Shown here: positions 1 to 42,369 of the stretch, in pieces
How positions within the stretch are numbered: the first letter of the stretch is position 1
Layout: every line of letters starts with the position of its first letter
Assembly (NCBI GenBank): GCA_018714325.1
Contig: DVNN01000098.1
Location: 1-42,369, forward strand
Length of the DNA stretch: 42,369 nt
DNA from: Candidatus Pelethocola excrementipullorum
Lineage (GTDB): Bacteria; Bacillota; Clostridia; Lachnospirales; Lachnospiraceae
Direction of reading: 5' to 3'
Notes under the pieces: generated by a model
Told to the model about the DNA's origin: nothing
The model's database searches: none
Seen by the model: the letters and a program-made list of their open reading frames with translations, nothing else
Made by a program: the position numbers and the translations under genes

Positions 1-243
1 ATGATGATACCAGGGTCAAAAGGTCATGCTTTTCATGCTTGCATGAAAAAGCATGAGTTTGGGACCCGCAAAACATGAGAAAGTAGCCCGAATAGGGCGG
101 ATTTCGAATGTTTTAGGGTGCTGAGTGCCAGTGGCACTCGTTTAGCACCGACCGAAGCGGAGCGTAGATGTGGGAGCACTTTTGTGCGGAACAATCCGTA
201 GTATCATGGGGTCAAAATACCTTTTGACCCCAACATCATCATA
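1..243. repeat. MITE/REP-like multi-hairpin intergenic element with imperfect terminal inverted repeats
   Basis: Bases 1-22 (ATGATGATaccaGGGTCAAAAG) match the reverse complement of 221-242 (ATGATGATgttgGGGTCAAAAG) at 18/22. Internal hairpins: CATGCTTTTCATGC..GCATGAAAAAGCATG, AAAACAT..ATGTTTT enclosing GCCC..GGGC, GGTGCT..AGTGCCA..TGGCACT..AGCACC, GGGGTCAAAA(208-217)/TTTTGACCCC(222-231). No convincing ORF. May extend left of base 1. Confidence 0.6.
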
Positions 244-367
244 TTATTATAGGGGTATTAAAATCTCATAATTAGCACGATTATAGCATTTCTTTTCCAA
301 AAATGAAACAAATTTCTGGTTTTAAGCAGAACTTCTGGTTTCATACATAACTGAAATTCTATTATAA

Positions 368-2113
368 ATGGAGAATATCATGGAAAATCAAAAAATTGAA
401 AACCTGTTAAATCTGGCACTACAAGCCACCCCAGAGGAACGGCGCCGCTCCTTCAACCTTAAAGTCGGTTACGAAGAAGAACGTGATACCTGGGAAGTTA
501 TCGTCCGCTACCAGGGTGATATCACATTTTTGGAGGAAGAAGGGATTTTGGTCACAGAATTACTGGGCAACTATGCCATTCTGGTGGTTCCCACAACGTT
601 GGTGGATATCGTAGCCGCCCTCCCACAGATTACCTATATGGAAAAACCCAAACGGCTGTTTTTCACGGTTTATGAGGGCCGTGCTATCTCCTGTATCAAC
701 CCCCTTCAACAGGGTAATATGGGACTCTTCGGAAAAGGGATCATGGTGGCCTGTATTGATTCAGGCATCGATTATAACCATCCGGACTTTCAAAACGCCG
801 ATGGAACCACTCGAATCCTACGTCTCTGGGATCAGACGATAGCAACCGGACCGCCGCCGGAAGGCTACCATATAGGGACGGAGTATACGGCAGAACAGAT
901 TAACGAAGCCATAGCCGGGGATTCCTCTCTGGTCCCCAGCACAGACCTAAGCGGTCATGGTACGGCAGTCATGGGCATCGCGGCCGGCAACGGCAGAGCC
1001 TCTGCGGGTGTTAACCGCGGAGTTGCATCCGAAAGTACACTTGTTGTTGTAAAACTTGGAACCCCTTCCCCTACGGATTTCCCCCGGACCACCCAGCTGA
1101 TTCAGGGTATCGACTATGTAGTACGTCTTTCGACCTCCCTTCAGATGCCTTTGGCTCTTAACTTAAGTTTTGGAAACAACTATGGTTCTCACAGCGGTGA
1201 CTCCATTCTGGAAACATACATTAACATGGTTTCAGATCTGGGGCAAAGCGTCATCTGCATCGGAAGTGGAAATGAGGGGAACACATCCCTCCATACCAGT
1301 GGCATCTTAATCAATAGCACACCAGAAGTCGTGGAATTCAGTGTGGGGGCCTATGAATCCAACTTAAACTTACAGCTTTGGAAATCCTACGTGGATGAGT
1401 TTGACATCTATCTGCTACATCCCGGTGGTACAACGGTGGGACCAATCAATCCGGTTTCAGGCACCCAAAGGTTTTCACTTCCAGGCATGAAGTTATTGGT
1501 TTATTACGGCATGCCCTCTCCCTATGCCTCCTCCCAGGAGATCTACTTCGATTTTCTACCCACCGGCAACAATAGTTATGTCACAGCCGGAATATGGACC
1601 TTTCGGCTGGTGCCCCGCCGTATCGTGGAGGGCTCCTACAACCTTTGGCTGCCTGGCGGCAATTCAATCGGTCCCAACACCAGATTTTTAACACCGATCT
1701 CAGATACCACCCTGACCATACCCTCCACCTCATTCCGGGCCGTCACAGTTGGGGCTTATAATTCCCATCTGCAATCCTATGCGGACTTTTCCGGCCGTGG
1801 CTATACCGATATCCTCTTGACGGTAAAGCCAGATCTGGTGGCTCCAGGTGTGAGAATTACCGCTCCAAATGCCGGGTTGGGATCCCCCTATGGAGAATTC
1901 ACCGGCACCTCCTTCGCCACACCATTTGTGACTGGAAGCGCCGCACTGATGATGGAGTGGGGAATCCTGATGGGAAATGATATATTCCTATACGGTGAAA
2001 AGGTAAAGGCCTACCTAAAAAGAGGTGCCCGGAAACTGCCGGGCTTCGATGTCTATCCCAATCCCCAGGTTGGATATGGAGCGCTCTGCACAAATGACAG
2101 TATACCCCAATAA
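368..2113 (+). CDS. S8 family (subtilisin-like, Csp-type) serine peptidase, catalytically intact
   Basis: Asp motif CIDSGIDYNHP, His motif DLSGHGTAVMGI, Ser motif GTSFATP; large insert before the Ser motif typical of clostridial Csp-like subtilases. Confidence 0.9.
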   Translation: MENIMENQKIENLLNLALQATPEERRRSFNLKVGYEEERDTWEVIVRYQGDITFLEEEGILVTELLGNYAILVVPTTLVDIVAALPQITYMEKPKRLFFTVYEGRAISCINPLQQGNMGLFGKGIMVACIDSGIDYNHPDFQNADGTTRILRLWDQTIATGPPPEGYHIGTEYTAEQINEAIAGDSSLVPSTDLSGHGTAVMGIAAGNGRASAGVNRGVASESTLVVVKLGTPSPTDFPRTTQLIQGIDYVVRLSTSLQMPLALNLSFGNNYGSHSGDSILETYINMVSDLGQSVICIGSGNEGNTSLHTSGILINSTPEVVEFSVGAYESNLNLQLWKSYVDEFDIYLLHPGGTTVGPINPVSGTQRFSLPGMKLLVYYGMPSPYASSQEIYFDFLPTGNNSYVTAGIWTFRLVPRRIVEGSYNLWLPGGNSIGPNTRFLTPISDTTLTIPSTSFRAVTVGAYNSHLQSYADFSGRGYTDILLTVKPDLVAPGVRITAPNAGLGSPYGEFTGTSFATPFVTGSAALMMEWGILMGNDIFLYGEKVKAYLKRGARKLPGFDVYPNPQVGYGALCTNDSIPQ

Positions 2114-2124
2114 CCATTAAAGTT

Positions 2125-2184
2125 GGCCCTTCCTTCACGAAACATCCGGCATCTACACCGAATGTTCTCCATAAAGGAAGGGCC
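2125..2184. terminator. Bidirectional terminator between convergent genes
   Basis: GGCCCTTCCTT (2125-2135) / AAGGAAGGGCC (2174-2184), perfect 11-bp stem. Confidence 0.6.
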
Positions 2185-2191
2185 ATTCTTA

Positions 2192-4183
2192 TCAGAAATA
2201 CAAAGCCTCTATTTTTTTAAAGCCATCATCCATATTGTAGGCCATCACAGCTTGATCCATCACCAGATAAAATGTATTACCTGCATATACTCCTCTGACC
2301 CTGTCGCCAAACCTGTTTTCTCCTGCATTTACTTGGAGAATCTGTTCAAACCCATGTTCCTGGCTATAGGAATAGATCAGATACAGAAGGGAATCCTTGC
2401 CGCTGTTGTAGGCCGGAAAACCAATCAAATTCCTTTCCTGATCGATTATTACGGATTTATAGTTTTCTACCGCGGGCGTATCAGACAGCTGGGTCATCAC
2501 CGCCTTATCCTCTTCTTTTACATTATTGGGATCGGAAATATCAAACATGGATAATTTGATACCTTCTTGCCAACCGGTGTTTGGATCCGTCTCATAACCA
2601 ATTCCCAGCAGCCGGTTCTCACTCCAAAAATGCAGATAATCGGAAAATCCTGTGACTTTCAGCTCGCCAATTATCTTGGGATCCTCGGCTTCTGAGAAAT
2701 CCACACTGAATAATGGATCCGTATTCCGATAGGTGACGAAATATCCATAATCCCCCAGGAACCTAGCCGCATAAATCTCTTCTCCACGCGCCAATCCGTC
2801 TACATTTCCACAGTGATTCATTTCTTCATTCAACACAGTGATCTGGTTTGACCAGCCATTTTCATAGATGGTGGTCAGTACACGGAGATACCCGTCCTTT
2901 TCATTGATCGCAAATGTGTCCCGGATAGTTCCATCCACACTGGCTCCTCCTGATACGGTAATCTTTCCAGAATCATAGTGGAACTTGGCTATTCTTGTGC
3001 TTTCCCCGTCTTCATAGGTATTCTCGTATAAATAGATATTAGATTCCGATACATATTCAGAGGCGTCTCCCATAATGAGTAGCTTGGAATCCTGTACCAC
3101 TCCTGGGTTCTTCACGTCTATGGACGAAATTAGAAGTCCCTTGTCTCCGCCTTCCTCTGTCACCAAAATATCGTCAGGCTGAAATACCTCACCATTGATG
3201 CTCGGCAGCCAATCACCGACCTTATCCTCCTGAACTGCACGCTTCCGCTTCTCCGGCAAGGACAGTTGGGTGGTGGTAAATAAATAGACATACCCATCCG
3301 ACTTCCTGGAAGTCTTATAAGCACCTTCCTGCGTAACCACACCCTTCAACACCGGTTTCTTAGGATTGCTGATATCATAGGTATACAGGTGGACCGTACT
3401 GTTTTCCTTCATCTGATAGGCGTCCATATCCTCCATAAGCGATAAATCAACCGCTCTATCTCCACAGACAACCTGTAAAAGATCTCCGTCCACATATAAT
3501 TCATATAGCTCAGTTTTTCCGTTTCCGCTCTTCTGGCTTCCCTCGGGTCTCAGCGTATTTACTATTGTCAGCCCGCCGTCTTTAATGTCTATGATCTTGA
3601 TTTCATTACCATCCGCCACATATAGAAAACTGCCATCGGTCTTTACCAAATCCCCTTCATCCACTCCCTCTGTCTGCACATTGGTGGTGGAGTGGGAAGG
3701 GCTGGCAGAGGACGATTCCTTGGATCCGGATCCACTCTCCAGGGAACCAGCATCCTCCATCATCTTCTCATCCCCATCATACTTAACTGAAGTTTGCTGA
3801 CCTCTCTCAATCGCATCATAAACGCTCCCATAATCCGCCACCGACTCATAGGGATTCTTACCATTTGAGGCCACCTCTACCTCTGATTCCAGCTTCCCGG
3901 ATCCGCTTGTATCTGAATCCATGACCGTTTGGGATTCCATCATCGGGCTGCTCTTACTGGTATCTCTCATCCCCATTCTCGCTATGGCCATAACACTTCC
4001 GAAAACCACCAGACAGGCGGACGCCATGGCGACATAGCGGCCTGCCCTTCGGAATCTATTTCTCTGCTCTTCTCTTTTCTTTTCAACTAAAATGGCCTCT
4101 ATCCTTTCGGGCTTTAGGCTTTCAGGAATCTGAATGTCCTCCGCAGAGTCCTCTAACTCCTGCCATATTTTCTTCTCATCCAT
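2192..4183 (-). CDS. Membrane-anchored beta-propeller domain protein with anti-sigma-like N-terminus
   Basis: Cytoplasmic N-terminus, single TM (YVAMASACLVVFGSVMAIA), long extracytoplasmic repeat domain resembling the Beta_propel family; directly downstream of an ECF sigma gene. Confidence 0.75.
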   Translation of the reverse strand: MDEKKIWQELEDSAEDIQIPESLKPERIEAILVEKKREEQRNRFRRAGRYVAMASACLVVFGSVMAIARMGMRDTSKSSPMMESQTVMDSDTSGSGKLESEVEVASNGKNPYESVADYGSVYDAIERGQQTSVKYDGDEKMMEDAGSLESGSGSKESSSASPSHSTTNVQTEGVDEGDLVKTDGSFLYVADGNEIKIIDIKDGGLTIVNTLRPEGSQKSGNGKTELYELYVDGDLLQVVCGDRAVDLSLMEDMDAYQMKENSTVHLYTYDISNPKKPVLKGVVTQEGAYKTSRKSDGYVYLFTTTQLSLPEKRKRAVQEDKVGDWLPSINGEVFQPDDILVTEEGGDKGLLISSIDVKNPGVVQDSKLLIMGDASEYVSESNIYLYENTYEDGESTRIAKFHYDSGKITVSGGASVDGTIRDTFAINEKDGYLRVLTTIYENGWSNQITVLNEEMNHCGNVDGLARGEEIYAARFLGDYGYFVTYRNTDPLFSVDFSEAEDPKIIGELKVTGFSDYLHFWSENRLLGIGYETDPNTGWQEGIKLSMFDISDPNNVKEEDKAVMTQLSDTPAVENYKSVIIDQERNLIGFPAYNSGKDSLLYLIYSYSQEHGFEQILQVNAGENRFGDRVRGVYAGNTFYLVMDQAVMAYNMDDGFKKIEALYF

Positions 4184-4194
4184 ATGATCGCCTC

Positions 4195-4698
4195 CTATTC
4201 TTCCAACATTGCTGCCATCTTCTGCAAAGCTCTGCTTTCCTTGGAACGTACCGTGCCGTCATGCATATGTAAGATCTCACCAATTTCCCGGCTCTTATAG
4301 CCGCAGAACAGATGTAGTGCTATAATCATCCGCTCCTCATCAGAAAGTCTTGCAAATGCAGACCTCACCATGGACTCCTCAACAAAGTCCACCTCCTGCG
4401 CAGCCAATTCTTCCGAGAGCTCCGCTGTTTTATTGACATATTCCTTTAACTTCCGCCTACACTTATTGGAAAGGATCCGAAAGAGCCATGGACGAAAAGA
4501 TTCTTCCTTCTTCAATCCTTTTATGCCTGCAAATGCATCCATCACCGCCTCGCTGACCACATCCTCAGCATCGTGGGGATTTTTAAGTGTATACAATGCA
4601 AATTTATATAATTCTGTATATATGTCCTGGTATAACATGGCAAAAGCAGATGCATCCTGCTTTCTGGCGCGCCTCACCAGTTCCAGATCAACGTTCAT
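4195..4698 (-). CDS. RNA polymerase sigma factor, sigma-70/ECF family
   Basis: Region 2 (YTLKNPHDAEDVVSEAVMDAF..PWLFRILSNKCRRKLKEY) and region 4 (ALHLFCGYKSREIGEILHMHDGTVRSKESRALQKM). Likely start is the Met at 4698 rather than the ORF-track start at 4836. Confidence 0.85.
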   Translation of the reverse strand: MNVDLELVRRARKQDASAFAMLYQDIYTELYKFALYTLKNPHDAEDVVSEAVMDAFAGIKGLKKEESFRPWLFRILSNKCRRKLKEYVNKTAELSEELAAQEVDFVEESMVRSAFARLSDEERMIIALHLFCGYKSREIGEILHMHDGTVRSKESRALQKMAAMLEE

Positions 4699-4880
4699 AG
4701 TCCCCCCCTTTTCAAACGCGTTTTTATCGGGCCTATAGATATAGTGTCGGAAAAGTTCGAAACTGTTGCATACTAATTTCAACCTTATTCCACCAACCTT
4801 ATGTTCCATGATAAGAAGCATCCAGGTTCCAGTCAAGTACGGATTTTTTTTAATTCAGCTTCCATAATCTAAAAAATCTA

Positions 4881-4908
4881 TTGAAAATTATCGAAAAAAT
4901 GTTACTAT
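4881..4908 (+). promoter_or_regulatory. Candidate sigma-A promoter for the iron-type alcohol dehydrogenase gene
   Basis: TTGAAA (4881-4886) - 16 nt - TACTAT (4903-4908), about 55 bp before the ATG. Confidence 0.5.
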
Positions 4909-4963
4909 TGAATAAGGTAGCAAATTAAAGTGCTAAATTAATACATCTAAGGAGCAATTATAT

Positions 4964-6052
4964 ATGGGACATTATCAAGTATTTTTACCCAACTACAGCA
5001 TTGGATCCGGTTGTTACAAGGATATACCCTCTATAACAAAACACTATGGAAAAAAGGCAGTTGTAATCGGCGGCAAAACCGCTATGGAAAAAGCAAAAGA
5101 CGCACTGATTGAAGGCATCGCCGGAACAGATATGCAATATACCGGATTTATCTGGTATGGCGGAGAGGCCAGCTATGAAAATGGAGATCTTTTGAAGGAA
5201 AATCCGGCAGTTCAGGAGGCAGACATGTTATTTGCCGTAGGCGGCGGACGAGCCTGCGACACCGTAAAATATACGGCCGACCAATTGGGAAAACCTCTGT
5301 TTACCTTCCCCACCTTAGGTTCAAACTGTGCATGTTGTACCGCTATTTCCGTCATCTACAATCAAGATCACACCTTCCGGGATTACTACTACCCATCACC
5401 AGCGATCCATACCTTCATCGATATGGATATCGTGGCTGAATCACCTGAGAACTATCTGTGGGCAGGAATCGGAGATGCGCTTTCCAAGGAGATCGAGGCT
5501 GTCTACTCCTCTTCTGAAGCGGAATTATTCCACACACCATCCCTGGGACTACAGGTCAGCAATATCTGTACGGAACCACTTTTAAAATATGGAAAAAAGT
5601 CCTTGGAAGACTGTCGTAAAAACGTAGCTTCCTTTGAATTAGAACAGGTTGTCTTAGATATCTTAATCAGTACCGGCATTGTCTCCAATCTGATGACCGG
5701 TAAGGATTACTACTATAACAGCAGCCTGGCCCATTGCGTATACTACGGCTCAACCATGATACCGAAATGTGAAGAAAATCATCTGCATGGAGAAATTGTT
5801 TCCTTTGGTGTGCTCTGCCTTCTGGCTTATGATAACCAATTGGATCAATTTGATCGAATCGCCCAATTCAACAAGTCCATTGGACTGCCTGTCTGCCTGG
5901 CAGAATTGGATCTGAGTCCGGAGGATGTGCCACTTATGACCGAAAAGGCCTCACAGTCAACCGAATGGAAGAACGCACCTTCAGGCCTTACAAAAGAAAA
6001 GTTTATGAATGCGGTCTTAAATGCCGATCAAAGAGGAAAGGCCGTCAAATAG
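4964..6052 (+). CDS. Iron-containing alcohol dehydrogenase / glycerol dehydrogenase-like protein
   Basis: NAD-binding VVIGGKTAMEKAKDAL and GGGRACDTVKYTAD motifs; ~360 aa; preceded by RBS aaggagc. Confidence 0.8.
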   Translation: MGHYQVFLPNYSIGSGCYKDIPSITKHYGKKAVVIGGKTAMEKAKDALIEGIAGTDMQYTGFIWYGGEASYENGDLLKENPAVQEADMLFAVGGGRACDTVKYTADQLGKPLFTFPTLGSNCACCTAISVIYNQDHTFRDYYYPSPAIHTFIDMDIVAESPENYLWAGIGDALSKEIEAVYSSSEAELFHTPSLGLQVSNICTEPLLKYGKKSLEDCRKNVASFELEQVVLDILISTGIVSNLMTGKDYYYNSSLAHCVYYGSTMIPKCEENHLHGEIVSFGVLCLLAYDNQLDQFDRIAQFNKSIGLPVCLAELDLSPEDVPLMTEKASQSTEWKNAPSGLTKEKFMNAVLNADQRGKAVK

Positions 6053-6066
6053 ATCCTTATTCACAG

Positions 6067-6124
6067 AAAAATCTCCGGAAAACGCTGTGTTCCAATGCCG
6101 AACAAGCCTTTTCCGGAGATTTTT
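6067..6124. terminator. Bidirectional rho-independent terminator
   Basis: AAAAATCTCCGGAAAA (6067-6082) / TTTTCCGGAGATTTTT (6109-6124), 16-bp perfect stem between convergent genes. Confidence 0.85.
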
Positions 6125-6130
6125 CTATCT

Positions 6131-8587
6131 TTATTTATTTTCTCTGTAACTCATGAATATATTTCCCTGCGCCTGAAACTCTCCTGTACTATCATTCATT
6201 CCTTTTGCATAGACTTCCTGAGTCTCCTTATTATATAGCCAGGTGTTATATTTGTCATATCCCACGATCAGCTCACTGGTTCCATCCCCAGTCTTAACCA
6301 CCACAGGATAACCACTGTTAATCTGATACAAGATACTGGACAAACTGCAGCCGGTCAGGTTCATGACCATATAATCATCACCCAGGGCACTTTGTATCGA
6401 GGCCTCGTCCAATGGAGCCTGAAGTAAAGCCTCAGGTATGGTGCTCACATCCAGTTTCTTGGCTTCGGATTGATTTCCTCTTTCCCAGACATATTGCTGC
6501 TTCCGGTTGAGCACAACCCCCATGTTCAAGTCTGCTTCCTGGATTGCATCACCGATTTTAGAGGTAACATCCAGCAGCTTACCTTTTCCATAAACATAGT
6601 ACTGCTCTGTCTCCTGCTTGGGGACTTCGATATTCAGCGTCGGAGTCACCTCCTCTTCGACCAGTTTTGATTCGAGAACAAGCAGATTCTTGGTCTTACC
6701 AGGTTTGGTGAATACGAGGCCAAGCTGAGTCCCTTTTCTTTCGCTGACACTTAATTTGGTCGTAACAGTTTCCTCATTGTCCATCAGGTTATTCATGATA
6801 TGATCATTAGCCACCGGAGTAAAGATATCGCCTTCTCTTGAGGCCCGCTCCAACTCCATAAGTCCTTCCTGAATATTCACCTGAGTTACATAGATTCCAT
6901 CCTGCTGATATTCTTTAATTGTCTCATCATTAAAATTCTTAATGCTCAATTTGTTCATGGCAAAGATCACGTTGCCAGATGCATCGCTTAAAATATCGCT
7001 ATCATTGGCCAATCCATAGACCAAATCCTCATTGATAAATCCCAATGCCTTGATTTTCTGCCCCTCCGGCGCTGATACCTGCAACGTTTCCCCTGTCTCC
7101 AGACTCATTGCGGTAATATGGGTGGACTGGGTCTCATCCATCTCTTCCATCCAGGCCACCGATGCCTGACTCTTGGAAATCACCAGACATCCAGGAGAAA
7201 TACTGTCTTTTACAATCTTATAACTTCCACTTGCCAAGTCTACCTGATAAAGATTCCCCTCAATATACAGATAGAGTTGATCCTGGGTGCTTACATAAGA
7301 CAATACCGACAGGTTCTGCTTTAGAAACTGATAGGAGTTGCTACTCGGAATGAACAGCTCTTCCTGGGTCACATTTCTCTCCGCATTATAATGATAGACA
7401 GCACTTCCAACCAGTCCCTCATGAATATCTGAATTCATATACCCATAAACAACAAAAGATATATCGCCGGCCTCTGATACCCGGACAATCTTGATATCAT
7501 GCTCGGTATGTTCCGCCCGTTCATCAACTTCTTCCGTATTGCGGAAACCAAATATCTTAGTGCTCTTATTGGCACTTCTATTATAAGACCATAGATCTCC
7601 ATCCACCACAAATGCTACAATATCTGCACTCTGATTGCTTAAATACTGGACGTCTCTACCAACAACCCCAAGGCTGATTCCTGTGCTGGTTAATACCGGA
7701 AGTTCCGCATCAAAAATCTGTGTGGCACTTCTTTCAAAATCTAAAAGTCTAACACGAGGCTGCTCGTAGCGCAAACGATAAAACTCCTTGACGCTGTAAT
7801 ATTCCACATTGCCATCCGTATCCTTGGCACTGATAATATATTCCTGAGTAATACTCGTGGTAGTCTCATTAACTTCCCTAACAATGGGCACCGCTTTCTT
7901 TACGATTGTGGGCGCCAGACTTCCCCAGGTCAGCTGATCAAAACTGGAATGGATCGTTACCTTGTTAAAACTACTATTGGACGCCGTATCATCCGGTTCA
8001 ATATAGGCTGTTAAATCACTGGCAGACTCCTTATTGATGCATTTTTCATAAAAATTCTGCACGAATTCCAGATAAGAATCCACATTGATCCCCGACCGTT
8101 GTACGATTCTGGTATAGTAATTGATAGGCTCGTCCTCTCCCGCCACATCCACCACAAAACGTAATAGATATTCCTGATTCATCAAAATCGGAGTTCCCAG
8201 CTGAAAAGTGGCTTCCTTTAAACTATCCTTGTCTTCCAAACTTTTAATTTTTCCATTTTCCACCAACTCAGCCCCATCTGCAGTGGTCACTTCATAAGTA
8301 ACGCTGTTGATCTTCTTCCCATGAGGATCGATCTGCAAAGTTAACTCCCTGTCTGTAGTCAGAGGAGTCAGGCTGTTTCGCATGGTAGTACCGTCCATCT
8401 CCTGATGGTATGCAAACATTCTGTTAACCGACGTGTCCCCCAGCCTAATATAGGCCACTGGCAATGTCGGTGTTTCAAAATCCCTTGTATTCTCTACTTT
8501 ATCTCTATTAAAAAAATATGAAAATCCTGCCATAGATACGACAAAAATGGCCAGAAGTACGAAAAATCTTATGACACCCTTCTTCAT
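6131..8587 (-). CDS. Large hypothetical membrane-anchored extracytoplasmic protein
   Basis: 818-aa intact ORF with N-terminal TM (FFVLLAIFVVSMAGFSYFF); propeller-like segments; no family confidently recognised. Confidence 0.8.
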   Translation of the reverse strand: MKKGVIRFFVLLAIFVVSMAGFSYFFNRDKVENTRDFETPTLPVAYIRLGDTSVNRMFAYHQEMDGTTMRNSLTPLTTDRELTLQIDPHGKKINSVTYEVTTADGAELVENGKIKSLEDKDSLKEATFQLGTPILMNQEYLLRFVVDVAGEDEPINYYTRIVQRSGINVDSYLEFVQNFYEKCINKESASDLTAYIEPDDTASNSSFNKVTIHSSFDQLTWGSLAPTIVKKAVPIVREVNETTTSITQEYIISAKDTDGNVEYYSVKEFYRLRYEQPRVRLLDFERSATQIFDAELPVLTSTGISLGVVGRDVQYLSNQSADIVAFVVDGDLWSYNRSANKSTKIFGFRNTEEVDERAEHTEHDIKIVRVSEAGDISFVVYGYMNSDIHEGLVGSAVYHYNAERNVTQEELFIPSSNSYQFLKQNLSVLSYVSTQDQLYLYIEGNLYQVDLASGSYKIVKDSISPGCLVISKSQASVAWMEEMDETQSTHITAMSLETGETLQVSAPEGQKIKALGFINEDLVYGLANDSDILSDASGNVIFAMNKLSIKNFNDETIKEYQQDGIYVTQVNIQEGLMELERASREGDIFTPVANDHIMNNLMDNEETVTTKLSVSERKGTQLGLVFTKPGKTKNLLVLESKLVEEEVTPTLNIEVPKQETEQYYVYGKGKLLDVTSKIGDAIQEADLNMGVVLNRKQQYVWERGNQSEAKKLDVSTIPEALLQAPLDEASIQSALGDDYMVMNLTGCSLSSILYQINSGYPVVVKTGDGTSELIVGYDKYNTWLYNKETQEVYAKGMNDSTGEFQAQGNIFMSYRENK

Positions 8588-8926
8588 CGAACGTCTCCCC
8601 TGAACTTTATCAATAACCCTGTTAAATTAATTTTCCCCTATTTTATGTCAACTTACTTGTTAACATGCTCCCATAATGTCTATTGTAATCGCTTTCCCTT
8701 CTGAGGGCAACAGGAAAATGAAGAAATTTATATTTTTAAAGTATTTGTAAAATTTAATCTACATTTGACACAATTTTATAAGGGCAGATGGATTCTTATT
8801 CCTAAACTGCATAACACAGATCTCTCCTTGTCAGACAAAGTCAGGACAAGACCTGTGTTATCACAGCCAACAATTTGCCCGAACAGATGTATCAAATTCC
8901 ATCTCATCAACCGATCATTCAGATTA

Positions 8927-9343
8927 TTAGTAGAAAAAATTACGGCGGCGGCGATGTCTACACCTTCGACAAAACATTTCATTGAACAGCAGGACTCCTA
9001 CCAAATCCCTCATCTCACCTCGCCGCTCCCTGTGCATGGCCTGCATCTCTTCCGGCCCTTTCTCCATCTGTTCCTGATACCTGTCTTCGATCCTGCGGCA
9101 AATATTCTCCATCATCAACTTATCCGGATACTCATCAAACATCATACTTCCATCATATTCCATGCGGTCACATTCCTGCTCCACTAATTCTTGTATCACA
9201 GCCGCCTTTCTGGAATAATAAGTTTTCATCATCTGCATATCCCTTTCCTGCTCCCGCTCCTGATTCATATCAGACCACAATGGGTACGCAGCATAAAAGG
9301 GCAAAGGTCTCTCTATATACATGCACTTTGCTCCATCTTTCAT
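8927..9343 (-). CDS. Small hypothetical protein with basic Cys/Arg/His-rich C-terminus
   Basis: Coherent acidic/helical body (QELVEQECDRMEYDGSMMFDEYPDKLMMENICRRIEDRYQEQ) ending CRRCRHRRRRNFFY. The start may be the internal Met at 9322, which has a nearby GGAG. Confidence 0.6.
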   Translation of the reverse strand: MKDGAKCMYIERPLPFYAAYPLWSDMNQEREQERDMQMMKTYYSRKAAVIQELVEQECDRMEYDGSMMFDEYPDKLMMENICRRIEDRYQEQMEKGPEEMQAMHRERRGEMRDLVGVLLFNEMFCRRCRHRRRRNFFY

Positions 9344-9517
9344 ATTTCTTTATACTATATGCACCTGCCAGCCCATCCGTTCCCTGTCTTTGCCAGTCAC
9401 AGGCCCTGTCAAACTAATATGTTACTAGTATTTTATCCTCCCTCTTGCCAAATCACGAGAAACGTAATAGAATCATTGATATATCCACATGTTAGTTTAC
9501 ATAAAGGAGACGTATTA

Positions 9518-10585
9518 ATGAATGAACTTAGCACCGTTTACACCTTATTGGATAAATTAGGGCTCCTTGATGAGTTCTATCATACCTATGGCCCCTACAT
9601 TCTGAAAGCGGCCCTTGCATTCGCATTGCTGAACTGCTTTTTCGGCTATAAGCTTCGGAAAGTTTGGAGTTGTATCTTCGGACTTCTGCTCGGCGTAGGT
9701 GCAGGACTGGCAGCCGCCGTCTATCTGAATCAGCCTGCTAATGTGGCATTGATAGCCGCCGCTGTGGGAGGAATTCTCTGTACTGCCCTTGCCTTTTTAC
9801 TTTATCGCATCGGCATGTTCTTTCTATGTATCGGAGTTGTTATCATGACCTTGTTCCAGCTGTTCCCCACACCAACCTTCAGCACAATCTGTGGCTTCGT
9901 TGTATTCGGAGTGGTGATGGGCTTCTTAGCGGTAATAAAAGAGCATAACGTGGTAATCTGCGTCACAGCTATCTGCGGCGGCATCGGATCCGCCAGACTG
10001 ATTATGCTCCTGACCTCCAACACCAACTCCATCTTGATGATTCTTCTGGCCGTGTTCCTCTCCGCACTGGGACTGTTCTTACAGTTCAAGCCATGGAAGG
10101 AAAAGGAATATTGGGAAAAAGAAGAAGAAAAAAACCAGAAAAAACGTGACAGCAGGAAAAGCGGACGATCCTCTCATAAGAGCAAGGCCAAAAAATCCAA
10201 ATCCAAAAGTTCATCCGGCAAAAAGAAATCTTCCTCCCGATCCTCAGGTTCCCGCAATGCATCCTCTAACAGGACTACTTACGAATCTGAGACAAGAGGT
10301 GGACGAAACACCCGTACATCCGATGGACAGCCTTACAACAGAAGGGCCGATTCCGCCCCGAATAATGACCCGCTGAAGAATAGCCGTCCGAGTAGTGGCA
10401 ATCCGAATAGTGCACGGCCAAATAATGCTCGGCCAAATAGTGCCCGGCCAAATAGCACACGACCGAATACCAACGAATCCAAAGGAAGCGCGGGAACTTC
10501 TGACCCTTATACAGTGGATTTGTCCGATATTCGCACGGAAATATCCAAAGAAATTCAGGATATCTATCAGGAAAATCATAAGTAG
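9518..10585 (+). CDS. Polytopic membrane protein (TM198/DUF4203-like) with a long basic low-complexity C-terminal tail
   Basis: ATG at 9518 after RBS aaaggaga; repeated Gly-rich TM helices followed by K/S/R-rich and N-S-A-R-P repeat tail. Confidence 0.75.
   Translation: MNELSTVYTLLDKLGLLDEFYHTYGPYILKAALAFALLNCFFGYKLRKVWSCIFGLLLGVGAGLAAAVYLNQPANVALIAAAVGGILCTALAFLLYRIGMFFLCIGVVIMTLFQLFPTPTFSTICGFVVFGVVMGFLAVIKEHNVVICVTAICGGIGSARLIMLLTSNTNSILMILLAVFLSALGLFLQFKPWKEKEYWEKEEEKNQKKRDSRKSGRSSHKSKAKKSKSKSSSGKKKSSSRSSGSRNASSNRTTYESETRGGRNTRTSDGQPYNRRADSAPNNDPLKNSRPSSGNPNSARPNNARPNSARPNSTRPNTNESKGSAGTSDPYTVDLSDIRTEISKEIQDIYQENHK
10401..10470 (+). repeat. Short in-frame 15-bp tandem repeat encoding N(S/N)(A/T)RP
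   Basis: Degenerate copies of CGGCCAAATAGTGCC in the tail of the 9518-10585 CDS. Confidence 0.7.
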
Positions 10586-10599
10586 CCTCGGGAAAATCC

Positions 10600-10648
10600 A
10601 AAAAGCATGTTTGACAGCCTCGAATCCAGGCTTTCAAACATGCTTTTT
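10600..10648. terminator. Rho-independent terminator
   Basis: AAAAAGCATGTTTGA (10600-10614) / TCAAACATGCTTTTT (10634-10648) with inner AGCCT/AGGCT pairing; T tract on the + side. Confidence 0.85.
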
Positions 10649-10677
10649 TCTTTTTACCAATTATAAAATCCACATCA

Positions 10678-11832
10678 TTATTTATATAAGTACTGTTGAT
10701 TTTCGTCCAAATCGATATTATTCTTATCAATCCACTGATATCCGGAGCTGATGTAACTGTCAACCGGAAGATGTGCGGCAAGACGGGCAGCAGCAACCAT
10801 TGATGCATATCCCATGCCATAGGGGTTCTGGCAGATCATCCCATATTCCCTTCCATCCTTTACCGCTTCCTGCTGAACCTCTCCAGAATCAAAACCAATC
10901 AGCTGGACTGTGGTGTTCTCAGCGGTTGTCAGTGCATCCAGAGTCTTTTTACTCATACTTTCATTGGTGCAGAAGTACCCGGATAAATCCGGATGAGCTT
11001 CTAATACTTCCGCTACAAGATCCTCTACTGTCTCCTCTTCATTTTCATAGGAAACCTCGACAACTGTTATATTGGGGTGATGATTCGTGATTTCTTCTGT
11101 GAATCCTGCGACACGATCGATACTGCTTTGGGCAGTCTTCTGATGTGACATAACGGCAATTTTGCCAGAATCTCCAATTGCCTCACTTAACTTTCTGGCC
11201 GCTTCTGCACCGGCGGTAAAATTATTGGTAGCACAGGCTACCGAAATTAAATCATTCTGCACACCAGAATCAATGATTACCACAGGTATTCCATTCTCTG
11301 CCGCTGTTTCCAGCTGTGCATCGCAAGACTGCATATCAATGGCAGACAGACATAAAATCGTCGGATTCTCCGCCAATACCGCATCGATGGTATTGATCTG
11401 GGCATCTACATCGGAATTATCCCCAGGTCCTTCAAATGTGATTCGGACCTTATCGTTTCCTTTATAACCCAGAGCCTCATTCAAGGACTTAACTGCCGCC
11501 TGGGCGCCTTTTTTTACATTCGTCCAATAGGTAGAATCCATACCTTTGGCCACAACCGCTATATAAGTACCAGGTTCCACCTGTATATCTTTCATTGTTG
11601 TATAGTCAGCTGTCAACTCCTGAGAATTAGACAGTGTAATCTCAATTTCTGCCTCTTTTGTCGGCGTTGGGGTAGGTGTGTTCGTCGCAGTAGGAACAGG
11701 GGTTGCCTCCACCGTCGGTTCCTCCTTCGATGATGTCGCTGCCTGAGCCTGAACATTATCTGCCCTTCCGCATCCTGAAAAAACGCTTGCCAGAAGAAGC
11801 AATGATAAACCTGTAATCCAAATTCGCTTCAT
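10678..11832 (-). CDS. Substrate-binding lipoprotein (periplasmic-binding-protein-like, sugar ABC type)
   Basis: Lipobox LLLASVFSGCG, Thr/Pro linker, fold motifs YIAVVAKGMDSTYWTNVKKGAQAA and GIPVVIIDSGV. Confidence 0.85.
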   Translation of the reverse strand: MKRIWITGLSLLLLASVFSGCGRADNVQAQAATSSKEEPTVEATPVPTATNTPTPTPTKEAEIEITLSNSQELTADYTTMKDIQVEPGTYIAVVAKGMDSTYWTNVKKGAQAAVKSLNEALGYKGNDKVRITFEGPGDNSDVDAQINTIDAVLAENPTILCLSAIDMQSCDAQLETAAENGIPVVIIDSGVQNDLISVACATNNFTAGAEAARKLSEAIGDSGKIAVMSHQKTAQSSIDRVAGFTEEITNHHPNITVVEVSYENEEETVEDLVAEVLEAHPDLSGYFCTNESMSKKTLDALTTAENTTVQLIGFDSGEVQQEAVKDGREYGMICQNPYGMGYASMVAAARLAAHLPVDSYISSGYQWIDKNNIDLDENQQYLYK

Positions 11833-12038
11833 CCATTTATACTCCTTTTCTAATCAGACACCACTTTAGATGTCTCCTTTTGCCAGCTATAACAAAGCTG
11901 CCACTCTTCTTTTTTTACCTACAGCAATATTATACACGAACAAAATAAATAGTCTATATATCTTTATATAGTTTTTTGTTATGTTTTTCTGAAGATTTTA
12001 TTAGTTTTTACTCAAAATTCACTCAAATATCTGTTTTG

Positions 12039-12755
12039 TTATATTTCATCAGCTATTTTATCAGATAACCCTTCCCCAAATATGGCAAACACCCGATTTT
12101 CCGGGACCGCCTGAAACCTCAATATCTTTCCTGTACGGGGATGGCGAAAGGACAGTCTATGCGCGCATAGAGCCAGATTCCCTCCATCCTTGTATTGAGG
12201 ATTGTATTTTCTATCTCCATATAATGGCATTCCGGCATGTGCCATCTGTACCCTGATCTGATGATGCCGCCCTGTTTTCAATATAATTCGAACCAGCGCT
12301 TTTCCATCCGTCTCACTTTGTTCCAATATCTGATACTCTAACTCGGCCAGCTTACCGCCAGGTGTTCCCTTTGTCGTCACTTTTGAAAAATTGCTCCTGC
12401 CATTTTTCAAGAGATAATCCACAAGTCTCCCCCTTGTTATAGTCTGGGCATGATCTACCACTGCCAGATACTCTTTGTGAATCTCATTTTTCTGCATCTG
12501 AGCATTCAATATCTTTGCAGCGCCAGGATTCTTAGCAAAAACAATAACACCTTCCACTGGCTGATCCAGACGATGAATTACTGCCAAATAGGGTATTCTT
12601 CTTCCAACCTTTCCCTTACCGGCCAAATAGTTCAACAGCAGATGTTCCATATCCATCTGACCAACTCCGGCATGTTGAACCGCCATCCCTGCTTTTTTCC
12701 TCACCACCAGAATATCATCATCTTCCATTAATATATCTTCTACATTAAAGTCCAT
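12039..12755 (-). CDS. RluA-family pseudouridine synthase
   Basis: Catalytic motif HRLDQPVEGVIVFAKN; GRHHQIRVQMAHAGMPLYGDRKY. Likely start is the Met at 12755 (RBS gggagag), not the ORF-track start at 12917. Confidence 0.85.
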   Translation of the reverse strand: MDFNVEDILMEDDDILVVRKKAGMAVQHAGVGQMDMEHLLLNYLAGKGKVGRRIPYLAVIHRLDQPVEGVIVFAKNPGAAKILNAQMQKNEIHKEYLAVVDHAQTITRGRLVDYLLKNGRSNFSKVTTKGTPGGKLAELEYQILEQSETDGKALVRIILKTGRHHQIRVQMAHAGMPLYGDRKYNPQYKDGGNLALCAHRLSFRHPRTGKILRFQAVPENRVFAIFGEGLSDKIADEI

Positions 12756-13054
12756 CTTCTCTCCCGGCACTCTCCACATCAGTTCTGTATAGGTTTTCAC
12801 CTCTTCACAAAGTATGAAGCAATTCTTCTTCTTTGTCAACTCCAAGAAAATTCCAGATGCATTGACAATCATATGCGTCCTGCTTTTAAAAGATGACAAC
12901 ACAACGACAGCCGCCATATCACATTTGATTGATACGACGGCTGTCTAATGGTTTTCTTTATTCAATTTTTTATTCTCTACTTTCTCTTATTCCTTTTCTA
13001 TTAGTACCTTATTTTATTTACCTTTCGTAAATATGAATACTATCCTTTCTATAT

Positions 13055-13814
13055 AATTCCCTGCTTCATAAGTTCCTACTCTTAACTCTGTTTTTTATTA
13101 CTATATCTTTGGTTCAATTACAAATAATGAACTAATAATTATGGTAAATCTTTATATCGGGGGACAATACACCCCACACAAATGAAATCCTAGTTACTAT
13201 CTTATATTGTAATCTCTATACGATATTTCATAAAAATCAGAACTTAAAAGTTTATCTTACTTAGAAACGTTACGTCTATCTATATTGATATATAAGAGTT
13301 TCCATATAATAACCACGTTTCTATTATATTTCCAGATGTACCATCCATATTTCCTCTCAATATAGATACTACTCACCGAATAAAAGCGTCCAACCAAATG
13401 ATTTTAGTCTTTAATCCCTATCTATACTTTTGATTCCAATGGTTATACATCTCTTTTGAAATTATTTCTTCACATAATCTCAAAAGTCTCTTCATATCGT
13501 GGTATGTATTCAATACAAGTGTCAGCTTTAGCTACCCTTCATCCTATATGTTCACCTCTTTTGTGAATCTCTTGCTATACTTAGCTGATAAAAGGTCTTT
13601 CTTGCGGGGAACTGCTAGACAATACCACCCTCGTATTGATAATGATTACCTGTCTTTCCCAATGGAAGCACCTCCTTTTCTTCCTCTCCTGCAATTTTTT
13701 ATGAGGATACTTTCTTCGCCTTCCCTTTACTACTAAGGCTTTCTCGTCACCTTATCAAATAGTTACTACCAAAAAATTTGGAAGGGGTGCAGGAATTTCT
13801 TTGTCCTTGTTGTT
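13055..13814 (-). ncRNA. Candidate large structured non-coding RNA (or exceptionally long structured 5' leader of the rluA-like gene)
   Basis: Canonical promoter immediately upstream. No long ORF on the minus strand. Many helices (all minus strand): CTTTTGAGATTAT(13486-13474)/ATAATTTCAAAAG(13465-13453); CAATAC(13638-13633)/GTATTG(13625-13620); TATCTATATTGA(13368-13357)/TCAATATAGATA(13288-13277) interleaved with TAGAAACGT(13323-13315)/ACGTTTCTA(13270-13262); ATATCG(13226-13221)/CGATAT(13159-13154); possible long-range AATTCC-TGC(13797-13789)/GCAGGGAATT(13064-13055). The 3' end is uncertain. Confidence 0.6.
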
Positions 13815-13820
13815 AACTGT

Positions 13821-13849
13821 ATAATATCAAACTATCTTCATTTTGTCAA
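13821..13849 (-). promoter_or_regulatory. Strong sigma-A-type promoter driving the candidate ncRNA
   Basis: Minus strand TTGACA (13849-13844) - 17 nt - TATTAT (13826-13821). Confidence 0.75.
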
Positions 13850-13896
13850 TCCTTTTATCTTTATTTTATAAATTATTTATTTATGCATTGTATTTC

Positions 13897-13912
13897 ATCA
13901 GAATATTCTGAT
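13897..13912. promoter_or_regulatory. Perfect 16-bp palindrome upstream of the ncRNA promoter
   Basis: ATCAGAATATTCTGAT; half-site-containing direct repeat ATTCTGATAATT at 13905-13916 and 13986-13997. Confidence 0.4.
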
Positions 13913-14001
13913 AATTCGCCCTTCATTAAGCAAGGTTTGTTGCCGTATTATCAGTATGCTTTTCTGCCTGCATCTCTTAAAGGTCATTCTGATAATTAAA
14001 A

Positions 14002-14054
14002 ATGGGGGCCAGCCAATCGAAAACATTTCCATGTAATCATAAGCCGGCCCCCAT
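14002..14054 (-). terminator. Terminator of the aconitase-family gene
   Basis: ATGGGGGCC(agc) / (gcc)GGCCCCCAT with a T-rich tail on the minus strand. Confidence 0.7.
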
Positions 14055-14083
14055 AAAGTTATACTTTTCAGGGTATATTTTAA

Positions 14084-16369
14084 TTAACTTCTATAGTAGT
14101 TGATCAGACAGCCTTTCAGAATAATCTCCCTTTCATCATCTGTCAAATCACCCAGTGATAATTCAAATTTGGTCAGTGTATCCGATACCTTATAAGCGGT
14201 GATAACCTCTGCCTTTTCCTCCACCGCTTTACGGATTCCAGGAACAAAGAGGTAATCTCCGTTCTTGAACGGCAAGTCACCAGAAGGAATCAGGAATGGC
14301 AACATTCCCCAGTTGATCAGATTTGAACGATAACGCTTGGTAGCATATTCATTGGCAATATTCGCCCATCCTCCCAGAACTTTCTGGCAAGATGCAGCCT
14401 GCTCACGGGCAGATCCGTCACCTGGCTTAACGGCGAAGATTGTGGATCCCACACCCACATTCGTCTTGTCAATCTCTGGATAAGATTCACGAATGACATC
14501 AAGCACCGACTTCAGTTCTGGCAATGCTTCCTCCGGGCTTTTTCCTGCTTCAATCGCTTTCTCAGCCCTCTGGACTTCTTTCGCGCGACCCACATAATCT
14601 GGATCTTTTCTGGAAAGAGTGAACTCAGCCAGTCCAAGCGGATTGGAGCGGAAGGATGAGGTTTCCCCAGATGGTATCAGCTCATCTGTGGTGGTAACCG
14701 GATCATGGATCTCTGATACAACTTTTAAAATCATGTTCTCTGTCAATCCTGGCATATCTGGCCAGTCCTTTATATTCGGACCAAACTGAATCTCCACAGA
14801 AGGATCAGCCTCTCCCTTGCTGTCAAACACGCGGTTCGCATAGATATTTCGGTCAAAATGGTACACCGGATGCGTATATTCTCCAGCGAATTCCGTGGCT
14901 GCGGTTAAATATCCCTTATTGGCGGCCGTTGCAGCGATAGAACGGGCATCCATCAATGCCACAGAAGATATCTGTCCATCCTGTATCTTGGAGCCTTCAC
15001 GATTCGGGAAGTTTCTCGTGGAATGACGGATACTAAATCCATTGTTCGACGGAGTATCCCCTGCGCCGAAGCAAGGTCCGCAGAATGCAGTCTTTACAAC
15101 CGCCCCTGTTTCCAGAAGCGTTGCCAGTGTTCCATTCTTAGCCAGCTCCATATAAATCGGGGTACTGGCCGGATACACACTAAGTGTAAATGCATCAGAA
15201 CCGGTGCTGTGTCCTTTCAGGATATCTGCAGCATCGCAGATATTCTCGAATCCGCCGCCAGCACATCCTGCGATGATTCCCTGGTCTACATACAGTTTAC
15301 CATTATGCACTTTGTCTTTTAATGAGAATGCAACTTTTCCATCCAGGCTCACCTGAGCCTTCTTCTCAACATCATCCAGAATATCCATCAAGTTTGCATT
15401 CAACTCCTCGATGGTATATGTATTGCTTGGATGAAATGGCATGGCAATCATCGGTTTCACCTTATCGAGCTCAACAACAATCATACCATCGTAGTAGGCA
15501 ATCTCTCCAGGATTTAGTTCTTTATAATCCTCAGTTCTGCCGTGGATATCATAATATTCCTTAATTTTATCATCTGTTTTCCAGATAGAAGACAAGCAGG
15601 TGGTCTCAGTGGTCATTACATCCACACCGATCCGATAGTCGGCACTTAAGTTAGCAACGCCCGGACCTACAAATTCCATAACCTTGTTCTTAACATAACC
15701 ATTCTCAAAGACTGCACCAATAATAGCCAGTGCAATATCCTGAGGCCCCACACCTGGCTGGGGACTTCCTGTCAGGTAAACACCCACAACGCCCGGCATA
15801 GAGATGTCATAGGTCTTGCACAACAGCTGTTTTACCAGCTCCGGTCCACCTTCTCCCATCGCCATGGTGCCGAGAGCACCATAGCGTGTATGGGAATCAG
15901 AGCCCAGAATCATCTTTCCACCCCCAGAAAGCATTTCACGGGCAAACTGATGGATGACCGCCTGATGAGGCGGAACATAGACTCCGCCATATTTCTTGGC
16001 ACAAGTCAGACCAAACATGTGGTCATCTTCATTGATCGTTCCCCCCACAGCGCAGAGGGAATTATGACAGTTCGTCAGCACGTATGGAACTGGAAACTTT
16101 TCCAGTCCGGACGCACGTGCAGTCTGAATAATTCCTACAAATGTGATATCATGAGAAGTCAATTTATCGAACTTAATCCGCAGATTCTGCATATTATCAG
16201 AGGTGTTATGGTCATTCAGAATTCCATAGGCAATAGTATTTCTGGATGCCTCTTCCCTGGACGGGCTAACGCCGGCCGCAGATCTAAGCTTAGCCTGTGC
16301 TTCCTGATCATCGGGGATTAATTGCTCGCCTCGCACCAGATAAGCTCCGGTATCCATCAATTGAATCAT
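14084..16369 (-). CDS. Aconitase-family hydratase (single-chain, YbhJ-like)
   Basis: [20 protein letters not shown]; Fe-S cysteine motif [20 protein letters not shown]; swivel-domain region. Confidence 0.85.
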
Positions 16370-16393
16370 AATAATCTCCTCCTGTATTTTGAA

Positions 16394-17488
16394 CTAATCA
16401 TTGGCTTTCATATATTTCATATAACTTACAACCATCATAGCTATTTTAAAGGTCAGAGCGTCATCAAAGACACGGATATCCAGTCCTGTGCTCTTCTCCA
16501 GTTTTTCCAGACGATATACCAGAGTATTACGATGAACATACAGCTGACGGGATGTCTCAGACACATTCAGATTGTTCTCAAAGAACTTATTGATTGTGGT
16601 TAATGTCTCCTCATCAAAAGTATCCGGCAGATTTTCTCCGAACACCTCTGTCATAAACATTTCGCAAAGAGGAATCGGGAGCTGATAGATCAGACGACCA
16701 ATACCCAAACGACTATAAGGTACAATATTCTTTTCTGCGTAGAATATCTTTCCAACCTCCAGTGCCATCTTAGCTTCTTTATAAGAACGTGATACACTCT
16801 TGATTTCCATCACTGGATTACCAAAGGATACACGAACCTGTGACATGGCCTCCGCATTTAGCATATCCACCAACATCCGTGCTGTCTGGCTCATATCCTC
16901 GTCATCATCTGTCGCCTTCAATTCCTTAACGATGATGATGCTATGCTCGTCCACTGCTGTGATAAAATCTTTTGGTCGTGAAGCAAACAGGCTCTTAACC
17001 GTCTCCATGGCACTGGTATCTTTCTCATTCTTTGTCTCCACCATATAGACCACCCTGCGGGCTTCTGTATCAATTCTCAGTTTTTTTGCACGGTTATAGA
17101 CATCCACAAGAAGCAGATTGTCCAGCAAAAGATTCTGGATAAAATTATTTTTGTCCAGGCGCTCTTTGTACGCAATAATCAGGTTCTGGATTTGGCACAC
17201 GGCCACCTTTCCAATCATATATGCATCATCGCTGCTTCCTTTGGCTACCAACACATATTCCACATTCTGATTATCATTGACTTTAAAAAAATGATAATCC
17301 TGAATTACCTGGCTGTCTGCTGCCGAATTCACAAAAGAATTGATACTGTCTGGATTTACTTCGATATCCGGAAATGTAGTAACAATTGTACTCCCATCCG
17401 TATTCAACACACACAGATCAATTCTTGTAATATTTCTTAACTCATCTAAAGTTTTCTGTAATACTTGACTCGTAACCAAACCAGTCAC
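16394..17488 (-). CDS. PucR/CdaR-like transcriptional regulator
   Basis: C-terminal HTH: FFENNLNVSETSRQLYVHRNTLVYRLEKLEKSTGLDIR; N-terminal ligand-sensing region. Confidence 0.85.
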   Translation of the reverse strand: MTGLVTSQVLQKTLDELRNITRIDLCVLNTDGSTIVTTFPDIEVNPDSINSFVNSAADSQVIQDYHFFKVNDNQNVEYVLVAKGSSDDAYMIGKVAVCQIQNLIIAYKERLDKNNFIQNLLLDNLLLVDVYNRAKKLRIDTEARRVVYMVETKNEKDTSAMETVKSLFASRPKDFITAVDEHSIIIVKELKATDDDEDMSQTARMLVDMLNAEAMSQVRVSFGNPVMEIKSVSRSYKEAKMALEVGKIFYAEKNIVPYSRLGIGRLIYQLPIPLCEMFMTEVFGENLPDTFDEETLTTINKFFENNLNVSETSRQLYVHRNTLVYRLEKLEKSTGLDIRVFDDALTFKIAMMVVSYMKYMKAND

Positions 17489-17683
17489 TTCCTTTCCCTG
17501 CCATACTGGGGCATATTTCTATTTTGCTCAATTTAGAGAACAAAATTTGTAGTTTTTTAAATAACTAACATAAATATACCGTATTTATTTAAAATAAGCA
17601 ATCAATTTCATGTAAAAAACCTGCTAATACCACTAAGAAAGAGTTTCGCTTGGGAAACTCTCGCGCTGACGTGCTGTAATAAA

Positions 17684-17713
17684 AAGGCTGTCGCAACGAA
17701 TTGCGACAGCCTT
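17684..17713 (-). terminator. Terminator of the ABC ATPase gene
   Basis: AAGGCTGTCGCAA/TTGCGACAGCCTT, 13-bp stem, T tract on the minus strand. Confidence 0.85.
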
Positions 17714-17731
17714 AAAACGTTCCTTATTCTA

Positions 17732-18844
17732 TTAGTTAGTAATAGTAAGTTCTGTCTCTTTGTCGAACAGGTGAACCTTTTCCATATCCAAAGCGAATTT
17801 AACTAAATCGCCGGTTCTAGCTGTAGTACGAGGATCAACACGTGCTGTCATTGGGAATCCTTCCAGATCAAAGTACAGATAAACCTCTGCACCTAACAGC
17901 TCGTATACGTTGATTTTCGCTTCGATAACGCTGTCTTTGGATGTCTCGATCATCATCTGAGAATCGCTAACGTTTTCCGGACGAATACCCATAACTACTG
18001 TCTTACCATCATATCCGCCATCGATTACAGCCTTAGCTTTGGATGCAGGCAGTTTCAGTGAATATTTACCAACTGTTAAGCTTACATCGCTGCCATTAAC
18101 TTTAACCTGAGCATCCATAAGGTTCATCTGAGGAGAACCGATGAATCCAGCAACGAATAAATTACCCGGTGCATTGTAAAGATTCTGAGGAGTATCAACC
18201 TGCATTACAACGCCATCCTTCATAACAACGATTCTGGTACCAAGTGTCATAGCCTCGGTCTGGTCATGTGTTACGTAGATAATTGTTGCATTCAGTCTCT
18301 CATGCAGTTTGGAAATCTCGGTACGCATCTGTACACGAAGTTTCGCATCCAGGTTTGACAGCGGCTCATCCATAAGGAATACTTTAGGATCACGTACAAT
18401 TGCACGTCCCATAGCAACACGCTGTCTCTGACCACCGGAAAGAGCTTTCGGTTTACGGTCTAACAATTTTTCCAGATCCAGAATCTTAGCTGCTTCACGA
18501 ACCTGTTTGTCTATCTGATCTTTCGGTACTTTTCTCAGTTTCAGACCGAAAGCCATGTTATCAAATACGGTCATATGAGGATACAGAGCATAGTTCTGGA
18601 ATACCATAGCAATATCTCTGTCCTTCGGCTCTACATCATTCATAACTTTATCGCCAATTTTCAAAGTACCATCTGAAATCTCTTCCAGACCTGCAATCAT
18701 ACGAAGTGTAGTGGATTTACCACATCCTGAAGGTCCTACAAAGATGATAAATTCTCTATCCTCGATTTCAAGATTAAAATCTTTAACTGCTTCAAATCCG
18801 TTAGGATATTTCTTATAAATGTGCTGTAATGATAAGCTTGCCAT
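17732..18844 (-). CDS. ugpC: Carbohydrate ABC transporter ATP-binding protein (UgpC/MsmK/MalK type)
   Basis: Walker A GPSGCGKSTT, signature LSGGQRQRVAMGRAIVRDPKVFLMDEPLSNLDAKLR, C-terminal TOBE/OB region. Confidence 0.92.
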   Translation of the reverse strand: MASLSLQHIYKKYPNGFEAVKDFNLEIEDREFIIFVGPSGCGKSTTLRMIAGLEEISDGTLKIGDKVMNDVEPKDRDIAMVFQNYALYPHMTVFDNMAFGLKLRKVPKDQIDKQVREAAKILDLEKLLDRKPKALSGGQRQRVAMGRAIVRDPKVFLMDEPLSNLDAKLRVQMRTEISKLHERLNATIIYVTHDQTEAMTLGTRIVVMKDGVVMQVDTPQNLYNAPGNLFVAGFIGSPQMNLMDAQVKVNGSDVSLTVGKYSLKLPASKAKAVIDGGYDGKTVVMGIRPENVSDSQMMIETSKDSVIEAKINVYELLGAEVYLYFDLEGFPMTARVDPRTTARTGDLVKFALDMEKVHLFDKETELTITN

Positions 18845-19190
18845 TTTCCATGTCCTCCTAAAATTATCGCAGGGCTTTTGCCGCCCTCTCTTTGACTTCT
18901 GGTATAAGTATACATAAACGCCTTTGATTACACCATGCCATAATTACACAAATTTTGCGGAAACCCTTTGTCAAATCTGATTATACTGCAATCCTTCCAG
19001 GATACCTTCCGACAGATTGACCAAACAAATTTAATTTTGATATACAGATTGACGAATCCTAATTTTATGCTTTATTCATTTGATTTTTAACCAATTATTC
19101 GTTATACTTTTTAATATGGTTATTAACTGTTTCCTTATAGGAAATAACCCAATCATCCGAATTATTATAGAGAAAAGAGGCAAAAAAACT

Positions 19191-19919
19191 ATGGGTTTAG
19201 GCGGAATTTTTAGTATTGACAGCAAGTTTTCCCAGGTTATGAGCAGACTGTTCGACCTGATGATACTGAATTTAATCTTTATCGTAATGTGTATTCCGAT
19301 TGTGACCATCGGAGCCAATGTTACAGCTATGTATTATGTAACTATTAAGATGGTTCGTAACGAAGACTCTTATACTTTTAAAAGTTATTGGAAGTCTTTT
19401 AAGGAGAACTTCAGGCAGTCAACCATCATCTGGCTGATTTTATTGGTTGCGGGTCTCTTCCTTGTAAGCGACATATACCTGGTTAACAATGTTATGACCG
19501 GAGCCATCACCAATATCAAGTACATTTTCTTCTTTCTTTTGATGGTTTACTTTTTTGTTATGTTATACGTGTTTCCATCACAGAGCAGATTCTATAATAC
19601 CATCAAACATACATTGAAGAATTCTTTGTTGTTTTCCATCCGTCATCTGCCTTATACCATCCTGATGCTGGCAGTGATCGTGGTTCCGTTTTTCGTCTGT
19701 CTCTATTCATCAGGTACAATCTTTTCTTTTTACATTATGTTCTTGTTCCTGTTTGGTTTTTCGGCTACTGCATATGTGAATTCCATCTTTCTAAATAAGA
19801 TATTCAAAAAATATATGCCGCCTGAAGAAGAAGAACCGTCTGATGGTGATTTAATCGCACATCTGAACGCGTTGGATGCACAGGAGAAGGAAGCTCTGGA
19901 AAACAAAGAAAATGAATAA
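19191..19919 (+). CDS. YesL family membrane protein (DUF624)
   Basis: MGLGGIFSIDSKFSQVMSRLFDLMILNLIFIVMCIPIVTIGANVTAMYYVTIKMVRNEDSY is typical of YesL. ATG at 19191. Confidence 0.8.
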   Translation: MGLGGIFSIDSKFSQVMSRLFDLMILNLIFIVMCIPIVTIGANVTAMYYVTIKMVRNEDSYTFKSYWKSFKENFRQSTIIWLILLVAGLFLVSDIYLVNNVMTGAITNIKYIFFFLLMVYFFVMLYVFPSQSRFYNTIKHTLKNSLLFSIRHLPYTILMLAVIVVPFFVCLYSSGTIFSFYIMFLFLFGFSATAYVNSIFLNKIFKKYMPPEEEEPSDGDLIAHLNALDAQEKEALENKENE

Positions 19920-19934
19920 ATTTTAGCAGCATAG

Positions 19935-19977
19935 GCTGACAGCCAGGAATCTGATAGTTCCGGCTGCCAGCTTTTTT
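19935..19977 (+). terminator. Rho-independent terminator after yesL-like gene
   Basis: GCTGACAGCC.GGAA...TTCCGGCTGCCAGC followed by TTTTTT. Confidence 0.75.
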
Positions 19978-20068
19978 AGATGTTTCGATTCATTTCATAT
20001 TCATTGAAAAAACCGCATACAGTGTAATAAAGTTTTTGAAATCTTTCTTCTGCATATAGGAGTATTGA

Positions 20069-21742
20069 ATGAATAAGATTCTGGACGAAAACTATTATGA
20101 TTTGATAATTGATAAAAGCACGATTCCTGCCTCCGAGCAGAATTCTGACAACATTACACCTATTAATGAAAGAGACGCCCTACTCCATGTTTTAAGGACT
20201 TCCACAGACATCTGTATTCTTGGTAAATATCCTTATCATTATTTTCCATCCATCTTCACTTTGACGTCTATTATAAGCCTGGAAAGGTCAGGAATCCGGA
20301 GTATACAACTCAATCCTTATCTGGCGTTGAACGGACGGGGCGTTCTTATCGGACTCATAGATACCGGAGTGGATTATCAGCATCCTGTATTTCTAAACAA
20401 TGATAACACCACCCGCATCATCTCTATATGGGATCAGACGATCCAGGAAGGCAGTCCCCCATCAGGATTGACTTACGGTACAGAATACGGCAGAGAAGTC
20501 ATCAACTTTGCGCTGCAAAGTGATGATCCCCTTTCAATCGTACCATCCACCGATACCAATGGACATGGAACAGCAATCGCCAGCATTGTTGCGGGCAATA
20601 CGGAACTGGAAAATTCCTTTAGCGGGGTGGTGCCTCAATCAAATCTGGTGGTAGTGAAGCTGAAAGAAGCCAAACAGAATCTAAGGGAAGTATTTTTCAT
20701 TCCTGAAGATGCTACCTGCTATCAAGAATCTGATGTTTTACTTGGAGTAAGCTATCTGATTAACGTCGCTCAAACCCTTAAACGTCCCATCTCCCTTTGC
20801 ATAGCTCTGGGAAGCAGTCAAAGCGGACATGATGGACAGGGTGCAACCAGCAGTTATTTAGACTTTCTTGTGAGAAAGCCCTGGATTGGGGTTACGGTGG
20901 CCGCAGGAAACGAAGGAAACTCCAGGCGGCATTACTTTGGAGATGTGACAGCCGCTCCTTTTTATAATGATTTTGAACTACGGGTCAGTAACCAGGACAC
21001 TATGTTTCCCATGGAAATATGGACCGATTCACCTGGCAGTCTTGCCATAGAAGTGGTTTCTCCCATGGGCGAATCCACCCAGCTTGTCTACCCCAGGTTA
21101 AATGCTTGTGTACAACATGATTTTTTACTATCTCCAAGCGTTATATGGATTAATAATATTCTTCTGGAACAAGAAACTGGTAATCAATGCATTCTGCTCC
21201 GGCTAAGAAACCCCTTGGAGGGAATCTGGATTTTCAGAGTTCAAAATCTCTCCAATGAAGAGTTTTCATTTCATGCCTGGCTGCCCTCTGGGGATTTGAT
21301 CTCCAGCGAAACCTTCTTTTTGCAATCATCTCCCGACACCACGATAACAGCACCTGGGAACAGTGATCACGTCTTGACTATCACTGCCTACAATCAGGAT
21401 AACAACAGTATCTTGATTGAGTCCAGCAGAGGGTATACAAGAACTAACCTGGTGAAACCAGATTTGGCCGCACCCGGCTTTGAGCTTACTTGTGCAACAC
21501 TGCTCCAGGATTATGGCACCTATACCGGTACCGGAGCTGCAGCGGCCCATGCAGCCGGGATTGTGGCAATGATTCTGGAATGGGCGATTGTCAGAGGAAA
21601 TTTCACCCAGATAACCGGCAATGATATCAATCACCTGCTCATGCGCGGAGCGGAACGGGATGGGGCATTGGATTACCCCAATAATATCTGGGGCTACGGA
21701 CGTATTAATATCTCAGGTTTATTTGATAGGCTGACCCTATAA
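20069..21742 (+). CDS. S8 family subtilisin-like protein, predicted pseudoprotease (catalytic Ser replaced by Gly)
   Basis: Asp motif LIDTGVDYQHP, His motif TNGHGTAIAS, Asn region AAGNEGN present; the Ser motif GTS-x-A-x-P reads GTGAAAAH (Gly codon GGA at 21533-21535, residue 489). Confidence 0.9.
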   Translation: MNKILDENYYDLIIDKSTIPASEQNSDNITPINERDALLHVLRTSTDICILGKYPYHYFPSIFTLTSIISLERSGIRSIQLNPYLALNGRGVLIGLIDTGVDYQHPVFLNNDNTTRIISIWDQTIQEGSPPSGLTYGTEYGREVINFALQSDDPLSIVPSTDTNGHGTAIASIVAGNTELENSFSGVVPQSNLVVVKLKEAKQNLREVFFIPEDATCYQESDVLLGVSYLINVAQTLKRPISLCIALGSSQSGHDGQGATSSYLDFLVRKPWIGVTVAAGNEGNSRRHYFGDVTAAPFYNDFELRVSNQDTMFPMEIWTDSPGSLAIEVVSPMGESTQLVYPRLNACVQHDFLLSPSVIWINNILLEQETGNQCILLRLRNPLEGIWIFRVQNLSNEEFSFHAWLPSGDLISSETFFLQSSPDTTITAPGNSDHVLTITAYNQDNNSILIESSRGYTRTNLVKPDLAAPGFELTCATLLQDYGTYTGTGAAAAHAAGIVAMILEWAIVRGNFTQITGNDINHLLMRGAERDGALDYPNNIWGYGRINISGLFDRLTL

Positions 21743-21747
21743 TTAAG

Positions 21748-21783
21748 TTGGGCTGTAAGAGATATCTTTCTCTTACAGCCCAA
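21748..21783. terminator. Bidirectional terminator between convergent genes
   Basis: TTGGGCTGTAAGAG (21748-21761)/CTCTTACAGCCCAA (21770-21783). Confidence 0.75.
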
Positions 21784-21792
21784 TTAATTTAT

Positions 21793-24495
21793 CTATTTAT
21801 CCAGTTCTAAATCATCACCGCCTTGCGCTTCTTCTCCCCCGTTCAAATCCATGTCTGATTTCAGAGGTTCTTTCACTTCGTTAAAAGTCAAGGTTACCTT
21901 AAACAAATCACCATCCAGGTAAATATCAAAATTTCCATGTTGGAGGCGGGTCAGGTTTTGTGCGATGGATAGCCCCAATCCACTACCTTCGGTACTACGC
22001 GACACGTCTCCTCGGATAAATCGTTCTGTCAGTTGATCCGCCTCGATATTTAGTGGATTCTCAGAGACATTCTTGATGGTGAGTATCACTTTGCCATCCT
22101 TCTTCTCTGTCTCGATATAAACCCGGGTTCCTGGCATAGCATATTTTGCAGCATTGCTGTATAGATTCTCCAGCACCCTCCAGATCCGGGGTCCATCGGC
22201 GGAGATCCGCAGAGCCTCCCTGGAAAGCTTGGAATACACGGTTAAATTCCGGTTGTTAAACCGTTCATCAAACTCTCCATTCATCTGTTGTACCAGTTCA
22301 TTGAGGTTCAAGGTTATGAACTCCAGCTTGACATTGCCTGAACTAACCTTGGAGGCTTCCACCAAGTCCTCGGTTAACTGTTTCAAACGCTGGGATTTAC
22401 TATCCAAAATGTCGATATAACCTTTTATTTTAGCATCCTGAATATTCTCCCTTTTCAGTAAATCCACGTAGTTAATAATAGAAGTTAAAGGCGTTTTAAT
22501 ATCATGAGATACGTTGGTGATCAAGTCTGCCTTTAAGCGTTCGCTTTTCATCTGCTCCTTAATAGATGCCTGGAGTCCCTCACCCACTCTATTGACCGTT
22601 TCTGCAAGATCCAGGTTGTTGCCAATCAGGTTTGTGGTATCCACCTTGTACTCCAGATCACCTGCGCCAATCTGCTGAAGCCCTTCCAATACGGTCTGAC
22701 GCCCGGATGCTTCTCTTATCAGATATAGCAACACAACGGCATCTACAATCAGACAAAGTATAACACTTAGCGTTGCCCCTCTATAAAGCAGGACAAAATG
22801 CAGGAATACAAACCCACCGAATACCAGAATCAACTTAGTAGAAGTATTACGTGCAGCATAGACGTTTCTACAAAGAGAAACGATGCTGTGGAGAAGACTG
22901 TTTTTCCACAGGTTTTTCCCTTTTATCCGACGGACCAGGCTGTAGTAAAAGATGAGACACAGGCCGTAGCATACTGTTGCCAGGGCTGCTGCCAAGGCTA
23001 GAACCCATACGGAAACCTCATATTGAATGCTGCCGCTAAAGCCCAGTACCCCCAGGCTTATAATCAGTCCTCCACCAATAATACCCAGGGCGATCCCCAC
23101 TTCAGTAGGTATACGGTCTATGCCATGTAGACAGATTGTTCTGGTATAAGCATTACGTCCGGCCTGAATCGTACCCAACACAATCAAGATAAGCCATATC
23201 ACAAAGGAAGCGACGGCGAATGCAACCAGCATTCTGGCCCATGGCAAATAGGTATCATAGGTCTTTGCAGCCTGATATATGGCGTCATTGTAAGACAAAT
23301 TCGTATCAAGTCCCAGAAATACTGTCTCATTTCGATCCATAACCAGATGGTTTGTATAAATTTGCTTCAAATATCTTCCAGCCGATGTATCTTTACCCTG
23401 TTGTTCAACATTCGTTATGATACCATCCTTCCGCTGGAACCAGATAGACAGTCCTGATTCCGAATCCACTTTATCCACTGCATCGGCATCATCTTTCCAC
23501 TCAGATACATTGGTATAGATGTTATCCTTCCCGTCCTTAATATAGAATCTTACATTGCTGCTCCCATAGGCGATTTCCAACAGACTTTCTGTGGATACAT
23601 AGCTATCTAAATTACCAACAGCATTCACCAACTGTTCATATAACTCCTGTAACGAGACGCTATCCTTATTCTTGGCTGCATATTCTGCTAACGTTCCCTC
23701 AGATACAGTTTTAACCTGGCGTTCCAGAGCATCTCCTTGTTCAAAAAGAAACAGAAAAGCATCTGAGAAGGTTGTAATACTTTGTCCGGACAATTCCTGT
23801 ATTTTTTTTGCCAGTGCAATTTCGTCGCCGGTCAGTTTCAGTGTAGTACTTCCAATTTGTGAGGCTGCAGGGTTCTTACCATCACCTGAATTATCCTTAT
23901 TTAATGCGGCGGTCACAGCTTCCTCAACTTCTTCTTTTGTGTATTCCACTCCCTCATCTTCCAGATAGTCCCTGCTCAGACGACTATAATAATAACCATA
24001 CGCGCCTTCGTAACCCCCATTGCCAAAGTTATTAACTTGATATTGTGAATACAACTCGTATAATTCGTATGCAAGATTCTTATCTACTATTACTTGTAAC
24101 TGATCCAGAGTATAAGAGGTCTCAGGATTCATAGATGTCTCATCCGGCATCTCAGATTCGCTGTCCCATACTTCACTGTTTGTGATATCAACCTTCAATT
24201 CTCCATTCAGCACGCCGTCCTTTTCAAACTTCCTGGAAAACCGCAACTGCCTGCTGATGTTATTCATGTAGTTGAACATTGTCTGCGCACAGTCTGAGGT
24301 ATCCACATACTGTTTGCTTGAACCCATCTCATCTATCGACATTCCCGAATTGCCAAGAAGTATTAAAACCCCTGCGGAAAGTACGAAGACAAATATGGCT
24401 ATCATCTGTCCGAAGGTAACCACTACCTTAGCCGGAATTCCGAAGAATGCTCTTTTTCTCCCTTCCGAATGGTGTCCTCTATTTTCTTCTGCCAT
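21793..24495 (-). CDS. Multi-TM sensor histidine kinase
   Basis: HisKA: ADLITNVSHDIKTPLTSIINYVDLLKRE; HATPase: VLENLYSNAAKYA, STEGSGLGLSIAQNL; several TM helices. Confidence 0.9.
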   Translation of the reverse strand: MAEENRGHHSEGRKRAFFGIPAKVVVTFGQMIAIFVFVLSAGVLILLGNSGMSIDEMGSSKQYVDTSDCAQTMFNYMNNISRQLRFSRKFEKDGVLNGELKVDITNSEVWDSESEMPDETSMNPETSYTLDQLQVIVDKNLAYELYELYSQYQVNNFGNGGYEGAYGYYYSRLSRDYLEDEGVEYTKEEVEEAVTAALNKDNSGDGKNPAASQIGSTTLKLTGDEIALAKKIQELSGQSITTFSDAFLFLFEQGDALERQVKTVSEGTLAEYAAKNKDSVSLQELYEQLVNAVGNLDSYVSTESLLEIAYGSSNVRFYIKDGKDNIYTNVSEWKDDADAVDKVDSESGLSIWFQRKDGIITNVEQQGKDTSAGRYLKQIYTNHLVMDRNETVFLGLDTNLSYNDAIYQAAKTYDTYLPWARMLVAFAVASFVIWLILIVLGTIQAGRNAYTRTICLHGIDRIPTEVGIALGIIGGGLIISLGVLGFSGSIQYEVSVWVLALAAALATVCYGLCLIFYYSLVRRIKGKNLWKNSLLHSIVSLCRNVYAARNTSTKLILVFGGFVFLHFVLLYRGATLSVILCLIVDAVVLLYLIREASGRQTVLEGLQQIGAGDLEYKVDTTNLIGNNLDLAETVNRVGEGLQASIKEQMKSERLKADLITNVSHDIKTPLTSIINYVDLLKRENIQDAKIKGYIDILDSKSQRLKQLTEDLVEASKVSSGNVKLEFITLNLNELVQQMNGEFDERFNNRNLTVYSKLSREALRISADGPRIWRVLENLYSNAAKYAMPGTRVYIETEKKDGKVILTIKNVSENPLNIEADQLTERFIRGDVSRSTEGSGLGLSIAQNLTRLQHGNFDIYLDGDLFKVTLTFNEVKEPLKSDMDLNGGEEAQGGDDLELDK

Positions 24496-24590
24496 AACTT
24501 TTCCTCTCTATTATTTATTATGATTTTGGACTTTCTCTTTTCTGATAGACGATACGGTGGACCGGGCAAACATATTATTGTGTTTGCGGA

Positions 24591-25295
24591 TTATATTTTA
24601 TCGATTTTATATCCAATTCCCCAAACCACCTTCAGATAACGGGGCTCCTTGGGATTAATCTCGATTTTCTCACGAATATGACGAATATGAACGGCGACTG
24701 TATTGTCGGCTCCTATGGCATCTTCATTCCAGATATTCTCATAAATCTGTTCAATGGAAAATACCTTACCAGGATTCTTAACCAGGAGTAGTAAAATGTT
24801 GTATTCAATCGGTGTAAGCCTTACCGGCTCTCCATCAACGCTGACTTCTTTCAGGTCATCGTTAATCGAAAGACCGCCCACCTGATAGACATTATTACCA
24901 TCTTCCACGGCCATGTTTCCTAACTTCGTATAACGTCGAAGCTGTGATTTCACCCTGGCCACTAATTCCAGAGGGTTAAAGGGTTTTGTCACATAGTCGT
25001 CCGCCCCGATATTCAACCCCAGAATCTTATCCACATCCTCAGATTTGGCTGACAAGATGATAATCGGTATGGCACTCTTCTCTCTGATTTTCAATGTAGC
25101 CCGGATACCATCCAATCTTGGCATCATCACATCAATAATCAACAGATGTATCTCACCCTTTTCCAACATCTCCACAGCCTGTATTCCATCATAGGCCTTC
25201 AGGATATGATATCCCTCCTGGCTCAGGTAGATCTCTATCGCATCCACAATTTCTCTTTCGTCGTCACACACCAGTATGTTCATCATAAATCTCAC
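24591..25295 (-). CDS. OmpR/PhoB-family response regulator
   Basis: Receiver CDDEREIVDAIEIYL..LLIIDVMMPRLDG..ADDYVTKPFNPLELVARVKSQLRR; winged-helix DNA-binding C-terminus; pairs with the adjacent kinase. Confidence 0.92.
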   Translation of the reverse strand: MRFMMNILVCDDEREIVDAIEIYLSQEGYHILKAYDGIQAVEMLEKGEIHLLIIDVMMPRLDGIRATLKIREKSAIPIIILSAKSEDVDKILGLNIGADDYVTKPFNPLELVARVKSQLRRYTKLGNMAVEDGNNVYQVGGLSINDDLKEVSVDGEPVRLTPIEYNILLLLVKNPGKVFSIEQIYENIWNEDAIGADNTVAVHIRHIREKIEINPKEPRYLKVVWGIGYKIDKI

Positions 25296-25601
25296 CTCAT
25301 TTTATATATTTTGTACTTTTGAAATACAGTATAGCTCAAAACCACTCATTTTACCAGAAAAGAGATTTCTTCCACCACCATAGAAAGCCGGGTTTCCCAC
25401 ATCCGATTCTATGGTGTATTGTATCTATATCCATCGAATACAGCCTATCAAAGAAATCTTTAGTTCAACCTAAGAAAAATCTTAAGAATTCTTGAAGTTC
25501 ATGTTATAATCAAATAGCAGTACCTATAAACACTCTTTTTACAGGTTATCTTGTAAATAATGTCCATACTATAACAAATACAATTGAAAGGATATATAAA
25601 T

Positions 25602-25868
25602 ATGTTTCGGATGTGGGGAAAGGTCTTTAAGGACAATCGGATGGTAAAGGATGAGACCATCTGTAATGATACGACAGACACAAGAACTCATAAGGTTTAT
25701 GAAGCCTTATATGAGATATGTGATATCTGGGATCTGAGTAAGCCAATCTGGCTGGATACCAATATCGCCGAGTTTAAAAAGAGCTCTAAAACAAGATTCA
25801 CTCAAGACAATTTTATTGAGAGCATTGATTTTGACTTTCTTGAAATACACATTATAGAAGAAGGTTGA
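25602..25868 (+). CDS. Small hypothetical protein
   Basis: ATG at 25602 preceded by gaaagga; possible promoter TTAAGA-N17-TATAAT upstream; terminator hairpin downstream. Confidence 0.65.
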   Translation: MFRMWGKVFKDNRMVKDETICNDTTDTRTHKVYEALYEICDIWDLSKPIWLDTNIAEFKKSSKTRFTQDNFIESIDFDFLEIHIIEEG

Positions 25869-25888
25869 GTCTTAATAGTATTTGCCAA

Positions 25889-25920
25889 AAGGGGCTGCCG
25901 CGATTCCGCAACAGCCCCTT
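25889..25920 (+). terminator. Hairpin terminator
   Basis: AAGGGGCTG (25889-25897) / CAGCCCCTT (25912-25920). Confidence 0.55.
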
Positions 25921-26078
25921 AAGTCTAACTAAATATTCAATTTATGTGCAATCTGGAGAGGATTCTGACGGTTTTGCAGGCTACGATACAGAATCGCCCC
26001 AGATTCCTTGAGCATTCAGTCATCTGCTCAAAGTATTGATTTTCTAATATTGGCAGAGCTACTGCCTGTCATAATCGA

Positions 26079-27428
26079 TTATAATCTCTTCAATAACTCT
26101 TCGCGTTCTTTTTCAAATCCCGGTTTACCCAGCAATGCGAACATGTTCTTCTTGTAGCTTTCCACACCTGGCTGATCGAATGGGTTCACACCAGATATGT
26201 AGCCGCTGACACCGCAGGCAAACTCAAAGAAATAGAACAGCTGTCCCAGATAGAACTCGTTCTGCTCCGGAATGTCAACCATAAGGTTGGGTACGTTACC
26301 GTCTGTGTGGGCCAGAATCGTTCCGTTCATGGCGCTTTTATTGACAAAGTCTACGGTCTTCCCTGCCAGATAGTTGAGTCCGTCCAGATCTACGGGTTCT
26401 TCATTTATGGTCAATTCTACTTTAGATTTTTCAACACTTAATACAGTTTCAAACATGATTCTGGAACCGTCCTGGATGAACTGTCCCATGGAATGGAGAT
26501 CTGTGGTCAGATCCACTGATGCCGGGAAAATACCCTTCTGGTCTTTTCCTTCGCTCTCTCCATAAAGCTGTTTCCACCATTCAGATACATAGTGGAGGCT
26601 CGGCTCATAGTTCGCCAATATTTCCACAGATTTCCCTTTTCTGTGAAGAATATTACGAACTGCCGCATATAGAAGCGCGTCATTTTCTTCAAATGGCGTG
26701 TTGATAGCCAGCTCGCGTCCGCTTGCTGCTCCTTCCATTAATTTATCGATATCTGCACCACTTGCTGCGATCGGAAGCAGACCTACTGCGGTCAGCACGG
26801 AGAATCGTCCTCCTACGTCATCCGGAACTACGAAGGTCTCATACCCTTCTTCATCGGACAGATTTTTCAATGCTCCCTTAGCTTTGTCAGTGGTTGCATA
26901 AATTCTCTTAGCTGCTTCTGCCTTTCCGTATTTTTTCTCCAACATCTCTTTGAAGATACGGAATGCAATTGCCGGTTCCGTAGTGGTACCGGACTTGGAA
27001 ATAATATTTACAGAAAAATCTCTATCTCCAACCACATCAATCAGCGCCTGAATATAACTGCTGCTGATGCTGTTACCCACATAGTAGATCTCAGGCGTCT
27101 TACGCTGTTCTTTGGTGATATTGTTATAGAATCCATGTCTTAAGAATTCCACCGCAGCTCTGGCACCCAGATAGGATCCGCCGATACCAATTACCAGCAG
27201 TACATCAGAGTCACCCTGAATCTTTTCTGCAGCTTTCTTAATGCGGGCAAATTCATCTTTATCATAATCCACCGGAAGGTCAATCCATCCCAGGAAATCA
27301 TTTCCCTGTCCACTTTTTGAAACTAGTACATCCTTTGCAGCGTTAGCAATCTGCACAAAAGATGCTACTTCTTCGTCACGGATAAATTTTTTTGCCTTGG
27401 AATAGTCAAATGTCACTTTTGTTCCCAT
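26079..27428 (-). CDS. pgi: Glucose-6-phosphate isomerase
   Basis: [47 protein letters not shown] motifs. Confidence 0.95.
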
Positions 27429-27566
27429 GTCTTTTTTCTCCTTTGCCTCTGGATTCTAAATTTCTTTTTAGGCTATGCTAAGTTTATCAAATTGAGGCTT
27501 TCCAGTCAACCCGGTTTCCAGTTCCCGGTACCGGCCAGTCTGTCCTCTCAACTACTTTCAACTCAA

Positions 27567-28310
27567 TTAATTTAGATATTCCCGAATCACTTCCCTGAAC
27601 AATTTCTCCTCTTCCGGAGTCAATACCCCTGCAAAGCGGCTATCCGAAGCCGCGGCCTCCCGGATTCCCTTTTCTATCTGGGTAACCTGGTCCTCTGATT
27701 TGGAATGCTTCTCTACTCTCTTTTCTTTCTTTTTCTTGATATTGGCCCTCTCTTGCTCAGTTATGGGGAAGGCCTCCGGTTGTGCTCGTTCTCGTGCTTG
27801 TCCTTTTACCAACTTGGTTTCCCTGACAACCTTGTTTTCAAAATAATCCCGCCATCCATCCACCAGCTGCTCTTCTTTATCAGGCAGATTGAGACAGAAT
27901 TTCAACATCAAAAGTCCCGAGGCGATACATCCGGCCAAGAGGCCATGCCGCCATAATACATACATTTCATAACGATATTGCATCACTCCGTATCCAGCCA
28001 CTGAAAATAAGACCACGCAGGCACATAAGGCAACGTTTACAAACTGACGTAACCTTCCTACGTGGATGCCTGCCTGTCTTGCCTCTGATAATCTAACCCG
28101 AATGAACGCGTCTGAATTTTCCACACTATTTATTCTACTGTCTTCCAGCACCTTTGCTGACCACTTGCCTTTGGGCTTGTCTTTTCGCTTTAGATCATGG
28201 TTTGCCATGTTGTAAAAATGATTGCTCCAGAACAGACACCATACTCCCAAGATGCCCGCCGCTATCATACCGTATTGAAATAATTTCAAATCAATGCATA
28301 TCTGCAGCAT
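27567..28310 (-). CDS. Hypothetical membrane protein
   Basis: ~247-aa ORF with three predicted TM segments and charged C-terminus; Met at 28310 preferred. Confidence 0.7.
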   Translation of the reverse strand: MLQICIDLKLFQYGMIAAGILGVWCLFWSNHFYNMANHDLKRKDKPKGKWSAKVLEDSRINSVENSDAFIRVRLSEARQAGIHVGRLRQFVNVALCACVVLFSVAGYGVMQYRYEMYVLWRHGLLAGCIASGLLMLKFCLNLPDKEEQLVDGWRDYFENKVVRETKLVKGQARERAQPEAFPITEQERANIKKKKEKRVEKHSKSEDQVTQIEKGIREAAASDSRFAGVLTPEEEKLFREVIREYLN

Positions 28311-28407
28311 TATGATACCCCCTTGCGTTTTGGTACTGTCATTATATACCGCAGATGTGATTTTTTGCATAAAAATCGTTCGTCAAATGATGACAGAATC
28401 TCTCCGA

Positions 28408-29106
28408 TTACAGCCGTTTCACCATATTCTCCACCAGTTTGACACAATGTCCAATGGCTTCCCGCTCGAATGTTGGATAATCCACAGAAGCACTGTCGTC
28501 AGCTTTATCAGAGATCGCCCGCAGCACCACAAATGGGATGTGATTCAGGTAGGCACCCTGAGCGATGGCAGCTCCTTCCATCTCAGTACAAAAGCCGCCG
28601 AAGTCGCTGATAATGCGGTTTTTTACATCTTTGTCAGAGATAAACTGATCACCGCTGACCACCCTGCCTGCGAATACAGAGATTTCCGGATTCACCTCAC
28701 GACATACTTCCTGGGCCAGTTCTGCCAGTTGCTCATCCGCAGGGAAAGACAACACATCCATCCTTGGTATCTGTCCTTTGGGATATCCGAAATTAGTTGC
28801 GTCCACATCATGTTGGAGGGCATCGGTGGACACTACAATATCCCCAATATTAATCTCGTTTTTCAGGGATCCCGCAATACCAGTGTTGATGATAGCATCC
28901 ACCTTATAGTCATCCACAAGTATCTGGGTGCAGATACCTGCATTTACCTTACCGATACCACAACGGACTACAACAACATCCTTTCCATTGAGTTTTCCTT
29001 TATTGAATTCCATGGAAGCCTTGGTAGTAACTGAAACTTCGGTCATGTGCTCCTTTAAATTCGCCACTTCTTCTTCCATTGCACCTATAATGCCAATTAA
29101 GTTCAT
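28408..29106 (-). CDS. mtnN: 5'-methylthioadenosine/S-adenosylhomocysteine nucleosidase
   Basis: IGIIGAMEEEVANLKEHM; GIAGSLKNEINIGDIVVSTDALQHDVDATNFGY; CTEMEGAAIAQ; ISDKAD. Confidence 0.93.
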   Translation of the reverse strand: MNLIGIIGAMEEEVANLKEHMTEVSVTTKASMEFNKGKLNGKDVVVVRCGIGKVNAGICTQILVDDYKVDAIINTGIAGSLKNEINIGDIVVSTDALQHDVDATNFGYPKGQIPRMDVLSFPADEQLAELAQEVCREVNPEISVFAGRVVSGDQFISDKDVKNRIISDFGGFCTEMEGAAIAQGAYLNHIPFVVLRAISDKADDSASVDYPTFEREAIGHCVKLVENMVKRL

Positions 29107-29194
29107 CTTCCCGTTCTCCTCCTGTTTTCTTACAATTCTAAGATTATTTATACTGGATTATTTTATACTTAAATGATATACTTCTAGTTGTTAT

Positions 29195-29221
29195 CCTAGA
29201 TATCATAGCATGGTATCTAGG
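29195..29221. promoter_or_regulatory. Inverted repeat upstream of the TSCPD gene (operator or hairpin)
   Basis: CCTAGATA (29195-29202) / TATCTAGG (29214-29221). Confidence 0.35.
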
Positions 29222-29262
29222 AATTTACAATTTAAAATAGGAGGAAGCAGGAGGAAAGAAGC

Positions 29263-29499
29263 ATGGTATATAAGACGCATGGAACATGCTCCACTCAGAT
29301 TCAATTCGAGCTGGTTGATGGAAAACTTCACGATGTAAACTTCACCGGTGGATGCAGTGGTAATCTAAAAGGAATCAGCACTTTAGTTGAAGGTATGGAC
29401 GTGAATGAGGCTATTTCCAGATTGGAAGGAATCCGATGTGGTTTCAAAGCAACATCATGCCCGGATCAACTGGCACAAGCGTTAAAGCAGGCACTATAA
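29263..29499 (+). CDS. TSCPD domain-containing protein (TIGR03905-like)
   Basis: THGTCSTQIQFELVDGKLHDVNFTGGCSGNLKGISTLVEGM...TSCPDQLAQAL. Confidence 0.85.
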   Translation: MVYKTHGTCSTQIQFELVDGKLHDVNFTGGCSGNLKGISTLVEGMDVNEAISRLEGIRCGFKATSCPDQLAQALKQAL

Positions 29500-29543
29500 A
29501 TAAAACATTAAGATAAACAAACTATAGTTAAGGAAAAGAATTT

Positions 29544-30947
29544 ATGACAAAAGATAAAAAAGTAGTTATATTGGCTGTGGCTGCCACAGCCATATTCGGA
29601 CTGATGGCCGGCTGCGGTAAGCCGACTCCGGTCAGCATTTCAAAAGATGTAGTTAAGGCCATGGAAAAAGTAAAATCTGTGGATGGCAGTATGGAATTAG
29701 TATTAAACGGACAAATGGTCGATGTTGTAGAGGCCGGTTTTAGTATGGACCTCGATGTTGAGATGAACATGGATTTCCAGTCAATAGTTACTCCTGAGAC
29801 CGCCTCATACCTCAATATGAACATGAATTTTTCAGCACTCTCCATGGACTACTCCACCGATATGGAAGCTTACACGGTTAAGGAAGACGGCGATTATATA
29901 ACCTACACCCTTGCCGAGGATACATGGACCAAACAAGTAATAGAGGATTTCAGTTCAGATATGGACAGCATGGTCCAAATGGACACCTACTCAGCCATTG
30001 CAGACGGAAAATTGAAAGCAACACTGGATGATAGCCTTTATAAGGTTAACAAAAAAGATGCTTATTTACTACATGTAACCATGGATGGCGACTATTGGAA
30101 TGACTTGTTATCCTCAGTCGGGGGCATGTTCGACGGATTGATGGATGATATGGACTTTAGTGACGTTGAAGCTGAGTTTGACATTTATATCTACAAGGAT
30201 GCAAATGTTCCTGCCAAGTTGGAAGTAGATTTAAAAGATATGGCCAATACCTTGGTAGGCGATTTAGGCGATGGTGGGTCCTTTGATGTAGATGAATATA
30301 CCATAACCATCATGCTGAATTCCTACAACACCGTAGATCCAATCAAGGTGCCGGATGTGGCACTCCGTGATGCGGTTGATTCTGATTCAAGCAGCATAGG
30401 TAACTTATTCGGAGATCTTGAGGATGGCATTGATGATGAAGATGATGATTACGGTTCATCTGAAGCACCACAGAATGAAAACGGCGATTATATCATCAAG
30501 AACTATGACGAAGATTTCCAAGCACTTATTGGTCTGCCTGAAAATTATGAGCATTCCTTCTCATCAGACTCCTATCTCTATATAGAAGATGATTCAGATG
30601 ACTACAATATAGAACTGGGATATGAGTTTAATGACTTCAGTACTATGGAAGAGACCGCTGAGTACTATAGTGATTATTCCTATACGAATGAAGATTACAG
30701 CGATATCAAATCCACCCCTGAGACCACGGTTACTGTAAACGGCATGGAAATCCACTACACAGCAATCGAATATCTCTATATGGATGAACACAAATGTGTT
30801 GATGCATATGCTTGGACAGATACAGCCGCAGGTGTACCTTTCGTAGTTGAAATTGAATTCTTCCCCTATGAAGATTCAGCTACCGCTAACACAGAGGAAC
30901 TCGTTAAGCTCGCCTACTCCAAGGTAGTCCTGGAGCCTGTAAAATAA
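29544..30947 (+). CDS. Acidic lipoprotein of unknown function
   Basis: Lipobox FGLMAGCGK; Asp/Tyr-rich extracytoplasmic body resembling LppX/DUF6612-type lipoproteins. Confidence 0.75.
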   Translation: MTKDKKVVILAVAATAIFGLMAGCGKPTPVSISKDVVKAMEKVKSVDGSMELVLNGQMVDVVEAGFSMDLDVEMNMDFQSIVTPETASYLNMNMNFSALSMDYSTDMEAYTVKEDGDYITYTLAEDTWTKQVIEDFSSDMDSMVQMDTYSAIADGKLKATLDDSLYKVNKKDAYLLHVTMDGDYWNDLLSSVGGMFDGLMDDMDFSDVEAEFDIYIYKDANVPAKLEVDLKDMANTLVGDLGDGGSFDVDEYTITIMLNSYNTVDPIKVPDVALRDAVDSDSSSIGNLFGDLEDGIDDEDDDYGSSEAPQNENGDYIIKNYDEDFQALIGLPENYEHSFSSDSYLYIEDDSDDYNIELGYEFNDFSTMEETAEYYSDYSYTNEDYSDIKSTPETTVTVNGMEIHYTAIEYLYMDEHKCVDAYAWTDTAAGVPFVVEIEFFPYEDSATANTEELVKLAYSKVVLEPVK

Positions 30948-30985
30948 ATATTATTTAACTTGTCTATCTCGACGATGGGCAAAGC

Positions 30986-31031
30986 AAAAAAGGATTGTTC
31001 CCCCTTTATGGTGCGGAAACAATCCTTTTTT
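30986..31031. terminator. Bidirectional rho-independent terminator
   Basis: AAAAAAGGATTGTT / AAACAATCCTTTTTT. Confidence 0.85.
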
Positions 31032-31058
31032 GTTACATCAACCAATTGCTGCCAACTT

Positions 31059-32660
31059 TTATCTATCCCATTTATCGCAGAGACTATTAATCTGGTCAGC
31101 AAACTTTGAAAGATCCTTATTGGTTCCCCCTTCGTTATGACGAATCACGGTCAGGAGACGATCTCCGGCGGCCTTTAGCCGTTCATAGATCGAACTCTTC
31201 CTTACGCTTGTTTGTCTCGTCTTTTCCAGAAGAACTGGGGCCGGTGCCTCTACAAGTACATTCCGTTTTAAATCATAGATTGTGCCGCTATATGGAACCA
31301 TCGTCTCATATTGTAGCTCCTGCTCCAATCGTTCTGCAAAAAACTGTGCCACCCTGTCTTCACCATGGGTCACGAAAACTTTCTCCGGTCTCTGTTCAAA
31401 AGCAGATGCCCATTGCATCAACCCTTTATCATCTGCATGACCACTGATACCCGGCAATGTCATAATTCTGGCATTTACCTGGATAGGCTCTCCAAATAAT
31501 CGGATGCTTTCCGCGCCATCCACCAAAGCTCTGCCCGGAGTTCCTACGGATTGATATCCCACAAATAAAATCGTGCACTCCTCTCTCCACAGGTTATGCT
31601 TCAGATGATGCTTGATTCTACCTGCATCGCACATGCCGCTGGCCGATATAATGACTTTAGGTTCATTGTCGAAGTTAATCTCCTTGGATTCTTCACTTGT
31701 AATAGAAAGACGAAGCCCTCGAAATCGGATGGGATTGATTCCTTTTCGAATTAAGGCTGCCGCCTCTTCATCAAAGCAGTCGGCATCATGTTCCTGAAAG
31801 ATATTCGTGGCTTCCACTGCCAGCGGGCTATCCACATAAACCGTAAAGTCTTCAAATCCATCAATCAGATGATCCTGCTTAATCTGACGAATGAAATACA
31901 ACATTTCCTGAGTTCTTCCCACAGCAAAGGATGGAATCACCACATTACCACCTTTGGCAAAAGTTTCCCGAAAAACCTCAGCCAGAGCCTTTGCATGATC
32001 AGCCTCCTTTTTATGGCTTCTGTCACCATAGGTGGACTCCATCACCACATAATCCGCTTCTTTAATATAGGTGGGATTTTTAATCAATGGCTGGTTCTGG
32101 TTTCCAATATCACCTGAAAACACAATTTTTTTCGTAATATTATCTTCCGTAAGCCAAACTTCAATACTTGCAGAACCCAAAAGATGCCCTGCATCGATAA
32201 ATCGAATCTGAATTCCCTCGCTTACATCAATCTTCCGGTCATAAGGACAACCCTCGATTTTACGAATCACTCCCATGGCATCCTGCATGGTATAGGGCGG
32301 AATGTAATCGGGTTTTCCCGCTCTACGGTTTTTCTTAGTTTTCCACTCTGCCTCGAACATCTGTATATGCGCGCTGTCACGCAACATGATATCGCAAAGA
32401 TCGGAGGTGGCTTCCGTGGTATAAATCGGGCCTCTGAACCCCTTCGCATAAATCGCTGGCAAATTACCAGAATGATCGATATGGGCATGTGTCAACAGCA
32501 CAAAGTCCAGATCTGAGGTTGGCACAGGTATGGGCTTGTTCTCATATTTGTTCGGTCCCTGTTCCATCCCGCAGTCCACGAGGAATTGCTTGCCACAAGC
32601 TTCCAGATAATAACAACTTCCGGTTACCTCATGTGTAGCTCCCAAAAATGTAATCAGCAT
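31059..32660 (-). CDS. MBL-fold metallohydrolase with beta-CASP/RMMBL domains (RNase-like)
   Basis: LTHAHIDHSGNLP; GSASIEVWL; ESTYGDR; SGHADDKGLMQW; FVTHGE. Confidence 0.9.
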   Translation of the reverse strand: MLITFLGATHEVTGSCYYLEACGKQFLVDCGMEQGPNKYENKPIPVPTSDLDFVLLTHAHIDHSGNLPAIYAKGFRGPIYTTEATSDLCDIMLRDSAHIQMFEAEWKTKKNRRAGKPDYIPPYTMQDAMGVIRKIEGCPYDRKIDVSEGIQIRFIDAGHLLGSASIEVWLTEDNITKKIVFSGDIGNQNQPLIKNPTYIKEADYVVMESTYGDRSHKKEADHAKALAEVFRETFAKGGNVVIPSFAVGRTQEMLYFIRQIKQDHLIDGFEDFTVYVDSPLAVEATNIFQEHDADCFDEEAAALIRKGINPIRFRGLRLSITSEESKEINFDNEPKVIISASGMCDAGRIKHHLKHNLWREECTILFVGYQSVGTPGRALVDGAESIRLFGEPIQVNARIMTLPGISGHADDKGLMQWASAFEQRPEKVFVTHGEDRVAQFFAERLEQELQYETMVPYSGTIYDLKRNVLVEAPAPVLLEKTRQTSVRKSSIYERLKAAGDRLLTVIRHNEGGTNKDLSKFADQINSLCDKWDR

Positions 32661-32927
32661 ACAGTACCCCCTTTAAGATAGTCATTGCAACATATCATCC
32701 CAGGCTGTTCTAGTTTGTAACTTCAGCCTCTTAACATTCAGCCTATGAAGGGTAAGGTTTCCGGGATGAATCGTTACCTCTTCTATATATTATGATGACC
32801 TTTGACCCTGATATTATATATTATATCAGTATACCTCAAAAATGGATATAAGCTTAATGATATTTATTTTCTCACATATTAAACTTAAACATACTATATC
32901 TATGTTATATCCTTCTACCAACGTAAA

Positions 32928-33140
32928 TAGCAGACATAGAACTTTCAAGTTCTGATGTCTGCTATCTAAGTGTGTTTGGAATAATATCTGAAATCGAGCG
33001 CATTCCCCCATTTCCTAATGCCTATAAAGCCTTCCGTCCTGCGACTGTAATGTAAGCGCCCGCGCCCCAGGACTTGATTGCCTCATAAGCAAATTAATCG
33101 GTACCCATTAATTAAGCGTCCCTCCCCCTTTATCTTTATT
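32928..33140 (-). ncRNA. Candidate structured ncRNA (GC-rich island in AT-rich intergenic region) ending in a hairpin
   Basis: Minus strand: AATTAAT..ATTAATT hairpin, TTGC/GCAA, GTCCTG/CAGGAC enclosing GGGCGCGGGCGC, GAAAT/ATTTC, then TAGCAGACAT-ca-GAACTT-ga-AAGTTC-t-ATGTCTGCTA hairpin (32964-32928) with a short T tract. No plausible ORF. Confidence 0.5.
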
Positions 33141-33228
33141 TTTTTCCTACATTACACTAAGAATACGTTACAGGTACCATAAAATTACATTTTTCCCTAA
33201 ATTATTTTTAATGTCCCTTATTTGCCTC

Positions 33229-33257
33229 TTGCCCTTGTCCCTGCCTGACTGTATACT
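33229..33257 (+). promoter_or_regulatory. Candidate promoter for murG
   Basis: TTGCCC (33229-33234) - 17 nt - TATACT (33252-33257). Confidence 0.6.
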
Positions 33258-33305
33258 AAAATCATAAACTAATTCTGCACTTTAATGTGTGAAGGAGGCT
33301 CATTT

Positions 33306-34370
33306 ATGAAACATATCGTTCTGACCGGCGGTGGTACAGCCGGGCACGTAACACCTAATATCGCTTTAATCCCATCCTTGAAGAAGGCTGGTTATAAGAT
33401 TTCCTATATTGGTTCTTATGAAGGTATCGAGAGAAAATTGATTGAAGATCTAGGTATTCCTTATTATGGAATCTCTTCAGGTAAATTACGCCGTTATTTT
33501 GATGTAAAAAACTTCACTGATCCATTTCGGGTTTTAAAAGGCTTTCATGAGGCCAAAAAGCACTTGAAGGATCTAAGACCAGATATTGTGTTTTCCAAAG
33601 GGGGATTTGTAACTGTTCCTGTTGTTCTTGCTGCAAAACGTTACAAGATACCAGCTATCATACATGAATCAGATATGACGCCAGGACTGGCCAATAAATT
33701 ATGCATTCCTTCAGCCGCTAAAGTATGTTGTAACTTTCCTGAGACTCTGAAAGCTCTGCCGCCGGAAAAGGCGGTTTTAACAGGTACTCCCATACGTAGC
33801 GAGCTGCTTTCCGGCAATAAGCTGAATGCATTGAACTTTTGCGGATTCACAGCCAATAAACCGGTTATTATGGTAATCGGAGGCAGCCTGGGATCAGTTG
33901 TGGTCAACGATGCCGTAAGAAGCATTTTACCCGAACTTCTGCAAGATTTCCAAGTGATACATCTATGCGGAAAAGATAAGACAGATAAGTCCTTAGAAGG
34001 AACAGAAGGATATGTTCAGTATGAATATATAAAGAAAGAACTCCCGGATATGTTCGCCCTTGCAGATGTGGTAATCTCCCGCGCTGGCGCCAACGCAATC
34101 TGCGAAATCAGCGCATTGGCTAAACCTAATCTTCTTATTCCCCTCTCCGCCAAGGCAAGCAGAGGAGATCAGATATTAAACGCACGTTCATTTGAAAAGC
34201 AGGGCTATAGCATGGTAATCGAAGAAGAGACAATCACTCCTGAAAAGATGCTGTCTGCAATCAGATCCTTATATGAAAACAGACAAAACTATAAGGATGC
34301 CATGGCAAACAGCAATCAGACGGATTCCATACAGGTTATCATGGATTTGATAGAAGGATGTGTGAAGTAA
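33306..34370 (+). CDS. murG: UDP-N-acetylglucosamine--N-acetylmuramyl-(pentapeptide) pyrophosphoryl-undecaprenol N-acetylglucosamine transferase
   Basis: VLTGGGTAGHVTPN; GSYEGIERKLIE; VFSKGGFVTVPVVLAA; SRAGANAICEISALAKPNLLIPL; ATG at 33306 after GGAGG. Confidence 0.93.
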   Translation: MKHIVLTGGGTAGHVTPNIALIPSLKKAGYKISYIGSYEGIERKLIEDLGIPYYGISSGKLRRYFDVKNFTDPFRVLKGFHEAKKHLKDLRPDIVFSKGGFVTVPVVLAAKRYKIPAIIHESDMTPGLANKLCIPSAAKVCCNFPETLKALPPEKAVLTGTPIRSELLSGNKLNALNFCGFTANKPVIMVIGGSLGSVVVNDAVRSILPELLQDFQVIHLCGKDKTDKSLEGTEGYVQYEYIKKELPDMFALADVVISRAGANAICEISALAKPNLLIPLSAKASRGDQILNARSFEKQGYSMVIEEETITPEKMLSAIRSLYENRQNYKDAMANSNQTDSIQVIMDLIEGCVK

Positions 34371-34411
34371 GCGAAGTAATTCATTGGGTTTAGGCCCATG
34401 ATACAAAAACA

Positions 34412-34452
34412 GGGCGGGAAGCGGGATTTTGATCTCCCACTTAACTCCGCCC
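34412..34452. terminator. Hairpin terminator between convergent genes
   Basis: GGGCGG..GGGA...TCCC..CCGCCC. Confidence 0.6.
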
Positions 34453-34456
34453 ATAA

Positions 34457-34960
34457 TTATATGTACTTTTGAATAAATTTGTTGTTCAGCCATTCTTTCG
34501 CACGATGATGCTTTACTCTAAGATTGTTCAGTGTAATCCCCAGTTCACCAGCCACAACTTCTGGCTTTTCTCCCTCAATATCAATCTTCATCACCAGATA
34601 AAACCATTGTCTGTTCTTATGATACAGTTCTGTCAAAATCTCTCCATAAATCTCACGACGGATGATCTGATGCTCAGTTGAAACAACATCAACATTCAAT
34701 CTATTGATGTTTTCTGCACCCATTATTTCCTTTTCCTTGTAGGTTTTCCTCTTATAATCGATTGCTTTACGTGTAGTACAGGTAATCAGCCAACCTTTGA
34801 TTCTCTGAAGATCGATACTATCGCTTTTCTGATACAGAATTGCAAAAATGTCCTGTGTTATATCCTGAGCTAGGTGGAAATCATCAATCACATCATAGGC
34901 GATTTTTGACACAAGGCTATGATACTGGTCATAAATTCCTTTAAACTCTTTTTTATCCAT
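34457..34960 (-). CDS. RNA polymerase sigma factor, ECF-type
   Basis: YDVIDDFHLAQDITQDIFAILYQK..GWLITCTTRKAIDYKRK; region 4 KPEVVAGELGITLNNLRVKHHRAKEWL; no anti-sigma adjacent. Confidence 0.8.
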   Translation of the reverse strand: MDKKEFKGIYDQYHSLVSKIAYDVIDDFHLAQDITQDIFAILYQKSDSIDLQRIKGWLITCTTRKAIDYKRKTYKEKEIMGAENINRLNVDVVSTEHQIIRREIYGEILTELYHKNRQWFYLVMKIDIEGEKPEVVAGELGITLNNLRVKHHRAKEWLNNKFIQKYI

Positions 34961-34976
34961 ATCGCATGCCTGTTAA

Positions 34977-35384
34977 TCACAATAATGCTGTAACTTTCTC
35001 TATAATTACTTCCCTATCTTTATCCTGTAATTCTCCAGGCTTCCATGTCAATCCAACTTCATCTCCCTGATACCGGGGAATCAGATGCAAATGAAAGTGA
35101 TAAACCGTCTGCCCTGCCAGACTTCCATTGTTCTGAAGGAGATTTAGTCCCTCCAACTTCAAAGCTTGTTTCAAGGCGCCTGCCACCTTTTTTGCCAAAA
35201 CCATTACTCTGGAAGCCAACTCATCGGGCAGCTCATAGATGTCCGCATAGTGCTTTTTAGGAAGGATTAGAGCATGTCCAAAAGATGCAGGTCCTATATC
35301 CAGCATCACGCGGAAATCCTCATCTTCATACAGTGTCGCAGAGGGAATTTCACCATTAGCAATTTTACAAAAAATGCAGTCCAT
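34977..35384 (-). CDS. HIT family protein
   Basis: CIFCKIANGEIPSATLYEDEDF; histidine triad motif HFHLHLIPRY. Confidence 0.93.
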   Translation of the reverse strand: MDCIFCKIANGEIPSATLYEDEDFRVMLDIGPASFGHALILPKKHYADIYELPDELASRVMVLAKKVAGALKQALKLEGLNLLQNNGSLAGQTVYHFHLHLIPRYQGDEVGLTWKPGELQDKDREVIIEKVTALL

Positions 35385-35481
35385 ATTTTATTACCTCCAA
35401 CAATATTTTTACCTTCTATACTTCAATTACATCACCATAGAGGGATGAAGTTAAGGTTCTTTCTTATTATAACATTATGTT

Positions 35482-35500
35482 TTTGTCAATTTTTGTCAGA
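35482..35500. promoter_or_regulatory. Tandem TTTTGTCA repeats upstream of the orphan kinase (possible degenerate Spo0A boxes)
   Basis: TTTTGTCAATTTTTGTCAG, about 70-90 bp upstream of the kinase start. Confidence 0.3.
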
Positions 35501-35569
35501 AAAACACAAACTCTTTTGTTTGATTATTATACTATCAGGTGCTAAACTTAACTTAAAGAGGTGATATAC

Positions 35570-36226
35570 ATGAAAAATGAAGAATATAATTACACATTGT
35601 CAAAATTTTCCCATGAAGTCCGCAATCCGGTCACGTTAATAAACAGCTTTTTACAGCTGATGGTGCAAGACCATCCGGAAATCGCGACTTACAACTATTA
35701 TGACAAAATCGAAGAAAATATGACCATTCTTCGAGCTCTGCTAGACGAACTGACAGATTATAACCACGCAACGAGTCTTTGCGAAGAAGAGATAAACCTC
35801 TACCTGTTTTTGGTTAAATTCACCGAATCAGCACGAGAAGTCCTCAAGAAGGATCACATAGATCTCGTACTTCAAAAAGAATCAGCCATCCCCAGAATCA
35901 AACTGGATCCTGTTAAGATGAACCAGTTATTCTCCAACCTGATCCGCAATGCGGCAGAGGCCATCACGCCTCATGAGGGAAGGATCACCATTAACATGTT
36001 TTGTGACGGGAATAATGTAGACATTAAAATTACTGATAATGGCTGCGGGATCACCCAGGAACAGATGGATACCATCTTCCATCCATTCGTTACATATAAG
36101 AAAGATGGAAATGGCCTGGGCCTGGCAATATGCGAAGAAATTATGAAGGCACACAACGGATCTATATCTGTGATCTCTGTGCCGGAAGAAGGAACAGAGT
36201 TTACTCTGCACTTCCCAATTTCTTAA
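35570..36226 (+). CDS. Soluble sensor-less histidine kinase
   Basis: LSKFSHEVRNPVTLINSFLQLM; LFSNLIRNAAEAI; ITDNGCGIT; KDGNGLGLAICEEIM; no TM or N-terminal sensor. Confidence 0.85.
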   Translation: MKNEEYNYTLSKFSHEVRNPVTLINSFLQLMVQDHPEIATYNYYDKIEENMTILRALLDELTDYNHATSLCEEEINLYLFLVKFTESAREVLKKDHIDLVLQKESAIPRIKLDPVKMNQLFSNLIRNAAEAITPHEGRITINMFCDGNNVDIKITDNGCGITQEQMDTIFHPFVTYKKDGNGLGLAICEEIMKAHNGSISVISVPEEGTEFTLHFPIS

Positions 36227-36836
36227 ATTGAGTGAGGATAAGCGCTAATAAGGCTCCTCCTAGTAGGCCGCCTACATGGGCCAGATTATCTACACCGGTA
36301 GAACGGAATCCTACATAGACGGAAAAAGCTATCATCAAAAGCAGACGTCGAAAACTGAGATTCCCCTTCTGACCCCTGTAGCGCCATACTATAATAACCA
36401 GAGCACCCAATACAGCAAATAATGCTCCTGATGCACCTGCGGATACGACTTCGCTTTTTTCCATCATATCCCACACCCAGGAACTGACGCTTCCCAGCAG
36501 ACCGCCTCCCAAGTAGATAATTAAATACCATATCTTACCCACATATTGTTCCAGATAATATCCCATGAAGAATAGTAAGATCATATTACTGAGAAGATGT
36601 TCAAACCCAAAGTGCAGAAACATGCAGGTAAACAGACGATAGACCTGTCCACGTTCAATCAAAGGAGAATAGGCAGCTCCCCATCTTATCATATGAGTCG
36701 AATCAAGTGAGCTACCTGTTGCCTCTACTAATACAAATAGCAATATATTAATCCCTATTATTATCAGATTCATCCAGGTTATGGGGTTTCTGCGCATCTC
36801 ATCTATTATGTCTTCGTTATACCTGCTTACTTCCAT
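36201..36836 (-). CDS. Rhomboid family intramembrane serine protease
   Basis: CMFLHFGFEHLLSNMILLFFMG; GASGALFAVLGAL; DNLAHVGGLLGGALLA. Confidence 0.92.
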   Translation of the reverse strand: MEVSRYNEDIIDEMRRNPITWMNLIIIGINILLFVLVEATGSSLDSTHMIRWGAAYSPLIERGQVYRLFTCMFLHFGFEHLLSNMILLFFMGYYLEQYVGKIWYLIIYLGGGLLGSVSSWVWDMMEKSEVVSAGASGALFAVLGALVIIVWRYRGQKGNLSFRRLLLMIAFSVYVGFRSTGVDNLAHVGGLLGGALLALILTQFKKLGSAE

Positions 36837-37111
36837 AATTTACCTCTGCATCACATATTTGCTATTGTTGGGCCAGCTTTCAAAACAAAAGCGGTTCTCT
36901 ATCGGCTCAAAATTATCATCCATTACGATTATAATGAATAATCTCCAAAAAATCAATCCTATTGGAAGCTAGATTCTTTTTCTCTGTATTTTTTCTATGC
37001 TTATGGACATCTAATAGCGTAGTTTGTTTTCCCTTAGGACATAAAAACAAATATTTTTTTGTTACTAACAGAGAAAACCGCTGAATAAAAGGTCTTCCGT
37101 TCGTAGAGAAA

Positions 37112-37139
37112 TTTACATCGCTTTTTTGTGCATTATTAT
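37112..37139 (+). promoter_or_regulatory. Candidate promoter of the Tad locus
   Basis: TTTACA (37112-37117) - 16 nt - TATTAT (37134-37139); leaves a ~180-nt leader. Confidence 0.4.
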
Positions 37140-37329
37140 ACTGGACAAATTTGGGAATTCCATTTATAATCGGACACATCAAAACAGTTCTGAAACAAAT
37201 CATATTATCAAACCACAGCATAAGTATCGCTGTATTTTTCACTCATTTCGTTTACAGTATTATTTCAAACAGGTTATGGATACATTATATTTCTGCATCA
37301 GAACATTTCTGTCCTGGCAGGATTCACTT

Positions 37330-37848
37330 ATGGGAGGTGATGTACATGGGAAATTTTTAATGCTCGCATATATCTCGGTGGCGGTATGCCTTGATCTAAA
37401 AAGCGAAAGAATACCTAATAGCTGGATTCTCATCGGCTGGTTCATGGGGTTTGTCTTCCAGCTCCATCAGGGTTTGAATCATATACTGGTTTTTCTATCC
37501 GGTGCTTTCATACCCGCTCTATTACTATTTCTACTCTTTGCAAGTCGAATGCTGGGTGCCGGGGATATCAAATTGTTCTCCGTGCTGGGAGGCCTGATGG
37601 GACCCGCAGTGGTACTCCAGTGTATCTTATACTCTTTCTTATGTGGTGCGATACTTTCTGTCGCAATCTTAATTTTCTGCGGTGATTTAATCATCCGCCT
37701 TCAATATTTCCTGAATTATTTCCAACGTTGTCTACAGCTAAAACAAATACTACCTTATCGGCTAGGCGGAAGGAACCGGATGGAACATCTGCATTTTTCC
37801 GTGGCAATTCTGATGGGGAGCCTGTTATGGATTGGAGGTATCTATTGA
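37330..37848 (+). CDS. Prepilin peptidase (A24, TadV/CpaA type)
   Basis: CLDLKSERIPNSWI and GAGDIKLFSVLGGLMG (catalytic Asp motifs); start codon uncertain (ATG 37330 or 37360). Confidence 0.8.
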   Translation: MGGDVHGKFLMLAYISVAVCLDLKSERIPNSWILIGWFMGFVFQLHQGLNHILVFLSGAFIPALLLFLLFASRMLGAGDIKLFSVLGGLMGPAVVLQCILYSFLCGAILSVAILIFCGDLIIRLQYFLNYFQRCLQLKQILPYRLGGRNRMEHLHFSVAILMGSLLWIGGIY

Positions 37849-37849
37849 C

Positions 37850-38869
37850 ATGAACAGACCGAAAAGCATCTTTGCCGTATGTGATCTGGAGGTGGAATAC
37901 GCCTATAACTTTATGGACTACATGAACCAGAAAAAGAATATTCCCTTTGAGGTTCAGGCCTTTACCGGTCCTGATGTGCTATGCGAGTACGCCAGGGAGC
38001 ATCCCATCGAGATATTATTAATATCCGGCAAAGCTATGTGCGATGCCGTAAAACAATTAAAAGTGGGAATGCTGGTTATTCTGTCTGAAGGAGTACATAA
38101 CCCGGATTTGGACCAATATCCAAGCGTTTACAAATATCAATCATCCGACAGTGTCATCCGAGAGGTTATGAGCTGTTACGGGGCAGATAAGGCCCCCCAT
38201 CAAAAGTCTCCGGTATTAAAAAGGGAAACCCGGATCATCGGGATCTATTCCCCCATTGGCAGAACACAGAAAACCTCTTTTGCACTGACTCTGGGGCAGG
38301 TGTTGGCCAAAGACCGGGCGGTATTATATCTGAATCTTGAGAACTTTTCTGGATTTGACGATTTGATGGAGCAAAGTTTTGAACATACGCTAAGCGACCT
38401 GCTGTACTTCACCCGCCAGGAAAATGTGAACCTGGCGTATAAGATGGGAGGCATGATTCAATCCATACAAAATCTGGACTTCGTGCCCCCGGCGCTCTCG
38501 CCTATGGACATTCAGAGCACTACTTATGAGGAATGGGCTATGCTGCTGGATATGATTGCTATGGACAGCAGCTACGAATATCTGATACTAGATCTGGGAG
38601 ACGGTGTCAGCGATCTGTTTCGAATTCTGGAATCCTGTGAACAAATTTACGTTCCCATCCGCAGCGACATCATTTCTCTCTCCAAGCTGAACCAGTTTGA
38701 GCACTTACTCGCAACCTGGGGTCATGATAAATTACTGGAACGTATGAACAAAGTGAAACTTCCCTTCCATACCATCAACAGGACCGGAAGAGCTTACTTT
38801 GAAAACTTAGTATGGAGTGAACTGGGTGACTATGTCCGAAGCCTTCTGCGAAAGGAGGAAAACACTTGA
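37850..38869 (+). CDS. TadZ/CpaE-like protein with degenerate P-loop
   Basis: Receiver-like N-terminus, MinD-like fold region; deviant Walker A YSPIGRTQKTSFALTLG; located between tadV-like and tadA-like genes. Confidence 0.75.
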   Translation: MNRPKSIFAVCDLEVEYAYNFMDYMNQKKNIPFEVQAFTGPDVLCEYAREHPIEILLISGKAMCDAVKQLKVGMLVILSEGVHNPDLDQYPSVYKYQSSDSVIREVMSCYGADKAPHQKSPVLKRETRIIGIYSPIGRTQKTSFALTLGQVLAKDRAVLYLNLENFSGFDDLMEQSFEHTLSDLLYFTRQENVNLAYKMGGMIQSIQNLDFVPPALSPMDIQSTTYEEWAMLLDMIAMDSSYEYLILDLGDGVSDLFRILESCEQIYVPIRSDIISLSKLNQFEHLLATWGHDKLLERMNKVKLPFHTINRTGRAYFENLVWSELGDYVRSLLRKEENT

Positions 38870-40041
38870 GACCTGTGGATGAACTTCGAAACCAGATTCT
38901 TTCACAACTGGATATGACCAGAGACGTCGAGGATCAGGAAATTCTGAATCTCATCGATGACTTGGTTTTAAAGAGTGGAAAAGACACACCGCTGACTGTC
39001 AGAGAAAAAGACCGCTTGCGCAGAGAATTGTTTGATTCCATAAGAAAATTAGATATACTTCAGGAATTGATTGATGACGATGAAGTTACAGAAATCATGA
39101 TTAATGGCTACAAACAAATCTTTGTTGAGCGGGGAGGAATCATCCAGGGATACGATCGTCAATTCTCAACGCCTGAAAAGCTGGATGATGTAATCCAGCA
39201 AATCGTGGGGCGGTGCAACCGGGTAGTGAATGAGCAAATGCCTATCGTGGACGCAAGGTTGGAAAATGGGGCAAGAGTCAATGTTGTCTTGAAACCTGTG
39301 GCACTGGACGGCCCAATCATCAGCATTCGTCGCTTTCCTGATACTCCTATTACCATGGATGATCTAATCACCGGAGGAAGCATCACCAAAGAAGCCGCGG
39401 ACTTTTTAAGGAATCTTGTGGTATCTGGTTATTCCATAATGATTGGGGGAGGCACATCCTCCGGGAAAACCACATTTCTCAATGCTCTCTCCTGCTACAT
39501 TCCCGCCTCCGAACGGGTTGTAACCATTGAAGACAACGCGGAGCTTCAGATTCAAAATGTTGCTAATCTGGTAAGATTGGAAAGTAGAACTGCCAATCTG
39601 GAGGAGCATCTGGAGATCACGATGGATGACTTGATTAAGACCGCACTTCGTATGCGCCCCAACAGGATTATCGTAGGGGAAATCAGAGGTATGGAAGCAA
39701 AGTCCTATATTACTTCCCTTAACCTGGGTCATAACGGAAGTATGGCCACGGCTCATGCTAATTCGGCCAAAGAAATGATCAGCCGTCTGGAAATGATGGT
39801 TCTGATGGGCATGGAACTTCCCCTTCCCGCCATACGCAGACAGATAGCCTCCGGAATCGAAATTCTGATTCATCTGGGCCGTGACAACCTGGGCCGCCGA
39901 AGGGTGGAGGAGATTGCCGAGGTTCTGGGATTGGAACAAGAAGAGGTTAAAATTCATGTCTTATATGAACTCCAGGAAGATAGATTGATACAGAAAAATA
40001 CGCTCTCGCACAAGCACAAGCTGGAAAGGGCCGGGCTATGA
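38866..40041 (+). CDS. CpaF/TadA type II/IV secretion ATPase
   Basis: Walker A GGGTSSGKTTFLNAL; VTIEDNAELQI; MRPNRIIVGEIRG; GSMATAHANSAKEMISRLE. TTG start overlaps the upstream stop (TTGA). Confidence 0.93.
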   Translation: MRPVDELRNQILSQLDMTRDVEDQEILNLIDDLVLKSGKDTPLTVREKDRLRRELFDSIRKLDILQELIDDDEVTEIMINGYKQIFVERGGIIQGYDRQFSTPEKLDDVIQQIVGRCNRVVNEQMPIVDARLENGARVNVVLKPVALDGPIISIRRFPDTPITMDDLITGGSITKEAADFLRNLVVSGYSIMIGGGTSSGKTTFLNALSCYIPASERVVTIEDNAELQIQNVANLVRLESRTANLEEHLEITMDDLIKTALRMRPNRIIVGEIRGMEAKSYITSLNLGHNGSMATAHANSAKEMISRLEMMVLMGMELPLPAIRRQIASGIEILIHLGRDNLGRRRVEEIAEVLGLEQEEVKIHVLYELQEDRLIQKNTLSHKHKLERAGL

Positions 40042-40781
40042 GACGAAGATACGACAGATATTATTTTTCCACAAAAGAATGGTTCCTGCTCTCCCTTCAG
40101 GCCACAGGCCTGTCTTTGATACTAAACTATTTGTTCTACCGCAGCATCTGGGGAATGCTTCTGATCATTCCCATCGGATGGTTTTACCTGAAGGAGCAGA
40201 AAAAGCGACGGTTAAAGAAGTTACGTCAACAACTCCACTATCACTTTAAGGATGGAATCTCTGCCTTGCATACGGCATTGCGGACCGGGTATTCACTGGA
40301 AAACGCAGTGAGGGAATCCTATCTGGATCTGTCTCATAACTATGGAACATCCGATGTGATGGTCGAAGAGCTTAATATGATGTGTAATCAACTACAGCTA
40401 AAGGTACCTGTGGAAGACTTATTTATTGATCTTGGAAACAGAAGTAAAATTGAAGACATTGAAACCTTTGCCCAAGTCATTCATATAGCCAAACGTACTG
40501 GAGGAAATCTAGATCAGATCTTACAGGATATCTGGAAGACCTTAAGCGATAAAATTGATACCAAACGCGATATAGACGCTGGGATTGCTGCAAAAAAGTA
40601 CGAACAGACCATCATGAGCCTGATGCCAGCCGGAATCATCCTATACCTTCAGCTGACTTTCCCCACACTGCTGTCAGAGATGTATACCACAACGGCCGGA
40701 AACATCGTTATGAGCTTTTGCCTGGTCGTATATGGAGCCGCCTATCTCCTTGGGAACTACATCGTGGACATTGAAGTTTAA
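40038..40781 (+). CDS. TadB-like type II secretion F-domain protein
   Basis: ALHTALRTGYSLENAVRESYLDL...FAQVIHIAKRTGGNLDQIL; ATGA overlap with tadA-like gene. Confidence 0.85.
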   Translation: MRRRYDRYYFSTKEWFLLSLQATGLSLILNYLFYRSIWGMLLIIPIGWFYLKEQKKRRLKKLRQQLHYHFKDGISALHTALRTGYSLENAVRESYLDLSHNYGTSDVMVEELNMMCNQLQLKVPVEDLFIDLGNRSKIEDIETFAQVIHIAKRTGGNLDQILQDIWKTLSDKIDTKRDIDAGIAAKKYEQTIMSLMPAGIILYLQLTFPTLLSEMYTTTAGNIVMSFCLVVYGAAYLLGNYIVDIEV

Positions 40782-40806
40782 GCAGGAAGTATCAGTAGGA
40801 GGAACC

Positions 40807-42009
40807 ATGCAAAAAAAATTAATCATAATCGTTTCCGCTTTGGGTTTACTATTAAGCATCGTCTTTATCATCGGCGATCTTACCGCTCCACGTGCTATCC
40901 CCGGCTACGAATTGGAGCGAAATGCAGAAGGTGGCGGCGAACGGGAAGAAACGCTGGAGTACGAACTGAAGGATGGGACTAAGGGCGAGGTCACCCTGAC
41001 AATTCCAGAATCCACCTATTCACCACGCGAGGCCAAGCAAATCTTAGAGCAAGCCTTACTTCAACTGGATCAGCTAATTCTGGGCAGCAATGAATCCCCG
41101 GATCATATCAGTCAGAATTTAAACTTGGTAACAACGTTACCAGCAAGTCCTGTTATCCTCTCCTGGAACAGCAGCCGTATGGATCTCCTTGACTATGAGG
41201 GGATTCTGAGCAATAAAATACCAATGGACGGGGCCGAGGTTCAACTGGAAGCGGAACTAAGCCTTCAGAATCAGAAAGTCGTTTATCAGAAAACGGTCAA
41301 GGTCTTTCCACCTGAACCCTTCAGTTTCAGCGAGGGACTGAGGCAAAAAACCTCAGAGAGAAATCAAGGAGTAGAAGGAAGTCTTTACTATTTGCCGGAA
41401 TCCATAAACGAACAGGAGATTTTCTGGAAGCGAAAGCCCTCTTCCCAGGGCATCACCCTTTTATTGCTTACCCTTGTGGGGATCGCCGCCCTCTATGTGG
41501 CACAAAGACAGGAGGCAAATCATATACAGCAACGACGGCTAGACCAGATGATGGAAGACTATCCCGAGGTTATCAGCAAATTCCTTCTTTTATTGAGTGC
41601 GGGCCTCAGTATACGAAATTGCTTTGAACGGATTGCAATGGATTACAAAAAGCGGCAGGGTAGTAATGCCAAAGATATCCGCATGGTTTATGAAGAAGTA
41701 GTGGTCACCTGCCGGGAAATCAAGGGTGGTACACCAGAATTAAAGGCTTATGAATCTTTTGGAAAAAGATGCGAATGCCCTGCCTATAAAACTCTGAGCA
41801 CCTTGTTATGCCAAAGCTTGAAAAAGGGGAGTAAAGGAATGGTTGAATTGTTGGAAAGAGAGGCTCAGAATGCCTTCGAAGAACGTAAAAGACGGGCTCG
41901 AATTATGGGGGATAAAGCCGGGACAAAGCTTATCTTGCCTATGATCCTGATGCTGTCAGTGGTACTGATTATCTTAATTGTACCCGCTTACCTATCATTT
42001 ACGGTTTAA
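40807..42009 (+). CDS. TadC-like type II secretion F-domain protein
   Basis: C-terminal LDQMMEDYPEVISKFLLLLSAGLSIRNCFERIAMDY...ILPMILMLSVVLIILIVPAYLSF; long N-terminal extracytoplasmic region; ATG 40807. Confidence 0.8.
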   Translation: MQKKLIIIVSALGLLLSIVFIIGDLTAPRAIPGYELERNAEGGGEREETLEYELKDGTKGEVTLTIPESTYSPREAKQILEQALLQLDQLILGSNESPDHISQNLNLVTTLPASPVILSWNSSRMDLLDYEGILSNKIPMDGAEVQLEAELSLQNQKVVYQKTVKVFPPEPFSFSEGLRQKTSERNQGVEGSLYYLPESINEQEIFWKRKPSSQGITLLLLTLVGIAALYVAQRQEANHIQQRRLDQMMEDYPEVISKFLLLLSAGLSIRNCFERIAMDYKKRQGSNAKDIRMVYEEVVVTCREIKGGTPELKAYESFGKRCECPAYKTLSTLLCQSLKKGSKGMVELLEREAQNAFEERKRRARIMGDKAGTKLILPMILMLSVVLIILIVPAYLSFTV

Positions 42010-42037
42010 CAGAGTGATCAGAAGGGAGGTGAGGCGT

Positions 42038-42205
42038 ATGAAAGAATTAAAGGCATTTTGGAAAGAAGAAGAGGCCGTTGCAGTTGTAGAAGTCATACTA
42101 GTACTAGTAGTCTTAGTTGCTCTGGTAGTCATATTCAAGAAACAAATTGTTAGTCTTGTCAATGATATCCTGTCGAAAATCACAAATCAAAGCAAGAGTA
42201 TCTAA
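42038..42205 (+). CDS. Flp-type pilin (Flp1-like)
   Basis: 55-aa peptide MKELKAFWKEEEAVAVVEVILVLVVLVALVVIFK..., RBS GGGAGGTG, immediately after tadC-like gene. Confidence 0.8.
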   Translation: MKELKAFWKEEEAVAVVEVILVLVVLVALVVIFKKQIVSLVNDILSKITNQSKSI

Positions 42206-42369
42206 TCTTCCTTAAATTCCAAACTGCCTAATTAAGAAAAATAAGCCTGCAAATAAAAAGTCAAGGCTAAATTGAAAGAACATTGAAAATTTTATACAGG
42301 TTGAAAAGTAGGCATCAAAATAAGACCACCACATCGTGCTGGTCAAAAAATGAGAGTTTTGGATTAGTT

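Follow-up and report, generated by a model that had tools for sequence, protein, structure and literature searches.

A candidate class of large structured RNA in the Lachnospiraceae, with a pseudoknotted core and a conserved translation start

New classes of large structured bacterial RNA are rare, and the functions of OLE, ROOL, and GOLLD are still poorly understood. OLE is a large, single-copy, chromosomal structured RNA of the Bacillota, and the staphylococcal RNAIII is an independent structured RNA of several hundred nucleotides with an internal Shine-Dalgarno sequence and a small ORF. ROOL and GOLLD are phage- and prophage-borne and frequently sit close to tRNAs (PMC12286853), and the raiA motif RNA (ModT) is a widespread conserved structured non-coding RNA of the Bacillota (PMC11706538). 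The smtA motif, or 'Soda Lake RNA', is large, has several covarying stems and an unknown function, and is reported only in Thioalkalivibrio (PMC11109978).

Here we describe a predicted RNA encoded on the minus strand of the window, the whole 42,369-nucleotide stretch of a Candidatus Pelethocola excrementipullorum contig that was analyzed. A sequence-only reading had proposed a large ornate non-coding RNA with its own promoter at this locus, and homologues, covariation, and a conserved promoter support that proposal; the RNA is hundreds of nucleotides long, elaborate, covarying, and pseudoknotted, as large ornate RNAs are. It resembles ROOL and GOLLD in being large (500-900 nt), pseudoknotted, and elaborate in secondary structure, but it is chromosomal, often lies between a hydratase gene and rluA, has no tRNA gene in the window, and gave no match in phage and plasmid searches. 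It is like OLE in being large, single-copy, chromosomal, and structured, but differs in having a conserved translation start and no Rfam match, and its gene neighbours are, to our knowledge, unlike those of OLE. The conserved Shine-Dalgarno sequence, start codon, and small ORF within a structured RNA recall RNAIII; however, the ORF and the pseudoknot overlap here, and the peptide does not appear to be under selection, the synonymous fraction in the variable codons being at or below neutral. The raiA motif is represented in Rfam without a match here, and the new RNA is longer and found only in Lachnospiraceae; the smtA motif is similar in size and in its covarying stems, and we see no relation between the two.

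The Rfam 15 families give no match to the RNA in the window or at 40 homologous loci, and the ROOL, GOLLD, and OLE models, a comparison that the sequence-only reading had proposed, find nothing in the window region at E-values up to 10, at 20 homologous loci at E-values up to 1, or at 20 distant loci at the gathering score, so that the RNA belongs to none of these families. A divergent RNase P RNA or tmRNA was also considered and rejected, as six carriers have ordinary genes for both elsewhere. Searches of openly accessible literature returned no earlier description, and fragments of the RNA may stand among the 3161 human-microbiome candidates of PMC8040213. Because relatives were found only in the Lachnospiraceae and no catalogued RNA family matches it, the RNA seems to represent a class of large bacterial RNA that has not been described before.

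Homologous intergenic sequence, whose existence in related genomes the sequence-only reading had left to be checked, occurs across the Lachnospiraceae. At the DNA level it is recognizable in five of the six congeneric genomes and in two other genera. A covariance model built from seven cores (R1) matches 36 of the 397 Lachnospiraceae genomes sampled, and a second model built from 55 cores (R2) matches 76 of them, spread over 63 of 334 genera and nearly always in single copy; these prevalence counts are lower bounds owing to strict filters, and the E-values of such home-made models are rough. R2 found no carrier outside the family among 341 class-level and 349 phylum-level genomes sampled, and across 295 order-level genomes R1 matches only inside it. 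A degenerate pattern scan of named records returned 52 loci, 46 of which match R1, and every genus name that these carry (Blautia, Lachnospira, Lactonifactor, and Anaerosacchariphilus) belongs to the Lachnospiraceae. Seven of 53 pattern-scan loci (five in Bacillaceae or Paenibacillus, one in Halanaerobium, and one on a viral contig) were discarded as chance matches in coding sequence, since they do not match R1 and fall within open reading frames, among them a MurE-like one. The viral contig (L103, 1300-4900) carries a tRNA cluster and an abiF RNA, and its pattern match is coding sequence unrelated to the RNA described here; the RluA protein used as a query against viral contigs returned nothing. 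One genome contains two divergent copies of the RNA (L118 at G125:C7 and L030 at G125:C12), while the other carriers have one.

The predicted limits of the transcript are as follows.

13821-13849, minus strand: sigma-70 type promoter, TTGACA-N17-TATTAT (11/12 consensus, the top promoter-like site of the region)
12897-13814, minus strand: predicted RNA transcript of about 0.92 kb (bounded by the conserved promoter and the terminator-like hairpin, which enclose conserved structure)
12906-12945, minus strand: terminator-like hairpin of 16 pairs, GACAGCCGUCGUAUC...GAUAUGGCGGCUGUC, with a U-rich tail (the sole terminator-like site of the region)
12811-12839, minus strand: separate promoter of the downstream rluA, TTGACA-N17-CATACT (10/12 match)

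The near-ideal promoter had been placed at exactly this position, and TTGACA-N17-TANNNT is kept upstream of 93 of 96 homologous cores; the predicted +1 is A13814. A terminator-like hairpin of related sequence is present at the 3' end of most relatives, although its U-tract is weak in the window, and in sister genomes the same order of hairpin followed by rluA promoter can be read. Because the terminator-like hairpin is followed by a second promoter before rluA, the RNA probably extends from about 13814 to 12897 and forms an independent unit. The span first proposed, 13055-13849, is shorter than this predicted transcript. Estimated transcripts in 70 relatives range from 440 to 1031 nt with a median of 735. 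The strong folding potential that had been claimed is also found: the strand folds at -185.7 kcal/mol, compared with -155.6 +/- 7.5 kcal/mol for shuffles (z = -4.0, from only 20 shuffles).

The RNA has a conserved core of 180 nt, composed of three nested helices (P1 to P3) and a crossing helix (Pa), all with compensatory changes.

13488-13666, minus strand: conserved core modelled by R1 and R2 (158.8 bits with R2; 90.6% of helix cells paired and two-sided changes in 21 of 24 pairs, 55 sequences)
13630-13639, minus strand: 5' strand of pseudoknot helix Pa, UCAAUACGAG (pairs with 13519-13510)
13622-13628, minus strand: 5' strand of helix P1, GUGGUAU (partner 13505-13499; 97.4% of cells paired, two-sided changes in 5 of 7 pairs)
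13614-13621, minus strand: 5' strand of helix P2, UGUC(U)AGC (partner 13526-13520; compensatory changes at each pair)
13587-13596, minus strand: 5' strand of helix P3, ACCUUUUAUC (partner 13543-13534; two-sided changes in 9 of 10 pairs)
13534-13543, minus strand: 3' strand of helix P3, GAUGAAGGGU (pairs with 13587-13596)
13520-13526, minus strand: 3' strand of helix P2, GCUGACA (pairs with 13614-13621)
13510-13519, minus strand: 3' strand of pseudoknot helix Pa, CUUGUAUUGA (pairs with 13630-13639)
13499-13505, minus strand: 3' strand of helix P1, AUACCAC (pairs with 13622-13628)

Compensatory changes in P1, P2, and P3 (P3 being written ACCUUUUAUC/GAUAAAAGGU in the homologue comparison) are already visible in seven sequences aligned with MAFFT without reference to structure. 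In sets of 33, 55, and 40 sequences, 83-91% of the P1-P3 cells are paired and 20-21 of the 24 pairs show two-sided changes; covariation of the core is two to three times that of shuffled alignments in all three sets and collapses when the helices are slid (0.422 versus 0.145 shuffled and no more than 0.10 slid in the set of 55), with the proviso that the model aligned A3-A5 to P1-P3, which biases them towards these helices though not towards Pa, and that the shuffles ignore relatedness. Pa (UCAAUAUGAG/CUCAUAUUGA) is absent from both R1 and R2. In the near set 95.4% of its cells are paired, compared with 33-40% in slid controls, and in 40 distant members, which are out of sample, the figure is 96.5%; each of the two sets contains 22 compensatory cells. 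The crossing of P1 by Pa makes the core a pseudoknot, within which P2 and P3 are nested. A 6-bp hairpin at 13638-13620 in the sequence-only reading competes with Pa and is not conserved, with 77.6% of its cells paired versus 76.1% in shuffles; its bases belong to the pseudoknot.

Beyond the core helices we identified two hairpins, a helix closing the 3' domain, and conserved motifs.

13734-13754, minus strand: hairpin P0, loop GACGAGAAA (13748-13740), stem UAAGGU/GCCUUA (loop in 53 of 101 members, covarying stem)
13453-13486, minus strand: hairpin P5, loop GUGAAGAA (in 78 of 101 members, covarying stem)
13488-13498, minus strand: 5' strand of helix P8, GAUAUGAAGAG, which closes the 3' domain (pairs with about 13298-13287; consensus structure of four RNAs from the genus)
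13287-13298, minus strand: 3' strand of helix P8, CUCUUAUAUAUC (same consensus structure; Blautia consensus)
13257-13267, minus strand: conserved motif UUUCUAAGUAA (exact 11-mer in 19 of 55 members; the commonest shuffled 11-mer reached 4)
12958-12967, minus strand: conserved motif AAUUGAAUAA, just 5' of the terminator-like hairpin (AATTGAATA in 46 of 55 members)

Covariation, which the sequence-only reading had named as the check on its helices, is thus strong in the nested core, the crossing pseudoknot helix, and the hairpins. P5 is the 13-bp hairpin already noted at 13486-13453, which proves to be real, and its loop is GUAAAGAA or GUGAAGAA in 76 of the 78 members that have it. Among the other short complementary pairs that had been listed, several fall outside the conserved structure, and GGGG/CCCC at 13175-13160 lies within an insert that sister species lack. 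P8 is long and closes a multi-branched 3' domain in the window's genus, and the Blautia consensus has an equivalent pairing. In shuffled sequence the motifs UUUCUAAGUAA, AGCAGGGAA, and AAUUGAAUA are far rarer. The 8-mer AUUGAAUA occurs twice, in the 3' strand of Pa and in the motif at 12958-12967, and in the members compared by eye the second copy was not seen to change together with an altered Pa.

The region contains no normal minus-strand ORF in about 0.9 kb, as had been claimed, but a 15-codon ORF with a good Shine-Dalgarno sequence at 13662-13615 had been overlooked, and there is no other open frame.

13671-13676, minus strand: Shine-Dalgarno sequence AGGAGG, 8 nt 5' of the start codon (SD-like sequence in 97 of 101 members)
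13615-13662, minus strand: short ORF of 15 codons with a TTG start (MGKTGNHYQYEGGIV), ending at a TAG within the pseudoknot core (start codon and open frame conserved)

The Shine-Dalgarno sequence and start codon lie approximately 24-27 nt 5' of the pseudoknot. The start triplet is at a fixed place in the 101 members and is ATG in 52, TTG in 40, GTG in 8, AAG in one, and CTG in none; its second and third bases are constant in 100 and 101 members respectively, and its first base has undergone about 18 parsimony changes on the tree, none of them to C. The distance from the start codon to the CAAUAU strand of Pa is divisible by three in 87 of 100 members, as measured from a simple anchor that is misplaced in a few, and an open frame runs into the core in 80 of 101. 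Read-through into the core is not universal, since in about one fifth of the members the frame does not continue into it; out-of-frame members tend to stop within eight codons (Fisher p = 1.7e-5). The variable codons between the start codon and the core give no sign of selection on the amino acids (synonymous fractions of 0.18 and 0.14, with 0.23 expected), and the ORF peptides match no Pfam or NCBIfam family; translation into the core, and not a particular peptide, thus seems to be what is conserved.

The comparative evidence shows a predicted architecture of promoter, pseudoknotted core, P0, P5, P8-closed 3' domain, terminator-like hairpin, and conserved ribosome entry site. We think it most likely that the locus is an independent gene encoding a large structured trans-acting RNA whose fold would be gated by ribosomes, and neither a leader nor an ordinary mRNA. 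Ribosomes would load at the conserved Shine-Dalgarno sequence and start codon, and one that translates the short ORF would cover the 5' strands of Pa, P1, and P2, so that the translating ribosome and the folded core are expected to be mutually exclusive. The RNA could then act in trans in a structural or scaffold role, its fold being set by its translation state, for example by the number of initiating ribosomes. More tentatively, and with rather less confidence than in the independent gene itself, it may be a translation-gated RNA machine, alternating between a translated form and a folded active form as a trans-acting sensor of ribosome or initiation status. Transcription, translation, and switching of the RNA are predictions. 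Two findings count against this reading: in about one fifth of the members the frame does not continue into the core, and 75 of 93 downstream genes lie on the same strand (see below), the latter leaving some room for read-through roles. A conserved start codon that would steer ribosomes into a pseudoknot is a concrete and unusual handle on function.

The reading that survives best beside this one, although we consider it unlikely, is that the RNA is a ribosome-independent scaffold like OLE, ROOL, and GOLLD, in which the ribosome site has no control over the fold and serves to stabilize or shield the RNA or to couple transcription to translation. In its size, single copy, separate promoter, and elaborate pseudoknotted fold the RNA resembles those classes (PMC12286853), and the ORFs of 17 of 101 members stop within eight codons, so that a ribosome loaded there would leave most of the core unmelted. 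However, most members keep the frame into the core and breaks of frame are accompanied by early stops, which is beyond what a loading site alone needs.

It is less likely still that the locus encodes a dual-function RNA or a plain small-protein mRNA whose key product is a peptide of 15-36 residues (QYxSGxA...). The Shine-Dalgarno sequence, the real start codons, and the frame-preserving indels would suit such a role, as would recognizable peptides in the distant group such as MDNxxxxxQYVSGMANxSSRRISLNHRG. The conserved residues (the QYxSG part) coincide with the strands of Pa and P1, however, and are confounded with the RNA helices, while for the variable part the lack of amino-acid selection led us to reject a conserved peptide; moreover, the ORF is very short in several lineages, no protein family is matched, and the RNA has hundreds of further nucleotides, conserved motifs among them, that the ORF does not cover.

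The gene neighbourhood bears on whether the RNA is instead a long cis-regulatory leader, either an attenuator or a riboswitch, of the downstream gene, here rluA. Where the sequence is recognizable at the DNA level, it precedes an RluA-family gene or lies one gene from it; in the window's genus and in some other genera the RNA immediately precedes rluA and shares its strand, and both the terminator-like hairpin at its end and the leader-ORF-like start inside it would fit a leader. A PRK11413-type hydratase gene is upstream in 22 loci, and neighbours are conserved in several genera. Directly downstream, however, rluA is found at only 24 of 93 scored loci and a TPR protein gene at 23, with dozens of different genes elsewhere, many of them singletons, and the downstream gene is on the opposite strand in 18 of the 93. 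The RNA is thus not constantly placed 5' of one gene family, and the promoter of rluA lies between the hairpin and that gene. Given such varied genes downstream and a separate promoter for rluA, we discard an rluA leader, and regard a cis-regulatory leader in general as very improbable, in favor of an independent trans-acting RNA. The A+T-rich region, with its easily found short complementary segments, might also suggest a protein gene in decay, a mobile element, or short repeats clustered by chance. These readings can be set aside almost entirely, being contradicted by the compensatory changes among 101 distinct cores, the nearly constant single copy per genome with neighbours conserved across genera, the lack of a plasmid or phage match, and the absence of any open frame beyond the tiny ORF.

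The RNA is present in about one fifth of the sampled Lachnospiraceae, which are major gut bacteria, and since the carriers include cultured Blautia and Lactonifactor its study in living strains is possible.

The mechanically called rluA ORF (12039-12917, minus strand) begins within the terminator-like hairpin, and homology together with the promoter at 12839-12811 suggests that the true rluA start is near 12753. In eight distant relatives the gene immediately upstream of the RNA encodes a homologue of a beta-propeller protein (PF09826; window 2192-4183, minus strand), whose gene in the window is 9 kb away from the RNA. A Clostridiales-1 RNA (RF01699) at 5-206 on the plus strand, scoring 87.3 bits, is the only Rfam match in the window.
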